From an archaeon (GTDB taxonomy: Archaea > Thermoproteota > Nitrososphaeria > Nitrososphaerales > Nitrosopumilaceae), in contig JAJRWR010000018.1 of assembly GCA_024276695.1 (NCBI GenBank), positions 1-60,257 of the forward strand: a DNA stretch of 60,257 bases. Direction: 5' to 3'. The notes beneath the pieces are model-generated. The model saw nothing but the letters and a program-made list of their open reading frames with translations. It was not told where the DNA came from and made no database searches. Position 1 is the stretch's first letter, and the number at the start of each line of letters is the position of its first letter. A program made the translations under genes and the position numbers. This document shows, piece by piece, positions 1 through 60,257 of the stretch.

Positions 1-1
1 A

Positions 2-148
2 GGCATTGTTATTCCTGAAAACCACATGCTAATGCAAGCGATGTTGTTTGGAAGGTCATATCAAGATGCATTTAGTCACACTGAATCTATATTCCATATG
101 ACTGAGAAAAAACAAAAACTAGAAGAACACTTTGCTAAAAATTACTAG
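2..148 (+). CDS. 3' end of an unrecognised gene
   Basis: An open frame enters from the left edge and ends at a TAG at 146-148, giving 48 C-terminal residues that begin GIVIPENHMLMQAM and end in a charged helix (TEKKQKLEEHFAKNY). The last bases overlap the stop of the converging CNNM gene by four. No family is recognised from this fragment. Confidence 0.55.
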   Translation, partial: GIVIPENHMLMQAMLFGRSYQDAFSHTESIFHMTEKKQKLEEHFAKNY

Positions 149-1398
149 GTTCTAATTTTTTCAATTCTAATTTTTTTAGGAATATTTTTTGAAACTTTTT
201 CTACAACAATTCTTAATTCATCAACTTCCACTTTATCTCCCTCTTGGGGGATATCTTGTAGTCTTTCATGTAACAACCCATTAAGTGATGCATAATCATC
301 ACCTTCAGGAACTTTAGTTTTGAAAATTTTATTAATAGTATCAATATCGATATCTCCGTTAGTAATTATGGTGTCCTGATCAATCTTTTCATATCCTGCC
401 TGTCTAGTCGAATCCGTCTCATCTTCAATTTCTCCAACTATTTCTTCTAACAAGTCTTCTAATGTAACTAATCCTTCAACCCCACCATGTTCATCAACCA
501 CTATTGCCATGTGTGTTTTTCTACCTTTCATTTCCTTTAACAGGGCACTAACCATTTTTTCTTGTGATGCAAATACTGGTTTTCTTGCTATTTTTTCAAG
601 GTTTGTCATTTTGTTGTCTTTTTCTAATTCTTTGAGAACATCCCTTACATGAATAAAACCAACAATATCATCACTTGTATCTCCATAAATTGGAATTCTT
701 GAATGTCCCTTTTGATTAATTTGTGGCAGTGCTTCAAAGAGTAGCATTTTAGAATTTAATGAAAACATCTTTGTTCTTGGGGTCATTACAGAACGAATTA
801 CAGTATCATCAAATTTTAGCGCACCATGTACTAGCTCCATCTCGTCTCTTTCTAGGGCTTTTTCTTCTAGACCTTGATCAATGACTCCTTTGATTTCTTC
901 TTCTGTAATTGGAGGTGGGGTGTAACTACTTCCAGTTATTTTTACAACGCCTCGAGTTATAATTTCAAAGAATTTTACAACTGGATAAAATGCATAGCTA
1001 AACGCAAGTAATACTGGAGCATATCTTAATGCAATTTTAGTTGAATTTGCATTACAGTATGTTTTTGGAGTAATTTCCCCAAATACTAGAATCAAAAAGG
1101 TCATGATTCCTACTGCAATTCCTAATCCATCATCTCCAAACAGTCTAATTGCCAAACTTGTAGCAAGTGCTGATGCTCCTACATTTACCAAATTATTGCC
1201 AAGATTTACACTTGACATCATCCAACTTGGATTCATTTTTAATTTGTGAAGTGCTTTAGAACCCTTTTTACCTTCATTGAATAACTGGACAACTTTGGAT
1301 TTTCTTACTCCGACAAGAGCTACTTCTAATCCACTGAAAAATCCAGATAGTCCTATGAGAGCAGATAAAGCCGCAATTTCAACCCATAATTCTACCAT
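145..1398 (-). CDS. CNNM/CorC-type transport protein (DUF21 + CBS pair + CorC_HlyC)
   Basis: The 417-residue product starts with a membrane DUF21 domain (about residues 1-150, with FFSGLEVAL and the conserved FGEITPKT near 107). A CBS-domain pair follows (about 200-320, with PRTKMFSLN and MAIVVDEHGGVEGLVTLED), then a C-terminal CorC_HlyC domain with DDYASLNGLL. Length and domain order match the family, whose members are linked to Mg2+/Co2+ or Na+ transport; the substrate cannot be told from sequence. It converges on the fragment at the left edge. Start ATG at 1398. Confidence 0.9.
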   Translation of the reverse strand: MVELWVEIAALSALIGLSGFFSGLEVALVGVRKSKVVQLFNEGKKGSKALHKLKMNPSWMMSSVNLGNNLVNVGASALATSLAIRLFGDDGLGIAVGIMTFLILVFGEITPKTYCNANSTKIALRYAPVLLAFSYAFYPVVKFFEIITRGVVKITGSSYTPPPITEEEIKGVIDQGLEEKALERDEMELVHGALKFDDTVIRSVMTPRTKMFSLNSKMLLFEALPQINQKGHSRIPIYGDTSDDIVGFIHVRDVLKELEKDNKMTNLEKIARKPVFASQEKMVSALLKEMKGRKTHMAIVVDEHGGVEGLVTLEDLLEEIVGEIEDETDSTRQAGYEKIDQDTIITNGDIDIDTINKIFKTKVPEGDDYASLNGLLHERLQDIPQEGDKVEVDELRIVVEKVSKNIPKKIRIEKIRT

Positions 1399-1540
1399 GG
1401 TATTCTCCTAAAAAATTTCTTAGAACAACTATGACAATTACTCATTTAATTTTTTTGCACCATCTTTTGGTTGTACATGTTTTGTAAAACTGGAATTTAA
1501 GGCTTGAGATGTTAAAATTTTGACGAGGCTAGAAACAAGG

Positions 1541-2878
1541 CTAGTTTTTTGGAGGTTTTGCAAACTTGTTTTCTGGATTTCTATGATAGTCCACTGGGAT
1601 CATGGCATCTTTTTGTCTTCCTGTGAGTATGCCAACTACGACATCATCTTTTTTGATTATTTCCTCATCTATCAATTTTTTAATTCCAACTACTGATGCA
1701 CCTGATGCCATTTCACAATCAAATCCATTTAGGCCTACAACTGACATACCATCTAACATTTCAAAATCTGTAACAGTTATTGAAACACCATTTGTAAATT
1801 CTAATGCACGTAAACCTTTCAAGATGTTAGCGGGTCTTCCTATTTGTATTGCTGTAGCTTTTGTTTTTGGTCTTAATCCCTCTTTATCCAAATGCTCATA
1901 GTATCTTGTGATGAGTTCTGTGTTTGGCTTTCCTTTATTCCATCTGAGTTCTTCCCCTTCAAATTTTCCATTATACAAATCAGATAACGTGCTTGCACCT
2001 TCAGAATTAATTACTGCAATCCTTGGAATTTTTTTAATCCACCCCCATTCATACAATTCCATCAAAGCTTTACCACAACTTGAGGTGTTTCCTAATGCGC
2101 CTCCAGGATACACAATCCAATCTGGAACTTCCCAATTCAAATATTCTATGGCTCTAAATGGAATTGTTTTTTGTCCTTCAATTCTAAATGGATTAATAGA
2201 ATTTACCGTGTATCCATCATGGTTTTGTGCATCCTCTAATGATTGTTTTAATGCATCATCAAAATTTCCATCAATTTCTACAATTTGTGCTCCAAATTGA
2301 TATGCTTGACTAAGTTTTCCAGGAGCTATCTGACCTGCTGGGATATACACATCACAATTCATTCCCTCATTTGCTGCAAACATTCCTGCTGATGCAGATG
2401 TATTTCCAGTAGATGCACAAATGATTTTTTTTGCACCTACCATCTTTGCATGAGTAACAGCAGTTGCCATACCATTATCTTTGAAAGAACCACTTGGATT
2501 GTAACCTTCAGGCTGTAACCACAAATTATTATTTGAAATTTCAATAAATTCAGCAGCTTTTGACATTTGATATGGTTTTGATTGTCTACCTTCTGCACCA
2601 TCTAAGGATACGAGGTATTTTGAACATTCATCTAAATTTTCTGTATCTATTTGACAAAAATTTAGTAGATCTCTAAACCTCCAAACACCGCTTTCATTGA
2701 AAATACTTCCTTCAGAATTCCGTCTTTTGTAAAAAACTTCTTTGAGTGATGTTGGGGGTTTATTTTTATATTTTACATCTAACATATGCCCTTTTTCACA
2801 TTGAACATTTGTGTGTTCAATTGAATATTCTAATCCACATTGAGGATCAATACATTTGAGATACGAATCACATTGCAT
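1541..2878 (-). CDS. thrC: Threonine synthase
   Basis: A PLP-dependent enzyme of 445 residues that would convert O-phosphohomoserine to threonine. It has a Cys-rich N-terminus (C3, C9, C14, C27) like the zinc-ribbon start of archaeal threonine synthases. The PLP lysine is in PSGSFKDNGM (K133), and STGNTSASAG and the Gly-rich phosphate loop PGGALGNTSSCGKA follow. Its product feeds the threonine dehydratase (ilvA) encoded about 10 kb away. It is transcribed alone; the 105-bp gap to 2984 is a divergent promoter region. Confidence 0.85.
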   Translation of the reverse strand: MQCDSYLKCIDPQCGLEYSIEHTNVQCEKGHMLDVKYKNKPPTSLKEVFYKRRNSEGSIFNESGVWRFRDLLNFCQIDTENLDECSKYLVSLDGAEGRQSKPYQMSKAAEFIEISNNNLWLQPEGYNPSGSFKDNGMATAVTHAKMVGAKKIICASTGNTSASAGMFAANEGMNCDVYIPAGQIAPGKLSQAYQFGAQIVEIDGNFDDALKQSLEDAQNHDGYTVNSINPFRIEGQKTIPFRAIEYLNWEVPDWIVYPGGALGNTSSCGKALMELYEWGWIKKIPRIAVINSEGASTLSDLYNGKFEGEELRWNKGKPNTELITRYYEHLDKEGLRPKTKATAIQIGRPANILKGLRALEFTNGVSITVTDFEMLDGMSVVGLNGFDCEMASGASVVGIKKLIDEEIIKKDDVVVGILTGRQKDAMIPVDYHRNPENKFAKPPKN

Positions 2879-2983
2879 CGTAATTACAAATAAACGGTGA
2901 TAATTTAAAGGAAATCCTGTAAAAATTGTTCAAGTTAAGCTATTTTTGCTAAACTTTAGATTAGATGCATCTCAACTGAAATT

Positions 2984-3358
2984 ATGGTTTCTTATAGTGA
3001 ACATCTGAAGAAAATTCTTTCTCAAACTGTCGAATCGTATTACGTTCTCAAAGAAATTCAAGATAAACCTGGAGATCTTGATGTTGTTAAGAAAGAAATG
3101 TTAAAAATTAATGGATTCTTAAAAGTAGTCACAAATAATATCGATGAGTACAAGATTCCATTATCTGATTTTAAAAAACTGAAATCTAAGTTTAATCATT
3201 ATTTGGATAATTACTTTTTTGAAAAAGAGATAGAAACCATGGCTCCATTATACTCTGATGACATATATCGAATAAAAAACATGAGATTTAAAATCATTGA
3301 AGCCTTGGAAGATAAAAAAATGATTGAAAGTATAGATGGTTTGATTAAACAGTTATGA
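2984..3358 (+). CDS. Conserved-looking helical protein of unknown function
   Basis: 124 residues, soluble, charged and predicted mostly helical, with no Cys cluster or signal peptide. No family recognised. The stop overlaps the start of the next small Cys-rich gene (ATGA at 3355-3358), so the two are probably translated together. The ATG at 2984 is preceded by an AT-rich region suited to a leaderless start. Confidence 0.75.
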   Translation: MVSYSEHLKKILSQTVESYYVLKEIQDKPGDLDVVKKEMLKINGFLKVVTNNIDEYKIPLSDFKKLKSKFNHYLDNYFFEKEIETMAPLYSDDIYRIKNMRFKIIEALEDKKMIESIDGLIKQL

Positions 3359-3462
3359 CTGATGGAAAAAAATGCATAATTTGTGGATGTAGTGATCATA
3401 AAATCTTTGGATGCACTAGACATATGGCGAAGAAATGTAGTTGCTACGATAAACTAAAATAA
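3355..3462 (+). CDS. 35-residue Cys-rich protein, probable zinc site
   Basis: A short frame with CIICGCSDHKIFGC followed by CSCYD: six Cys plus His in 35 residues, a strong metal-binding pattern. The ATGA overlap with the preceding gene (start 3355, previous stop 3356-3358) implies translational coupling and supports that it is real. Function unknown; a zinc-knuckle adaptor for the upstream helical protein is inference. Confidence 0.6.
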   Translation: MTDGKKCIICGCSDHKIFGCTRHMAKKCSCYDKLK

Positions 3463-3473
3463 ATTTAAAATAA

Positions 3474-3590
3474 CTATTTTCGTTTAGGGCCTGATCTTTC
3501 ATGGAAATTTAAACAACATTTGCATTCTTTTTCTAAACACTCGGATTCACTATGATGTCCACAAATACCGCATTCACAGCTATTTGACAT
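3474..3590 (-). CDS. 38-residue Cys-rich protein, probable zinc site
   Basis: The minus-strand frame encodes MSNSCECGICGHHSESEC followed by a CKCC motif and a basic tail. The CxCxxCGHH and ECKCC groups resemble those of the 35-residue protein on the other strand just before it, so the two may be relatives that face each other. Start ATG at 3590. Confidence 0.55.
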   Translation of the reverse strand: MSNSCECGICGHHSESECLEKECKCCLNFHERSGPKRK

Positions 3591-3660
3591 GATATTGAAT
3601 ATTTGATTTAAGCATATAATTTATCCACCAATTTTTTATGAGTTTAAGGTCAAAATGGGA

Positions 3661-3972
3661 TTATTTTTTAGACTTTGATTTTTTTGCAGGTTTGCCTTCA
3701 AGTTCTTTTTTGATTTCTTCAGCTTTGATATCTACGGCTTTGATAATTTCTTGAATAATTCCATCTAAATCACTATCTTCCGCTTCTGGTTCAACTGTAC
3801 TGGCTATCTCATTAATCGTGGAGGATATCTCGGTACTAACATCTTCAAAACTTTCCGGATCTTCATATGCTGCATTGTAAAGATCTTTGAGAGAATTGAC
3901 ATGACCGATTACCTGTTCTGTTATCACTATTTTGTAATCAGTTCCATTCACATCAAATTCTTTTAAACTCAT
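3661..3972 (-). CDS. Acidic protein with Lys-rich tail, unknown function
   Basis: 103 residues. The first half (FDVNGTDYKIVITEQVIGHV) could be a small beta domain. The middle is acidic (EPEAEDSDLD) and helical, and the C-terminus is a lysine stretch (KPAKKSKSKK) typical of nucleic-acid contacts in thaumarchaeal proteins. No family recognised. Monocistronic by spacing. Confidence 0.7.
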   Translation of the reverse strand: MSLKEFDVNGTDYKIVITEQVIGHVNSLKDLYNAAYEDPESFEDVSTEISSTINEIASTVEPEAEDSDLDGIIQEIIKAVDIKAEEIKKELEGKPAKKSKSKK

Positions 3973-4043
3973 AATGCTTTTTCAATTTCTTTTGTTTATA
4001 ATGTTTTCAGGTAAAAATTAATCATGGTGTATGTGATTGACGA

Positions 4044-4508
4044 TCAAAATACTATGTAATCAAGTGCTGAAGCATCGCTGATTAATCTGGTGTGTTTTGA
4101 ACCTACAACATATCCATTTTTTATGTCCTCTACAGGAATCCATCTATTCGTTGAAGAGTAATGTCTCTTTTCAGCTAATTCTCGTTCTATTGATTCAATA
4201 TCAAATTCAGCTTCTTCTACTTGCTGAGTTGTAAGGTGTTTAACTGTCACCATAATTTTTGTAACTTTTACACGATCACCAAACTTCCATTTTAATACAG
4301 GGTTTTCATCTGAAACTTCCAATACTTTGATCTTCATCTGTTTTTTACCAAATGCATCATGACTGATTAATGCTCTTTCATCAGTGAATTCTTCAAAACT
4401 AATTCTTGAATTAACTTCTGCATCAGAGACTGTTTCTAATAGAGACTCTGTAATTTTATCAGTTGATTCGGTACTAATATTATCTTTAGACATACAAGTA
4501 CTTGCCAT
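4044..4508 (-). CDS. Hypothetical protein
   Basis: 154 residues with an acidic N-terminus and a beta-rich centre (KIKVLEVSDENPVLKWKFGD). No signal peptide or membrane segment. A second in-frame ATG at 4493 (MSKDNIST) is an alternative start. It lies 35 bp after the Hjc-like nuclease gene on the same strand and could be co-transcribed with it. No function recognised. Confidence 0.7.
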   Translation of the reverse strand: MASTCMSKDNISTESTDKITESLLETVSDAEVNSRISFEEFTDERALISHDAFGKKQMKIKVLEVSDENPVLKWKFGDRVKVTKIMVTVKHLTTQQVEEAEFDIESIERELAEKRHYSSTNRWIPVEDIKNGYVVGSKHTRLISDASALDYIVF

Positions 4509-4543
4509 CTTATACTTAAAAACGATTTGAAGATAAATTGTCG

Positions 4544-5113
4544 TTAGGCACTAGTTCTCTGTTTTGTTTTAAAGGGCATTTTGCATTCCTCTAGAAAAAG
4601 TTCTTTTCGTGTACCCTCTATTTTTGCAAAAAATTTTCCATCATACGTACAGACACAGTCAGTAATTTCTAATGATTCATCCCATATTTTGAAATATTCT
4701 CTTAATTCACGACTTTCATATTTTCCAATATCAATTCTTTTTTTAGAAAGAAACTTGAATGCCAAAAGCACTTTTCTTTTTTTATAAATATCAAAAGTTT
4801 TGGTCCAATCTAAACAACGTTCAATTTGATCAAAAGGCACAGGTAATGATGTACTTGTTCCGGATTTTGCCTCTATTGCAAAAATCGTACTCTCATTCGT
4901 ATTTACTGCCAACACATCAGGTAATGCTATACTTGGTGAACCTAATCTGAATGCTCTCCATTGATCAGACCCATTGAATCGTTTCACAATTGTATCTTCC
5001 CAGTGATATCCTCGTTGTCTTCGTATTCGTGCAGATTTTTGGCTATCTTTATTGATTCGAGATTGTGTTTTTTCCTTTTGAATTGTAATTGAACCTGACT
5101 TTCTTTTCAACAT
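4544..5113 (-). CDS. Holliday-junction resolvase (Hjc)-like nuclease
   Basis: 189 residues with the archaeal resolvase/PD-(D/E)xK pattern: RQRGYHWED (E39), then FRLGSPSIALPDVLAV (D66), then IFAIEAKSG (E81, K83). These are the metal- and phosphate-binding residues of Hjc-type enzymes, which cut four-way DNA junctions during recombination. A basic N-terminal extension of about 30 residues and a C-terminal extension of about 70 make it longer than classical Hjc (about 120-145). It could therefore be a specialised paralogue or another nuclease of the same fold. Confidence 0.75.
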   Translation of the reverse strand: MLKRKSGSITIQKEKTQSRINKDSQKSARIRRQRGYHWEDTIVKRFNGSDQWRAFRLGSPSIALPDVLAVNTNESTIFAIEAKSGTSTSLPVPFDQIERCLDWTKTFDIYKKRKVLLAFKFLSKKRIDIGKYESRELREYFKIWDESLEITDCVCTYDGKFFAKIEGTRKELFLEECKMPFKTKQRTSA

Positions 5114-5256
5114 TTTATTTTATCTTCTAATGTATAGTAAAGAAGGTAATTAGACAATAACCTATTAAAAAATATGGCTAACAGATCATTTTATTTGATT
5201 AATTTACATTTAAGAAATTGTAAAATCTAACATTTAAGTAAGAATTTCTCAAAAGA

Positions 5257-5460
5257 ATGAAATTGTCTGAATTAATTATTGAAAAACTCTTAGAACAACG
5301 TGACGTATGTCTGAATATGCTGAAACAATTAGATTTTGAATTAGCCATTGAAGAGGGCTCTGATGTTGAAAAGATAGAGAAACATAAAATGATCACTGTT
5401 GAACAAATTAAAAAAGTAGAACAAAAAATTGCATTTCTTTATTCAAAAAATCTAAAATAG
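5257..5460 (+). CDS. Small coiled-coil protein
   Basis: 67 residues, almost entirely helical and charged, with heptad-like spacing of Leu/Ile (LSELIIEKLLEQRD, EQIKKVEQKIAFLY). No family recognised. ATG at 5257. The next gene starts 37 bp after the stop, so an operon is possible. Confidence 0.6.
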   Translation: MKLSELIIEKLLEQRDVCLNMLKQLDFELAIEEGSDVEKIEKHKMITVEQIKKVEQKIAFLYSKNLK

Positions 5461-5497
5461 GCACTGAGTTTATCAAACCCATAACATTACTTAATTT

Positions 5498-6325
5498 ATG
5501 ATGGATTTATTGGTAGAAAATTTGGTTCAAATCAAGCAAGAGTTCGCAAAAAAATACACAGGTAATGCCCACATACAAGAGGTATTGCCAAAAAACCCAT
5601 CAACTAAATTTCCTATCGATGAAAAACATTTGAAATTGCTACATAATTTTATGAAAACGAATCCCATCTATTCTAATTCTTATGAACAACAAATTTTGGA
5701 TGCATGTTGTATTGTTTATGAAGGAGACATTAATGAATACTGGTTAAATAGTATCAAGCATGGTTCTAGTTGCCAGCCATTTTATCCTACTTGGATAATG
5801 TCTGCTTTTATTATGACTCACATAGCCCAAGAATTAGATTATTCTGAACTAGTAGACATTGGTTCAGGGGATGGTAGAATCGCATATTGTGGAAACATCA
5901 TCGGATTAAATTCTTACAGTATTGAAATTGATAATATCCTAGTTGAATTACAAAATACAATTTGTACATCTACCAATCAAAACTTTAATCCGATATGCCA
6001 TAATGCATTAGAATTTGATTATTCATCGTTGAATCTGAAAAAACCTATATTTTTTATCGGTGGTCTTGCGCAAATGGGAGGTGATATTCTAGCTACTAGT
6101 ATCATCGATAAAATCAATTCGATTAGAAATCTAAAAAATGAAACAGGAATTGTATTTGCAGGAACTTATACTAAACGTCAGTTATCGGGTAATTTGGAAA
6201 ACGGTGGATGGAGTTCTCTAATTGAAAAGCACGCTTTGAAAGTGATAGACACTGTCTCGTTACCTACCATTTGGACATTTGATCAAAATGTTGAAACTCC
6301 ATACATTTATACCAAATTCAAATAA
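5498..6325 (+). CDS. Class I SAM-dependent methyltransferase-like protein
   Basis: 275 residues. The central part has the SAM-binding motif I (LVDIGSGDGRIAYCG, about residue 120) followed by an acidic end of strand 2 (SYSIEID), as in Rossmann methyltransferases. No NPPY-type catalytic motif is visible, so the substrate is unknown. The N-terminal 110 residues match nothing known to me. Its end overlaps the converging DUF35 gene by 8 bases. Two consecutive Met codons begin the frame. Confidence 0.65.
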   Translation: MMDLLVENLVQIKQEFAKKYTGNAHIQEVLPKNPSTKFPIDEKHLKLLHNFMKTNPIYSNSYEQQILDACCIVYEGDINEYWLNSIKHGSSCQPFYPTWIMSAFIMTHIAQELDYSELVDIGSGDGRIAYCGNIIGLNSYSIEIDNILVELQNTICTSTNQNFNPICHNALEFDYSSLNLKKPIFFIGGLAQMGGDILATSIIDKINSIRNLKNETGIVFAGTYTKRQLSGNLENGGWSSLIEKHALKVIDTVSLPTIWTFDQNVETPYIYTKFK

Positions 6326-6626
6326 CTTGGAAAAAATAATTTCCATTACTAATTCCACATTTTGATATTTTCACTTTTTGTCCAATCGTGGGGGTTTTGG
6401 AAATATTTGCGATTATCTTGATTGTATCTTCGAATTCTACCAAACAGAAATACTGTTCATTTTGCCGTGAAAATTCCATGATTGTGCCCTCAAAAGGTCC
6501 TTTTTTTAGAGTAACAATGCCAAAACAATGATTACAAAATTCTGTTGGTGGCCAAACAATTTTTTTGCATTCCGCACATTCTGGAATAAAGAATTCTCCT
6601 TCATTTAATTTTGATTCAAAATTCAT
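6318..6626 (-). CDS. DUF35-type zinc-ribbon/OB-fold protein
   Basis: 102 residues with four Cys (C17, C20, C31, C34) in the rubredoxin-like ribbon CAECKKIVWPPTEFCNHC, followed by an OB-fold segment (GTIMEFSRQNEQYFCLVEF). DUF35 proteins normally partner an adjacent thiolase and, in archaea, bring it together with HMG-CoA synthase. Here the thiolase gene lies directly upstream with a 4-base overlap, so the two should form a complex; no HMG-CoA synthase gene adjoins. Confidence 0.85.
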   Translation of the reverse strand: MNFESKLNEGEFFIPECAECKKIVWPPTEFCNHCFGIVTLKKGPFEGTIMEFSRQNEQYFCLVEFEDTIKIIANISKTPTIGQKVKISKCGISNGNYFFQVI

Positions 6627-7741
6627 GTCTCTAAAACTAATACTGTCGAAGATGTAGCAGCAGCTGACATGTTGTGAACTAGTCCTACTCGTGGATTGTC
6701 TACTTGTCGTTTGCCTGCATTTAATTGAAGTTGTTGTGTAATTTCTATTGTTTGTGCTATTCCAGTTGCACCTAATGGATGGCCTGAACCAATTAGTCCA
6801 CCTCTTGGATTTATTTTGAAATTATTTGTATCATATAGTTCATTTATCATATCCATGCCATGTCCCTTTGCTGAAAATTCAAGAGACTCTAATGCCATTG
6901 GTTCACAAACAGAAAATGCATCGTGTATTTCTGCAACATCAATGTCTTTGAAATTTTTATTTGCCATTTTTAATGCTGTTTGACCTGCTAGTTTGGTTGA
7001 CTCCATCGAACTAAATGAATTATTTTTAGTAAAACCTGCAGAGATTGTTTTTTGACCGATCCCTGTAATCCATATTGGTTTGTCTGTCAATTGTTTTGTT
7101 TTTTCTTCTGATGCTAAAATAATTGATGCACCTCCCGTACATGGTCTTGAGCAATCTAACAATCTAAGATCATCTGTAAGTTTTTTGGAACTTATCACGT
7201 TTTCAACTGTATATGTCTTGTTTGATAATGCGTTTGGATTCTCTTTTGCTTGTTTGTGATTTTTTACAGAAACAATTGCTAGCTGTTCATCCGAAATTGA
7301 AAATTCTCGTTTATAGGATTTGGCAAATATTGAAGCCCAAAAAATTGGATGTTTATACTCTCCACGAGAATTATCCCATTCTAATATTTGTCCAGGACTA
7401 TCATACCTCTCAGCACCTGTTATGAGGATCAAATCTGCAAGACCTGATGCAATGTAAGAATATGCTGAAACGATAGAATTTGTGCCTGAATTACATGAAC
7501 TTTCAATAGTATGTGCTATTTTTGGCTGAATGCCTGCCATTTCTGAGAGAATTGGAGATAGATATTTTGAATTATTATTTGTAGATACCAAAACTGCATC
7601 TATGTCATTACGGCTGATTTGAGAATTATTTCTAAAAAGTTCCCTTGCAGAATCTAACAAGACCGACTCTATTTTTTTATCGTCTTTAGTAAAAGGTGTA
7701 ATGCCATATCCCACTATTCCAACTTTGGTCATATCATTCAT
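6623..7741 (-). CDS. Thiolase (acetyl-CoA acetyltransferase / SCP-x type)
   Basis: 372 residues of the thiolase fold: nucleophile Cys in ESSCNSGTNS (C83), catalytic His in VAEIHDAFSVCE, and the C-terminal GSGHPLGATG loop. It carries out Claisen condensation or thiolysis of acyl-CoAs. The DUF35 gene overlaps downstream (4 bases) and the F420-type oxidoreductase overlaps upstream (8 bases), so the three form one operon. Either isoprenoid-precursor synthesis or acyl-CoA metabolism is possible. An alternative ATG lies three codons in. Confidence 0.85.
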   Translation of the reverse strand: MNDMTKVGIVGYGITPFTKDDKKIESVLLDSARELFRNNSQISRNDIDAVLVSTNNNSKYLSPILSEMAGIQPKIAHTIESSCNSGTNSIVSAYSYIASGLADLILITGAERYDSPGQILEWDNSRGEYKHPIFWASIFAKSYKREFSISDEQLAIVSVKNHKQAKENPNALSNKTYTVENVISSKKLTDDLRLLDCSRPCTGGASIILASEEKTKQLTDKPIWITGIGQKTISAGFTKNNSFSSMESTKLAGQTALKMANKNFKDIDVAEIHDAFSVCEPMALESLEFSAKGHGMDMINELYDTNNFKINPRGGLIGSGHPLGATGIAQTIEITQQLQLNAGKRQVDNPRVGLVHNMSAAATSSTVLVLET

Positions 7742-8699
7742 CCAAAAATGTTTTCTTAAATAATTTGAAAGAATTCATTGTGTCTCCTATTGGATTAAAT
7801 TGTAAAATGGGTTGATCAATACCTACATTTACAAAATTTGTTAGTTGTTTTTTACACTCTTCAGACGTTCCAGATATTGAAAGAGATTGAAGCATTGAAT
7901 CCGTCACTAATTTATGATTTGATTTTAACCCTGATTTTTTAAATTCTTCAAAAATATCAGATGTTTCATTTTGAAAACCATTCTTTGCTAAAAATTCTCT
8001 GTAGATCTCCCCTACCGAAATATAAAATGCCACAGTTTTTTTCGCACGTTCAATTGCTTCTTCTGAATCTTCAGAAACACATGTAATTATCTGACATGTG
8101 ACGTCAATCTGTTTCTTTGACTGCATCTTAGATATTGTTTGTTTCATTTCATTTAATGGTCTTAGATAAAAAATCACGCCATCTCCAACACTCCATGCCA
8201 AATCTACCATTTGTTGATTTATTGCTGCAAGATAAATTGGTATTTCATTTCGTAATGGTTTGATTAATAATGTAAAATTATTTAATTTGAAAATCTCACC
8301 ATCATAATCTACTTGCTTTCCCAATAATGCAAGACGAATTATTTCCACATATTCTTTCATTCTTTGTAATGGTTTTTCAAATCTGTAACCATGGAAGGAT
8401 TCCACAATTGGCATACTACTTGTTCCAAGTCCCAAGATAATTCTTCCATTGGATAATGTATCTACAGTAGCGGCACCCATGGCAACTGTAGATGGACTTC
8501 TAGAAAAGATGTTGATGATAGATGAGCCTATTTTTTGTTTTTCGGTCTTTGCTGAAACTGCTCCCAACATGGAGAAATTTTCCATCCCCCAGGTCTCAGG
8601 CACCCATACTGTATCCATATTGGTTTTTGAGATAATTTCTGAACACTGTAACACTTCGTCTATTGAAAGAAGAGAACCTAAACTACATGCAATACGCAT
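7734..8699 (-). CDS. LLM-class F420-dependent oxidoreductase
   Basis: 321 residues of the luciferase-like monooxygenase/methylene-H4MPT reductase family: VWVPETWGMENFSMLGAVSA near the N-terminus, IGSSIINIFSRSPSTVAM, then GRIILGLGTS. Such enzymes use coenzyme F420 (or FMN) for hydride transfer; the substrate cannot be predicted. It is first in a three-gene operon with thiolase and DUF35, so an acyl-CoA-linked substrate is an inference from context. Confidence 0.85.
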   Translation of the reverse strand: MRIACSLGSLLSIDEVLQCSEIISKTNMDTVWVPETWGMENFSMLGAVSAKTEKQKIGSSIINIFSRSPSTVAMGAATVDTLSNGRIILGLGTSSMPIVESFHGYRFEKPLQRMKEYVEIIRLALLGKQVDYDGEIFKLNNFTLLIKPLRNEIPIYLAAINQQMVDLAWSVGDGVIFYLRPLNEMKQTISKMQSKKQIDVTCQIITCVSEDSEEAIERAKKTVAFYISVGEIYREFLAKNGFQNETSDIFEEFKKSGLKSNHKLVTDSMLQSLSISGTSEECKKQLTNFVNVGIDQPILQFNPIGDTMNSFKLFKKTFLDE

Positions 8700-8799
8700 G
8701 AAAATAGTATAACTTTTGGATATTCTAGTGTATCTGTTTTAGTAATAGGTTAATTTTGATTGAGGCTGAAGATTATCAGATCAGATCATAATAATAGTT

Positions 8800-8946
8800 A
8801 TGAGTCTACAACTATTCTCAGAAAAACACTCTAAAAAACCATCATTTTGGGATAATGCCACAAAATATGCTTCAATCAGCAAAGATAAATCATTTGTTGA
8901 AGAAGTTGCATATGTAATGGTTACTTTGCATCGAACTGGAGCATAA
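8800..8946 (+). CDS. 48-residue hypothetical protein
   Basis: A short frame, MSLQLFSEKHSKKPSFWDN followed by SFVEEVAYVMVTLHRTGA, sits alone in the gap between two minus-strand genes. The composition is protein-like. No motif recognised. Confidence 0.5.
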   Translation: MSLQLFSEKHSKKPSFWDNATKYASISKDKSFVEEVAYVMVTLHRTGA

Positions 8947-8957
8947 AATTCAAAATT

Positions 8958-9626
8958 TTATTTTATTATTTTTTCTATTTCCAATGCACATTCTTCCATA
9001 TCTTTAAATGAATCTACAGAATACCATTTTGCATTTTTAAATTTTACTGTATTTAGTATCCCTTTTTTTGCATAATCTGGAAATATTGTTTTCTCAATAT
9101 CTCCTTTGTTTGGAAGTTCTTTTAGCACTTCTTTTTGTAGATGATAAATCCCTGCATTCATCCACGTGTCTGAAATTTCTTTTTTCTCTTTAAAATTCAT
9201 TATTTTGTCATTCTTTGTTTCTAAAATCCCATATTTTGTTCTTAGTTCAATTGCGGCGATTACATTTTTCTTTGTTACAAGTTTTTTCAAATCAATGTTT
9301 GTTATGGTATCACCATTAATTACAAAAAATGATTTATCTTTGATCATCTTTCCAGCTTTTTTAATTGCACCTCCAGTACCTAAAGGAGTCTTTTCAATAG
9401 AATATTTTATTTTAATTCCAATGTCTTTCACATGCAAATGATTTTTAATCATCTTTTGTTTGTAACCTGTACAAATAATTACTTCGTCTATTCCAAATTT
9501 TTTTAAATATCTTAATTGCCATTCAATTATCGGCATATTCTTTATTGGAACTAGGGGTTTTGGAACATAATCGGTAATCGGTCTTAATCTTTTACCTCTG
9601 CCACCAGCTAAAATAATTGCTTTCAT
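8958..9626 (-). CDS. Sugar-phosphate nucleotidyltransferase
   Basis: 222 residues of the NTP_transferase family (glucose-1-P thymidylyltransferase / mannose-1-P guanylyltransferase type). The nucleotide-binding start is IILAGGRGKRLRPIT (residues 4-18). PKPLVPIKNMPIIEWQ, FFVINGDTITNID and DTWMNAGIYHLQ follow. It makes an activated NDP-sugar for surface glycans. The length is that of the catalytic domain alone, with no left-handed beta-helix. It overlaps the upstream 87-residue gene by 4 bases. Confidence 0.85.
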   Translation of the reverse strand: MKAIILAGGRGKRLRPITDYVPKPLVPIKNMPIIEWQLRYLKKFGIDEVIICTGYKQKMIKNHLHVKDIGIKIKYSIEKTPLGTGGAIKKAGKMIKDKSFFVINGDTITNIDLKKLVTKKNVIAAIELRTKYGILETKNDKIMNFKEKKEISDTWMNAGIYHLQKEVLKELPNKGDIEKTIFPDYAKKGILNTVKFKNAKWYSVDSFKDMEECALEIEKIIK

Positions 9627-9886
9627 CTACTAGTTGTAGATTTTTCAGGTTTTATATTTTCAGAATTTACAAGATCTTCCATCTTTTTTGCAAATTCATT
9701 ATAGATCTTTTCAAGTTCTTTCAAGGGCATCTCAATGCCTAGTAATTTCATAGTTTTGTTCCACGATTCAATGTATTTTTCATCATCAAGTCCTTTTCCC
9801 AACGTCTCAGCTATGGAATGAACCCCCTCAGTTTTTCCTAAAGCGTAAATTGCAATGTCTTTATCTGTCAACATAAAATTATTCAC
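9623..9886 (-). CDS. Small helical protein coupled to the nucleotidyltransferase
   Basis: 87 residues, helical and acidic (GLDDEKYIESWNKTMKLLG). The longest reading uses a GTG at 9886, inside the end of the small Cys protein; an ATG four codons later (9874) is an alternative. Its stop overlaps the start of the nucleotidyltransferase (ATGA), so it is the middle gene of a three-gene operon. No family recognised. Confidence 0.65.
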   Translation of the reverse strand: MNNFMLTDKDIAIYALGKTEGVHSIAETLGKGLDDEKYIESWNKTMKLLGIEMPLKELEKIYNEFAKKMEDLVNSENIKPEKSTTSR

Positions 9887-10004
9887 TCTCTGTCAAGTAG
9901 TAATGTAGTTCCGTATAACATTCTACACAATATTCTTCAAAATCAGTGTGATCACAATCATATACTTTATTCACATCATTTTCACATTTTGCACAAGTTG
10001 GCAT
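9879..10004 (-). CDS. 41-residue Cys-rich protein, probable zinc site
   Basis: The frame starts MPTCAKCENDVNKVYDCDH and continues to EYCVECYTELHY: two CxxC pairs plus Cys/His between, a treble-clef or ribbon pattern. It overlaps the start of the following 87-residue gene by 8 bases, so it probably heads that operon. Confidence 0.6.
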   Translation of the reverse strand: MPTCAKCENDVNKVYDCDHTDFEEYCVECYTELHYYLTESE

Positions 10005-10014
10005 GTCTAATCGT

Positions 10015-10428
10015 TTAAGATTTTTTGATTTTAACTATGCCCAATCCGATCTGAATTAACCCTGGAATGATTAACGGAAGTGTTGCAGAAAGCAAACTTC
10101 GTCCAGATTTCTCAGCTTCCACAGTATCTGTATTTACAATTACCACTACACCGCCCAATATGATTAAAACACCTGCAATAATTATCATGATGCCTAGACC
10201 TTTTGATGATTCTTTTCTAGAAATAAAATATGCTATGATTGGTAAAATTAATGCCGGAATCCCTAATCCCATACCTCTGGTTTTATCATCAAATGGAATG
10301 AATCCATCCCCACTATCTGTGCTATATCCTACAATTACATCCATTCCGTACACTGTCAATAATGCAATTGCAATGCCTGTAATGATTAATGCAGGAGTTA
10401 AAGCCATGAACAATTTTGTTTTTATCAA
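10015..10428 (-). CDS. Four-helix membrane protein
   Basis: 137 residues with hydrophobic segments at about 7-29, 54-70, 78-100 and 113-132, joined by a short polar loop (GYSTDSGDGFIPFDDKTRG) probably outside the membrane. No family recognised. It lies 10 bp before the purK stop on the same strand and may be read through from purK. Confidence 0.7.
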   Translation of the reverse strand: MIKTKLFMALTPALIITGIAIALLTVYGMDVIVGYSTDSGDGFIPFDDKTRGMGLGIPALILPIIAYFISRKESSKGLGIMIIIAGVLIILGGVVVIVNTDTVEAEKSGRSLLSATLPLIIPGLIQIGLGIVKIKKS

Positions 10429-10437
10429 TTAATAAAT

Positions 10438-11583
10438 CTAATTATATGGTTTGACAACCATTTTGGGTTTTAGTGATTGTAGCTTCTCCAATAATTCATC
10501 AGTTGATTCATCATTTATTCCAACAATATTGACGTGTCCTAATTTACGTAAAGGTTTGGATATTTTTTTACCATACATTTTCAAAAATACTCCTGAATCC
10601 GAAATGTTCGGAGGCAAATATTCTCCTGTAAAACTTTTATCGCCCAAAATATTACACATAACTGAATTATGAATTAGTTTTGTACTTCCCAATTCTAATC
10701 CCAAAATTGCTCGCAAATGTTGTTCAAATTGAGATGTTTCACTTGATTGCAAAGTATGATGGCCTGAATTATGAACTCTTGGTGCGATTTCATTAATTAC
10801 AACATTTTCATCTTGGGTAACAAACATCTCTATTCCAAAAATCCCCGCCCCTTTTAGTACAGACATTGTCTTTTTTGCTATTTCTTCAGCTTTTTTTGCT
10901 ATGTTGTTAGACACTCTTGCGGGTGCAATAGTTTCTTTCAAAATATTTTCTTGGTGAATGTTTTCGACTATAGGATATGTTTTGATTTGGCCTTTTGTGT
11001 TTCTTGATGCAATTACTGAAACTTCCATGGTAAATGGTACAAATTTTTCTAAAAGGAGAGATTGTCCCTTAAAATAATCATATGCAGTTTGAATTTCATC
11101 CTCAGAATTAATTTTAAAATTACCCCTACCATCATATGCATCTCTACGTGCTTTTAGCATTGCAGGCATGCCGAACTTTTTTAATCCAATTCTGACATCC
11201 TCGATATTTTTTATTTCAATAAATTCGGGAACTGGGATATTGTTTTCTTGTAAAAATGATTTTTGTAAGGATTTGTCTTGAATAATTTTTAATGTTTCAG
11301 GGGAAGGATTGATTTCAGCTTTGTCTTCAACAGATTTTAAAACATCACTGTCTCCTGATTCTATTTCATAAGTAATGATATCTGATTTGTTTGCAAGTTC
11401 AATGATGGCATCTTTGTCTTTAAAATCAGCAATAATTTGGGTAGTTCCAACCTGTGCTGCAGGACAATTATCTGTAGGATCTAATACAATTATTTCGGAT
11501 ATTTCTCCAGGCATTTTCTTTGCAGCTTCGGCAATCATCATTCCTAATTGACCCCCGCCGATAATTCCAAGAATTTTTGACAT
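10438..11583 (-). CDS. purK: 5-(carboxyamino)imidazole ribonucleotide synthase
   Basis: 381 residues of the ATP-grasp PurK family. The N-terminal GIIGGGQLGMMIAEAA is typical, MLKARRDAYDGRGNF follows, and the C-terminal ATP-grasp part has FGIEMFVTQDENVVINEIAPRVHNSGH. It converts AIR plus bicarbonate and ATP to N5-CAIR. purE, the next step, is divergently transcribed 106 bp away, so the two probably share a control region. Confidence 0.95.
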   Translation of the reverse strand: MSKILGIIGGGQLGMMIAEAAKKMPGEISEIIVLDPTDNCPAAQVGTTQIIADFKDKDAIIELANKSDIITYEIESGDSDVLKSVEDKAEINPSPETLKIIQDKSLQKSFLQENNIPVPEFIEIKNIEDVRIGLKKFGMPAMLKARRDAYDGRGNFKINSEDEIQTAYDYFKGQSLLLEKFVPFTMEVSVIASRNTKGQIKTYPIVENIHQENILKETIAPARVSNNIAKKAEEIAKKTMSVLKGAGIFGIEMFVTQDENVVINEIAPRVHNSGHHTLQSSETSQFEQHLRAILGLELGSTKLIHNSVMCNILGDKSFTGEYLPPNISDSGVFLKMYGKKISKPLRKLGHVNIVGINDESTDELLEKLQSLKPKMVVKPYN

Positions 11584-11689
11584 TACAAAAGGATAATTTT
11601 TGGATTAAAAATATCTAATGTTAATTTGAATAATTTATCCGATTTTTTCTAATAGAATTGTTAATTACTCGCTAGTTTTTTCTAATATC

Positions 11690-12265
11690 ATGGCCTATTC
11701 CAAAAAACCACTGGTTGGAATCATTATGGGATCTAGTTCAGATAGTAGAATTATGCAAAGCGCAGCTGAAATTTTAGACGAGTATAAAATTAAACATGAA
11801 GATCAGATTGTATCTGCACACCGAACCCCTGAGAGGTTGGCAGAATATGCCAAACATGCTGAAAAGATGGGATTCAAAATCATCATAGCTGGTGCAGGAG
11901 GAGCTGCACATTTACCTGGAATGATAGCATCCCACACAACAATTCCTGTAATTGGCGTGCCGATACTAGTTTACAATGATAAACATCCAAAAAAATCAGA
12001 CACCGCAAAATTTTCAGCGTTTGGAGGATTGGATTCATTACTATCCATTACTGAAATGCCTTCAGGATCTCCAGTTGTTGCTGTGGGGGTAAACAAGGCA
12101 GTCAATGCGGGAATTTATGCAATGAAGATGCTTGCAAATGAATTTCCAGATTTAAAAAAGAAATTAAAACAACACAAATCCAATCAACATAATTCTGTAA
12201 TGAAGGAATCTGATCAGTTAAAAAAACAAGGCCTTTCAAAATTTGCCAAGAAAAAATTCAAGTGA
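11690..12265 (+). CDS. purE: N5-CAIR mutase
   Basis: 191 residues of the PurE family: GIIMGSSSDSRIM, the catalytic-loop VSAHRTPER and IIAGAGGAAHLPGM. It moves the carboxyl of N5-CAIR to give CAIR in purine synthesis. A basic C-terminal tail of about 30 residues (after DLKKKLKQHK, ending GLSKFAKKKFK) goes beyond the usual PurE length of about 160. It is divergent from purK and converges on ilvA with one base between the stops. Confidence 0.95.
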   Translation: MAYSKKPLVGIIMGSSSDSRIMQSAAEILDEYKIKHEDQIVSAHRTPERLAEYAKHAEKMGFKIIIAGAGGAAHLPGMIASHTTIPVIGVPILVYNDKHPKKSDTAKFSAFGGLDSLLSITEMPSGSPVVAVGVNKAVNAGIYAMKMLANEFPDLKKKLKQHKSNQHNSVMKESDQLKKQGLSKFAKKKFK

Positions 12266-12266
12266 A

Positions 12267-13475
12267 TCAAGTTAGCAAAGTAAATTGGATGTTTTTCTTT
12301 TTTAATGCATCAATTAACACTTGAGCTTGTTCTTTTCCTTGCGTTTCAAGACTCAAAGTTACTCCTGCAGAACCCGCATTTATCTCAGAACTCAGTCTAT
12401 CATGAACCACTTCTACGATATTTGCGTTAGCAAGAGTTATTTCATCAACAATTTCTTTGAATGCCCCTGGCCTATCAGGTAGTAAAATTGACAATTTGAG
12501 TAATCGACCCATGGCTGCAAGACCCTTGTCTACGATTTGACCCAATAGATACATGTCCACATTGCCACCCGCCAAAACTGCCACAACTTTTTTGCCTATG
12601 GATGGTTTTTTTGATATCAAATAAGCTAAACTTGAAGCTCCTGCGGGCTCTACTACAAATTTCATTCTTTCCATCAGTAGAAACATTGCTTTTGTAATTT
12701 CTACATCATCTACTAGAACTATTTCATCAATTAGTTCTTTAATTATTAAAAATGTTAATTGTCCTGGCACTTTAACTGAAATACCATCAGCTATAGTTCT
12801 ATTTCCTCCACTGGAAATAATTGATCCTTGTCTTACTGAATCATACATTGCTGGAAATGATTTTGATTGTACGCCAATTATTTTGATTTGTGGATTTTTT
12901 TCTTTGATGGCAATCAGCACTCCTGCAGCCAATCCTCCACCGCCTATGGGGAGATAGATTTCATCTACATCTGGTAAGTCGTCTAATATCTCAAGGCCGA
13001 TTACTCCTTGAGCGGCAATTATTTGAGGATCATCAAAAGCATGTATCATGGTAGCCCCAGTTTCTTTTGCTATTTCTTTTGCTTTTGATGATGACTCATC
13101 ATAGTTTACACCTTCCAAGATAACCGTAGCTCCATAACCTCTTGTTGCTGCCACTTTAGCAGGTGATGCATTTTTTGGCATTACAATTGTACATGGAATT
13201 TTTTCTAGGGATGATGCAAATGCAACTCCTTGTGCATGGTTACCTGCTGATGCAGCTACAACTCCTTGTTTTTTTTCTTCATTTGATAATGATTTAATTT
13301 TAAAATATGCTCCTCGAATTTTAAACGAACCTGTCTTTTGTCGAAACTCTGCTTTCAGGTAAATCTCAGAACCAGTCAATTCACTAAATGTTGGGGAATT
13401 AATTAATGGTGTTTTTTTTATTTCGTGTCCTCGTAAGGAATTTGCTGCCAATATATCGTCATATGATGGGTTCAT
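12267..13475 (-). CDS. ilvA: Threonine ammonia-lyase with ACT domain
   Basis: 402 residues. The PLP lysine is in TGSFKIRGAYFK (K52), AASAGNHAQGVAFA is the substrate-binding loop, and PIGGGGLAAGV binds the cofactor phosphate. From about 325 there is a C-terminal ACT domain (LSILLPDRPGAFKEIVDEIT). The enzyme makes 2-oxobutanoate for isoleucine synthesis. The length fits the ACT-bearing (regulated or biodegradative-like) subtype rather than the two-domain E. coli IlvA. Confidence 0.9.
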   Translation of the reverse strand: MNPSYDDILAANSLRGHEIKKTPLINSPTFSELTGSEIYLKAEFRQKTGSFKIRGAYFKIKSLSNEEKKQGVVAASAGNHAQGVAFASSLEKIPCTIVMPKNASPAKVAATRGYGATVILEGVNYDESSSKAKEIAKETGATMIHAFDDPQIIAAQGVIGLEILDDLPDVDEIYLPIGGGGLAAGVLIAIKEKNPQIKIIGVQSKSFPAMYDSVRQGSIISSGGNRTIADGISVKVPGQLTFLIIKELIDEIVLVDDVEITKAMFLLMERMKFVVEPAGASSLAYLISKKPSIGKKVVAVLAGGNVDMYLLGQIVDKGLAAMGRLLKLSILLPDRPGAFKEIVDEITLANANIVEVVHDRLSSEINAGSAGVTLSLETQGKEQAQVLIDALKKKNIQFTLLT

Positions 13476-13562
13476 TGGAAATGTTGCTAGTGATTAGGTG
13501 TATTTGACTTCTTCTATACAAAATTTGTATATTTAGTCAAATTATATGCGTAAAATTTCAGT

Positions 13563-13575
13563 AATGCTTAAATAT
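13563..13575 (+). promoter_or_regulatory. Archaeal promoter (BRE/TATA-like AATGCTTAAAT)
   Basis: AATGCTTAAAT matches the element found before four small genes in this window (AATANGCTTA). The distance from its G (13566) to the ATG at 13597 is 31 nt, as in those genes (30 nt). This puts a transcription start just before the hairpin at 13601. Confidence 0.5.
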
Positions 13576-13596
13576 TTGGATATTCCCGTTGAAAAT

Positions 13597-13686
13597 ATGT
13601 CCAGGGACCGGAACTCCCCTTTGAGACAATATCTCATTTTCCGGTTTCTTGGTTTATTGTTGAATTATTTCTTCAAGTTCAGTTAG
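13597..13686 (+). CDS. Possible 29-residue leaderless peptide
   Basis: An ATG sits exactly where a leaderless start is expected from the promoter at 13563. The frame encodes MSRDRNSPLRQYLIF followed by a hydrophobic stretch (LGLLLNYFFKFS): a basic head and a possible membrane segment. It runs antisense over the last 33 bases of the converging gene. The same DNA forms a strong hairpin, so this may be an RNA gene instead. Confidence 0.35.
   Translation: MSRDRNSPLRQYLIFRFLGLLLNYFFKFS
13601..13652 (+). other. Strong hairpin, possible small RNA
   Basis: CCAGGGACCGGAA pairs with TTCCGGTTTCTTGG (13 pairs including two G-T, one bulge). Inside the loop GAGACAATATCTC can form a second small stem. A T-rich stretch follows on the plus strand. 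On the minus strand it would lie just after the stop at 13654 and could serve as a terminator. The promoter spacing favours a plus-strand RNA. Confidence 0.4.
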
Positions 13687-14493
13687 CCGTTTTAGAATAT
13701 TTCCTTTAACCGAATCAGACATTTTTCGAGGGTCAAATACTCCTTCACGGTTACCATTTTTGATAAATTCTAGGTCTAAAGATAGCAGACACCCTTCTTC
13801 TCCTCCAACTAATTTAGGATCATCAATTAGTACAGGAGATGTTTGGTATGTTTCAACTAAAAGAGAATCAAGCTCAGAAAATAGCTTTGTCTTTTTTTCA
13901 GATAATTCTTGAAAATCAACACCTGTATCTTTTTGAATTTCAGCAAAAACTTTTTCCCTAAATTCATCATTTTCATAAAACACCTCAAACAGTTTTTGAT
14001 GATCAAAATCTTTGTAACCCATTTCTTTTAATTTATTTAAAACGATTTGATCACTATTGTCTGAAAGCTGTTCTTGTTCATTTTTTGTCAAATCTATAAT
14101 TTCGGATAGTTCTTTTTGACAATTAATTACTCGTTGATCTGGTTTGTAATACAACAGAACATGGAATTGTAATGATAAATGACCTGAAATAAGGTAACTT
14201 CCTTCCTTAATCTCGAATTTTGTAAAAATTCTTCGAACATCTTGATTGTTTGTTATTGAGACATCTTGTAATGACCATTCTTTTAAAGAATCATTTATTT
14301 TTTGAAAATAATCTGAAACTAATTTTGGATCAAATGTTTTTTGTTCAGTAATTGTAGAATCCCCCATCATGACTTTGACATCAATCATTTTCGTTAAATC
14401 AATCATTTTTGGAAGATATAGTTTTTGAATAGATTCATTTTTTTTATTTAACAGCTGAATATATTCATTAGATGATCTTGAACCTAATCTCAC
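13654..14493 (-). CDS. Hypothetical protein
   Basis: 279 residues, soluble, highly charged, helical in the second half (NKLKEMGYKDFDHQKLFEVF) with a beta-rich part around residues 90-115 (EGSYLISGHLSLQFHVLLYY). No signal peptide, Cys cluster or recognised motif. Monocistronic by spacing. Confidence 0.7.
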   Translation of the reverse strand: MRLGSRSSNEYIQLLNKKNESIQKLYLPKMIDLTKMIDVKVMMGDSTITEQKTFDPKLVSDYFQKINDSLKEWSLQDVSITNNQDVRRIFTKFEIKEGSYLISGHLSLQFHVLLYYKPDQRVINCQKELSEIIDLTKNEQEQLSDNSDQIVLNKLKEMGYKDFDHQKLFEVFYENDEFREKVFAEIQKDTGVDFQELSEKKTKLFSELDSLLVETYQTSPVLIDDPKLVGGEEGCLLSLDLEFIKNGNREGVFDPRKMSDSVKGNILKRLTELEEIIQQ

Positions 14494-14566
14494 AATAGAT
14501 GAGAAATAATTACTCGTCTTAAACCTTCATCATTAAATCTAAATAGATTAAACAGTGATTATAGTC

Positions 14567-14689
14567 ATGAGTATATCGGATATTGCTTGTGAGCATTGTG
14601 ATGAAATTATTATAGAATATTACCATGATGGCTATAAAGGAAAAAGGGGCAAATGTATCAAATGTAGCGTGGATTTTCCCCTAGATTAA
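14567..14689 (+). CDS. 40-residue zinc-ribbon protein
   Basis: The frame has ACEHCDEIIIEYYHDGYKG followed by KCIKCSVDF: two CxxC pairs 20 residues apart, a minimal zinc ribbon. It lies 10 bp before the cyclase gene on the same strand, so the two are likely co-transcribed. Confidence 0.6.
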   Translation: MSISDIACEHCDEIIIEYYHDGYKGKRGKCIKCSVDFPLD

Positions 14690-14699
14690 GGTGGGCATT

Positions 14700-15497
14700 A
14701 TGACTGAAGAAGACACTCAAAATAAACAAGAATCAGAAAAAACAGATCAAAGCATCAATGTTGTAGATATGCTGCTTAGTAAAAATCAGAATGAAACGTT
14801 AGATTCTGAAACTATGATTTTGGAAACTCGAAAACGTGTTTGGGGAGCTCTCAAAAAAGGTTATGAATACAGTGGATTAATTGATGAATCAGATGAATTT
14901 CTAAGAAAAAATGTTTTTGCAAAATTAGACATGGTTGTACTCTATGTTGATTTAGTAGGTTCTACAACGATGACATTAGAAATGCCCGCAGAAAAAATTG
15001 CAATTATTGTAAGTTCGTTTTCTCAAGAGATGGCGGCAGTTATTAGACAACATAATGGATATGTTTTAAAATTTGTAGGTGATGCAGTTATAGGATATTT
15101 TGTAGGTGATGTAATGCATGCCGCAGATAACGCTGTAAATTGTGCAAAGTCAATGATATCTGTCATTCAAAAAGGAATCAACCCCATTTTGGATCAATAT
15201 GATTATCCTGATTTAATGGTAAAAGTTGGACTTGATTTTGGTCAAAACATTGTTGTACGGTATGGTGCAGATGTGGAACACTCTCATGTAGATTTAATGG
15301 GGCCTGCAATGAATATTGCCGCAAAAATTCAAAACATGGCAAAACCAAATCAAATTTTAATTGGCAGTGATGTATATCAAAGATTACACCCAAAAACACA
15401 AAAAGAGTTCTCACAAATTGTGTGGAAAAAAGGAGAATGGAAATACCATTCTAGAATAACAGGTAAGATTTACAATGTATATGAATTAAAGGGATAA
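14700..15497 (+). CDS. Class III adenylate/guanylate cyclase-domain protein
   Basis: 265 residues from the ATG at 14700, which follows AGGTGGG; a GTG at 14691 is in frame but less likely. Metal-binding aspartates are D84 (VLYVDLVGSTT) and D128 (KFVGDAVIG). The purine-specifying pair is K124 and D198 (HVDLMGPAMN), which predicts ATP. The transition-state Asn is N205, but the Arg four residues later is Lys (NIAAKI, K209). The N-terminal 75 residues are charged and lack membrane segments, so the protein is cytosolic. It may be a slow or non-catalytic cyclase. A 40-residue zinc-ribbon gene precedes it. Confidence 0.8.
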   Translation: MTEEDTQNKQESEKTDQSINVVDMLLSKNQNETLDSETMILETRKRVWGALKKGYEYSGLIDESDEFLRKNVFAKLDMVVLYVDLVGSTTMTLEMPAEKIAIIVSSFSQEMAAVIRQHNGYVLKFVGDAVIGYFVGDVMHAADNAVNCAKSMISVIQKGINPILDQYDYPDLMVKVGLDFGQNIVVRYGADVEHSHVDLMGPAMNIAAKIQNMAKPNQILIGSDVYQRLHPKTQKEFSQIVWKKGEWKYHSRITGKIYNVYELKG

Positions 15498-15510
15498 TTC
15501 AATTTTATAA

Positions 15511-15657
15511 TTATATGGTAAATTTATCAGGACATTCTACATGTTCGTAATGATGCTCTGTGAATTTTTCTTGAACTACATAAATTACAATTTTATGTAG
15601 ATCTTGCTCCTCAATGTCTTTTTTGCATTTGAGACATGCTTTTTTTGAACTGTACAT
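15511..15657 (-). CDS. 48-residue Cys/His protein
   Basis: The frame has ACLKCKKDIEEQ near the start and HHYEHVECPDKF at the end: CxxC plus His/Cys, a plausible zinc site. It converges on the cyclase gene (13 bp between stops). Function unknown. Confidence 0.5.
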   Translation of the reverse strand: MYSSKKACLKCKKDIEEQDLHKIVIYVVQEKFTEHHYEHVECPDKFTI

Positions 15658-15701
15658 ACGTATCAGCGATCAGAAATGTGAATCTATAAGGATCTGCGAT
15701 C

Positions 15702-15716
15702 AGCTCAATTTGAGCT
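15702..15716. repeat. 15-bp palindrome and repeated GCGATCAG
   Basis: AGCTCAATTTGAGCT is a perfect inverted repeat (6-bp arms, 3-bp centre). GCGATCAG occurs at 15666-15673 and again at 15697-15704 beside it. The site lies between two divergent genes (15657 minus, 15796 plus), the place for an operator. Confidence 0.4.
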
Positions 15717-15795
15717 AAAACGCCTGAGATTTAACTAAAGAGTATATCAAATGACTAAAGCAAGCCACAAATATGGCAAATATCGGTGATAAATT

Positions 15796-16161
15796 ATGGA
15801 TAATATGGTTACAAATCACCTACGTGACCTGTATGGATTAAATTCAAACATACCTCATTTAGCGTTTCAATTCCCACGATTGCCCCCAGGCATATCAAAC
15901 CCAATGTTCAAAATCCATGAAAATCCTATGAAAGAACAATTCTTAAGGAATGCTGAAACAATTAATCAAAAATTACAGGGATTTCAGCACATGTATCAGC
16001 AGTATGCATCAGGATTACTAACTATGAACTCAACAGTAATCCCACCCGGACATCCCGCATATACGAGACAAAATTCAATAGAAACACTTCAAACAGAAAA
16101 TGATAAACTGATAAAAGAAAATTTGGAGTTAAAGAAAAAATTAGAAAAAGAATCAAAATAA
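15796..16161 (+). CDS. Hypothetical protein with C-terminal coiled coil
   Basis: 121 residues. The first 60 are Pro- and aromatic-rich (FQFPRLPPGISNPMFK), and the last 30 form a clear Leu/Lys/Glu coiled coil (LIKENLELKKKLEKESK). No family recognised. Confidence 0.7.
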   Translation: MDNMVTNHLRDLYGLNSNIPHLAFQFPRLPPGISNPMFKIHENPMKEQFLRNAETINQKLQGFQHMYQQYASGLLTMNSTVIPPGHPAYTRQNSIETLQTENDKLIKENLELKKKLEKESK

Positions 16162-16189
16162 AAATATACCTCTAAAAATTGCAACTAGT

Positions 16190-16202
16190 CAATAGGCTTA
16201 TT
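16190..16202 (+). promoter_or_regulatory. Archaeal promoter (CAATAGGCTTATT)
   Basis: Same element as before the genes at 59389 and 59914. The G at 16196 lies exactly 30 nt before the GTG at 16226, which fits a leaderless transcript and decides that start. Confidence 0.5.
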
Positions 16203-16225
16203 AATTTCAAAAAAATGATTTGATT

Positions 16226-16612
16226 GTGGTTAAAACTCCTGCAGATAAATGGAAGGATATAGTAATCAAATATAGAAAACAATGTCAAAAAATTTTAGAG
16301 ATTTCAAGCAATGTAAGATATGCAGGTATTGTAAATGCATACGGTAGAACTTTGACTGGAATGATTAAACCAAATCTCAAACCCCTTTTACAATCAGAAG
16401 ATTTCAAGAATGAATTATTCCTGATATCTACATTGATATCATTAAGAAAAAATTCAGTTGGCACTATTGGAAAGTTAGAACATGTTGTGTTACAACATCA
16501 AAAAATCACAATTTTAATTCTACAGAAAAATAATGCAACATACTATGTATCAGTAGATAGAAAAGAAAAATGCTTAGAAAAAATTATCTCTTCAATTAAA
16601 AAGATGATCTAA
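16226..16612 (+). CDS. Roadblock-like (DUF6659-type) protein
   Basis: 128 residues. The pattern VRYAGIVNAYGRTLTGMIKP, followed by a helix and two strands, resembles the roadblock-like fold of the thaumarchaeal DUF6659 family; members may bind small GTPases or act as sensors. The assignment comes from the pattern only. The GTG at 16226 is chosen because it lies 30 nt from the promoter; a TTG two codons upstream (16220) is in frame. It overlaps the converging VOC gene by 4 bases. A second member may be encoded at 57086. Confidence 0.7.
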   Translation: MVKTPADKWKDIVIKYRKQCQKILEISSNVRYAGIVNAYGRTLTGMIKPNLKPLLQSEDFKNELFLISTLISLRKNSVGTIGKLEHVVLQHQKITILILQKNNATYYVSVDRKEKCLEKIISSIKKMI

Positions 16613-17022
16613 GCTGGTGTAAATCCTTGGTATCCGCCTGTTTGTTGATCTTTATCTTCAAAGATAGGTTCGAATAATGAAATAAGATAGCCGTCAGGAT
16701 CCAAAACTATTGCATTTTTTCCTGCATCTTTTTCAACTATATCACGATGAACTGTGACGCCTTTTTCTTTTAATTCATCAACGGCAGATTGTACATCGCC
16801 AACAAGAAATCCAAGGGTAATTCCATTGTCAATAGAATCTCCAATATGTTGCGCAGTTAACGACGCCGGATGTAGACTCAATAAAGCACCAGAAGTACCC
16901 AAATCAATCCAAGATCTTCTCTGATTTCTAATTGGAAGACCTATGATTTCATGGTAAAATTGTAGAGATTTGTCAATGTCTTTTACTGCTAAAATTACAT
17001 TTCCTACTTTTTTGATGTTCAT
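16609..17022 (-). CDS. VOC-superfamily (glyoxalase/dioxygenase-like) protein
   Basis: 137 residues with the two beta-alpha-beta-beta-beta units of the vicinal-oxygen-chelate fold: VILAVKDIDKSLQFYHEIIG at the start and GKNAIVLDPDGYLISLFEP at the end. E118 in SLFEP is a typical metal ligand. Substrate unknown; the family includes methylmalonyl-CoA epimerase, glyoxalase I and dioxygenases. Monocistronic. Confidence 0.8.
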   Translation of the reverse strand: MNIKKVGNVILAVKDIDKSLQFYHEIIGLPIRNQRRSWIDLGTSGALLSLHPASLTAQHIGDSIDNGITLGFLVGDVQSAVDELKEKGVTVHRDIVEKDAGKNAIVLDPDGYLISLFEPIFEDKDQQTGGYQGFTPA

Positions 17023-17058
17023 AAGTATACTAACTAGAAGTTCTTTAAATCCATTGCG

Positions 17059-17277
17059 TCATTGGACTTCAACCATGGTTTCAGTTCTATCAACACCATT
17101 GATTTTCTGAATTTGGTTTGCCACTTCTTTAATCTCGATTAGTTCTTTGACATCAATTATAGCAACAGCATCAAATTGGCCACTAGTTGGAAATGAATCT
17201 GCAACAGATGGGATTTTTTTTAATCTTGCAGCAATCAGTTTTTTTGGAGATTTGACTAGAATTATAGCTCTTACCAT
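17059..17277 (-). CDS. Stand-alone Lrp/AsnC ligand-binding (RAM) domain
   Basis: 72 residues forming one beta-alpha-beta-beta-alpha-beta ACT-like unit (MVRAIILVKSP, FDAVAIIDVKE, GVDRTETMVEV). The DNA-binding helix-turn-helix of Lrp is absent. It overlaps the second such gene upstream by 7 bases. Stand-alone RAM proteins may be amino-acid sensors or may pair with full regulators. Confidence 0.8.
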   Translation of the reverse strand: MVRAIILVKSPKKLIAARLKKIPSVADSFPTSGQFDAVAIIDVKELIEIKEVANQIQKINGVDRTETMVEVQ

Positions 17278-17510
17278 CCCATGTTTACCTCTACTTCAAT
17301 CAGAGTTTCAGTGGTAACTATATCTTTGATTTTTTTAAAATCAATTACCATATTGTTGATTTCATCAATATTTCCTTGTAAAAGGACGCTAATGTCTGCT
17401 CTTCCTGCCACCACCATGATTTGTTTAACAATTTTTCTTTTTTTCTTTAGAATTTCTACAACAGAATCTACTTTGCCAGGTTTTACAGTAATCAGACATA
17501 GAGCACGCAT
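17271..17510 (-). CDS. Stand-alone Lrp/AsnC ligand-binding (RAM) domain
   Basis: 79 residues, a paralogue of its downstream neighbour: MRALCLITVKPGKVDSVVEI, GRADISVLLQGNIDEIN, ETLIEVEVNMG. No helix-turn-helix. The 7-base overlap suggests equal amounts of both, perhaps as a heterodimer. Confidence 0.8.
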   Translation of the reverse strand: MRALCLITVKPGKVDSVVEILKKKRKIVKQIMVVAGRADISVLLQGNIDEINNMVIDFKKIKDIVTTETLIEVEVNMGW

Positions 17511-17544
17511 GATTAGTATGTGTCACCGGATCTGATAAAGATTC

Positions 17545-17793
17545 CTAGTCAGACGCTTCTTGGGAGCGAGCTTCTTCAAGATATGCCCGTCTTTCTTCAT
17601 TGATTTTTTCTTGATCAATTTTTATATCATCATCAACAATGACAATGCTTCCATCTCCAAAGGGTTCGTCATTATATTTTTTAGATTTCATTTTCGATTT
17701 AGCGCCTTTTGCCTTAGTTGTTTTAGATTTGGTTGTTGTTTTCTTTGCAGATGTTTTTTTCACCTTTTTCTTTGTTACTTTTTTTTCAGCCAT
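17545..17793 (-). CDS. Lys/Thr-rich protein, possibly nucleic-acid binding
   Basis: 82 residues. The first 40 are almost only Lys, Thr, Ser and Ala (KKTTTKSKTTKAKGAKSKMK), like a histone tail. The second half is acidic and helical (KINEERRAYLEEARSQEA). Binding to DNA or RNA is inferred from composition alone. Confidence 0.7.
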   Translation of the reverse strand: MAEKKVTKKKVKKTSAKKTTTKSKTTKAKGAKSKMKSKKYNDEPFGDGSIVIVDDDIKIDQEKINEERRAYLEEARSQEASD

Positions 17794-17946
17794 GAATCTC
17801 GAAAATCAAGAGGTTGGGTAGTTTTTAAAGATTGTGCAGAATGGAATTTGTATAAACTTAAAATCTTAATCGATCAACTAAGCCATCTGAGTCAATAATT
17901 AACACATAATTGGCTTTATCATTAATTGATCTGTAAGGCTTCTATT

Positions 17947-17954
17947 GGAGGTGA
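17947..17954 (+). promoter_or_regulatory. Strong ribosome-binding site before an ATA codon
   Basis: GGAGGTGA is a near-perfect Shine-Dalgarno sequence. It is followed by six bases and then ATA (17961-17963), in frame with the gene that follows. It is the strongest such site I noticed in the window and decides the start. Confidence 0.6.
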
Positions 17955-17960
17955 AAATAC

Positions 17961-18296
17961 ATAGCAACATTAGCAGATTACCAAACAATTGGAGATAGCG
18001 CATCATTGGCAAAAATAGGTGATCAATCATTCACAATCATATTTATAGAAGATTCAGACTATACCCAAGGTGAAATCATCACTAAAGGAGTAAAGATCAC
18101 TACAAAGGAAATGTTTGAAGTGGACGGAAATCATTGTAATAAATTCCACACCACACGGGTAGCCATAGTTAACAGATTCAAAAATGAGAAACTCCGTGAA
18201 GATGTTAACATAAAACAAATACCCTTAGGGCCAGTAAAATGCGTCTCAGAAAAATCAGCATCCGGTAAGAACTTCTTTAATCTAGTAGATGCATAG
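17961..18296 (+). CDS. Conserved-looking protein with apparent ATA start
   Basis: Read from ATA at 17961 the product has 111 residues: (M)ATLADYQTIGDSASLAKIG, then SFTIIFIEDSDYTQGEIITK, ending SASGKNFFNLVDA. The frame is open upstream only to a TGA at 17952-17954, with no ATG, GTG or TTG before 18006, which would remove 15 residues and lie 51 bp from the RBS. The fold looks beta-rich; the ending resembles OB-type single-strand binding proteins only loosely. No function known to me. A GCTTTA promoter element about 40 bp upstream fits a short leader containing the RBS. Confidence 0.7.
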   Translation: MATLADYQTIGDSASLAKIGDQSFTIIFIEDSDYTQGEIITKGVKITTKEMFEVDGNHCNKFHTTRVAIVNRFKNEKLREDVNIKQIPLGPVKCVSEKSASGKNFFNLVDA

Positions 18297-18305
18297 GGTA
18301 AGATT

Positions 18306-18335
18306 GTGGAAAGGTTTTCCACCTTCTCTTTATTT
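18306..18335 (+). terminator. Hairpin plus T-rich tract
   Basis: GTGGAAA GGT TTTCCAC is a 7-bp stem followed by CTTCTCTTTATTTCT. It lies 9 bp after the stop at 18296 and probably ends that transcript. Confidence 0.5.
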
Positions 18336-18805
18336 CTAAAGAAAAGGGAATAAAATGAAAACCAATTTTCATATAACAAATATCTACTTAACACTATTGT
18401 AATTTTAAAAAATTACTAACTATCATCTAAATGAATTTTTTTAAATTAATTACAATGTGTGAAATAGTATGATTTCAAATATTTCAGTTATTGTGGACAT
18501 ATACAACATTTCACTAATTTTGATTATCATTATTCTCCAAATAGATATTGATTGGACAGGTAGTGCAATGTGTCTAATGGAATAGTGACAAAAATCGTAG
18601 ATGGATATGTATTCTAAAGTGGGAGATGTTAGAGTGTGATTAGCACTAATCCCCAGAACTAAAGGATTAGCGGAAAGAATTAAAAAATGTGTGGGAAAAA
18701 TGTTCTCCAAGTTCAGATGTACTAGTTGAAGGCGATGGATGACAATACAATTCACTGATTTGAAAGTGAATGACCCCTGAGGCAAAAAATTGATTGTTAG
18801 TAAAA
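18336..18805. other. 470-bp stretch with no supported gene
   Basis: No frame here looks like a real protein. The longest minus frame (18450-18785) is low-complexity and hydrophobic. On the plus strand short pieces such as RTKGLAERIKKCVGKMFSKF are interrupted by stops within 20-40 codons, so this may be a decayed gene. Confidence 0.5.
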
Positions 18806-18882
18806 TGGTGCCGAGGGCATGATTTGAACAAGCGACAGCCCGGTCTTCAGCCGAGTGCTCTCCCAGGCTGAGCTACCTCGGC
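18806..18882 (-). tRNA. tRNA-Phe (GAA)
   Basis: On the minus strand the acceptor GCCGAGG pairs with CCTCGGC. The D-stem is GCTC/GAGC, the anticodon stem CTCGG/CCGGG, with loop CTGAAGA (anticodon GAA). The T-arm is GCTTG-TTCAAAT-CATGC with one T-T mismatch. Discriminator A is followed by an encoded CCA (18806-18808). No intron. Confidence 0.93.
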
Positions 18883-18926
18883 ACTTAAAAAAAAATGATC
18901 ATATTGAGGAATTAAAGTTTGTCTTT

Positions 18927-19463
18927 TTAGATCTTCCAGGGTATATCTTCTCTATTTTTTCGTTTATTGATCAATCTGCCCATTACAAAAAACAAATCAG
19001 ATAACCGATTTAGATATTTGATGCAGTTTGAGTTAATTTCATCTTTTTCACTCAATTGAATTGTTTGGGATTCTGCTCGTCTTACTACTGTTCTCACATA
19101 ATGCAATTGTGCTGCAGAAGGCTCCCCTCCGGGTAAAATAAAATTAGACAGTGAAGGCAACTCTGATTCAAATTTATCAATATGTTTCTCTAATTTTTCA
19201 ATCATATCTAGAGATACCCTATTCTTTACATCATTAAGATTAGGATTAGAAAGGTCTGCACCAACCAAAAATAGATCATTTTGAATTTCAGTTAAAATCT
19301 CACTAACATCTTTATCAAGTGAATTTGTCAAAACTATTCCAAGAGCTGCATTTGCTTCATCAACTGTACCATAAGAAACAATTCTGGGATGAGATTTTGC
19401 TATTCGGTAATTTCCCTGCAAACCCGTATTTCCATCATCTCCAGTCTTTGTGTATATTTTCAT
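18927..19463 (-). CDS. Cob(I)alamin adenosyltransferase, PduO type
   Basis: 178 residues. The ATP-binding N-terminus MKIYTKTGDDGNTGLQGN is the PduO signature; SYGTVDEANAALG and the C-terminal NRLSDLFFVMGRLINKR are also typical. It adds the adenosyl group to corrinoids, making coenzyme B12, which methylmalonyl-CoA mutase needs. A CbtB-like cobalt-transport gene lies at 40649. Confidence 0.92.
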   Translation of the reverse strand: MKIYTKTGDDGNTGLQGNYRIAKSHPRIVSYGTVDEANAALGIVLTNSLDKDVSEILTEIQNDLFLVGADLSNPNLNDVKNRVSLDMIEKLEKHIDKFESELPSLSNFILPGGEPSAAQLHYVRTVVRRAESQTIQLSEKDEINSNCIKYLNRLSDLFFVMGRLINKRKNREDIPWKI

Positions 19464-19555
19464 TAACTTACTGTTTTAGAAATAACTATTATGTGATTCG
19501 AAATGAAACAATATGAAAATTCATTAGTAGAAAATATCAGACAAACTACAATATC

Positions 19556-20089
19556 ATGATAATAGATTTTTTCAAAACCGCGGCTAATCTTAAGAAAATT
19601 CAAAGGCAGGGATGGGTAGACAAATTGTCAATTAGCAATCCTGAGTCAGTAGCTGACCATTCTTACTCTATGGCAATAATTGGCATGGTATTGTCTGATA
19701 TGGAAAACTATGATTCTGGAAAAATTCTGAAAATGATTTTACTTCATGATTTGGCAGAGTCTGAAATTGGTGACTATACTCCCGGACAAATTACCCCTGA
19801 AAAGAAAATGAAGCTTGAAAATGAAGCATTTTCAAAAATTTTAGAAAATTTACCCACTACAATAAAGTCACAATATCAGAAAATTTGGAATGAATATCAA
19901 GAAAACAATTCGTCAGAATCAAAGATGGTGCATCAGGTAGATAAATTTGAGATGGCTCTTCAGGCAAAAATATATGAAAAACAGGGTCACTCTAAAGACA
20001 AAATATCTTCATTTATTGAGTTTGGAGAACTGGAAATCACCCATCCCAAATTAAAAGAATTATTTAGAAAGATCATTGACGATAACTAA
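19556..20089 (+). CDS. HD-domain phosphohydrolase (YfbR/HDDC2 type)
   Basis: 177 residues with the metal ligands H35 (SVADHSYSMA), H64-D65 (LLHDLAESEIGD) and a later Asp (HQVDKFEMALQA). Arrangement and length fit the 5'-deoxynucleotidase YfbR/HDDC2 group, which removes phosphate from dNMPs. The substrate is inference. The next small gene starts 4 bp after the stop. Confidence 0.85.
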   Translation: MIIDFFKTAANLKKIQRQGWVDKLSISNPESVADHSYSMAIIGMVLSDMENYDSGKILKMILLHDLAESEIGDYTPGQITPEKKMKLENEAFSKILENLPTTIKSQYQKIWNEYQENNSSESKMVHQVDKFEMALQAKIYEKQGHSKDKISSFIEFGELEITHPKLKELFRKIIDDN

Positions 20090-20093
20090 AGAA

Positions 20094-20318
20094 ATGTCTG
20101 AAGATGAGAAGGATGAATTAATTGATGCACAAAAACAAGTGATTGGAATATTGTTTGAAGTAATCAAAAGACTACAGGTAAATAATGATCTTGATGAAGA
20201 ATATTTTCAGATAATTTCAAAAGGTGAGAAAAATGATATTCGCATTAAAGAGATTCAAAATGAAAGAACAGAGAATGCAAAAATCGTTGGCAGATTACTG
20301 GAAAAATTAGAGACCTAA
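20094..20318 (+). CDS. Small coiled-coil protein
   Basis: 74 residues from the ATG at 20094; a TTG at 20076 inside the preceding gene would add six. Charged and helical (DELIDAQKQVIGILFEVIKR). Co-transcribed with the HD protein. No family recognised. Confidence 0.6.
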   Translation: MSEDEKDELIDAQKQVIGILFEVIKRLQVNNDLDEEYFQIISKGEKNDIRIKEIQNERTENAKIVGRLLEKLET

Positions 20319-20320
20319 TT

Positions 20321-20614
20321 TCAACAGCCGCAATCATCATCAGAGATGATTCTCAAATGTGCTGTTTGCTGATATTTATCTTGAACATAATTTGCAAGGT
20401 TCACTATTCTTATTCGAGGTTCCCTAGTTGTCCAGTTTCCTTCGTTTTCAAACCAAAATTCTATTTCATCAAGATCATAGCGTTCATTTTGTTCAACAAG
20501 ACCTTTGAAGATTAGCTTTATTTCTTCAATTTCAGATTCGGATAATTTTGATTTATCCTCAACCATTGTAGTGATTTCATTTAATTTGATGATCACAGGA
20601 TTTGTAAGTGGCAC
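20321..20614 (-). CDS. Hypothetical protein with CGC end
   Basis: 97 residues from a GTG at 20614 (PLTNPVIIKLNE). Acidic and helical (SESEIEEIKLIFKGLVEQNE), then GNWTTREPRIRIVNLANYV, ending DDDCGC. The frame is open about 25 codons further upstream with a hydrophobic stretch but without a usual start codon there. Two bases separate its stop from the converging coiled-coil gene. Confidence 0.65.
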   Translation of the reverse strand: MPLTNPVIIKLNEITTMVEDKSKLSESEIEEIKLIFKGLVEQNERYDLDEIEFWFENEGNWTTREPRIRIVNLANYVQDKYQQTAHLRIISDDDCGC

Positions 20615-20688
20615 ATCTTTTCTAATTTCAGATTCTATAACAATCTTTAGAAGAAAAATTGTTATAGCAACCAGACTATTTGGAATTT

Positions 20689-21036
20689 ATGCAGTATTTT
20701 CAGGCGTTAAAATTAGGTCAAAAAAGAGTAGCTGTAGCACGGGAATATCTCAATACTTTGACAGATGGTAAAGCAATGCCGGCATTAGCACTTGTGGATT
20801 CCAAATCCAATGTGTGGGAACCTGTAGGGGAGGAAAATCTATATGCATTTGTAGATGAATCTGCAGGTTTTGTATTAACTGATAGCAGTGGGTATATTCT
20901 TGCACTAGTGGATAAAACAGGATCATCTAAAACAATAGTTCAAGGTGTCACAAAACAACAAAAAGAAATTTTAGAAAAAGCATTTCAAAATGACAATATC
21001 CAAAAATTTGAGGGTAAAGTAATCTTACCTGTATAG
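20689..21036 (+). CDS. Hypothetical protein
   Basis: 115 residues from the ATG at 20689 (a TTG at 20680 is in frame). Beta-rich, with two similar segments (AMPALALVDSKSNVWEPVG and GYILALVDKTGSSKTIVQG). No family recognised. It lies 51 bp before the ornithine cyclodeaminase gene and may share its transcript. Confidence 0.65.
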   Translation: MQYFQALKLGQKRVAVAREYLNTLTDGKAMPALALVDSKSNVWEPVGEENLYAFVDESAGFVLTDSSGYILALVDKTGSSKTIVQGVTKQQKEILEKAFQNDNIQKFEGKVILPV

Positions 21037-21087
21037 TCTCAAGAAAAAAACGTAAGCTTTAGTTATGATATAATATACAATAGTAAA

Positions 21088-22320
21088 ATGGGCAAATTTT
21101 CTCAAGAAATTGAGGTTGGAGGTCATTTGATTGATTCCTCAATTTTGACTAAGATTTTTGATAAGATCATGGACTTGCATGGAGAATTTCAGGTACAAGA
21201 AATTGAGATTGGAAAAAAGAAAAAAGATCAATCCTTTGCAAGATTGTTATTAACAGGAAAGAATCAAAAGCATTTAGATGAAATTTTAGAGACGGTTTAT
21301 CGTTTAGGGGCAGTGTCCAAAATTCAGCAGCAAATCAAACTAAAAAAATCCCCAAAAAATTATGTAATGCCGGACAATTTTTACAGCACCACAAATAATC
21401 ACACAAACGTTTTTCACAAAGGCAGATGGATTTCAGTGGAAAACATGATGATGGATAAATGCATAGTTGTTAAAGGAAACAGGGCATTTTGTGTTCCAGT
21501 AAGAGATGTAAAAAAAGGTGACCAAATAATTGTTGGGGAGGGAGGAGTTAAAATCACCCCTCCAGAACGTCCAAGAGAAGGAGTTAATGTTTTTGAGTTT
21601 ATGGGAAGTTCAAGTTCGAGTGAAAGACCAACTCAACACATAGCAAAAAAAGTTGCAGATGACATTTACAATACCAAAAAGAATGGGGGTAAAATTGTCA
21701 TCGTTGGGGGCCCTGCAATTGTTCATACTGGAGCAGATGACTCAGTATCCTATTTGATAAAATCAGGATACATTGATGGAGTATTGGCAGGTAATGCTTT
21801 AGCAGTTCACGATATAGAATATGCCACTTTGGGAACATCACTTGGAATGAATGTTCATGATGCCACACTTGCATACCATGGACATAGAAATCACATGGAT
21901 ACGATTAACGCAGTTTTCAAAGCAGGTTCAATTGCACACATGGTGAAAAGTAAAAAACTGACCAAAGGAATAATGTATGAATGTGTAAAAAACAAGGTAC
22001 CCTTTGTTTTAGCAGGATCAATTAGAGACGATGGCCCATTGCCAGATGTAATTACAGATGTAGCAGAAGCGCAACGAGAATACAAAAAAGTTCTAAAGGA
22101 TGCAAGTATGGTGATCATGATTTCAACAATGTTGCACTCCATAGCCACGGGAAACATGCTTCCTGCAAACGTCAAAGTAATAGTTGTGGATATCAGTCAA
22201 CCAACAGTTACAAAACTGATGGACAGAGGAACATGGCAAGCATTGGGAATTGTATCTGATGTTGGGGCGTTTTTGCCAATGGTTGCAGATCAAATTAAGA
22301 AAAAGAAGCAATTACGGTGA
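21088..22320 (+). CDS. Archaeal ornithine cyclodeaminase (LOR/SDH, TIGR00300 type)
   Basis: 410 residues. The N-terminal 100 form the LOR/SDH-type domain (QEIEVGGHLIDSSILTKIFD), and a Rossmann-like domain follows (GKIVIVGGPAIVHTGADDS, VLAGNALAVHDIEYATLGTS, HGHRNHMDTINAVFKAGS). This matches TIGR00300, whose methanogen member makes proline from ornithine. It would replace classical ProC in proline synthesis or act in ornithine breakdown. Full length. Confidence 0.85.
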   Translation: MGKFSQEIEVGGHLIDSSILTKIFDKIMDLHGEFQVQEIEIGKKKKDQSFARLLLTGKNQKHLDEILETVYRLGAVSKIQQQIKLKKSPKNYVMPDNFYSTTNNHTNVFHKGRWISVENMMMDKCIVVKGNRAFCVPVRDVKKGDQIIVGEGGVKITPPERPREGVNVFEFMGSSSSSERPTQHIAKKVADDIYNTKKNGGKIVIVGGPAIVHTGADDSVSYLIKSGYIDGVLAGNALAVHDIEYATLGTSLGMNVHDATLAYHGHRNHMDTINAVFKAGSIAHMVKSKKLTKGIMYECVKNKVPFVLAGSIRDDGPLPDVITDVAEAQREYKKVLKDASMVIMISTMLHSIATGNMLPANVKVIVVDISQPTVTKLMDRGTWQALGIVSDVGAFLPMVADQIKKKKQLR

Positions 22321-22363
22321 CCATCTAGGATGGCGTAAATTGATGCCATAGGCCCAATCTCTA

Positions 22364-22789
22364 TTGAGTGAATTAAACGAAAAACAAATTGATGCAGTAA
22401 ATGAAATTCATACAGCAATTGTAAAACTACAAAGATTAGTGGGAGATATACTTACGACACAAAAATTAGATTTAGGGAAATTAGATTTTAACAAAGAAAA
22501 AACAAATGTTTTGGAAATACTATACTCAGTCATGAAAGAGTTTCAGTCCGTGACAGAAGAAAAAAAGATACTTTTAGAAATGAATTTTAATAAAGATGTA
22601 AATATTTTAACAGATAAAGATAGAATCAATCAAGTCTTTTCAAATTTGATCAAAAATTCAATGGATTTTGTTTCAAAAAATAAGGGAATCATTACAATTG
22701 GAACAAAAGATGGCGAAGACCTGGGAATATGGGTTGAAAGTAAAGAGAATGTACAAACAACTTTCTTTTTCACGGTTCCAAAAAAATAA
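22364..22789 (+). pseudogene. Remnant of a sensor histidine kinase
   Basis: 141 residues from a TTG. The second helix of the HisKA dimerisation domain is present (LQRLVGDILTTQKLDLGKL) but the H-box with the phosphorylated His is missing. The N-box is intact (INQVFSNLIKNSMDF). Directly after ITIGTKDGED the sequence jumps to LGIWVESKENVQTTFFFTVP, the last strand of the ATPase, so the G-boxes that hold ATP (about 40-50 residues) are deleted in frame. It could not act as a kinase; a binding role is possible but less likely. Confidence 0.75.
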
Positions 22790-22891
22790 TCATTTAACGA
22801 CGAAATTTAAATTGACATTTAACAATTACTTATAATAAATCTGGATGAATGCTACGCTTATCTTAAATTAAAAAAATCAGCATTTACATCA

Positions 22892-23866
22892 TTGAGTAAG
22901 AGTAGATATTCATCCTATTCTCTATTACTGCTGTTTTTTGGATTATTAGTTAATCCCGTATTTGCAGAAGTTTCCAGCCTTCAGACAACTAACAAATCAT
23001 TTGTGATCGGAGAGGAAATGGAATTTTCAGGTACAGTAGAGAAAGGATCTACAGGGTTGGTAACAATTGTAATTCGTGATCTAAATAATGAATTTGTACT
23101 ATTAACTCAGTCTACTATAGATTACGATGATACTTTTGAAAAAAGTATAGAGATAGGAAACAGGTTTACTCAAAATGGAATCTACAATGCGACAGGATTC
23201 ATTCTTAACATGACACAAGGAGTCACCTCAGAATTTAATGTTACATTAGATAAAAATCAGATGGTTGATGAGGCATATTTAGATGAAATTAAGAAAGAAA
23301 TTATCAATGATGAACAAAATACACCCACTCAAACTCAATCCAGTATTGCCGTAGAAAATGTCAAGGTAATCAATACAGATTTTGTAGATTCCAGCAAAGA
23401 CCCATTTTATTATATTCAAAGATATTATTCTGAACCCGAATACAAGAGTTGGTTTGATAGAAATTATCCAGGACAATCAATAGAAGAGACTGTAGGATAT
23501 ACAGACAAGATTGAAAAAATACAATCAACAGTTCATGATATCAAGAATAAAAAAATCATTACAGAAGCACAAGATTCATCAATAGTTGAGCCTAGTAAAG
23601 ATGAAACAAGTAATTCAGATGTTGCACAAATATCATTAGCTATAGCAGCATTAGGGATTTTATTTGGAGCAGTTTATGGAGTAAAAAGACAAGTGGATAG
23701 CAATTCAAAACAAATTTCAATCAATAAATACACCATAAGAAAAAAAATCATCCGACCCATAATGGGCTCAAATCCTCAAGAAATAATCCAAACACGATTA
23801 GTCAAAGGAGAAATTACTTTAGAAGAGTATGAGCAATTGGAGAGGAAATTCAATAAAGCTAGTTAG
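22892..23866 (+). CDS. Surface protein with signal peptide, C-terminal membrane anchor and SHOCT tail
   Basis: 324 residues starting with TTG. Signal peptide about 1-25 (LLLLFFGLLVNPVFAE). The beta-sandwich-like external domain runs about 30-115 (IGEEMEFSGTVEKGSTG). A linker follows, then a membrane helix at about 247-262 (LAIAALGILFGAVYGV). The cytosolic end is a SHOCT-type helical pair (EIIQTRLVKGEITLEEYEQL). Its end overlaps the converging aminotransferase by 8 bases. Role unknown. Confidence 0.75.
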   Translation: MSKSRYSSYSLLLLFFGLLVNPVFAEVSSLQTTNKSFVIGEEMEFSGTVEKGSTGLVTIVIRDLNNEFVLLTQSTIDYDDTFEKSIEIGNRFTQNGIYNATGFILNMTQGVTSEFNVTLDKNQMVDEAYLDEIKKEIINDEQNTPTQTQSSIAVENVKVINTDFVDSSKDPFYYIQRYYSEPEYKSWFDRNYPGQSIEETVGYTDKIEKIQSTVHDIKNKKIITEAQDSSIVEPSKDETSNSDVAQISLAIAALGILFGAVYGVKRQVDSNSKQISINKYTIRKKIIRPIMGSNPQEIIQTRLVKGEITLEEYEQLERKFNKAS

Positions 23867-25241
23867 TAATCTTCAAGCTTTCTTTCATTATCATTAATTC
23901 ATCAACAGCATCTTTCTTCAGTTTTTCAAAAAAGTTCTCGATCATTTGAATTCCAGATACCACTTTGGGTGCATTATTTCTTACAAACTCAATTTTTTCT
24001 GAGGAAGTACGAGGTTTATGTTCTTTGTATTTTCGATATACTTTAGCACCATCATAATCGACATATGCAATTCTTGCACTAAAGTCAGTTCTCTCCAAAA
24101 CAAGACTATCACCACCCACTATTGCAGTATGATATGGATGAACAATTAACGTCTCAGATAATTTTTGAGAAGAAGTAATTTTTGCTTTTTGTAATTCTGG
24201 AGCATAAGCGTTAAAATCAGCAAGAAGGTAAAATGTTGCCTCAGGTTTTGTTGCCTTTATTCCATCAATTGCAGTCAACGCATTATATGTATACTCGCCC
24301 ATAATTTTATGAATATTTCTTGTAATCTCAAAATATTCATCCATCTCATCACTTATCTCAAAACCAGGAACTGCTGCATGTTGGATTGGAGTGGAAACTG
24401 CAGTGTATTCAGTTGCAAGAATTTTTTTAAATTGTAATTTAAGATCAACAGCATGTTGTGGGAATACAACATATCCCAATCGATAACCTCCTGCTGCGTG
24501 AGATTTTGATAATCCGTTTGTAACAAAAGTGCCTTCAGGGTAAATTTTTCCCATACTGACAAATTTTGTAAAATCATATGTTGTCTGTGCATAAATTTCA
24601 TCAGCAATGACAGTTATGTTTAGTTCCCTACACACATCAGTAATTTCTTCCAATTCAGTTTTTGCATATAGTAATCCTGTGGGATTGTGTGGGTTGTTTA
24701 AAATTAAAATCTTCTGTCGATCTTGTAATCTAAGTGCCAATTTTTTTAAATCTCTTGGAGAAATTTTTCGGTTTGCACGTGTTGGCAACATGTGATAATT
24801 TTTCTTCAAAAATCTGATTTGCGGTAGATATCCAAGCCATGCAGGAGTTGGTAAAATTACAGTACCATGTAAAATTTCTAAAAGATTAAAGATCAGTTCT
24901 TTTGTTCCAGGTCCAACATAGATTCTATCGGGAGAAACATCTATACCGAAATAATGTTTATTGTATTTTGATATGGCACTTCGTAATTCAGAAATTCCGG
25001 GAACTGCGGCATATGCTCCCTTGTCAACATTTTTGATCAATGCTTCTTGAATCATTTTAGGTACTGGGAATGGGGATTGACCAAAGGCAAAACCATAAAA
25101 TCCAAATCCACATTCAGGATGAGGGCAATCAGAATGAAATTCCTGCAAGAAGGTGTTTAATTTTAGATTCTCAGGCATCTCAATGTCTTCTACCTGCTGA
25201 TCAACTACAAATCTCAATGAAAAGGAGTGTATAGATTTCAT
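23859..25241 (-). CDS. Class I/II aminotransferase
   Basis: 460 residues, fold type I PLP enzyme: YVGPGTKELIFNLLEIL (phosphate loop), ILILNNPHNPTGLLY, VIADEIYAQ (Asp to the pyridine N) and the PLP lysine in NGLSKSHAAGGYRLGY. It is longer than AspC-type enzymes by about 60 residues, including a C-terminal helical extension. Amino-acid specificity cannot be told. The start is uncertain: an ATG 21 codons in would also fit. Confidence 0.85.
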   Translation of the reverse strand: MKSIHSFSLRFVVDQQVEDIEMPENLKLNTFLQEFHSDCPHPECGFGFYGFAFGQSPFPVPKMIQEALIKNVDKGAYAAVPGISELRSAISKYNKHYFGIDVSPDRIYVGPGTKELIFNLLEILHGTVILPTPAWLGYLPQIRFLKKNYHMLPTRANRKISPRDLKKLALRLQDRQKILILNNPHNPTGLLYAKTELEEITDVCRELNITVIADEIYAQTTYDFTKFVSMGKIYPEGTFVTNGLSKSHAAGGYRLGYVVFPQHAVDLKLQFKKILATEYTAVSTPIQHAAVPGFEISDEMDEYFEITRNIHKIMGEYTYNALTAIDGIKATKPEATFYLLADFNAYAPELQKAKITSSQKLSETLIVHPYHTAIVGGDSLVLERTDFSARIAYVDYDGAKVYRKYKEHKPRTSSEKIEFVRNNAPKVVSGIQMIENFFEKLKKDAVDELMIMKESLKITN

Positions 25242-25287
25242 TAAGAGATTAAAAGTGAAATATACGGTATCAACAAGTAAGATTTTC

Positions 25288-27213
25288 TCAACCCAGTTTT
25301 GTGATTTCCTCTAGTATGTCTGGATTTTCAAGTGAAGATAAATCCCCCAAAGTAGTTCCAAGTAATTTTGATTTCAACAGTCTACGCATTATTTTTCCGG
25401 TTCTAGTTTTTGGCAAATCTGTTAACTGAAAAACATGTTTTGGTCGTACCACTTTTCCAATTTTTTCTGCAACATAATCAGAGATTTCAGATAGAGATAA
25501 TTTTCCTGTTTTGTCATCAGATACAAAAAATACTACAATTGCTTCACCAGTCAAATCATCAGGTATTGCAATTGATGCAGCATCAGATATTTTTTTATGG
25601 GAAATTACAGTATGCTCAATTTCAGCTGTAGATATTCGATGACCTGACACATTAATTACATCATCAGTTCGTCCACGCATATACCAGAGATTATCACTAT
25701 CAACATAGACATAATCTCCATGAAACCAAATATTCTCAAACCTAGACCAATAAGTTTCCAAATACCTTTGATCATCATTTAACAATCCACGAGTCATTGC
25801 AGGCCATGGGGATTTTATTATCAAATAACCATTTTTTTCTCTAACTGATTTTTGATCATCATCAACTACATCCAAATTCATTCCAGGCACAGGAATTCCA
25901 ACAGTGGATGGTTTTAATTTCATTCCAGGTAAAACAGATAACATGGCACCGCCAATTTCAGTACCTCCAGATAAATTGATAATCGGGATTTTTTTGTTTC
26001 CAACTTTTTCATAAAGCCACCACCATGAATCTTCATCAAGTGGTTCACCCGTTGTTGGGATATTTTTGATTTTATCTAAGGAAAATAATTTTGTCGGTTC
26101 GACATTATTTTTTTTAAATAATCTTACAGCAGTAGGAGATATTCCAAAAATCGTTGCATTATACTCAGATAGCATTTTCCAAATCCGATCAGATGTTGGA
26201 AAATCCAATCCACCGTCATAAATTACAGCAGATGCACCCACAATCAAAAGACCATAGACATTCCAAACCAGACCTGTTATCCATCCAATATCTGCAGGCC
26301 AAAACAGAGTATCATGTGCCTGAGTATCTATCAAATATGCTGCCTGATGACCTGCAAATACAGAAAACCCTCCATGAGTATGAACCACGCCTTTTGGATT
26401 GCCTGTAGTACCCGAAGTGTACAAAATAAACAGCGGATCTTCAGAATCTAAAATTTCAGTATCGCATACATTGTTTTGTTCAGATACAAGGTTATCATAG
26501 AAAATAATCTGTTCAGATTCAGAATATTCATCAACACCTTTGTAATGAATCACAATAGTTTTTTCCACAAAAGTGTCTTTAACTGCAATTTCTACAGATT
26601 TTTTTTGAGAAATAGATTTTCCTTTACGATGAAAACCATCAGAAATCAGTAAAATTTTTGCATTGCAGTCATTTAGTCGCATATGCAATGAATCTGCACT
26701 ATATCCAGAAAAAATTACGGTTTGAACAGCACCGATTTTTGCTGCGGCAAGAATAGATAGAATTGCTTCTTCAATCATCGGCAGATAAATTGCAATTACA
26801 TCTCCCTTTTTTACACCAAGTGATTTTAATCCATTTGCAAGTTTTGAAACTTTAACATCTAATTCAGAATATTTAATCTGCGAGGTCTCCCCATCTTCAG
26901 ATTCAAAATAATATGCAATTTTTTCAGGATATAGTTTAGTAAATTTTTCAACAGATGATTTGTAGATATTTGTTTTACCGTTAACAAACCACTTTGACCA
27001 TGCAATTCCTTCAGAATCATCTAAAACTTTTGTATAAGGTGCATCCCAAACAATTCCAATATCTTCATCTACCGATTTCCAATACCATTCCAAATCCTCT
27101 TTAGATTTTTTAGACAAATCGTCTAATGAAGATAAATTATGTTTTTTCATAAAATTGTAAATGTTGGATTCTTGAATTTGTTTTTCAGTTGGAATAAATT
27201 CAAAATTAGACAA
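25288..27213 (-). CDS. Acetyl-CoA synthetase-type AMP-forming acyl-CoA ligase
   Basis: 641 residues. AMP-binding motif YTSGTTGNPKGVVHTHG, INLSGGTEIGG, and the C-terminal hinge and lysine in TRTGKIMRRLLK. The N-terminus (ESNIYNFMKKHN) is of the ACAS_N type. The length fits Acs. It activates acetate or another short acid (propionate and 3-hydroxypropionate are alternatives in these archaea) to the CoA ester. It follows the gatCAB group on the same strand after a 42-bp gap. Confidence 0.88.
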   Translation of the reverse strand: MSNFEFIPTEKQIQESNIYNFMKKHNLSSLDDLSKKSKEDLEWYWKSVDEDIGIVWDAPYTKVLDDSEGIAWSKWFVNGKTNIYKSSVEKFTKLYPEKIAYYFESEDGETSQIKYSELDVKVSKLANGLKSLGVKKGDVIAIYLPMIEEAILSILAAAKIGAVQTVIFSGYSADSLHMRLNDCNAKILLISDGFHRKGKSISQKKSVEIAVKDTFVEKTIVIHYKGVDEYSESEQIIFYDNLVSEQNNVCDTEILDSEDPLFILYTSGTTGNPKGVVHTHGGFSVFAGHQAAYLIDTQAHDTLFWPADIGWITGLVWNVYGLLIVGASAVIYDGGLDFPTSDRIWKMLSEYNATIFGISPTAVRLFKKNNVEPTKLFSLDKIKNIPTTGEPLDEDSWWWLYEKVGNKKIPIINLSGGTEIGGAMLSVLPGMKLKPSTVGIPVPGMNLDVVDDDQKSVREKNGYLIIKSPWPAMTRGLLNDDQRYLETYWSRFENIWFHGDYVYVDSDNLWYMRGRTDDVINVSGHRISTAEIEHTVISHKKISDAASIAIPDDLTGEAIVVFFVSDDKTGKLSLSEISDYVAEKIGKVVRPKHVFQLTDLPKTRTGKIMRRLLKSKLLGTTLGDLSSLENPDILEEITKLG

Positions 27214-27255
27214 GATTTAATTTTTAAAACTTTGACAGAGTAAAAAGACTTTTTC

Positions 27256-27519
27256 TTAGGAAATATCGATTCCAAGACGTCTAGCACATGCAATTGCTGC
27301 CTTACCCATATTTTCATCAATTCCAACTTTGCTAAATTTCCCAGTCCAACCAGTTTGCATACCCATTGTATTTTCACGATAATATTCTCTCAAAATTGCG
27401 CCTATTTCATCATCTAATCTATGCCTAGTTGCATCATTCATTCCTGTTTGTAGAATTGTAGCATCAGTAGTAGCTAAAATTTTGATAAATTCAATGTGTT
27501 CTAGAAATAAATCAGTCAT
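27256..27519 (-). CDS. Hypothetical protein in the gatCAB operon
   Basis: 87 residues, helical, with TDATILQTGMNDATRHRLDD and NMGKAAIACARRLGIDIS. Its ATG overlaps the gatB stop (TAATG), so it belongs to the gatCAB transcript. No family recognised; the position suggests a role linked to the amidotransferase or to the Acs gene that follows. Confidence 0.75.
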   Translation of the reverse strand: MTDLFLEHIEFIKILATTDATILQTGMNDATRHRLDDEIGAILREYYRENTMGMQTGWTGKFSKVGIDENMGKAAIACARRLGIDIS

Positions 27520-28925
27520 TAGATTCCAATCTGTTTCTTTAACAAGTCCAATGTTAATGAGGGATCTGCTTTCCCTTTTGTTTTTTGCATCACCTTACCT
27601 ACCAAATAATTAATGGTTTGAGGATTTGATTTTGTTTGTTCAACTGCTTGAGATTCTTCTGAGATCACTTGACATATGATTCCAGATAACTCCGATTCAT
27701 CAGATACATTTCCAAGATCTAATTCTTTAATTATAGTCGTTAAATTTTTTCCAGTTTTTAAAATTTCATGTAATGCGTTTTTGGAAGAATTTTTAGATAT
27801 TTTTCCAGACTGGATTGAATCTGCTAATTCTTTCAAATGTACAGATGTAAATTTTGAGGCCTCGCGTTTTTCTCTCGTATCTACTAATCCCATCAAATCA
27901 GTTGTGATTATATTTGCAACTTCCTTTGCATTTAATTCAGTATGAGATTCTTCAAACAAATCAGAATAGTATTTGTCTGAAGACAAAACATCAGCTACTT
28001 GTGCAGGAATATTATATTTTGAGACATATCTTTCTTTTTTAGAACTAATACTTTCAGGCATTTGTGAAGATAATGTTTTTTGAGTTTCAGGATCAATTTT
28101 GACCCACGGAATGTCACCTTCCAAAAAATAACGATAATCCAAGTCTTCTTCTTTTGAACGAGACGATACAGTTATCTTTCTTCTATCATCCCAATGACGT
28201 GTTTCTTGGACAATTTCAATTTCACGAGAATGCAAACTTTCTTGTCGTGTTATTTCAAAATGAACTGCTTTTTCTAAATCATGAAATGAACCAATATTTT
28301 TTATTTCAACTTTTTTACCTCCTTTAATTGAAACATTAGCGTCAGCTCTCATGGCACCTTCTAAACTAGGATCTGCCACCCCGAGATTTGCAAGAATATC
28401 AGATAAAATGTTTAGGAAATCTCTAATTTCTTTGGGAGTTTCAAAATCAGGTTCAGTTACAATTTCCACCAGAGGAGTTCCTGCACGATTGTAGTCTACC
28501 AAAGTAATTTGGTTTTTTGAGGAACTTCCTTCGTAAATTAATCTTCCAGGATCTTCTTCTAATTGAATTCTAGTAATTCGTATTTTTTTGTCACCTACCA
28601 TGATTGAACCAGTACCGCCTACGCTAGTATCTCCATAGATGTTAAGTTGGGTGATTTGGAAATTTTTAGGAGAATCAGGATAAAAATAATTTTTCCTGAA
28701 AAATGCAATTTTTTCAGGAGTTGAGCAATTTAACGCCATAGCAATAATCGTTGCTTTTTTTACAGCTTCTTGATTTAATCGGGGCAAACTTCCAGGCAAT
28801 CCCATGCAAATAGGACAAATGTTTTCGTTGATTTTAAAACCCCTATAGTTTGCCTTACATGAACAAAATAATTTACTATTTAGATTTGTTAACTGACAGT
28901 GAATTTCCAAACCAATCATAGTCAT
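27519..28925 (-). CDS. gatB: Aspartyl/glutamyl-tRNA amidotransferase subunit B
   Basis: 468 residues. GLEIHCQLTNLNSKLFCSC and CPICMGLPGSLPRLN (kinase-domain start with zinc Cys), EEDPGRLIYEG, VDYNRAGTPLVEIVTEPDF, then the helical and YqeY-like tail. It activates Asp- or Glu-tRNA for amidation. The gene overlaps gatA by 4 bases. Confidence 0.96.
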   Translation of the reverse strand: MTMIGLEIHCQLTNLNSKLFCSCKANYRGFKINENICPICMGLPGSLPRLNQEAVKKATIIAMALNCSTPEKIAFFRKNYFYPDSPKNFQITQLNIYGDTSVGGTGSIMVGDKKIRITRIQLEEDPGRLIYEGSSSKNQITLVDYNRAGTPLVEIVTEPDFETPKEIRDFLNILSDILANLGVADPSLEGAMRADANVSIKGGKKVEIKNIGSFHDLEKAVHFEITRQESLHSREIEIVQETRHWDDRRKITVSSRSKEEDLDYRYFLEGDIPWVKIDPETQKTLSSQMPESISSKKERYVSKYNIPAQVADVLSSDKYYSDLFEESHTELNAKEVANIITTDLMGLVDTREKREASKFTSVHLKELADSIQSGKISKNSSKNALHEILKTGKNLTTIIKELDLGNVSDESELSGIICQVISEESQAVEQTKSNPQTINYLVGKVMQKTKGKADPSLTLDLLKKQIGI

Positions 28926-30367
28926 ATTGGAACCTCAGGTAAATTGACAGTTTTTTCTAATGCATGTGCTGCTTGAAGTAATAGTTTATCTTGAGATGAA
29001 TTGGCCATCAATTGAATTCCAATTGGCAGTCCATTTGAATTAGCAAATGGGATAGAGATGGCAGGTTTGCCAGTAAGATTTGCAGTGACGGTATTAATAT
29101 CAACTAAAAATAACGATACAGGATCATCAATCTTTTCACCTAACTTGAATGGCAATATTGGAACAGTTGGGGAAATAAGTAAATCAAATTTTTTGAAAAC
29201 ATTATTGATTTCTTTTGTGAGTTTACTCTTTACTTTTAATGCCTTTAAAAAATATTTTCCAGCATGTCCTGTAGATGGGACAAATCCTCCAATGATCAAT
29301 CTTCGAGTTACTTCAGGACCAAAATTACGTCTAGCCTTTGAAATGTAAGAATTAAACTCATAGCCTTCAAGTGGAAAATCATAACCGTATCTTAGATTGT
29401 CATATCTTGCAAGATTACTGCCAGCTTCTGTTGCAGTAATTGTATAGTATGCTGCAACAGAATATTTTACCATGTCAAGTGATATCTCCTCACAAATTGC
29501 GCCTAAACTCTCCAATTTAGAAATTGCATCTTTTGTTGCAGATAGAACTGCAGGATCAATTCCTTCACCAATCATTTCCTGGATAATGCCAATTTTTTTG
29601 CCTTCAATACCAGAATCTATTTCGGATAGATAATCTTCATTTTTGTTATCAATTGTTGTACTATCATTAGGATCAATTCCTGAAATCATATTTAGCATAA
29701 AGGCAGTATCTTTTACAGTTCTCGTTAATGGGCCAATTTGTTCAATGCTGTTAGCATATGAAATCAGACCAAATCTACTAATCAAGCCATATGTTGGCTT
29801 GTATCCAACTGTAGAACAAAAACTCGCAGGGTTTCTTACAGAACCGCCAGTATCAGAGCCAAGAGATGCCACACATTCAAATGCACTGACCGATACAGCA
29901 CTACCGCCAGATGAACCTCCTGGAACATAATCCGCATTCCAGGGATTTTTGCTTGGGCCAAATGCACTAAACTCAGTAGTCAACCCCATTGCAAATTCAT
30001 CCATGTTAACTTTGCCGACAAATATTGCATCTTGTCGTTTTAATTTTGTAATTACTGTGGCATCATATGGCGCAATAAAATCTTCAAGCATTTTTGATGC
30101 GCACGTAGTTTTAGAATCTTTGATGCATAAATTATCTTTAATTGAAATTGGCATTCCAAAACAATCACCTACTTTTTCACCAGACTTTACTTTTTTGTCA
30201 ATTTTCCTGGCTTGGTCAACTGCTTTTTGATTTACGGATAAAAATGCATGTAATTTATCATCGACATTTTGAATTCTCTCAATGGTTTTTGCAACAAAAT
30301 CCTCTGCAGAAATATTTCCAGTTTTTACTTCTTGAATGAAATCAAGGGCAGATATTTTTAGATTCAT
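28922..30367 (-). CDS. gatA: Aspartyl/glutamyl-tRNA amidotransferase subunit A
   Basis: 481 residues of the amidase-signature family: SIKDNLCIKD (catalytic Lys), then the Gly/Ser-rich loop YVPGGSSGGSAVSV and GSDTGGSVRNPAS with the cis-Ser and nucleophile Ser. It releases ammonia from Gln or Asn for transfer to the mischarged tRNA. Overlaps of 4 bases with gatC and gatB show one operon. Confidence 0.96.
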   Translation of the reverse strand: MNLKISALDFIQEVKTGNISAEDFVAKTIERIQNVDDKLHAFLSVNQKAVDQARKIDKKVKSGEKVGDCFGMPISIKDNLCIKDSKTTCASKMLEDFIAPYDATVITKLKRQDAIFVGKVNMDEFAMGLTTEFSAFGPSKNPWNADYVPGGSSGGSAVSVSAFECVASLGSDTGGSVRNPASFCSTVGYKPTYGLISRFGLISYANSIEQIGPLTRTVKDTAFMLNMISGIDPNDSTTIDNKNEDYLSEIDSGIEGKKIGIIQEMIGEGIDPAVLSATKDAISKLESLGAICEEISLDMVKYSVAAYYTITATEAGSNLARYDNLRYGYDFPLEGYEFNSYISKARRNFGPEVTRRLIIGGFVPSTGHAGKYFLKALKVKSKLTKEINNVFKKFDLLISPTVPILPFKLGEKIDDPVSLFLVDINTVTANLTGKPAISIPFANSNGLPIGIQLMANSSQDKLLLQAAHALEKTVNLPEVPI

Positions 30368-30633
30368 GAAGACATCTTTGGCGCTCGAACGTATGTTCCC
30401 TTGTAGTGGTTTAGTTTTTCAATTAATTTACCATCAAATGGAATATGTTCATCTTTTCTCAAATTTGAGATAGAAATTTCAGGCATTGAGATTTCTTCAG
30501 ATTCAACGCCTGCAGAATCTAAAATGTCAAAATAATTAATCATCGAATGTACTTTTTCAACAAATTCCTTATGATCATCAATATCTATTCTCATTAATTT
30601 CGAAACGTGTTCTATTTCTTCTTCAGTTACCAC
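30364..30633 (-). CDS. gatC: Aspartyl/glutamyl-tRNA amidotransferase subunit C
   Basis: 89 residues. Typical GatC start (EEEIEHVSKLMRIDI) and middle (MINYFDILDSAGVES). It wraps the GatA/GatB interface. First gene of the operon, with a divergent intergenic region upstream. Confidence 0.93.
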   Translation of the reverse strand: MVTEEEIEHVSKLMRIDIDDHKEFVEKVHSMINYFDILDSAGVESEEISMPEISISNLRKDEHIPFDGKLIEKLNHYKGTYVRAPKMSS

Positions 30634-30704
30634 AATATTTCAGATCAGAATACATCGATATATTACTAATGATTATGAAGATTATTTCTCAAGATTTTAG
30701 ATAT

Positions 30705-33130
30705 CTAAGTGACAGTGATCAGACCGAAGTTTATAGTCCTAGTGATCGTTTTTCCTTCTGCATCATAACCCGTAATATGCATACTCATATCATAATTCCC
30801 TGCAGGAATAAGTCCGGTGGATCCGGATACCGCAGGAGGGTTTTTAGCAGTAGAAAAAGTAAGTTCTAAAATACTATTCACAGTGAATGCAATACTATCT
30901 TTAGTGGCAGTAATGTTATCCCCATTGGTAGTTCCATTTCCAGAGAGTATTATGGATGCAAAAGTGTCTGAAGAAGCAGATCTTCAAAAATTAAACGCGT
31001 ACCTTCATATGTAATCCACATAGAAGATGGTCCAACATTATACACAGTCAAATCAGTAGTTTGATCTGCAACAACTGAAATGTATGATGAGAAAATATCA
31101 CTCGTACTAGGATATTGTAAAAAGGAATTATCTGGAAGTCCTGTAAGCGAAGTGTCGTCAATTCTCATATCCATATCAAGTCCAGTGAGTCCGCTCATTC
31201 CAAATACTAAACGTTCAGTACTTGTAAAGGATATACTTGAAATATTTGATGTATAGTTGAAACTATCCAAGAAATCCCCATCAGATCCCCCATCAAGGAA
31301 TTTCAGAGGATAATTATTATCAGTTACAATATTTGATTGAAATACACCATTAACATCAGTTTTGTTCATCGAAAATTTAACAAGATGAGTAGCAGCACCA
31401 TAATTAGTATTTGACAAATCGGTGATTTCGGTAGTACTTAGTGCATAATCATCCCAGTGTAATACATCATCTATGACCCCATAAAATCCTAAATTAGAAG
31501 AATTGTCCTGAGCGCCAATAAAAATTTCATCTATAGAGACATCATTATCCCCATCACCTAAACTGCTAGTAGCAACTGATGTTGCATTAATGTATAATTC
31601 ACATTGATGGTGATTCGGCCTCACAGCAACCAAGAACTACCAATTATCATTTTCATAATCAAATCCAGAAGATGTACATCTTGTGGGAATTTTATTTTTC
31701 TGAGTTAGAAATTCAAAAAATACATTGTCACTGGCATCTATTCCAATTTCATAGTATGTATCATGATTATTTTTTGCTGCATGATAAAGAATTTGTTCGC
31801 CTGCAATTCCATCAGTTGCATTAAACCATAAGGCTGTTGTATCTGGTGCCATTTTGATATCATTGTCCCCTTCTTTATTCAATTCAATATAATCACCTCC
31901 GTCAAAATTAAATGCACCAGAAATATGAGGTCCTCCAAATTCATCATAAGTGGGCATTTTACTTCCAGACCCAAGATTATGATTGTTGGTATTTCCAGTA
32001 GAATCAACAGGATCAATATTTCCTTCAAAATGAAATATCATATTTTTTGAATCATTATCCATCAGGCTATCAGGATACGGAGAACTAACATAAGTCAAAC
32101 TAGCATTCCAATTACCAGCAGGAATATTTACAGAAACACCATCATTAGTAAAAAATTTTGGGGCATCTGTTTCAACTGAAATAGTTGTTCCACCAACATC
32201 AGCATCGCCAGAAAACATTTAGTATTCCCCATTTGGAGTGTTTACAGTTTCACTATGAAAAATTAAAAGATCTTTGTTTTGTGAATTTCCAGAATTAAGA
32301 GCCAAAGTGGTTGAAGATTGTTGTGCTAAAAGCACATCGTTTACTGTAACAGATGTGGTTGCTATGTTTTGAGGATACCCATTTTGCAATGAACCTGTGA
32401 ATAATACAGTGTTACCAACATCTCCAGATATTTCATAGCTCCAAGTGAAATAAGCAGTATCCCCCTTTGCAAGAATATCGTATTGCGAAGGATCTGCATC
32501 AGAAATTAGAGTATATGATGCAGTACCTGTTGTCTGAGGAAGATCTAATTTGGGTACGATGTTTAGCAAGACATTGTTATTAGTCATGTTGTTTGTGACA
32601 GTCATTAGCATAGTAAGAAAACCATCAGAGACAGTTTGAGGTAATGCAATTAATTTAATATCAATAGGTTGATCACTTGGAGAATTTATAGAAAAGTCTT
32701 CACTATTTCCTCGTTGTGTTACAAGTTTCATAGAATATGCTTGAGTACCAACTGCATAAAGAGGAATATCTTGACCCACATTGGTTATGGTTTTACTTGG
32801 AGTTGCAATTTTATTTATTGTGAAATTTTGTAACGGCCATGTGCTATCAGTAACGTTGTTTACCCAAATCCTAGTGAAATTAATCGGCAAATCCCCCGTA
32901 TTTTGTAATGTAAGATTAAATTCACCATTAACAATTTTTGTGGAAGAAATTTCAAAAGATTCTTTGAATTTATTTTGCATATTCATGTTTTTGAGAACTA
33001 TTTCGTCATTTAGTGTCTCTAGTAAATTTACGCCATATGTGAAATAACCAATAGTAGAGCTAAGAACAACGACCAAAAAAATCATGCCAATTACATTGCT
33101 AAGACCACGTCTTTTATTCATCAAGTACAC
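30705..33130 (-). pseudogene. Broken large pilin-like surface protein with LamG domain
   Basis: One continuous protein can be read across three lesions. Part 1 (33130-32222) begins with a class III (type IV pilin) signal peptide, NKRRGLSNVIGMIFLVVVL, and beta domains, then stops at TAA (32221-32219). Part 2 (32218-31640) continues in the same frame with a LamG/concanavalin-like domain (SGAFNFDGGDYIEL), then an in-frame TAG (31639-31637) interrupts DNW-FLVAVRP. Part 3 continues to about 30985, where a one-base loss shifts the frame. The final part (ASIILSGNGTTNGDN, ending NFGLITVT) ends at 30705. The intact protein would have had about 800 residues and was probably an adhesive pilus subunit. 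Confidence 0.8.
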
Positions 33131-33159
33131 CCAACAAAAATTCTAATGCTCTAAAAGTA

Positions 33160-33621
33160 TTATGTATGAATTTGTGTTTGAAGAAGATTGCCTCTATTAG
33201 TTTTGGCAACAACATCTAAAACATCATATGATTGGAAAGAAGGATCATCAATTACAATTGCAATGCTTTTATCAGACATTACAGATCCTTTTGAAATTAA
33301 GGTTGTTTTGCTAAATCCAGATATTTTATCAGTAATGTTGATTTCAGATATGTTAAATCCAATATCTCCAACATTGGTCAAAACAACAACTATTGAATCA
33401 CATGGATCTGCATCACAGTAAACGTATTCAAAAACAAAAGATTCATTGATTTTATTGACATAATTACTAACAGTGTCAGTCATTTCCATTTGTTGAGAAT
33501 TAAGAGAAGACTGACTCCAAACAACACCTGCACCACCCAAAGTACTCACGGCAGCCATCATAATTGCAGATGTAACAACCGTAGCCAATGCTCTTCTACA
33601 TCTTGCTTGTTTCAAATTCAT
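33160..33621 (-). CDS. Archaeal type IV pilin/archaellin-like protein
   Basis: 153 residues. N-terminus CRRALATVVTSAIMMAAVST: a basic prepilin leader followed by a hydrophobic helix, as processed by the class III signal peptidase. The rest is a small beta domain (DSIVVVLTNVGDIGFNISEI). It lies just upstream of the broken pilin-LamG gene on the same strand and may be the minor pilin of that pair. Confidence 0.75.
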   Translation of the reverse strand: MNLKQARCRRALATVVTSAIMMAAVSTLGGAGVVWSQSSLNSQQMEMTDTVSNYVNKINESFVFEYVYCDADPCDSIVVVLTNVGDIGFNISEINITDKISGFSKTTLISKGSVMSDKSIAIVIDDPSFQSYDVLDVVAKTNRGNLLQTQIHT

Positions 33622-33830
33622 ATCTTATTCCCACAGTTGGGAAATATATCAGATAGTTTGTATTCCAAATAACATACAATTCCAATTTTGGGAATGCTCA
33701 AACAAGCCTAATTTTTGAGCCTAAAGGTTCAGCGTATGGAAATGATGTATGATTGGATTTGAAAAAGGGCAAAAAAGTGTCTCTTTGAAAACAAACATGA
33801 GATTATGTATTTCTCAAGCGTAGTATTGTC

Positions 33831-33926
33831 ATGTCTAAAGAAACAACCAATCACAGTATGAAAGATTTGGAATACTTAACTGATAAAATATTATTAAAAA
33901 TAAAACAAGTTTCTGAAACAATATAG
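33831..33926 (+). CDS. Possible 31-residue helical peptide
   Basis: In the 330-bp gap between the pilin gene and aspS, a frame MSKETTNHSMKDLEYL followed by TDKILLKIKQVSETI has an amphipathic pattern. No other evidence; the rest of the gap holds nothing I recognise. Confidence 0.3.
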   Translation: MSKETTNHSMKDLEYLTDKILLKIKQVSETI

Positions 33927-33951
33927 AACAAAACTAATTGAAAATTCTGGA

Positions 33952-35262
33952 TTAAGGAGTTAACCTATCAACATCTCTAGGATAGAATGTCGTATCACGA
34001 ATATTTTCTGTTCCAGTTAACACCATAATTAATCGCTCAAGACCAATTCCACAACCAGCGTGAGGTGGAACTCCATAATCAAAAGCCCCGAGATGATATT
34101 CAAATGCATCAGTTTTCATTCCTTTGTTTTTCATTCTCTCAGCTAGCTCGTTACGTTTTTCAATTCTTGTACTGCCAGATGATAATTCTAAATCACCATA
34201 CATTAAATCAAATGATTCAGAGACCTTTGGATTTAACTTGCTATCTTTTACGTAGAATGGTTTGGGTGCTAAAGGCCAATCAGTGATAAAGTAAAATCCG
34301 TCAAGACCAATTTTCTTAAGATTTGAAGGATACAAGTCATCACCCCATTCTGTTTTTGCACCTGCCTTTTGCATTTTCTCAACCAATTCATCATAAGAAT
34401 ATCTAGGAATAGTTTCAGGAACTGTAATTTCAGGAAATTCTGAATCAGGATTTTCTTTCGCATAATCATTTACAGTTAGAATTGAAACCTTGATGATTTC
34501 CTCAATTCTGTTCATCACATCATTGTAATCAACAAATGCCTCTTCCAAATCAATTGAAATTGCTTCAGCCAAGTGACGATTTGTTCTAGATGGCTCTGCT
34601 CTAAAAATAGGTGCAATCTCAAAGACTTTTTCAAAACTCATCGTCAATTGTTCTTTGTATAATTGCGGGCTCTGGGCCAGAAATGCTTCTTTGTTATAGT
34701 AAAATATTGGAAACAATGCCGCTCCACCTTCAGTAGCTGTTGCAATCATTTTAGGAGTGTTTATTTCAACAAAATTTTGATTGTTAAAATAATCCCTTAT
34801 TGATTTTAAAACCAAACTTCTAGTTTTAAAAATATGTTGTAAAACATCACGTCTAAGATCAATTGGTCTTACCTCTAGTCTTGTATCAATATTTTTTACA
34901 GTTTTAACAGTAGGCTCGAAAGGAGGAGTTTTTTCAACATCTGAGAAAACACGTAGTTCAGTTGGAATTATTTCAAATCCACTAGGTGCTTTTTCTGATG
35001 CTTTTACATTACCAGTAATTGCAACTGAAGAGTGTGCTTTTAGTGAAGAGATTTTTTCACGTATTTCATCAGGACAATCTCCTTTTTTTGCAACAATTGA
35101 GAGATCACCGTTTTTGTCACGGATTGTACCAAAACTAATATTTCCATGTCCACGGATGGTCAAAACCCAGCCCATCACAGTTACCTGAGTTCCATCCATT
35201 GATGAGTTTATTTCATTTGAATAGTGAGATCTTCTCAAAGTTCCCAATTCAGTTTCTATCAT
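33952..35262 (-). CDS. aspS: Aspartyl-tRNA synthetase, archaeal type
   Basis: 436 residues. N-terminal OB-fold for the anticodon (VTVMGWVLTIRGHGNISFGT), class II motif 2 (FEIAPIFRAEPSRTNRHLAE) and motif 3 (PHAGCGIGLERLIMVLTG). The length is archaeal, without the bacterial insertion. With GatCAB encoded nearby, it may be the non-discriminating type that also charges tRNA-Asn; that would need the absence of an AsnRS elsewhere. Confidence 0.95.
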   Translation of the reverse strand: MIETELGTLRRSHYSNEINSSMDGTQVTVMGWVLTIRGHGNISFGTIRDKNGDLSIVAKKGDCPDEIREKISSLKAHSSVAITGNVKASEKAPSGFEIIPTELRVFSDVEKTPPFEPTVKTVKNIDTRLEVRPIDLRRDVLQHIFKTRSLVLKSIRDYFNNQNFVEINTPKMIATATEGGAALFPIFYYNKEAFLAQSPQLYKEQLTMSFEKVFEIAPIFRAEPSRTNRHLAEAISIDLEEAFVDYNDVMNRIEEIIKVSILTVNDYAKENPDSEFPEITVPETIPRYSYDELVEKMQKAGAKTEWGDDLYPSNLKKIGLDGFYFITDWPLAPKPFYVKDSKLNPKVSESFDLMYGDLELSSGSTRIEKRNELAERMKNKGMKTDAFEYHLGAFDYGVPPHAGCGIGLERLIMVLTGTENIRDTTFYPRDVDRLTP

Positions 35263-35349
35263 AATTTACATTATCAATGACATCAGGGTGTAATTAATAC
35301 ATTAATTTTCATAATGCTTATAGCCAGTAAAAAATCCACAAAAAATAAG

Positions 35350-35541
35350 ATGAAGATCCTCATGACACTAGTAATTGCGATGTTTATCATTGTTGGGGTA
35401 TACGTAGGATACAATGTATCACAGCAAGCATCTGAAGAGGCTGAAGGTCATAATATCACCATGGAATTAGAAATTCTTAATGAAAGCTCAGGATTAATAC
35501 AAATTTTACAAAATTCAGAATTTAGAAAAACAATCATTTAG
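35350..35541 (+). CDS. Small single-pass membrane protein
   Basis: 63 residues from the ATG at 35350: a membrane helix (ILMTLVIAMFIIVGVYVGY) then an outside part with NITMELEILNESSGLIQ. An upstream in-frame ATG (35314) would add 12 basic residues, but a GCTTATA element at 35316 looks like the promoter and lies inside that extension, so 35350 is preferred. Confidence 0.6.
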   Translation: MKILMTLVIAMFIIVGVYVGYNVSQQASEEAEGHNITMELEILNESSGLIQILQNSEFRKTII

Positions 35542-35588
35542 AAATTCCAAAGTGGATTTATATTAAATTATTCAACTATTCAAAAATC

Positions 35589-35798
35589 ATGACACTTTCA
35601 GATAAAGAAAAAATTATTGCGATTATTTCAAATGGGATAGCAGTTTTTTCATTGCTACAAGAACGAGAAGAGTTACCAAAAAATACCTCAATGTATGATT
35701 TTATTTTAAAGGTGATTCCAAAAGATGTCAAGTCAGAATTAAGTGCAGCGTTAATAGATGAAGTGTTTCAATATGTAACTTCCACACATAGTTCATAA
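35589..35798 (+). CDS. Small hypothetical protein
   Basis: 69 residues, helical (DKEKIIAIISNGIAVFSLLQ). No family recognised. A TTTATATTA box lies about 30 bp upstream of the ATG. It precedes purP by 25 bp and may be co-transcribed. Confidence 0.6.
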   Translation: MTLSDKEKIIAIISNGIAVFSLLQEREELPKNTSMYDFILKVIPKDVKSELSAALIDEVFQYVTSTHSS

Positions 35799-35823
35799 AG
35801 TATAAAGTATTCATAGATACATA

Positions 35824-36849
35824 ATGACTTCAATAGCAACATTAGGCTCCCATTGTTCCTTGCAGGTCTTAAAAGGGGCAAAAGACGAAGGTTTGAAAAC
35901 TATTCTAATATGTGAGAAAAAACGTGAAAAATTATACAAGAGATTTCCATTCATTGATGAATTAATTATTGTAGATTCCTTCAAAGAAGTACTTGATCAA
36001 AAATGTCAGTCAATTCTTGAAGAAAACAAAGCAGTACTAATCCCTCATGGAACACTAGTAGCACAGATGAGTTCTGAAGAAATTGAATCGATCAAAACTC
36101 CAGTGTTTGGAAACAAGTGGATTCTAAGATGGGAATCTGACAGAGAAATGAAAGAAAAGCTCATGAGAGAAGCAAAACTTCCAATGCCCAAACCAGTGTC
36201 AAACGCTAAAGAGATTGAAAAATTAGTCATAGTAAAGAGACAAGGGGCTGCAGGAGGAAAAGGGTATTTCATGGCAGCAAACGAAGAAGACTATAATTTA
36301 AAAAGAAATCAACTGATTTCGGAAGGAGTGATTTCTAAAGACGAAACTCTATACATTCAAGAATATGCAGCAGGCGTTTTAGCTTATTTGACATTTTTCT
36401 ATTCTCCTCTAAAAGAAGAATTAGAATTTTTTGGAGTTGATCAACGACATGAATCTGATATTGAAGGATTGGGAAGAATTCCTGCAGAACAACAACTAAA
36501 ATCAAATAAAGTTCCATCATTTAATGTCATTGGAAATAGTCCTCTTGTTTTACGGGAATCATTATTAGATGAAGTGTACACAATGGGTGAAAATTTTGTA
36601 GAAGCTTCAAAAAGAATAGTTGCCCCAGGAATGAATGGTCCATTTTGTATTGAAGGAGTTTATGATGAAAATGCAAAATTCAAATCTTTTGAGTTTTCAG
36701 CAAGAATTGTAGCAGGTTCAAACATCTACATGGATGGCTCACCTTATTATTCACTATTATACAATGAAACAATGAGTATGGGGAAAAGAATTGCTAGAGA
36801 AGTTAAAATAGCCACGGAATCCAATCGACTAGACAAAATTACAACATAA
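35824..36849 (+). CDS. purP: FAICAR synthetase (formate-dependent)
   Basis: 341 residues of the archaeal PurP family: SIATLGSHCSLQVLKGAKDE at the start, VKRQGAAGGKGYFMA (ATP-grasp), VDQRHESDIEGLGRIPAEQQ and the C-terminal IEGVYDENAKFKSFEFSARI. It makes FAICAR from AICAR, formate and ATP, replacing PurH transformylase. With purK and purE this gives three purine genes in the window. Confidence 0.93.
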   Translation: MTSIATLGSHCSLQVLKGAKDEGLKTILICEKKREKLYKRFPFIDELIIVDSFKEVLDQKCQSILEENKAVLIPHGTLVAQMSSEEIESIKTPVFGNKWILRWESDREMKEKLMREAKLPMPKPVSNAKEIEKLVIVKRQGAAGGKGYFMAANEEDYNLKRNQLISEGVISKDETLYIQEYAAGVLAYLTFFYSPLKEELEFFGVDQRHESDIEGLGRIPAEQQLKSNKVPSFNVIGNSPLVLRESLLDEVYTMGENFVEASKRIVAPGMNGPFCIEGVYDENAKFKSFEFSARIVAGSNIYMDGSPYYSLLYNETMSMGKRIAREVKIATESNRLDKITT

Positions 36850-36865
36850 AATTCAATTTAGAAAT

Positions 36866-37651
36866 CTATTTTGTGGTTACTTCCATACCATGTTGAGATT
36901 TTATGATATACTTGTCTCTAATTTTCACACTAATCCAATCAATGAACAAGACAGTTACCAACACTACCAACATGAAGATTGCTGCTTTTCCATACTCAAA
37001 GAATTTAATATAATTGATTATGTAAAATCCAATTCCGCCAGCACCGACCAAACCAAGAATACTGGTTTGACGAACATTGTAATCAAACATGTATAGTATT
37101 TGGCTCAACAGATGAGATGCAGATTCAGGAATCACCACATAGCGGATTAGTTGCCATTTTGAAACGCCAATAGAACTTACAGCATCCATTGGATCAGAAT
37201 CAATGGTCTCAATTGCCTCATATTGTAATTTTGCAACAAACCCAACAGTATACATTACAATTGCCAAGACTCCAGCAAAAGTTCCCAATCCAACCATGAT
37301 TACAAACAAAATTGCCCAAAGAATCGAAGGAAATGTTCTGATAGCTGCCAATAATGCACGAACAGGAGCATAGACATATTTGCTGTTTAGATTTCGTGCT
37401 GCAAACATGCTAAGAGGTAATGCGATTGCCGTACCAACAACAGTACCAATGAATGCCATTTGGATTGTTTCAAACATCGCCCAGAGTGCTGTTGGAATAT
37501 ATTTTGGTTCGACAAGAAGCATCTCTTCAACTACAATTGCAAGGTTAGGCAATCCCTCAACAAATTCTAAAGGATTTGCATCCACATTATACGATGCGAC
37601 CACTACAAGTGCCACAATGATTCCAATTACAATGTTATTTTTTGGAGTCAT
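36866..37651 (-). CDS. phnE: Phosphonate-type ABC transporter permease
   Basis: 261 residues with about six membrane helices and the PhnE permease pattern (MAFIGTVVGTAIALPLSMFA, IRTFPSILWAILFVIMVG, the EAA-like loop SSIGVSKWQLIRYVVIPES and GLVGAGGIGF). It overlaps phnC by 17 bases. The transported compound could be phosphonate, phosphite or phosphate. Confidence 0.88.
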   Translation of the reverse strand: MTPKNNIVIGIIVALVVVASYNVDANPLEFVEGLPNLAIVVEEMLLVEPKYIPTALWAMFETIQMAFIGTVVGTAIALPLSMFAARNLNSKYVYAPVRALLAAIRTFPSILWAILFVIMVGLGTFAGVLAIVMYTVGFVAKLQYEAIETIDSDPMDAVSSIGVSKWQLIRYVVIPESASHLLSQILYMFDYNVRQTSILGLVGAGGIGFYIINYIKFFEYGKAAIFMLVVLVTVLFIDWISVKIRDKYIIKSQHGMEVTTK

Positions 37652-38465
37652 CAGAATACATCTCCATTATTTCTTTAGTGTTCAAATCACCCGTTTGAAA
37701 ATCAACTATAATGTCACCTTCAACTCCAATTTCTAGAATTTTTTGGCCTTCTTTGATAACTGCCACCCTATTTGCATATTCTAATGCTAATTGGATATCA
37801 TGATGAACCATGATTGCAGTCAAATTCATTCTTTTTTGAGCATCAGCAATCAAATTCATTATCTCACGAGCGGTCACATGATCTAATTCTGAAACAATCT
37901 CATCTGCCAACAGTATGGTTGGTTTTTGCATTAGTGCTCTAGCAATAGCTACTCTACGTTTTTCACCTCCACTTAACATGTAGGCTTTTCTGTCTTCTTT
38001 TCCAGATAATCCGACAAGAGACATTATTCTTTTTGCTTCTTGAATTTCAGATTCAGGGAATTTTTTGAGTAATGATTGAATTTTGTTTAATCTAGGTAAT
38101 GCACCAATTAGAATATTTTCAATGACTGTGATGTTTTTTACCAATCCAAGACTTTGTGGGATATAACCAATAGTGTGCATCATCTTTTTGAATTTTTTAT
38201 TATTCATGTCAGGTGTAACATAATCAATTTTGATGGTACCTTTGCTTGGAATCATCATTCCATTCATTAGTTTCAGCAAGGTTGATTTTCCAGAACCTGA
38301 TTGGCCAACAATAGCATAGTTTGTTCCTCTATCGATGGAGAGATTGATTCCTTCTAGTGCAAAATTTTTGGAATCATACGAAGTCCATACATCATTCATT
38401 TGGATGATTTTATTTGTTGAGATTAATGAAAAAGAAGGGTTTAGGGTCATCTGAAGTTGTTTCAT
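37635..38465 (-). CDS. phnC: Phosphonate-type ABC transporter ATPase
   Basis: 276 residues. Walker A (VGQSGSGKSTLLKLM), signature (LSGGEKRRVAIARALM, with E in place of the usual Q), Walker B (TILLADEIVSELD) and switch His (IMVHHDIQLAL). It powers the PhnE permease. The N-terminal 18 residues before IIQMNDVW exceed the usual start. Confidence 0.9.
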   Translation of the reverse strand: MKQLQMTLNPSFSLISTNKIIQMNDVWTSYDSKNFALEGINLSIDRGTNYAIVGQSGSGKSTLLKLMNGMMIPSKGTIKIDYVTPDMNNKKFKKMMHTIGYIPQSLGLVKNITVIENILIGALPRLNKIQSLLKKFPESEIQEAKRIMSLVGLSGKEDRKAYMLSGGEKRRVAIARALMQKPTILLADEIVSELDHVTAREIMNLIADAQKRMNLTAIMVHHDIQLALEYANRVAVIKEGQKILEIGVEGDIIVDFQTGDLNTKEIMEMYSDDSKK

Positions 38466-38482
38466 TTTCAGAATCCCTTGTT

Positions 38483-39571
38483 TTATTTGCTCTTGTTGTA
38501 TTTATCAAGAATCAACTGATCAAGTCCTGTTAAAGCATCAATAAAGTCACCAAATTCACCAATATGCATAGTTGTGGTGGTTGGAACTAGAGCTTCTGCA
38601 CCATACAAGTCTCTCAAGATACGATTATTTTCATCATAATTGAGTTTGATCATTGCATCAACAAGTGCATTTCTGGTAGAGTCAGACATGTCAGAACTTA
38701 CCATGAACACATGTGACGGCACAGGTCCAATTGTAGTGACTGGTCGTAATTTTAATTGATCTTCTAATTCCAGATATTTCTGTGGAGCAATATCTGAACC
38801 AAATGCAACATCTACATTTCCATTAAGAAGTAATTGTAATGCAGCTTTGTAACCACCTGCAAAAGTATAACTTTCAAAGTTATTTGCCAATGCAGATTCT
38901 AAAGCAACAATGTCATCGCCTTCTATGGTAACATAGCCCTCAGTAACCAAAGTTCCCATAGGCCTAACAAAACCAGATGAACCAGTGATGCTAGTAAATG
39001 CTACTTTTTTGCCAACTGTATCTTCCAATGAATTAATTGAATCATTTTCAGCCAAGGTCCAAACTGTTGCTTGATAGTTTACCTTTCCTGCAACGAGTTC
39101 TGCCATTACTGCCTCTGCACCAGTTCTTTGATTGGTAATCCATGCAGGACCGGTGTCCATAAAGGCAGCATCAATATGACCAAATCTCATCCCTTCAATG
39201 ATTGTTTCATAATTTGTTGGAACCACGATCTCGACATCTACACCAAGCTCAGTTTCAAGAAAGATTTCTAATGCTTGAGCTTTTGGAGTTAGTTCATCAG
39301 CTTTTTCAACTGGAATAAATCCAATGGTAATTGTGTCAACATCTACAGGGTTAGATTCAGATGAAACATTGATGATGTTGTTTTCCAACAGATATGTGAT
39401 TCCATTTAGAAAAGTTTCATCATCCAAAGTACCATCAGCCCACCAACCAGCATTTGTTTTAATCCAATCAGGGACTAAACCCTCTGCTTGTGCCGATTCA
39501 GTTAATGGTACAGACAACACACTGATTACTGCAAAAACAGCAATCAATGCTAATGTAATTTGTCGTTTCAT
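38483..39571 (-). CDS. phnD: Phosphonate-type substrate-binding protein with extra N-terminal module
   Basis: 362 residues from the ATG at 39571 (a TTG three codons earlier is in frame). Signal peptide about 1-29. Then a 40-residue module, GLVPDWIKTNAGWWADG to LLENNIINVS, of the kind often repeated in thaumarchaeal surface proteins. Then a PhnD-like periplasmic binding fold (TITIGFIPVEKADELTPKAQ, HIDAAFMDTGPAWITNQRTG, AFTSITGSSGFVRPMGTLV). The module is probably outside the cell and may anchor the binder to the S-layer; that is inference. Confidence 0.88.
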   Translation of the reverse strand: MKRQITLALIAVFAVISVLSVPLTESAQAEGLVPDWIKTNAGWWADGTLDDETFLNGITYLLENNIINVSSESNPVDVDTITIGFIPVEKADELTPKAQALEIFLETELGVDVEIVVPTNYETIIEGMRFGHIDAAFMDTGPAWITNQRTGAEAVMAELVAGKVNYQATVWTLAENDSINSLEDTVGKKVAFTSITGSSGFVRPMGTLVTEGYVTIEGDDIVALESALANNFESYTFAGGYKAALQLLLNGNVDVAFGSDIAPQKYLELEDQLKLRPVTTIGPVPSHVFMVSSDMSDSTRNALVDAMIKLNYDENNRILRDLYGAEALVPTTTTMHIGEFGDFIDALTGLDQLILDKYNKSK

Positions 39572-39684
39572 GATTAACAAAGAATTAGGATTAGCTAAAT
39601 TATTTAAAGCAAGGCATCATTCCAAATCATCATTCCAAGTCTATAGAACAAGAACAATAGACATTTTTGATCTTAAACCAATAA

Positions 39685-40041
39685 TTAATTTGATTTAGGA
39701 TTTGCAGTGTTTGAATACAAATTCAAACTAGGCTCCAAATCATCCAATGTGATTTCGACCTTTCCAATTCTACTTCTATACAATTTTATTTTTTTGCCTT
39801 CAGGAGATATAATGAATTTATCAACCTCGGCCAATGCAAGTTCCTCTAATGTTGACAGAGTTTTGTACACTGTAGAAAGTGAAATTTTTAGTTCATCAGC
39901 AATTTGAGTGGCATCTTTTGATTCATTTTTCACTGAAAACAATACAGATCTAGTACACACATTGCTTAGAGATTCAATAATTTTTTGCGTAATATCAAAT
40001 TCAGATAATTGAATTATAGTAGGTTTTTGCAATTTTATCAC
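39685..40041 (-). CDS. Winged-helix transcription regulator
   Basis: 118 residues. The helix-turn-helix is DATQIADELKISLSTVYKTLS, and the wing is VDKFIISPEGKKIKLYRSRI. It resembles TrmB/ArsR-type regulators and its upstream neighbour along the full length, so the two are tandem duplicates. Both lie upstream of phnDCE on the same strand, so they may control the transporter. Confidence 0.8.
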   Translation of the reverse strand: MIKLQKPTIIQLSEFDITQKIIESLSNVCTRSVLFSVKNESKDATQIADELKISLSTVYKTLSTLEELALAEVDKFIISPEGKKIKLYRSRIGKVEITLDDLEPSLNLYSNTANPKSN

Positions 40042-40371
40042 TTAATTTGGGATTAACGTAAGACTAGGTTCAGGCTTTCTAATGGAGATATCAGCTTTGC
40101 TGATACGACTTCGATAAACCTTGTATTTTCTGCCCTTATCAGATAACATCCATTTTTCAACTTTGATTAATGTTAATTCTTCAAGGTCTGTTAATTTTTT
40201 ATAAACAGAACTAAGGGGAATTTTGAGTTTGTCAGAAAGTTCGGCAGCTGTATTTCCTTTTTTAATTGTGGAGAATAGAATTGCTCGAGATTCAGAATCA
40301 GCCAAAGCCTCTATAACTTTTTGAGTTGTATCGTATTTTTTTAATTGTGGAAGTGTTAATTTTCGTGACAT
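40042..40371 (-). CDS. Winged-helix transcription regulator, tandem paralogue
   Basis: 109 residues with TAAELSDKLKIPLSSVYKKL as helix-turn-helix and EKWMLSDKGRKYKVYRSRIS as wing. The stop is directly followed by the next start (40042/40041), so the two paralogues are co-translated and may form a heterodimer. No ligand domain. Confidence 0.8.
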   Translation of the reverse strand: MSRKLTLPQLKKYDTTQKVIEALADSESRAILFSTIKKGNTAAELSDKLKIPLSSVYKKLTDLEELTLIKVEKWMLSDKGRKYKVYRSRISKADISIRKPEPSLTLIPN

Positions 40372-40450
40372 GTAAATATAAAAAAATGGTTCAGGTATTT
40401 AAAACTAGGTTATTTATTCTCATTCTAGAGAGTTAGAATAATTAATTGGA

Positions 40451-40615
40451 TTGTGTGTTTTTTGTAAGATTACAAAAAAATTTCAAAAATATACCCACAC
40501 ATATGCAAATGATGAAATTCCAAGAACAGATATTATTCTAAACTCATTTACTAAATTCACAGGTACAGATATTTCATCAGATGACAAATTCATTGTAAAA
40601 AATATCAGCAACTAA
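40451..40615 (+). CDS. Possible 54-residue protein, TTG start
   Basis: The plus frame CVFCKITKKFQKYTHTYAND to ISSDDKFIVKNISN is open from a TTG at 40451. It has a CVFC pair but no clear promoter or RBS. It may be real, a remnant or chance. Confidence 0.3.
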   Translation: MCVFCKITKKFQKYTHTYANDEIPRTDIILNSFTKFTGTDISSDDKFIVKNISN

Positions 40616-40648
40616 CACGTGTTATGGACACTAGGAAAATACTAACTT

Positions 40649-40864
40649 TTAGTGACAAGGAAATCCTGCTGCATGTCTCATATCATGAGTTAATTCATGA
40701 ATGTAAAGATCAGTGAATGCTTGTTCACCATATACAGGACTGAATATGTGGCCTTGGTCAAATCCGACAACAAATAATCCTGCGACAAATACAATAGATA
40801 ATGCAAGAATTGCTAGTTTTGAAACACCAGTTTTTGAAACAGAGATTTGTCTAGATTCAGACAT
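40649..40864 (-). CDS. CbtB-type cobalt-transporter subunit
   Basis: 71 residues from the ATG at 40864 (another ATG at 40876). One membrane helix (LAILALSIVFVAGLFVVGFD), then the CbtB signature: GHIFSPVYGEQAF and the His-rich end IHELTHDMRHAAGFPCH. CbtB is proposed to take up cobalt with CbtA and is usually under B12 control. No cbtA is adjacent. Confidence 0.85.
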   Translation of the reverse strand: MSESRQISVSKTGVSKLAILALSIVFVAGLFVVGFDQGHIFSPVYGEQAFTDLYIHELTHDMRHAAGFPCH

Positions 40865-41007
40865 GAAAAATATCATTCTCTGTTTATATTAAAACTCTTG
40901 GGTGCTGTAAAAAAATCAAAGAGTCAGAATTTAGTCATGAAAATCTGTTATTATAAGATCTTACATACTGTTGTTTTTGACATATTTTTTCCAAGGAATT
41001 TTGTAAA

Positions 41008-41781
41008 ATGAATGATTCAGGAACAAGGATAGAGATTACAAAACATCAAACCCAGATTTCAGATATAATTCAAAGAGAATTAATTGATCTGTACGGTACA
41101 AATGGATACAAATCAATTATGCAAACAATGACAAAAATTTCTGGAAAAACAGAGAAACAGATTATTACAAACTTTGAATTATTTTCAGAGTTATCTGAAG
41201 GTGTTTTTGGTAAATCATCAGAGTCAAAAATTTTGGATCCAATTAAAATGAAAATAGACATCATCGGTATGGAGAATATCCATCAAGAGGAGAAAGTGGT
41301 GAGAGAATCCATAAAAGTCTTGATTGCAGATGATGAAATAGAAATTCTAGGCCTATACAAGACATTTTTAGAAGGCAAAGGCAGAGAAGTCACTACAGCT
41401 ACGGATGGACGCAAATGTGTTGATGCATACAAGTGGTTTAATCAAGATGAATCAAAAAATTATTTTGACGTTGTGATACTTGATCAAAAAATGCCATTTA
41501 TGACAGGGTTACAAGCAGCAATATAAATTTTAGATATCAACCCTCACCAAAAAATAATTTTTGCATCGGGATATCTTGAAAAGACATTACTTGAAGTATT
41601 GACAAAGATCAACAAGGCAATTGCAGTAATTGAAAAGCCATTTTCACTAGATGTGTTAGATTACATGATAAATAATTCTGAAATTTTTGACAGATTAGAA
41701 AAAATCAACATCAATCAACAAGAAAGAGACATTAATGAAAAAATGTCAGAAATAATGACAGTATTACAGAATCCAATTTAA
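41008..41781 (+). pseudogene. Response regulator broken by a nonsense codon
   Basis: The N-terminal about 90 residues are an uncharacterised helical domain. A receiver domain follows (VLIADDEIEILGLYKTFLEG, phosphorylation Asp in VVILDQKMPFMTGLQAA). At 41524 the frame hits TAA; beyond it the same frame continues perfectly: ILDINPHQKIIFASGYLEK and AIAVIEKPFSLDVLDYMI (conserved Lys-Pro). One A-to-T change in an AAA codon would account for it. As it stands the receiver lacks the last two beta-alpha units. Confidence 0.85.
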
Positions 41782-41824
41782 GAAATTAGAGAAGATATTT
41801 ACTTGAACATTATTTTGTTTCAAT

Positions 41825-42475
41825 ATGATAAAATTATATTTATTGATAATCCCTATAACAATTGGAATTATTATTGGAATGTTTTTGTCATTTTATCCCG
41901 AATCAGAAGATGAATTAAATCTATTAACAATAACAAAATTAATTGATGGAGGCTCTCCAATTATGGGAAATAAAAATGCACCAATCACAATATTAGAATG
42001 GGGGGATTATCAGTGTACGTTTTGTTACAAATTTCATCAAAATACTTTAGGTATTATCAATGAGGATTTCATTAAAACTGGAAAAGTAAAACTAGTCTTC
42101 AAAGATTTTCCACTAAACGGTCCTGATTCACGTTTAGCGGCTGAAGCAACATATTGTGCACAAGATCAAGGAAAATATTGGCAATATCATGACGAATTAT
42201 ACAAGAATTGGGGAGGTGAAAGAACAGGTTGGATTACCCGAGATTCTCTTGACAAATTTGGAACCACGATAAATTTAGATTTAAATGAATTCAACAATTG
42301 TCTGAATGAACACAAATATCAAAAAAAAGTAATTTCACTTTACGAATTTGGAAAAGAGATAGGAATTAATGCAACACCATCATTTTTGGTTTTTAATGAT
42401 GAAAAAATAATCAAAATTAGGGGAAACCAACCACTAGAAGTATTTCTTAAAACATTTGATGAGTTACGATTTTAA
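41825..42475 (+). CDS. Membrane-anchored DsbA-like thiol oxidoreductase
   Basis: 216 residues. N-terminal membrane helix (LYLLIIPITIGIIIGMFLSF). Thioredoxin fold of the DsbA/Thioredoxin_4 type: ILEWGDYQCTFCYKFHQN (CxxC), then the helical insertion and the cis-Pro in NATPSFLVF. It forms or exchanges disulfides outside the membrane. Monocistronic. Confidence 0.85.
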   Translation: MIKLYLLIIPITIGIIIGMFLSFYPESEDELNLLTITKLIDGGSPIMGNKNAPITILEWGDYQCTFCYKFHQNTLGIINEDFIKTGKVKLVFKDFPLNGPDSRLAAEATYCAQDQGKYWQYHDELYKNWGGERTGWITRDSLDKFGTTINLDLNEFNNCLNEHKYQKKVISLYEFGKEIGINATPSFLVFNDEKIIKIRGNQPLEVFLKTFDELRF

Positions 42476-42521
42476 AAAAATTAATCAAAAAGATATATTC
42501 GTAAATTAAGGACAAACCATA

Positions 42522-43802
42522 ATGCCCAAAATTGACATTGAAAAACAAGATTCAGTAAAAATCTACAAAATTAGAAAGACATTAGAAGAATTGTCTAAAA
42601 AATCAGGTAGAGGTACAGAATTAATCACAGTCTACATTCCAAAAGGAAAACAATTACACGAAATTATCAGTTCACTTCAACAAGAACAAGGAACCGCAGA
42701 TAACATAAAATCTGATTTAACAAGATCACATGTAGTTGATTCTTTGGGCAAAGTTGTTCAAAGATTAAAGATGTACAAGAAAACTCCTGAAAGAGGATTG
42801 GTAATGTTTTGTGGTGCATTGCCCCCAGAAGAAGGAGGTCCGTTAGGAAGTGAAGTAGTCAAAGTTTGGGAAATTGATCCACCCAAAGATTTGAATCAAT
42901 ATCTGTACAGATGTGATGATCATTTCCATGTGGATATTCTAAAGAATATGTTAAAGGATGATAATCTCATAGGATTTTTAGCAATTGATGCAAAAGATGC
43001 AGGATGGGGATTACTACATGGAGACAAAATCGAAGTACTATCTCAAACAGGTTCAGGAGTAGCTGGAAAACACAGACAAGGTGGACAATCTGCAAAGAGA
43101 TTTCAAAAACTAAGAGAGATGGAATTGAGTTATTTTTACAACAGAGTAGCACAAACTACCCGCGAATATTTTATTGATATTTATCCAGTAAAGGGATTAA
43201 TAATCTCAGGACCAGGACCTACAAAAGAAGATTTCATTAACGGGAATTATCTAGAATATAGATTACAAAATAATATAATCAGTACAATTGATTCATCATA
43301 CTCCGGAGCAGAAGGCATACGAGAAGCTTTTGCAAAATCTTCAGACATCTTAGGTAATTTTAGACTCGTAGAAGAGAAAAAAATGGTTGAAGATTTGTTT
43401 AGAGAAATTAACTCTAACACAGGGAAAGGATCATATGGTTTACAAGAAGTCATTGAATTTTTGAAACATAATGTTGTTCAAACTTTGCTAATTACAGATA
43501 ATACAAATCTTCACAGAGTGGAAGGCAAATGTAAGAGATGCACGCACGTCCAAGAAGATATTGTAGAGAGGCCTCTAGTGATTCCTAAAAAAACAGAATT
43601 CACATCTAAACCATGCCCAGAATGTAATGCGATGGAAGTAGAAGTTAACGAGCAAGATATTGTGGATTATTTGCAAATATTATCTTCAAAATCAGGTTCC
43701 CAACTAGAAGTTATTTCTGGAAGTGCAGAACATGGAAATATGCTTGCGAGTCTAGGAAAAGTTGGAGCAATTTTGAGATACAATCCAGGTCATTCTAAAT
43801 AA
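42522..43802 (+). CDS. prf1: Peptide chain release factor aRF1
   Basis: 426 residues of the eRF1/aRF1 family. Stop-codon recognition loop NIKS (TADNIKSDLTRSHV), the hydrolysis loop GGQ (GKHRQGGQSAKRFQ) and a C-terminal zinc part (CKRCTHVQED and PCPECNAMEV). It ends translation at all three stop codons. It overlaps the converging HIT gene by 8 bases. Confidence 0.96.
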   Translation: MPKIDIEKQDSVKIYKIRKTLEELSKKSGRGTELITVYIPKGKQLHEIISSLQQEQGTADNIKSDLTRSHVVDSLGKVVQRLKMYKKTPERGLVMFCGALPPEEGGPLGSEVVKVWEIDPPKDLNQYLYRCDDHFHVDILKNMLKDDNLIGFLAIDAKDAGWGLLHGDKIEVLSQTGSGVAGKHRQGGQSAKRFQKLREMELSYFYNRVAQTTREYFIDIYPVKGLIISGPGPTKEDFINGNYLEYRLQNNIISTIDSSYSGAEGIREAFAKSSDILGNFRLVEEKKMVEDLFREINSNTGKGSYGLQEVIEFLKHNVVQTLLITDNTNLHRVEGKCKRCTHVQEDIVERPLVIPKKTEFTSKPCPECNAMEVEVNEQDIVDYLQILSSKSGSQLEVISGSAEHGNMLASLGKVGAILRYNPGHSK

Positions 43803-44199
43803 AACTACGAATCTTTTTAGATAATTCTAAAAGTTCATCATCGCTAGAAATTTGTCTTTTAGTCCATACTGTGCCTTTGTTATTGTATCTAGGGATAATG
43901 TGTATGTGGACATGAGGAATAATTTGTTTTGCAGCCCTGCCATTATTTTGTCCCAAACTAAATGCATCTGCACCTGTGGCATCTAAAATTCCCTTTGCAA
44001 TTTTTGGGACAATTGAAAAAATATTTCCAACATCTTTTGAATTCATATCAGTGATTTTTTCATGGTGTTTTCTTGGAATAACCAAACTATGCCCAACATC
44101 TATGGGATATTTATCTAAAAATGCAACGTGGAATTTATCTTGATATAAGAAATGCCCGCCTCTCTTTCCATCTAAAATATCACAAAAAATGCAATCCAT
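43795..44199 (-). CDS. HIT-family nucleotide hydrolase/transferase
   Basis: 134 residues. Zinc Cys pair at the start (CIFCDILDG), and the histidine triad HVHIHIIPR. The length fits Hint/HIT proteins that split AMP-linked substrates. Monocistronic. Confidence 0.92.
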   Translation of the reverse strand: MDCIFCDILDGKRGGHFLYQDKFHVAFLDKYPIDVGHSLVIPRKHHEKITDMNSKDVGNIFSIVPKIAKGILDATGADAFSLGQNNGRAAKQIIPHVHIHIIPRYNNKGTVWTKRQISSDDELLELSKKIRSFI

Positions 44200-44302
44200 A
44201 AAGAACAGCGTTTTGTAATTTTATTTATTGTTTTTAATCAATTTGAATCAGTCTTGCATTTAGACACGTATTTTTCAACAATAGAAAGTAAATTCCAAGG
44301 CT

Positions 44303-44455
44303 CTAGTTTTCTTCTTTTCCACAATGCATGCATCTTTTTGTGGACAGTATCTCAAACCACACAAAATCATGAATAAATCCCTCTTTGCAATTCACATGTA
44401 TTGTAGTAAAATTAGCATTACAAAGAGTCTTGTCAAAAACAGTATCGATCAACAT
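44303..44455 (-). CDS. 50-residue Cys protein
   Basis: The frame starts MLIDTVFDKTLCNANFTTIH and ends KRCMHCGKEEN. A CxxC plus two further Cys suggests a zinc ribbon. No RBS seen. Unknown function. Confidence 0.5.
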   Translation of the reverse strand: MLIDTVFDKTLCNANFTTIHVNCKEGFIHDFVWFEILSTKRCMHCGKEEN

Positions 44456-44574
44456 GAACTCTTTTCAGAATAATTTATCAAATTATAATTTAAAAAAAAG
44501 AACGCATTGACAGTCAAAGACAGTATTTTGTGACGAATGGTTAATTAGGGCAAATTTTGGAGTGAAATTATCTA

Positions 44575-45171
44575 ATGGGCCGAAAAGAACGACGTGAACG
44601 TGAAGTAAAACGTGAAAATTACGCTACAAAGCATTCAGCTGAAAAAAGAAAGCATACGCTAATTGCAATTGGAGTTTTAGCTGTGATTGCAATAATCGTC
44701 GGATATTCTGCCTATCTATTTTTGAACATGACTGAAACAGCACCAGGGGGACCAGAAAACGCAGGAGCCCTTGGAAGTGAGCACTCACATGCAGGTATTT
44801 TAGTAAAGATTTTTGGAGATACATTTGAATTTTCTAGTCCAGCATTTCAAATCAAGTCAAGTTGGATTCATTTTGAAGGAAGAGACGGGTTTACAATCCA
44901 CAAACATGCAACGGGTGTAAATTTAGGATATCTATTTGAAACTCTTTCAATAGGTCTTGATGATCAATGTTATGTATTTCCAGATGGAAAGCAATTCTGT
45001 ACAAATGAAGATTATACACTAAAGTTCTTTATCAACAGAGAACAAGTATCAGACATCAGAGACTATGAGATACAAGAAGGAGACAGAGTATTGATCGTAT
45101 TTGGTGCTGAAACTCCTGAAGAAATTAAAGCATACTTGCTACAACTAGACAACCAAGAGTTAATTGAATAA
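44575..45171 (+). CDS. Membrane-anchored extracellular protein
   Basis: 198 residues. Basic N-terminus, membrane helix about 27-50 (TLIAIGVLAVIAIIVGYSAY), then a domain with HSHAGILVKIFGDTFEFSS and HFEGRDGFTIHKHATGV and two Cys that may pair (CYVFPDGKQFC). I recall relatives in other thaumarchaea but no firm function. GGAGTG precedes the ATG at a suitable distance. Confidence 0.75.
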   Translation: MGRKERREREVKRENYATKHSAEKRKHTLIAIGVLAVIAIIVGYSAYLFLNMTETAPGGPENAGALGSEHSHAGILVKIFGDTFEFSSPAFQIKSSWIHFEGRDGFTIHKHATGVNLGYLFETLSIGLDDQCYVFPDGKQFCTNEDYTLKFFINREQVSDIRDYEIQEGDRVLIVFGAETPEEIKAYLLQLDNQELIE

Positions 45172-45173
45172 AA

Positions 45174-45374
45174 TTAAGATGTATCTTTTGTTGTAAATGA
45201 GGATGCAGTTTTGTCAAACATCATATAATATCCACACATACTACATCGTAAAACAGTTAATTCAGTGGTAAGAAATTCCTTGTCTTCAAAGCGTCCACTA
45301 AGTTTTACATTATCGCCTGCAATTTCAGCTTTGTTACTCTTACATACTGGACATTCAAGGGCTTTTTGTTCCAT
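45174..45374 (-). CDS. Zinc-ribbon protein
   Basis: 66 residues with CPVCKSNKAE and CSMCGYYMMF, two CxxC pairs 34 residues apart. It converges on the membrane protein (2 bases between). Function unknown. Confidence 0.7.
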   Translation of the reverse strand: MEQKALECPVCKSNKAEIAGDNVKLSGRFEDKEFLTTELTVLRCSMCGYYMMFDKTASSFTTKDTS

Positions 45375-45473
45375 GAAATCATCCTAAATATTTACAATTT
45401 AAACTCAATGAAAGTTTACAATTAGAAAACTTCAACAAAAGTCTAAATTATAGCAATCTAAATTTGACATGTC

Positions 45474-47147
45474 ATGGAAATATCTAGTAAAAATGTGGTA
45501 GGCGGAACAGCACGTTCTCCACATAGAGCAATGTACAAAGCTATGGGACTAGATGATCACGATCTTGGCAAACCATTCATCGGAGTTTGTCATACAGGTA
45601 ATGAAGCAACTCCATGTAACATATTATTACCAACATTAGCAGAAGATGCAAAGAAAGGAGTAGCAGAAAACGGTGCAACTCCAAGAATATTCTCAACAAT
45701 AGCAGTCAGCGATGGAATCGCAATGGGTCATGAAGGAATGAAATCATCTTTAATTTCTCGTGAAGTAATTGCAGATTCTATTGAATTAATGGTAAGAGCC
45801 CATCAATATGACGGAATAGTGGGAATTGCCGGATGTGATAAAAGCCTACCAGGTACAATGATGGCAATGGCCAGATTGAATTTGCCTTCAGTTTTTGTAT
45901 ATGGTGGAACAATTATGCCAGGAATTCTTGATGGAAAAGAGCTAACAGTTGTCGATGTCTATGAAGCAGTTGGAGCATATGATGCAGGACAAATATCTCT
46001 AGAGATGTTAAAAAATATTGAAAATACTGCATGTCCCAGTTCGGGTTCATGTGGGGGAATGTTTACTGCAAATACCATGGCATCAATTTCAGAAACCATC
46101 GGATTAGCATTACCAGGAAGTGCCAGTCCCCCTGCAGAAGATGAACGTCGTAACAAGATGATGTATGATACTGGTGCTGCATGTGCAAAATTATTAGAAT
46201 TAAACATCAAACCAAGAGACATTATGACGTATGAAGCATTTGAGAATTCTATTGTAATGTTAAATGCAGTTGGAGGTTCAACAAACGGAATTTTGCATTT
46301 ATTATCAATGGCAAATGAAGCTGGAATAAAATTGACTTATGAGGATTTTGAAAGAATTAGAAAAAAGACACCCCACATTGCAGATATGAAACCAGGCGGG
46401 AGTTATGTGATGAATAGTTTGGATAAAATTGGTGGAATTCCTTTTGTTCTCAAAAAATTGGCTACCAAAGGATTACTAAATGGAGATTGCATCACAGTTA
46501 CAGGAAAAACAATACAACAAAATCTTGATTCGATGAACATTCCAGAACCAGAACAATCAATCATCAGACCAATTGAGAATCCATTACATTCAGTAGGAAC
46601 CGCAGTTGTACTCAAAGGGAGTCTTGCTCCAGATGGGGCAGTGATTAAAACAGCTGGTGTTGAAATGACAAAATTCACAGGTAAAGCCAAAGTGTATGAC
46701 AGAGAAGAATATGCGTTTGATGCAGTTGCCAAAGGAGATGTAGAGGAAGGCGAAGTGGTAGTTATCAGATATGAAGGCCCTAAAGGAGGTCCAGGTATGA
46801 GAGAGATGCTTGCAACTACTGCAGCACTAGTAGGTCAAGGTCTAGGTAAAAAAGTAGCAATGGTAACTGATGGACGATTCTCAGGAGGCACCAGAGGATT
46901 CATGGTAGGACATGTGGCACCAGAAGCATATGTTGGAGGTCCAATCGCGCTAGTTAAAGATGGAGATGAAATTACAATTGATACAGAAACAACAATAATT
47001 GATCTTCATGTTTCCGAAGAAGAATTGACAAAAAGAAAAGCAGAATGGAAGAAACCAGAGCCCAATTACACATCAGGTGCTCTTGCAAAATATGCAACAC
47101 TTGTAGGCTCAGCAGCACAGGGTGCAATTACAACTGCACATCCTTAG
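45474..47147 (+). CDS. ilvD: Dihydroxy-acid dehydratase
   Basis: 557 residues of the IlvD/Edd family. Cluster Cys in [22 protein letters not shown] and [16 protein letters not shown]; the C-terminal [20 protein letters not shown] is also typical. It makes the keto acids of Val and Ile with an Fe-S cluster. Full length, monocistronic. Confidence 0.95.
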
Positions 47148-47318
47148 AAAGAACAATTTATCCACAAGCTTTATAGATCACGATCTGGGAATATCATCAG
47201 AGATAACAGAAACAAGAAATAACTTATGCTTATCAAATTACTGTTGTCTACTACAGATTAATTTCTCAATATTTTACCCAATGATTAGATTTAAGTTCAA
47301 AAATATTATTTCAAACTC

Positions 47319-47531
47319 ATGGATATTTACTCTGGTAAGTTTGCAATAATTATAATTATTGTACTAGTCAGCATTTTGACAATACAGATAATGACCAATA
47401 GTAATAATACATCGAAATTAATTGATTCAGAAACGTGTGAGATATATGTTATGGATTCTCAAATTAATGCAAAAAAATACCTAAATGAATTTGATCAAAA
47501 ATGTCTAGATTTTAAAAGTCTAAACCCCTAG
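47319..47531 (+). CDS. Small membrane-anchored protein
   Basis: 70 residues. N-terminal membrane helix (FAIIIIIVLVSILTIQIM), then an external tail with two Cys (SETCEIYVMDS and DQKCLDFKS) that may form a disulfide. No family recognised. Confidence 0.6.
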   Translation: MDIYSGKFAIIIIIVLVSILTIQIMTNSNNTSKLIDSETCEIYVMDSQINAKKYLNEFDQKCLDFKSLNP

Positions 47532-47564
47532 AAAATTAATTAATGAACCTATTTTCATTAAATC

Positions 47565-47762
47565 ATGGAAGGCCCATCTGAAATAAATTCTGTTTTTTGG
47601 AATGATAAGAAAAAATCATGGGATTATAAATTGATCAAAGTTGAAGAATATTTTGGATTCACTGAATGCCAACAATGTAGAAAACCAATGTCACATAATA
47701 TAAAAGCAAATGGGAAATTTAAAATGGTTTATGTCAAATGTGCTTGTGCAGATAGAAAGTAG
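47565..47762 (+). CDS. Zinc-ribbon-like small protein
   Basis: 65 residues with CQQCRKPM and KCACADRK: CxxC plus CxC. It also has two Trp (SVFWNDKKKSWDYKL). Unknown function; it lies 10 bp before the end of the converging helicase. Confidence 0.6.
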   Translation: MEGPSEINSVFWNDKKKSWDYKLIKVEEYFGFTECQQCRKPMSHNIKANGKFKMVYVKCACADRK

Positions 47763-47772
47763 AATATTGGAT

Positions 47773-49455
47773 TCAAACATCATCAATTTTTAAAACATCG
47801 TAGTATGCCTTTGGAATCATTTGCTGTCCTTTGAAAAAAACATTATTCACGGCTGCATCCAGAACATATGTTTTTGCCCAATCATCATTACTTCTAATTG
47901 AACGTCCAAATCCTTGTAAAATCTTTGTAAGTGTTTGAGAGGTATACCAGAGAGGAAATTTATTCATTTTTGCCCTAGTTCTCTTTTCAGTATAATTTGG
48001 ATATGGCACCTTTGCAATAATCTGAAATCGGGACAAATCATCTTTCAAATCTACACCTTCCCATAATGAAGATGAAAGTAAAACTCCTGTAGGGTCAGTA
48101 GCATGCTCAGAAATTACCTCATCTTGAGTTTTTTCATCTTTATTTTTACTATGACAAAGTCTAATTCTTCTAGTATTCTTAGGAGACAGATATCTAATGA
48201 TTTTTTGACATCGAGGAATAGAAGATGTCAAAATTAGTCCTCGTTCATCAGAATGTTCATCCATTATTCGGTCAATGGTTTTAATCACTTCGAGTTCATC
48301 CTCATCAGTCGAACCATAACTTAACCGTCTAATATTAAGAAGATCAATACTTCTATGTTCAATAGGGAATGGAGATATTTTGGTATCAACAAATGCAACA
48401 TCGTCTGAATACAATCCCATGTTTTCACAAAAACTAGATTTATCAATAGTTGCAGACATAAAAATTTGATATTCGGTTTCAAAAAAGGAATTTGCGAATT
48501 TTGAAACATCTATTGGTTTTATAGAAATGGTTCTAAAATTCCCATTCAAATCTTTGAGAGGATCATTTACAACAAAATTATCTTTATCAGATATGATGTC
48601 TATTTTTGCTTGTGCAAATCTATCATGTCGACGCTCCAATCCAGTAATCAGATCATAGACAGGATTATTTTGAAATGCTGTGCTCTCTTTGATATCTTTA
48701 ATTTTTTTAGCATATGAGAAAGTTATGTCATCAGTTAACTGTATCATAGAATCTAAATCTGTAAAATCATATTTTTCAGAATTCAAATTACACTCATCTA
48801 TTTGTCCACTAAAAATGTCAAATCCAACAAACTGAATAATTTGGTCCTCAATTTTATGAGCCTCATCAAATACAGTCACTTTTCTATCAAGATATTCCTC
48901 AAAGAGTTTTTTGTTGAATTTCATAATTGTAAAAAATGCATGGTAATTCCAAAGAGAATGCTTTGAAACTAGGGCATCATATTTTTGCATGTAATAATGA
49001 CAGGACTGAGAGTCTTGTGTATTATCTTCAACTTGTTTAATCGTAGGTTTGAATTTGCAAACTTCAAAAATTTCTTTTCCATTTTTGTGGACTCTTTCCT
49101 GACATTCACCTTTATCACAAGTTAAACCCCATCTCATTGCTCTCCTATCATTGTCAACCTTTTCTGAAGCCATCAATTTGAGACATGGAAAATTTTGTTT
49201 CCCTTTTACAGGTTTTAGAAACTGAATATTTTGAATATATTGATCTTGAAGATGTTTTGAGGCAGTTACAGTAAAGGAACTATCAAAATAATTTGAAACA
49301 GTTGCTCCTACCAAAGATTTTCCAACACCAGTTGGAGCACATAAAATAATTTTCTTAAATCCGGATTTTAATTTCTCATCAATTTGTGAGAGGATCTCTT
49401 TTTGAATGTCTCTAGGAATGAATTGATCTGGAAATTTTTCTAATAAAGACAGGAT
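47773..49455 (-). CDS. XPD/DinG-like Fe-S DNA helicase, start codon unclear
   Basis: Superfamily 2 helicase. Walker A CAPTGVGKS, motif Ia VTASKHLQDQYI, four Cys for the Fe-S cluster (LTCDKGEC, FEVCKFKP, QSCHYYMQ), DEAH box TVFDEAHKIED, then LSSSLWEGVDL and QGFGRSIRSNDDW (motif VI). It unwinds DNA 5' to 3'. The frame is open up to a TAA at 49465-49467 but holds no ATG, GTG or TTG before the Walker A region; a TTG at 49314 lies inside it and would destroy the site. ATC at 49455 lies closest to the expected leaderless start. Confidence 0.8.
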   Translation of the reverse strand: MLSLLEKFPDQFIPRDIQKEILSQIDEKLKSGFKKIILCAPTGVGKSLVGATVSNYFDSSFTVTASKHLQDQYIQNIQFLKPVKGKQNFPCLKLMASEKVDNDRRAMRWGLTCDKGECQERVHKNGKEIFEVCKFKPTIKQVEDNTQDSQSCHYYMQKYDALVSKHSLWNYHAFFTIMKFNKKLFEEYLDRKVTVFDEAHKIEDQIIQFVGFDIFSGQIDECNLNSEKYDFTDLDSMIQLTDDITFSYAKKIKDIKESTAFQNNPVYDLITGLERRHDRFAQAKIDIISDKDNFVVNDPLKDLNGNFRTISIKPIDVSKFANSFFETEYQIFMSATIDKSSFCENMGLYSDDVAFVDTKISPFPIEHRSIDLLNIRRLSYGSTDEDELEVIKTIDRIMDEHSDERGLILTSSIPRCQKIIRYLSPKNTRRIRLCHSKNKDEKTQDEVISEHATDPTGVLLSSSLWEGVDLKDDLSRFQIIAKVPYPNYTEKRTRAKMNKFPLWYTSQTLTKILQGFGRSIRSNDDWAKTYVLDAAVNNVFFKGQQMIPKAYYDVLKIDDV

Positions 49456-49552
49456 TACATCTCTTTATGCTCAATATTAAAAGCATGAAGGTTTCTTGTA
49501 ATATCACAATTTTTGTAATCTAGTTTAATATCTAGTATCAACAAGAAATGAT

Positions 49553-49870
49553 ATGGAATTACTAGATGATAAGATGAGGGTTTGGACAGATAGTGCCCAA
49601 TACGTAAAACCAAATCCAGGGGTATATGTTCTGTATAACAGAAATAAAGATCCGATATTCATTGGGGAAACAGATAATCTTGAAAAGACATTTGCAAATT
49701 ATGTTGATACCGAATTTGACGGAAGTGAATGCATGCAAAAAACTTCATCATATCAAAGAGTATTTCATGAAAATCCAAAAGAAATCCAATCAAAATTGAT
49801 CGAAGATTTCAAAAATGAAACAGGTAATATTCCAATTTGTAATTCAAAGATCAAGATAGAAGCACATTGA
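49553..49870 (+). CDS. GIY-YIG-like small protein
   Basis: 105 residues. GVYVLYNRNKDPIFIGETDN resembles the GIY-YIG nuclease start (GVYxxx...xxYIG), but the second motif reads FIG and the usual Arg is unclear, so cleavage activity is uncertain. It is divergent from the helicase across 97 bp and may function with it. Confidence 0.6.
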   Translation: MELLDDKMRVWTDSAQYVKPNPGVYVLYNRNKDPIFIGETDNLEKTFANYVDTEFDGSECMQKTSSYQRVFHENPKEIQSKLIEDFKNETGNIPICNSKIKIEAH

Positions 49871-49917
49871 ATAATTACACTGCATTGCAATGTGGTCTTA
49901 CTTGATTAATATAAAAA

Positions 49918-50175
49918 ATGCCGCTTAATTTCATGGGTAAAGCATTGATTTACATAGGTATCGCCGTAGGTGTTGCAGCAATGGCAGCAGCTATCGCATA
50001 TGGTACTGAAAACCAAAAAAATTACTTACCAGAAGATGCAGTCTTACAGTCTCAAGCTGATGAAGGCGTATTAGCAAAAACAGGACCTTTGGGTGCAGAT
50101 TTAAACAAGGAAAAATGGCATGAAGATCCTTTTGGTGATATTGCAGCAAAAGTTAAAGCTGAAAATGGTAGATAG
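49918..50175 (+). CDS. Small membrane protein
   Basis: 85 residues. Membrane helix about 7-27 (ALIYIGIAVGVAAMAAAIAY), then a hydrophilic tail (ADLNKEKWHEDPFGDIAAK). Higher GC and clean codons suggest a well-expressed gene. No function known. Confidence 0.7.
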   Translation: MPLNFMGKALIYIGIAVGVAAMAAAIAYGTENQKNYLPEDAVLQSQADEGVLAKTGPLGADLNKEKWHEDPFGDIAAKVKAENGR

Positions 50176-50294
50176 TCTACTCTAGATTATCATCCACATT
50201 ATTTTCATAATCAAAGTTTTTTTATGTGGTTACTAGGTACAAATTTCAAATTTTGCAAGCAAAGTAATTTATTCGAGATATCCGTAATTTAATA

Positions 50295-50426
50295 ATGCAT
50301 CAGTGCTATTATTGTGAACAATTATTTGAATCAAAAGAGGAGCTATACGAACATGTGGAAGTTCATTCAGATATTGAACGTAATAAGGAAATCATGGAAA
50401 GGAAAAAACAGGCTCATCAAAAATAG
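50295..50426 (+). CDS. 43-residue C2H2 zinc-finger protein
   Basis: MHQCYYCEQLFESKEELYEH followed by VEVH matches the classical finger: C4-x2-C7-x12-H20-x3-H24, with F11 and L17 at the core positions. A basic helix follows (ERNKEIMERKKQAHQK). A single finger with a basic tail could bind DNA. It begins after an AATTTAATA box. Confidence 0.65.
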   Translation: MHQCYYCEQLFESKEELYEHVEVHSDIERNKEIMERKKQAHQK

Positions 50427-50478
50427 TCACTTCAGACTAAAAAAAATAGAGTAAAGGTAAGATTTTTCAAATTCTGGA

Positions 50479-50775
50479 ATGGATATAAGGATTATTTTAA
50501 CATCCAGTGTGGATTGGGTTGAAAAGATATTACAAAAATCATGTGATAGGACACTTAGTAAAGGAGAAGTATTACACAGTCTTTTTCATATGATTGAAGT
50601 AAATGAAACGACAATGAATCAAATTCAAACAAACAATGTTGATTTTGGTCCAGAGCTTGAAGAATTAAAACAAACAGAAATCAGGGATTTAGAATTTCAT
50701 TTAAAATATTACCGAAGTTTGGTAAATTACATTAATTCAATTCCTGAAAGCAAAATAATTGGAAATAGATCCTAA
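50479..50775 (+). CDS. Small helical protein
   Basis: 98 residues, helical (LSKGEVLHSLFHMIEVNETT), no motif known. Its stop overlaps the end of the converging 47-residue gene by 4 bases. Confidence 0.6.
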   Translation: MDIRIILTSSVDWVEKILQKSCDRTLSKGEVLHSLFHMIEVNETTMNQIQTNNVDFGPELEELKQTEIRDLEFHLKYYRSLVNYINSIPESKIIGNRS

Positions 50776-50915
50776 TCGTCCCAGGATACAGTGTAGGATA
50801 CTAAAGTTATAGGATTTGATTTTCTTTTTTGCAATCCCCATTCATTTCGAGTATGTCCAGAATTATGTTCAGATAATTCACTCCATTTGAATTTTGGTAC
50901 CTTTGCAGTTTCCAT
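50772..50915 (-). CDS. 47-residue hypothetical protein
   Basis: The frame METAKVPKFKWSELSEHNSG to SYTVSWDD has four Trp-containing turns and a mixed composition typical of a real small protein. It converges on the preceding gene. No family recognised. Confidence 0.45.
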   Translation of the reverse strand: METAKVPKFKWSELSEHNSGHTRNEWGLQKRKSNPITLVSYTVSWDD

Positions 50916-50969
50916 GAGTTAAAATTAAAGAATCAGTATATGACAAATCAGACCACACTGCAAGACAAT

Positions 50970-51506
50970 TCATCTTCGTAATTGCTTAAAAATCAGATTG
51001 TATTTTGATTGAGGCACAATTTCTAAACCATGATTTGTTTCATCATGGTATTTCAAAGATTTTTCATCATATAACTTTTGTAATTTTTCCACCTCAAAAT
51101 TAATCATCTTCCCAGAATCTTCTTTTGCAAACTGCTTTTGTTGTTGTTCATTTTGACCTCTAGTTGGAAAATATTTTGAATAAAATTGATTTTGTAGTTT
51201 TTTGAGATTATCATTTTTCACTAATTCGGCTAGATCAAAATTTCCTTGTTCATGATTTAGTAATGAATCATTTGCTTCAGATGATCGTACCCAAGAAAGC
51301 AAAGGATGAAATTCTACAAAAAGACGAATATCTTCAATGAAAAAAACAATTTGTTCACCTATTTTTTCAGAATTCACAGTCCAAGTAAATCTATATTTTA
51401 CTACACTATGAGAGTCCTCAAAGACTGCAGGATTAGATTCTGCTTGAAAATCAGACCAACTCAGAACAAAATCAGGAGTCCATTGCAGAGTAATATGTTC
51501 ACCCAT
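50970..51506 (-). CDS. Hypothetical protein
   Basis: 178 residues. The first 80 are beta-rich (LSWSDFQAESNPAVFEDSHS, KYRFTWTVNSEKIGEQIVFF), loosely like DUF922-type domains but without the HExxH motif. The rest is helical with a Gln-rich part (RGQNEQQQKQFAKEDS). Function unknown. Confidence 0.6.
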   Translation of the reverse strand: MGEHITLQWTPDFVLSWSDFQAESNPAVFEDSHSVVKYRFTWTVNSEKIGEQIVFFIEDIRLFVEFHPLLSWVRSSEANDSLLNHEQGNFDLAELVKNDNLKKLQNQFYSKYFPTRGQNEQQQKQFAKEDSGKMINFEVEKLQKLYDEKSLKYHDETNHGLEIVPQSKYNLIFKQLRR

Positions 51507-51850
51507 GATAGTGTATATTTTAAAGAGAATAAAATTATTCTTTTACATATCAACAGGAGGTCATTTTTAGAATAAACAGATTTGAGTGTCAAACATAAAT
51601 TCCAAAAATTAGGCTCGACCATACCAAAAAATAGAAATGGATCGTTTTTTCAACCCTTTTTGATCAAAAAACAAGACATATTTTATTTTAAGAATTTTTG
51701 AAAATAGGAATCAATACGAATTTTGAAAGCAAGATGATTGCGGATTGGACATCCAAATGTAACCCCCAAAGGGTAGATGAAAAGGAATGTCAAATTTGCT
51801 TGCTTTCTTAATTCCAAACTATTAATTTCAGCAAAATATTGAATATTCTG
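51507..51850. other. 344-bp stretch with no clear gene
   Basis: AT-rich. A 25-residue frame at 51734-51811 (MIADWTSKCNPQRVDEKECQ) with a CQIC pair is the only item that could be coded; I would not call it. AGGAGGTC at about 51555 has no usable start after it and may be left from a lost gene. Confidence 0.4.
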
Positions 51851-51928
51851 ATGATGAGAAAATTTTATGTTTGGATGGGGATTTCAGTATCAGCATTAGT
51901 TGTAGGGTTAATTCTATTGTTTAGTTAA
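51851..51928 (+). CDS. Possible 25-residue membrane peptide
   Basis: MMRKFYVWMGISVSALVVGL to LLFS: two positive residues then one membrane-length stretch. Its stop overlaps the end of the converging broken protease by 4 bases. Real status uncertain. Confidence 0.4.
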   Translation: MMRKFYVWMGISVSALVVGLILLFS

Positions 51929-52863
51929 GATGTAATTTCAAAATTAGGATTACATCCGAGTTGATTTAGAATTTCATTAATTTCTTTGATTAATTGGTTT
52001 TGTTGATCAATCATGGTGTTGATTTTTTCACCTTGTAAATTTAGTTTTTCAAAAATATTTTGTGCTTTCTGGTATTCTTGCGGATCAAGTGTTTTTCCTT
52101 CATAGTATTGAGATTGCTTAAAATATTCATCATACTGAGATTGTTCATGGTTAATTTTAACATCAAAGGATTCAATATTTGACTGTAACTCTTGTTTATC
52201 AAACAACAATAATTGACTGTAACTCTTGTTTATCAAACAACAATAATTGCTGTCCAACATAAAGTTCTTCAAATCTTTCGGGTAAAACATATCCTTTCGT
52301 GTTAAATGGAATTTGTGGAGATTCAGTTGAATACATTAAATGATTTTTTCACTTGAATGCCCCAATCCCAAAGCATGCCCAATTTCATGCATCAGAATGT
52401 TTGTTACCATATTTTCATCATTTTGAATAAAATTTGAGTTACAATCTTCAGATCCAACAGAAATTTCCAAAACACAGTGAGTCAGGACTCCAAATAATAC
52501 ACTATTGCATGTCGCAAGACCAGTATGATTTATTGATGCATATTTTTTCCATTTAATTTCAATATTTGAATTTTCAGATTGAATAAATTCTAAATTTGGA
52601 TTCAATTTTTCCCAGGTTTCAATAGCTTTTTTCAATGAATCTACAGGAATCTGTTCATTTAGAATATTGGGAACATCCTCAAATGAATAGTAAATAATTT
52701 GATGATCTTCAGATGTAATGATATTAGATATTTGCTGAATATTTTCAATTGATGGAGAGAATCCATCAGAGGATGTTTTAAATCCAAATGGCAGTAAATC
52801 AACATACCAAATATAACTAATAATTAAAACGATTATTATCAGAATAAAAATCCCTTTCAACAC
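51925..52863 (-). pseudogene. Broken matrixin-type zinc metalloprotease
   Basis: The first part (52863-52336) has a membrane anchor (GIFILIIIVLIISYIWYV), then a metzincin domain ending in HEIGHALGLGHSSEK (three zinc His). An A6 run then shifts the frame to a TAA; adding one A restores HLMYSTESPQIPF, the Met-turn that matrixins need. The C-terminal helical part reads on to a 34-bp tandem duplication at 52179-52246, which shifts the frame a second time. The final frame ends LGCNPNFEITS at 51925. The two shifts cancel in length, but a stop remains between them. Confidence 0.85.
52179..52246. repeat. 34-bp tandem duplication
   Basis: TTGACTGTAACTCTTGTTTA followed by TCAAACAACAATAA occurs twice head to tail (52179-52212, 52213-52246) without mismatch. 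Length is not divisible by three, so it alters the protease frame. The exact identity suggests a recent event or an assembly artefact. Confidence 0.9.
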
Positions 52864-53016
52864 ATAGCAAAATGTACAATGCTACCTAAAACTTTCCATC
52901 AAATCAACAAAACTAGCCTCGATCGAATTTTTTGATAAATTGAATCAACTTTATCATACTTTTTTTATTTTAAGAGGGTTAAAAGACCACAATCATTGCC
53001 ATAGAAAAGCTGGATG

Positions 53017-53054
53017 TTGGTAATCGCCTAACGCAATTCGACATTGATTACCAA
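53017..53054. repeat. 9-bp inverted repeat with 20-bp loop
   Basis: TTGGTAATC (53017-53025) and GATTACCAA (53046-53054) are perfect complements. On the minus strand it lies between the stop at 53076 and the protease start at 52863. It could be a terminator-like hairpin or part of a leader. Confidence 0.4.
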
Positions 53055-53075
53055 TTTTATCTGTGGCCAAAAATT

Positions 53076-53330
53076 TCATTTTTGATGAGAATCTTTCAGA
53101 TATTCTAATTTTTCCAAATCAGAATATAATAAATTATTGTATTTTGTCAATTTTAAAATATTTTGAAATGCAGGGCATTCACAATCAACAGAAAAAATCT
53201 CTTCACAGTTAGGACACTGTATCACAGTATGATTGCCCCAATCACATTCTACATCATCAATGAGCTCAAAAAGTACATTTTCATTACAAGTGCAATTTAG
53301 TTTGTTTTGAAATTTTTCTCGATTGATCAT
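53076..53330 (-). CDS. Cys-rich zinc-binding protein
   Basis: 84 residues. NCTCNENVLFE, IQCPNCEEIFSVDCEC and WGNHT give seven Cys plus His, enough for one or two zinc sites, then a helical tail. Function unknown. Confidence 0.65.
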   Translation of the reverse strand: MINREKFQNKLNCTCNENVLFELIDDVECDWGNHTVIQCPNCEEIFSVDCECPAFQNILKLTKYNNLLYSDLEKLEYLKDSHQK

Positions 53331-53395
53331 ATCAAATTCTACTTAAAATCAAATATAATTTATTAACAATACAATAATCATCAAACTGTATTAAT

Positions 53396-53611
53396 TTGAC
53401 AGAATGCCCAACATGTAAGCTTGCAATGGAATCACATTCAACAGAAGAGTTAATGGAATGTTGTATGAAACAAGTAGGGAAAGGGTTTTCTGAAGAAGAA
53501 TCTGGTATTTGTCCAAATTGTAAATATGATATCAAAAAACACTCCAGTAAAGAACTGACAGAATGTACTCTTGAATTTCTCAAATCTGGAATAAACAACG
53601 ATTCAAGATAA
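53396..53611 (+). CDS. Two-repeat zinc-ribbon protein
   Basis: 71 residues from a TTG. Two copies of one unit: ECPTCKLAMESHSTEELMEC and ICPNCKYDIKKHSSKELTEC. Each has CPxCK, a later His in xHSxxELxEC and a closing Cys, so each can bind one zinc as a CCHC site. No ATG is available in frame. Function unknown. Confidence 0.65.
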   Translation: MTECPTCKLAMESHSTEELMECCMKQVGKGFSEEESGICPNCKYDIKKHSSKELTECTLEFLKSGINNDSR

Positions 53612-53643
53612 GATTAAACAATAGAAAAAAACGAAAAAATTCA

Positions 53644-54231
53644 TTGGATCAGACAACTAGAAAACTAATTTCTGAATTTTCACCAATGTGGACCAATAGA
53701 GAAATTTGGGAGTTTGAGCAAATTAATGAAGATTTAACATTTGATGCAGCATATGCAGAACCAGGGAATTTTGAATCTTGGAAATCAAAATCATCCCACC
53801 CAGATTCAGATATTCGAGGTATGGTAGTAAGAACATTTGATAATTTTTTGGAGGGAAATGAATTATGGATAGCAAACAAAGATGAAGGAAAATTAGACAA
53901 AAAATATGTAGCATATCTCATGTCAGTCATAGTCGATATCATGATTGAGGAGGAAATTTGTCTCAATTTCAGAATGGAAAATGATTGCCTGGTTGCAATA
54001 ATTGATGAAAAAGCAGATGTGATTGATTGTAAAGAATTTTTTGAAGAATTTTATCATTTAGCAACGGGATTTAATTTTAATACAGATACTGGAATTCCAG
54101 ATGATGAAACAGAGGCTGAAATGTATCTTATTAGATTACAAGAAGAGTTTGATGATAAAATGAAAAATAAATTAGGGGACAAATACATGCCGGGAAATAA
54201 CGATCCAGACACACTTAATGCTAAGGATTGA
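53644..54231 (+). CDS. Hypothetical protein
   Basis: 195 residues from a TTG, acidic, mixed helix and strand (YVAYLMSVIVDIMIEEEICL, CLVAIIDEKADVIDCKEFFE). No membrane segment. It follows the two-repeat zinc protein by 32 bp and may be in one operon with it. Confidence 0.65.
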   Translation: MDQTTRKLISEFSPMWTNREIWEFEQINEDLTFDAAYAEPGNFESWKSKSSHPDSDIRGMVVRTFDNFLEGNELWIANKDEGKLDKKYVAYLMSVIVDIMIEEEICLNFRMENDCLVAIIDEKADVIDCKEFFEEFYHLATGFNFNTDTGIPDDETEAEMYLIRLQEEFDDKMKNKLGDKYMPGNNDPDTLNAKD

Positions 54232-54294
54232 AAATGATTAAAATAATATGTCAAAAAGAAAACCCTATAGAAATTTTAAAAAAGAGAATCAGGT

Positions 54295-54603
54295 TTGACA
54301 ACAGAACAAAAAGTTGAACAATTTGTCACTAGGAATTCTAAAAAAGGTTATTTCACAAAAGTGTCAACCATCTCATACAAATTTGAAGTCTCAGAAGATA
54401 TAGCATGGAGTATTGTAGGAGAATTACTATCAAATGGATCATTTGAATCAATTCATGACGAATATTCTGGAGAGATGAAATTGTGTGAAACTGGCAAAAT
54501 ATATACTATTTTGGATTTGGAAAGAAAAAGAAAAAGGGACAAGTACCGGAATAACAATAAACAATCTAAAAAGAAACGACCATCACAAAATACAAACTCT
54601 TAA
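54295..54603 (+). CDS. Winged-helix-like protein with basic tail
   Basis: 102 residues from a TTG. VSTISYKFEVSEDIAWSIVG then ELLSNGSFESIHDEYSG looks like a small winged helix. The tail is very basic (RKRKRDKYRNNNKQSKKKR), which favours DNA or RNA binding. Confidence 0.6.
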   Translation: MTTEQKVEQFVTRNSKKGYFTKVSTISYKFEVSEDIAWSIVGELLSNGSFESIHDEYSGEMKLCETGKIYTILDLERKRKRDKYRNNNKQSKKKRPSQNTNS

Positions 54604-54703
54604 TTTCAATTTAATTTCCAATCACATCATGAATGATGAAAATTTACCTGTTCAATGTCATCCCACTCCAAAACTAAAAAAAGAAAATAAGAGGTAATAA
54701 AAA

Positions 54704-54850
54704 ATGATACAGTGTAAATTATGTGGGACACCATTAGGAAAAGAGCCAACTACTGAAAAATTAGAAGTTCATTGGAAAAAACATCATAATTGGCATTGGG
54801 AATCAAATAAAGAGAAAACTCCAGAAGAAGCATTATTAAAAAAACGATAA
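54704..54850 (+). CDS. 48-residue C2H2-like protein
   Basis: MIQCKLCGTPLGKEP, then KLEVHWKKHHNWHWE: C4-x2-C7 and H23-x3-H27, a zinc-finger pattern with a long loop. AGAGGTAATAAAA before the ATG gives a ribosome-binding site. Confidence 0.55.
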   Translation: MIQCKLCGTPLGKEPTTEKLEVHWKKHHNWHWESNKEKTPEEALLKKR

Positions 54851-54881
54851 TCAACGTCTTGGAATAGCGGTCGTTTATAGC

Positions 54882-54992
54882 ATGCCTAAACCGCTAATCG
54901 AAGGCGTCAATATTCATCCAGTCCCAAGTTATAAAAGAAGAAATGTGCATTTATCAAACATTTGTTTAATAATTAAGAAAAAATCTGATTAA
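54882..54992 (+). CDS. Possible 36-residue basic peptide
   Basis: The frame MPKPLIEGVNIHPVPSYKRR to IIKKKSD is basic and may be coded. AGCGG...CCGCT complementary bases (54866-54895) overlap its start and could form a hairpin. Low confidence. Confidence 0.3.
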   Translation: MPKPLIEGVNIHPVPSYKRRNVHLSNICLIIKKKSD

Positions 54993-55011
54993 TTTTTAGA
55001 ATTTTCAACAT

Positions 55012-55182
55012 ATGATTTATCAATTTTGTTCACCATTGAAATCTATGCGTGAAGATTTTGCAGAGTATATAAAATGTACATCATGTCAGCAGGCACTATT
55101 TTACTGTGATTGCAATTGCCCATACTGTGGAAAAAGAGAAGAGTGTGATTGTGAAATGACACAATTAACAATTACACAATAA
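55012..55182 (+). CDS. 56-residue Cys-rich protein
   Basis: Nine Cys: C6, then KCTSCQQALFYCDCNCPYCG and ECDCEM. Two or more metal sites (zinc ribbon plus knuckle) can be formed. An Fe-S cluster is an alternative. No family recognised. Confidence 0.6.
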   Translation: MIYQFCSPLKSMREDFAEYIKCTSCQQALFYCDCNCPYCGKREECDCEMTQLTITQ

Positions 55183-55303
55183 ATTATTTTCATGAGCCTG
55201 TGAAATGATTTGAAAAAACTTCACGCGTACTATTTTATTAATTTTGAGCTATTAGATCCGAAAAAACTTTGAATTTGCAATAGTAATTTTGTTATTAAGA
55301 CAT

Positions 55304-55535
55304 ATGTCAAAAATAGAGGCATATGATATCAAAGCACGAAAAAAAGTGTCAATGAAAAACCCAAAGCCATATCTCATGAAAAATGGATCTTGGGCACAAA
55401 GGAACTAGCGCCGAAACTGGAATTAATCTATTCAAAATTGTCGGAAGGCAAAAACCATCAATTAGCCAGTCAAGATTTGAAGCATTCAAGAATATGTTTA
55501 CAAGTAGACAATGTGAATGTGACAAAACATGCTAG
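55304..55535 (+). pseudogene. Frameshifted DUF5679-like small protein
   Basis: The start MSKIEAYDIKARKKVSMKNP and PYLMKNGSWA is followed, one frame over, by KGTSAETGINLFKIVG, then a tail with CECDKTC. Together they match the archaeal DUF5679 pattern (KARKKV...KNGR...GTSxxxGxxxFxIVG), though the usual Cys are replaced here by Asp, Ala and Glu. One extra base in GCACAAAGG joins the frames; as written the first frame stops at TAG after 34 codons. Confidence 0.7.
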
Positions 55536-55644
55536 TCACATTTTTTATCTTCCCATAAATTTAAGACAATTTAGAAGAGGAATTCAATCCACATAAGGAA
55601 ATTAATTCGAAAGCATTATTTTGATAATTTTTTGGACATAATGT

Positions 55645-56112
55645 ATGTCATTAGATGTTGATTGGAAAGACAATTTCTATGGAATATCATGGGCATATGA
55701 AAAAGACCGATTGGTAATATCCACGGTATTTGAGGATAAAAAAGAGGCAATTTTAATTGCCAAAGAAATTGAGGATTGGAGTGATAAATTTACCAGATTG
55801 ACAATAATTGAAAAAGAAAATGACGAGTTTGCAATTTGCGTATATCAGGATCCTCAAATTTCAAAAAATAATAGTCATTTGGGACTATTCAGAACGGGTA
55901 TGAGACAAAGTGGAGGATATGAGCAAGCAAAACCAATGATTATTGAAAAACCACCTCTCTTACAAATTGCGTATGCGGCAGATGTTAGAGATATGATGAC
56001 ATATGAACAGATTTCACGACTGGTTCCAATGCGTAAATGTAGAATAATATCTGAAAAAGACTTGAAGAAACAAGAATACTATTACGAGAAAACTGCAAAT
56101 TCTCAAAAATAA
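55645..56112 (+). CDS. Hypothetical protein
   Basis: 155 residues, soluble; VDWKDNFYGISWAYEKDRLV and RLTIIEKENDEFAICVYQDP are beta-rich, and the last 40 residues helical and basic. No motif known. The only intact gene above 150 residues between 54.3 and 60.2 kb. Confidence 0.6.
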   Translation: MSLDVDWKDNFYGISWAYEKDRLVISTVFEDKKEAILIAKEIEDWSDKFTRLTIIEKENDEFAICVYQDPQISKNNSHLGLFRTGMRQSGGYEQAKPMIIEKPPLLQIAYAADVRDMMTYEQISRLVPMRKCRIISEKDLKKQEYYYEKTANSQK

Positions 56113-56520
56113 AAAGGTGAGATTCAAAATGAATCTAGGATTTGAATCATCACCAGGTATGGTCTGATAACAACTATAATCAAAATTCAATATAAAGAAT
56201 CACCACTCATTTGTACTAAGAAATTACACTGATAAATCGTTCATCAGTATTAAATAGAAAATTTACCAATGTAAAATATGCAAGATAATAACAATCAATC
56301 AAACTGGGAAGAAGCAATTGGCATTTCATGGCTTGTATCAGATGAATAAAACATCTAGTTTCAATTCAAATTGCAGCCCAAATTGTTGGTGTAAGTTGGA
56401 AAATCCAACCAACGCCGATAAATTACTTTAGATTTTCTAAGGCTTTAATTTTTTAATTCAGAATATACACAAAGTAATTTTTTAGTCTTGTTGTATGAAA
56501 TTGACAGTAAAAAATGTTGA
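56113..56520. other. Stretch without a clear gene
   Basis: AT-rich. A 23-residue frame at 56278-56349 (MQDNNNQSNWEEAIGISWLV) is the best coding candidate and is too short to support. Confidence 0.4.
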
Positions 56521-56808
56521 TATGCAATTCCAACAATTGTATCTCCAGTAACAAATGGAATCATAAATAATAAAATCAAAAATGATAATTCTAGGAAAGA
56601 AATTGCAGGAGGATTAGTCGATGCAGTATTTTTGATTTATAGCATGCCATTAATTGGAATGGCACATAGCCAATTTTACATATTCAATGGAGTGTCAGAG
56701 TATACGTTACTACCAAAATTTTCTGAAACTATAGAAATAATTCCATGGATGATGAGTAGCACAGGTGCAATAATTGGAATTATCATAATAAAGATGATGG
56801 CAAAATAA
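56521..56808 (+). pseudogene. Remnant of a small membrane protein
   Basis: A 95-codon open frame without a start codon at its front: TGA (56518-56520), then YAIPTIVSPVTNGIINNK, KEIAGGLVDAVFLIYSMPLI and a second helix (MMSSTGAIIGIIIIKMMAK). The composition is that of a real two-helix membrane protein. The first ATG lies halfway. Probably truncated or with a lost start. Confidence 0.5.
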
Positions 56809-57085
56809 TTTGGGATTCCTATCTAATATACATTATAGGGTACAAAGATCAAATTCTATTTTAGTATACCAACATACACTGCGATGATAAATAAATAAGG
56901 TATGTGTTAAAATAAGAGAGCAGAGAATCTTGGAAATTACATGGTAAATCAGATTTAAGTGATCAGTCATTGTTAAAGAATTTCAATAATGTAGTAAAAG
57001 AGTATTTTGAATGTAAATTGTCATAAGAATACCATCTTTGATTTCCATAGTAGATCTTAAGTATTATTTTGGCATAACAAAAAAT
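56809..57085. other. Stretch without a clear gene
   Basis: Contains an open piece with no start, ESWKLHGKSDLSDQSLLKNF ending FECKLS (about 56915-57026), which may be the end of a lost gene. No promoter of the recurring kind seen. Confidence 0.35.
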
Positions 57086-57478
57086 ATGAATTTTGAAAAT
57101 CTCTTAAACAGAATTATGGATTCAGATGTGAACATCAGGCATAGCATAATTACAGACAGTGAGGGCAATATTCTAGCTACTAGCCATAGAGATGGAATTA
57201 CAAACTATTTATCTCCAGAAGAAACGGCATCATCATTAAAGAGAGCATCTGTTGCATGGAAAGGCAGAAATGAATTAGCACCAAAAATAGGTCATGGACT
57301 GTATGCGGTTGCAACATTTGAGAAAATCACAAGAATGACATTTCCATTAGGCGATGAAAATTTGATTTTTGTCAGTATGGGGTCAGACGCAATAAGAACG
57401 GACTTGCATGAAGGGGGTCAAAAACAGATCATTGAGCATGTGTTGAATATTCTAAGTAAAGATCCTACAAAGCAATAA
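57086..57478 (+). CDS. Roadblock-like (DUF6659-type) protein
   Basis: 130 residues from the ATG at 57086 (a TTG 16 codons earlier is in frame). VNIRHSIITDSEGNILATSH, then ELAPKIGHGLYAVATFEKIT and RMTFPLGDENLIFVSMGSDA follow the order of the thaumarchaeal DUF6659 family, which has a roadblock-like fold. It may be a paralogue of the protein at 16226. Function unknown; binding to a small GTPase is the usual suggestion for this fold. Confidence 0.7.
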   Translation: MNFENLLNRIMDSDVNIRHSIITDSEGNILATSHRDGITNYLSPEETASSLKRASVAWKGRNELAPKIGHGLYAVATFEKITRMTFPLGDENLIFVSMGSDAIRTDLHEGGQKQIIEHVLNILSKDPTKQ

Positions 57479-57542
57479 GCTAAAAGTGAGATTTTAACAA
57501 GATTATAAATTTGAAACAAGATAAGGGGTATCTAAATTGACA

Positions 57543-57668
57543 ATGATAGAACATACCAAAGAATGCAAATATAGAATGAATAATGATTTGCCACATACTA
57601 ATTGTTATTGTCAATGTCACAAAATAAGTATAGCAGAATCTTCAAAAATGGAATCAATGACTTTTTGA
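57543..57668 (+). CDS. 41-residue Cys/His-rich protein
   Basis: MIEHTKECKYRMNNDLPHTN then CYCQCHKI: four Cys and several His, a compact metal site. A TTG two codons earlier (57537) is an alternative. It overlaps the end of the converging gene by 15 bases. Confidence 0.55.
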   Translation: MIEHTKECKYRMNNDLPHTNCYCQCHKISIAESSKMESMTF

Positions 57669-57884
57669 TTCTGGTTCAAAACTGTCAATGATTTCAGTAA
57701 CATTAGCAAGTATTGTTTCCTTAATTTGAATGATAGTCATTCCAGATTTATGCATCAATTTCATTTGATCCATTAAAGAAAAATGAACCCTACCTTGAAG
57801 ATAATCAACTATTCCAAATCCTTTTTTTGGAAAATCAGTTACAAATGCATCATGTTCTGAAGAATCATAAGGGTTTTCACTCAT
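57654..57884 (-). CDS. Small hypothetical protein
   Basis: 76 residues: DAFVTDFPKKGFGIVDYLQG, then a helix (MDQMKLMHKSGMTIIQIKET). The middle resembles a small helix-turn-helix only loosely. No family recognised. Confidence 0.55.
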   Translation of the reverse strand: MSENPYDSSEHDAFVTDFPKKGFGIVDYLQGRVHFSLMDQMKLMHKSGMTIIQIKETILANVTEIIDSFEPESKSH

Positions 57885-57952
57885 GAAAACATTTCATAAA
57901 AACTAGATATAAAATTTCCATAATTTATTAGTTGATATTAAATGAGGATAGC

Positions 57953-58303
57953 ATGACGAAATTTGTCCACAGACCATATGACAAAATTTACGTCAGAGAC
58001 ATGATCAAACTCAATCTCGATGATCTCATCAGTATGATGTCATCACTTGAAGCAGCTAACGCTTACTGGGTTGACGGAGTATTATTTGCCAGTTTTGCTA
58101 TGACTGAATCTGAAGAATTAGCAAAAAAAGAGATGCAAAATGAAATGTTTCTTGATAAAATCATTTTTGCAGTGTATGACAAATATACAAAAACCGTAAA
58201 ATCATCGACTAATCTTGAAATTGGAGTTCTAAATATGCAAAAAAGTAATCTGTATAGGGATTTGATCGCATGGCTAAAAACTCAATCAATTTGGAATGAA
58301 TAA
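57953..58303 (+). CDS. Hypothetical protein
   Basis: 116 residues from the ATG at 57953, preceded by GAGG at a good distance (a TTG at 57932 is in frame). FVHRPYDKIYVRDMIKLNLD, then a strand pair (AYWVDGVLFASFAMTESEEL) and helices. The GC content is a little higher than in its neighbours. No family recognised. Confidence 0.65.
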   Translation: MTKFVHRPYDKIYVRDMIKLNLDDLISMMSSLEAANAYWVDGVLFASFAMTESEELAKKEMQNEMFLDKIIFAVYDKYTKTVKSSTNLEIGVLNMQKSNLYRDLIAWLKTQSIWNE

Positions 58304-58308
58304 AAAAG

Positions 58309-58605
58309 TTAGGATGAATTCCAAGAAGGATAACCTCCTTCCAAAGTAACTGCATTAAATCCCTCTTTTATTAGTTCATCTGCAGCAATATTTCCCCTAT
58401 AGCCGGTTCCACAATAGGTACAAATTTTCTTGTCCCTAAGGTCTTCAATCTGTTTTTTCTTTACATTTCTAATTGACAATCCCAAAGGTGTGTGAATAGA
58501 GCCTTCTATGACTCCACCCTTTAGTTCATCAGATTCTCTAACATCAATAATCACAAAATCATTAATTTGTGATTTTAGATCATTTGCATTGATTTTATCT
58601 GCCAT
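58309..58605 (-). CDS. Rhodanese-like protein
   Basis: 98 residues from the ATG at 58605 (MADKINAND). FVIIDVRESDELKGGVIEGS, and the active-site loop CGTGYRGN with Cys at its head. It can carry sulfane sulfur. The frame is open further upstream to 58686, but that part overlaps another gene and does not look like rhodanese. Confidence 0.85.
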   Translation of the reverse strand: MADKINANDLKSQINDFVIIDVRESDELKGGVIEGSIHTPLGLSIRNVKKKQIEDLRDKKICTYCGTGYRGNIAADELIKEGFNAVTLEGGYPSWNSS

Positions 58606-58643
58606 GAAATAGTAAAAGATACACTGTAATTTATTTCTGCACT

Positions 58644-58816
58644 TTAATTTGCAAGTAATGTATGATCCATACTGATCATCATGCATTGAAAATGAATTTG
58701 TTCTTCAGTAACACATCCACATTTATGACAAAAGAATTGATTTGCCTTATTACAAACATTACATTTTTTGTTAATTCCAATTCGTGTCCACAACGTCTGC
58801 ATGAATCTTGTTTCAT
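58644..58816 (-). pseudogene. Zinc-ribbon protein with one-base frameshift at A6
   Basis: From the ATG at 58816 the frame gives MKQDSCRRCGHELELTK; at ACAAAAAATG a -1 shift leads into KCNVCNKANQFFCHKCGCVT and EEQIHFQC. Joined, they make three Cys pairs of a double zinc-ribbon protein of about 57 residues. Without the shift each half is incomplete. It may be a mutation, a sequencing error, or slippage at AAAAAA. Confidence 0.6.
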
Positions 58817-58832
58817 GAAGTAATGTTTGCAA

Positions 58833-59215
58833 TACAGGATTTCAACACTAGGAAAATTAGATCATCCTAATTAGATTCTTCTAATTAGTTACAACTAATA
58901 TCAGATTTTGTCACTATTAGTTCAACATCACTGATAATTATCAATACGCTTAAGTTCATTATTCTTGTACAAAATTCATGTTTCTAACATCTAACGATAA
59001 ACAAGTATAAGGTGTAAATCATCCTTACCAATCAGTATTAGAATTTACATCATAATTACATACGTTCAGGATAATTAATCATTTACAAGTCATGTCAAAC
59101 CATAAACACTTTTGATTTACGATATCAGAGTTTAGAAATATTCTATGTATAAAATGAAAATATCAAATCTGAAAATCATGACTTTGCTAATATATAACAA
59201 TATGAGAATTACTGT
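58833..59215. other. 383-bp stretch with palindromes and one promoter but no gene
   Basis: CTAATTAG, itself a palindrome, occurs at 58867-58874 and 58881-58888 (14 bp apart). The promoter at 58942 points to an ATG at 58978 with only 10 codons. TGTAAAT/ATTTACA can form a stem within about 59015-59050. A small RNA or dead gene is possible. Confidence 0.4.
58942..58956 (+). promoter_or_regulatory. Archaeal promoter CAATACGCTTAAGTT
   Basis: Identical over 15 bases to the element at 59353. Its G (58948) is 30 nt before an ATG at 58978, but that frame ends after 10 codons (MFLTSNDKQV). The transcript may be non-coding or come from a dead gene. Confidence 0.5.
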
Positions 59216-59341
59216 ATGTCTAGAGAATCAGAAAAAGATCTGAAACAACAAGATCATGAAGAAATGAAAGAAGAAAGTCGTCAATTAGAACTAAAAGAAG
59301 GATATGCTCAAGATGAAGAATACGATGAATCAGAAAATTAG
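59216..59341 (+). CDS. 41-residue acidic helical protein
   Basis: MSRESEKDLKQQDHEEMKEE to AQDEEYDESEN: more than a third Glu/Asp, one helix and a disordered end. TAATATATA about 30 bp upstream fits a leaderless start. Confidence 0.55.
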   Translation: MSRESEKDLKQQDHEEMKEESRQLELKEGYAQDEEYDESEN

Positions 59342-59352
59342 ATTTTAAATTC

Positions 59353-59367
59353 CAATACGCTTAAGTT
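59353..59367 (+). promoter_or_regulatory. Archaeal promoter CAATACGCTTAAGTT
   Basis: Same 15 bases as at 58942. The G at 59359 lies 30 nt before the ATG at 59389, so the transcript is probably leaderless. Confidence 0.6.
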
Positions 59368-59388
59368 AACAACTCTTACAGGGAACGT

Positions 59389-59622
59389 ATGCCGTTATAT
59401 TGTAAGCAGTGTGACAGTAGAAGATTACCAGAGCATCATGAATCTGAAAAACAAACGTTATGGCTATGCAAAAAATGTGAAAATTTTGTAAATATGGAAG
59501 ATGTTATTGTTCGTGAACAAACAGACGAAGAAAGAGAGCAAGCTAAAAGAAAACTAGAAGAATTTGAAAAAACATCCAACTTTCCAAAAGAGAAATTAGT
59601 TAGAAGAAAGGGCGTAAATTAA
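59389..59622 (+). CDS. Zinc-ribbon plus coiled-coil protein
   Basis: 77 residues. CKQCDSRRLPEHHESEKQ and LWLCKKCENF (two CxxC), then a charged helix (EQTDEEREQAKRKLEEFEK) and a basic end (KLVRRKGVN). The leaderless promoter 30 nt upstream fixes the start. Function unknown. Confidence 0.7.
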   Translation: MPLYCKQCDSRRLPEHHESEKQTLWLCKKCENFVNMEDVIVREQTDEEREQAKRKLEEFEKTSNFPKEKLVRRKGVN

Positions 59623-59660
59623 CAGAATATTTTCAAATAATCTTGAAAATTCAGATCTCT

Positions 59661-59774
59661 TTAATTATTTAGAATCAGATTTTCAAGAGACAATCCATAA
59701 TACGTATTGTCAGAAGATTTCAATGTATTCATTAATTCCGTTTTTAACGATTTGATTTCTTTTTCAATTTTCAT
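59661..59774 (-). CDS. 37-residue helical protein
   Basis: MKIEKEIKSLKTELMNTLKS to YYGLSLENLILNN: heptad-like helix with a hydrophobic end. It stands alone on the minus strand. No family recognised. Confidence 0.45.
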   Translation of the reverse strand: MKIEKEIKSLKTELMNTLKSSDNTYYGLSLENLILNN

Positions 59775-59877
59775 ATTATCATTGAGTCACATTTGAGATA
59801 ACCCTCTCCTTTTAATCCTCCTAAAGCAGTAGCTCGCAATCGATTCATTTTTTGAGAATTCAATATAATAAAACTAG

Positions 59878-59892
59878 CAATAGGCTTAAGTT
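59878..59892 (+). promoter_or_regulatory. Archaeal promoter CAATAGGCTTAAGTT
   Basis: One base differs from the two elements at 58942 and 59353. The G at 59884 lies 30 nt before the TTG at 59914, supporting that unusual start. Confidence 0.55.
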
Positions 59893-59913
59893 CACAGAGA
59901 ATTCAAAAAATTA

Positions 59914-60150
59914 TTGAGTTTTGATCCCAATTACAAAGCAATGCGGATGATTTTAAATGATATCGAGTCGCAAGGATTAGTTCAGTTCAACAAAGAATAC
60001 CATGACGAGGAATTTTTTAGAAATTTTATCCAATTCAAAAAGGCATTTTCCCATTCAATGGAGGAATTAATTAACAGATTAGATTCATTTCAAACAAAAC
60101 AAAATGAAATAAATATTCAACTCATCCCAATACTCTCCAATACATCATAA
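59914..60150 (+). CDS. Small protein, possibly altered by an IS insertion
   Basis: 78 residues from TTG: DPNYKAMRMILNDIESQGLV, then a helical part (FKKAFSHSMEELINRLDSFQ). The last 10 codons lie over the end of the transposase on the other strand, so the original C-terminus may have been replaced by IS sequence. No family recognised. Confidence 0.55.
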   Translation: MSFDPNYKAMRMILNDIESQGLVQFNKEYHDEEFFRNFIQFKKAFSHSMEELINRLDSFQTKQNEINIQLIPILSNTS

Positions 60151-60257
60151 TTGATGCCAAGTATACAAATCCCAGATAATTATCACAATTCTTTTCATAT
60201 CTAATTCTTGTTCTGTGAAAACCATTTTTCAACCAAGCAAAGAATCTTTCCACTACA
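60122..60257 (-). mobile_element. C-terminal part of an IS5-like transposase
   Basis: The minus frame entering from the right edge reads VVERFFAWLKNGFHRTRIRY, then NYLGFVYLASIMMYWRVLG and a TGA at 60122-60124. This is the C-terminal signature of IS5-type DDE transposases (the E of the triad in VERFFAWLK). The IS end should lie a little below 60122. Confidence 0.85.

Follow-up and report, generated by a model that had tools for sequence, protein, structure and literature searches.

Ammonia-oxidizing archaea (AOA) are among the commonest cells of the ocean, and they need iron. An ABC importer annotated for phosphonates in one of them raises the question of what it carries. For Nitrosopumilus maritimus no iron-specific transporter is known and a 'hitherto uncharacterised' one has been considered (PMC9723733; PMC6776035); the low iron uptake rate of this organism has been read as favouring non-specific ZIP transporters (PMC9723733), which counts against a dedicated iron importer. 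The phnCDE genes of AOA are said by Qin et al. 2020 (PMC7490402) to have a different substrate or to be nonfunctional. Here we analyse such a cassette in a 60,257-nucleotide stretch of a Nitrosopumilaceae genome (the window; GCA_024276695.1, contig JAJRWR010000018.1). With a probability of roughly 0.66, we read phnDCE as a locally controlled ABC importer whose cargo is ferric iron and not a phosphonate.

Results

Gene organization and annotation

The layout given by the initial annotation, phnE, phnC and phnD together with two winged-helix paralogues, is borne out, and each of these genes lies on the minus strand (Table 1). The phnD gene starts with the ATG at 39571, which is also used by relatives; the TTG at 39580 is an unlikely start because relatives begin at the ATG. 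The gene cbtA, which in relatives sits between cbtB and R1, is absent from this genome. A dehydrogenase gene was not seen among the neighbours that the cassette has in the conserved order.

Taken as annotated, the cassette would import phosphonate, phosphite or phosphate through a changed pocket. This is favoured by the PF12974 match of PhnD and by PhnE, which exceeds its NCBIfam equivalog cut-off for the phosphonate permease, a point against iron. PhnD passes the TIGR01098 subfamily cut-off (133 versus 112 bits) and stays below that of its equivalog model (97 versus 261 bits); PhnC likewise remains below its cut-off. Speaking against the annotated substrates, no strong PEP-mutase match was found in this genome (121 bits versus 276-305 in true carriers), and a published survey of AOA genomes reports neither C-P lyase nor a known phosphonate hydrolase (PMC7490402).

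Table 1. Coordinates of genes, codons and candidate regulatory sites in the window.
Feature	Position	Strand	Description
phnE	36866..37651	-	ABC importer permease; TIGR01097 PhnE 258 bits (cut-off 216.7); BPD_transp_1
phnC	37635..38465	-	importer ATPase; top model TIGR02315 ABC_phnC 200 bits, below cut-off 266
phnD	38483..39571	-	single-lobe substrate-binding protein; PF12974 149.5 bits; transferrin-type Asp-Tyr-Tyr-His set
His287 codon (in VPSH)	38711..38713	-	pairs with transferrin His249; equivalent to Asp205 in E. coli PhnD
Tyr241 codon	38849..38851	-	pairs with transferrin Tyr188; PtxB, GpxB and E. coli PhnD have His here
Thr193 codon	38993..38995	-	pairs with transferrin carbonate-site Thr120; ungapped GKKVAFTSITGSSGF / GKKSCHTGLGRSAGW
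Tyr166 codon	39074..39076	-	equivalent to transferrin Tyr95 and to the hinge Tyr of PtxB, PhnD and GpxB
Asp139 codon	39155..39157	-	pairs with transferrin Asp63 (C-lobe Asp392); ungapped FMDTGP / TLDAGL
surface module of PhnD	39362..39478	-	helical hairpin (PDWIKTNAGWWADG...); 17 places in genome
phnD operator	39630..39654	-	TTCTTGTTCTATAGACTTGGAATGA; upstream of TTTAAATAA box; PWM score 30.6; kept in congeners
R2	39685..40041	-	second winged-helix regulator; TrmB/ArsR-type helix-turn-helix matches
R1	40042..40371	-	first winged-helix regulator; weak HTH_20, TrmB, Sta1 and Lrs14 matches
R1-R2 operator	40417..40441	+	TTCTCATTCTAGAGAGTTAGAATAA; inverted orientation; PWM score 36.8
cbtB	40649..40876	-	neighbour in conserved slot; PF09489 40.5 bits

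Relationship of PhnD to transferrins

When a profile of 29 PhnDs was compared with the PDB, the nearest solved relatives were PtxB (2e-23) and E. coli PhnD (3e-21), in keeping with a phosphonate-type importer. The same profile matched ovo-, sero- and melanotransferrins at E values of about 1e-12 to 1e-8, and the glycerol-1-phosphate binder GpxB at 2e-11. Alignment to human transferrin with hhalign gave probabilities of 88% for the N-lobe and 78% for the C-lobe. Local profile alignments against both lobes reached 91% for AOA, 96% for other archaeal PhnD-like proteins and 97% for the two combined; the controls gave 1.6% (E. coli and Pseudomonas PhnD with PtxB), 0.3% (an NMT1-type binding protein) and 0.3% or less (shuffled or reversed transferrin; 0.2% or less for the shuffled one). 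The AlphaFold2 model of PhnD aligns with the ovotransferrin N-lobe over 259 residues at 2.9 Å (VIA-align Z 24.8), although the fold match to ArrX is stronger (Z 27.9). That PtxB and PhnD are nearest by sequence and that ArrX outscores the ovotransferrin lobe by fold count against iron. The transferrin Pfam cut-off (PF00405) was exceeded in 6 of 61 genomes, with PhnDs mostly below it; a PF00405 scan of 398 genomes was lossy, recovered few PhnDs and was counted neither for nor against.

If a prokaryotic ABC binding protein has a site of the transferrin type, this bears on the origin of transferrin. We consider it conceivable, if doubtful, that the eukaryotic transferrin iron site goes back to prokaryotic relatives of this kind, the archaeal PhnD-like proteins, this one included; an Asp-Tyr-Tyr-His ferric site in an archaeal ABC importer would then predate animal and algal transferrins. 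In the open-licence literature we found no paper linking AOA PhnD to transferrin or iron.

Putative ligand residues of the PhnD pocket

Asp139, Tyr166, Tyr241 and His287 of PhnD match the transferrin iron ligands Asp63, Tyr95, Tyr188 and His249, with Tyr95 placed one column off Tyr166 by automatic alignment. The full set is present in 105 of 110 PhnDs, and Tyr241 and His287 are invariant in all 109 sequences covering those positions; PtxB, E. coli PhnD and GpxB do not carry it. By transferrin numbering, His249 falls on the VPSH histidine, whereas Asp260 is placed close to Lys206/His207. From these residues we infer that PhnD binds a metal. Of the carbonate site, the Thr120 equivalent is kept, but Arg124 is replaced by Gly197. 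PhnD consists of one lobe and contains no cysteines and no disulfides. The loss of the arginine and the lack of disulfides count against iron, as does the absence of the Asp from the archaeal group nearest to transferrin by profile.

The same pocket is hard to reconcile with a phosphonate-type ligand. The oxyanion loop is retained in altered form (TGSSG for STSG), but the conserved His of the phosphonate/phosphite STS-H motif is gone, with Tyr241 in its place in every sequence reaching the position, and an acidic residue, Asp139, enters. The cap over 2-AEP in E. coli PhnD is missing as well, its Glu177 and Asp205 positions being taken by Asp260 and His287. We regard the annotated substrates as unlikely.

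Uptake of a different metal (Mn, Co, Cu) or of a complexed metal, for instance a ferric chelate, is in our view unlikely too. It would fit the position of cbtAB, a proposed cobalt transporter, at the flank of the slot, and a Rhodobacterales relative with the Tyr and the His, lacking the Asp, that adjoins mntR and a gene for cytochrome c peroxidase; the Asp-Tyr-Tyr-His set, however, is that of Fe(III) transferrin.

A role in uptake of glycerol-1-phosphate or another phosphate ester was raised by the TG loop common to PhnD (T140-G141) and GpxB (T111-G112; 9lf9), which belong to the same family and also share the hinge Tyr (Tyr166 and Tyr138). AfuA sets a precedent, which also weighs against iron, as AfuABC was formerly taken for an iron importer but transports sugar phosphates (PMC4546632). 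This reading was dropped as improbable in view of the change of GpxB His199 to Tyr241 and the weaker profile score compared with PtxB.

Twin regulators and their probable operator

Of the claim that two winged-helix paralogues abut upstream of phnD, the paralogy holds (47% identity), while the abutment depends on the start chosen for R2. With the GTG at 40041 the two genes abut; most relatives start three codons later, and a small gap is equally possible.

An operator for the pair had been expected upstream of phnD. We found a 25-bp palindrome there and a second copy before R1 (Table 1), whereas shuffled windows score at most 12.5. The 20-base core before R1 has two mismatches, against a chance expectation of 0.14 matches per window. 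Sites of comparable score occur only before R1 and phnD in about 1.1 Mb scanned (roughly 70% of the genome), and this common operator makes it very probable that R1 and R2 control the transporter. No operator copy was found at cbtAB, which argues against another metal as substrate. As the operator is local, a regulator common to FTR1 need not sense iron.

Exchange with the FTR1 iron permease

In relatives that lack phnDCE, the position flanked by the twin regulators and by purP is taken by an FTR1 iron permease operon. The order R1-R2-[phnDCE or FTR1-HydA]-purP is found in ten genomes from four genera; the regulators are thus conserved apart from the phn transporter, beside FTR1 instead. The operator lies 29-44 bp before FTR1 in 11 of 11 slot loci and is the best site of its locus in 10 of them. 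Among congeners FTR1 is present in 5/57 genomes with phn and in 11/15 without (p 1.4e-6), and at the family level in 5/85 and 41/80 (p 2e-11), a strong anticorrelation that is not fully corrected for descent. The aRF1 tree shows seven label changes between phnDCE and FTR1; with no more than three independent and well-supported pairs, each of them opposite, significance at 0.05 is out of reach. FTR1 is also found outside the slot. No FeoB match over cut-off, only weak partial matches, was obtained in 167 genomes as a possible third partner.

FTR1 takes the place of phnDCE in one slot and behind one operator, the pocket His is lost and the transferrin-type set is present; all this disfavours the phosphonate, phosphite or phosphate that had been suggested as substrate. 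That the exchange partner is an FTR1 permease also argues against another metal, and a phosphate-ester importer would have no reason to alternate with it. Least probable of all, the slot might be a mere hot spot at which phnDCE and FTR1 arrived independently beside a regulator common by positional chance, as the small number of well-supported exchanges, the presence of FTR1 elsewhere and one genome (G023) with regulators in the slot and phnDCE about 25 kb away would allow, but the anticorrelation holds genome-wide, beyond the slot, and the operator precedes FTR1 throughout the slot loci.

The surface module of PhnD

The module of about 40 residues noted between signal peptide and binding domain is present at PhnD residues 32-70. 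Modelled alone with AlphaFold2, it is predicted to form two helices (7-17 and 23-35; mean pLDDT 84). Its novelty, initially stressed, did not survive: it is not specific to PhnD, occurring also in plastocyanins and a matrixin-like protein of this genome, and it is ordinary here because the host itself is a Nitrosopumilus-type archaeon. It is carried by 80 of 110 PhnDs; in the 30 that lack it a membrane anchor stands in, which partly bears out the counter-case named beforehand, relatives whose PhnD has a signal peptide alone. As the module is widespread and dispensable, we dropped it as the main novelty.

Discussion

In the mechanism that we favour, PhnD would be a secreted single-lobe member of the phosphonate-binding family that holds Fe(III) between its lobes by Asp139, Tyr166, Tyr241 and His287, as in a transferrin lobe. 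A synergistic oxyanion, carbonate or phosphate, may sit on the Thr193/Ser198/Ser199 loop, which would be inherited from oxyanion-binding ancestors, and the iron would pass to PhnE/PhnC. In most species PhnD would be cut from its signal peptide and carry the helical-hairpin module, which probably retains it at the cell surface; in PhnDs without the module an uncleaved N-terminal anchor would replace it. R1 and R2, encoded in one operon, would bind the palindrome at two places, ahead of phnD and ahead of the promoter of their own operon; the cue to which they respond is probably the iron level of the cell. Relatives would use this regulator pair and this operator to drive the FTR1 operon in the same chromosomal slot.

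The phnDCE cassette is probably an unrecognised iron importer of these abundant archaea, and for N. maritimus, which is without a recognised iron-specific transporter, a candidate importer, regulators and operator can now be named. If so, what AOA genomes and metagenomes list as a 'phosphonate transporter' signals iron acquisition, not phosphorus metabolism. Phytotransferrin is carbonate-dependent; if PhnD shares this dependence, ocean acidification could touch nitrification.

Comparison with known systems

Transferrin lobes (PF00405; human serotransferrin, ovotransferrin) share the type II binding-protein fold with PhnD, together with equivalents of all four ligands and of Thr120 and the VPSH and GKKxxxT motifs. 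PhnD differs in its single lobe instead of two, the missing cysteines, Gly197 for Arg124, its archaeal origin and its place in an ABC importer. With PtxB, PhnD and the marine PhnD binders (PhnT family, TC 3.A.1.9) it has in common PF12974, the D-C-E gene trio, the PhnE equivalog, the hinge Tyr and the anion-binding loop; unlike them, it has Tyr for the STS-H His, His for Asp205, the extra Asp139 and no known catabolic partner. The phosphite importer PtxB has a Tyr208 cap and a linked ptxD; in the present PhnD the pocket His is replaced. GpxB (PMC12718374) resembles PhnD in family, TG loop and hinge Tyr and differs in its phosphate-head His199 and weaker overall similarity; its tail residues are Arg223 and Thr247. 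The AOA phnCDE of Qin et al. 2020 is the same cassette, with a substrate that may be other than phosphonate; the part of that paper considered here gives no alternative substrate, regulator or operator (PMC7490402). The AOA FTR1/EfeU operon shares slot, twin regulators and operator with phnDCE, but belongs to an unrelated protein family and has no binding protein; in our reading FTR1 is its functional substitute.

Transporter cassette and surface module

The assembly containing the window (1.56 Mb, 99.5% complete) has Nitrosopumilus sp. as its nearest named relatives. Gene calls and family scans confirm the cassette described in the initial annotation, with PhnE above cut-off, a PhnC-like protein, a Phosphonate-bd protein (PhnD) and two small winged-helix regulators, R1 and R2, which are 47% identical. 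The order purP, phnE-C-D, R2-R1, cbtB, response regulator, DsbA-like, aRF1 is kept in most congeners examined. In the window cbtB is an orphan subunit, cbtA being missing; most relatives carry cbtA between cbtB and R1.

Coordinates of the features discussed
Feature	Location	Strand	Remark
phnE		minus	gene call
phnC		minus	gene call
phnD		minus	gene call
R2	39685-40041	minus	gene call
R1	40042-40371	minus	gene call
cbtB	40649-40876 (region 40372-40876)		
Third operator copy	L343:13659-13683		host genome
FTR1 protein	L120:3033-6875		relative
PhnDCE relative	L258:1466-6323		Rhodobacterales plasmid

The PDWIKTNAGWWADG module of PhnD, singled out in the initial annotation, is real, but the emphasis placed on it is unsupported, as it is ordinary in the lineage: the host genome holds 17 copies, at the N- or C-termini of plastocyanin-like, nuclease-like, matrixin-like and other secreted proteins. 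Predicted alone, it forms a two-helix hairpin (mean pLDDT 84). It is present in 80 of 110 PhnDs and absent from 30. A signal-peptidase-like site precedes it in 77 of the 80, while only 5 of the 30 module-less proteins have such a site, and we therefore infer that the module appears to replace a membrane anchor.

Ligand set of PhnD

In solved family members the phosphorus oxyanion is held by a hinge Tyr, an STS loop and a His, with family-specific caps (PMC5700983; PMC12718374). In PhnD this His is replaced by Tyr241, His287 occupies the position of E. coli PhnD Asp205, and Asp139 directly precedes the TG that GpxB uses. Human transferrin binds iron through Asp63, Tyr95, Tyr188 and His249 and carbonate through Thr120 and Arg124. 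Based on the alignment (canonical numbering set by script, sequence verified against PDB 2hau), Asp63 corresponds to Asp139, Thr120 to Thr193, Tyr188 to Tyr241 and His249 to His287; Tyr95 lies one column away from Tyr166, the family's hinge Tyr, and Gly197 takes the place of Arg124. All four ligand positions are conserved in 105/110 PhnD sequences, the exceptions being four PhnDs of other orders without the Asp and one truncated protein.

Homology to transferrin is evident from profiles. A PDB search with the PhnDs returned transferrins beside PtxB and PhnD, and hhalign gave 88% for the human transferrin N-lobe (27% identity over 198 columns) and 78% for the C-lobe. Control profiles reached 1.6% (E. 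coli/Pseudomonas PhnD with PtxB), 58% (another small bacterial set), 3% (a Rhodobacterales relative) and 0.3% (an NMT1-type binding protein); shuffled or reversed transferrin gave at most 0.3%. With different settings the AOA PhnD value dropped to 25% and that of another archaeal group remained at 97%; how large the signal is thus varies with the settings. In that broad group of archaeal PhnD-like proteins (L262-L275, L278, L279), whose profile is even nearer transferrin (96-97%), the residues are mostly Tyr, Tyr, His and Ser or Gly for Asp. A PhnDCE relative on a Rhodobacterales plasmid has Tyr and His without Asp, and its neighbours are mntR and the gene of a cytochrome c peroxidase; it may be a further metal importer that carries a phosphonate label.

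The AlphaFold2 model of PhnD (mean pLDDT 78.6) scores Z 27.9 against ArrX, 25-26 against PhnD and PtxB, and 23-25 against transferrin lobes. As these scores are roughly equal the fold is indecisive; it is the ligand set that discriminates.

Exchange of phnDCE and FTR1

A search with R1 found the twin regulators also in genomes without phnD. There the slot from R2 to purP is occupied by an FTR1-type permease, whose extracellular part is large, and a hydantoinase-A-like protein, often with a PEFG-CTERM protein, both within the genus (G013, G015, G003, G477, G478, G225) and in other genera (G073, G113, G063, G105). In G027 the regulators are divergent and adjoin the FTR1 operon; in a few genomes (G030, G029, G023) either nothing occupies the slot or phnDCE lies apart from the regulators. 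In G023 phnDCE lies ~25 kb from the regulators, which remain in the slot, and in G024 another contig bears a second copy of the twin regulators (L127/L128). The FTR1 protein of L120 has an N-terminal part of ~450 residues, which shares with the neighbouring PEFG-CTERM surface protein the repeated motif FEYLEAD...DPELLYKLE.DLREELR.MI; the hydantoinase-A-like gene comes next after FTR1 in nearly all loci read.

In the 167 genomes of the family with a completeness of 85% or more, transferrin-type PhnD and FTR1 are anticorrelated. The phn label switches 7 times on an aRF1 tree covering 30 genomes, and in the three well-supported independent pairs FTR1 is opposite to phn wherever it differs, a number too small for significance in a sign test.

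A shared operator

Upstream alignment revealed TTCTCATTCTATAGATTTAGAATGA ahead of phnD and, in inverted form, ahead of R1, with a TTTAAATA-like box after each. A matrix built from 28 sites finds exactly two sites in the window (36.8 and 30.6; R1 site on the other strand 22.0, next-best 14.5, shuffled maximum 12.5), and a search with the consensus found 2 matches where 0.14 would be expected. In 1.17 Mb of host genome, in partly overlapping stretches, no further site exceeds 22.6; the third, weaker copy has this score and no obvious gene after it. All 11 slot loci carry a site 29-44 bp upstream of the FTR1 reading frame, and in ten this site outscores every other one in the locus, R1's own site excluded. 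With the operator before R1 and phnD, none comparable elsewhere in the host sequence scanned, and FTR1 preceded by it in the slot loci, the regulon is local and autoregulated, whichever of the two transporters it drives. This supports the earlier suggestion that the twin regulators control the transporter, and the operator's position suggests that R1 and R2 bind it.

A probable iron importer

The initial emphasis on phosphorus finds no support, given Tyr241 in place of the pocket His, the transferrin-type ligand set and the exchange with FTR1. Among 61 genomes searched, strong PEP-mutase homologues (276-305 bits) occur only in G002, G006, G009, G021, G031 and G046, with a broken one in G014; the host's match, 121 bits only, is probably an isocitrate-lyase-family paralogue.

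We propose that PhnD would bind Fe(III) with a synergistic anion and pass it to the ABC permease, R1 and R2 acting as a local iron-responsive pair that controls the importer. This would account for the ligand set, the FTR1 exchange and the shared operator. The main cautions are the absence of an equivalent of transferrin Arg124 and the phylogenetic non-independence of the genomes; the AfuABC precedent (PMC4546632) and a published argument from slow iron uptake (PMC9723733) also call for care. An Fe(III) importer would likewise account for the reported lack of phosphonate enzymes in AOA genomes (PMC7490402) and of any other iron-specific transporter in N. maritimus (PMC9723733; PMC6776035). The cassette is a known gene set whose probable function, iron import, was previously unrecognised.
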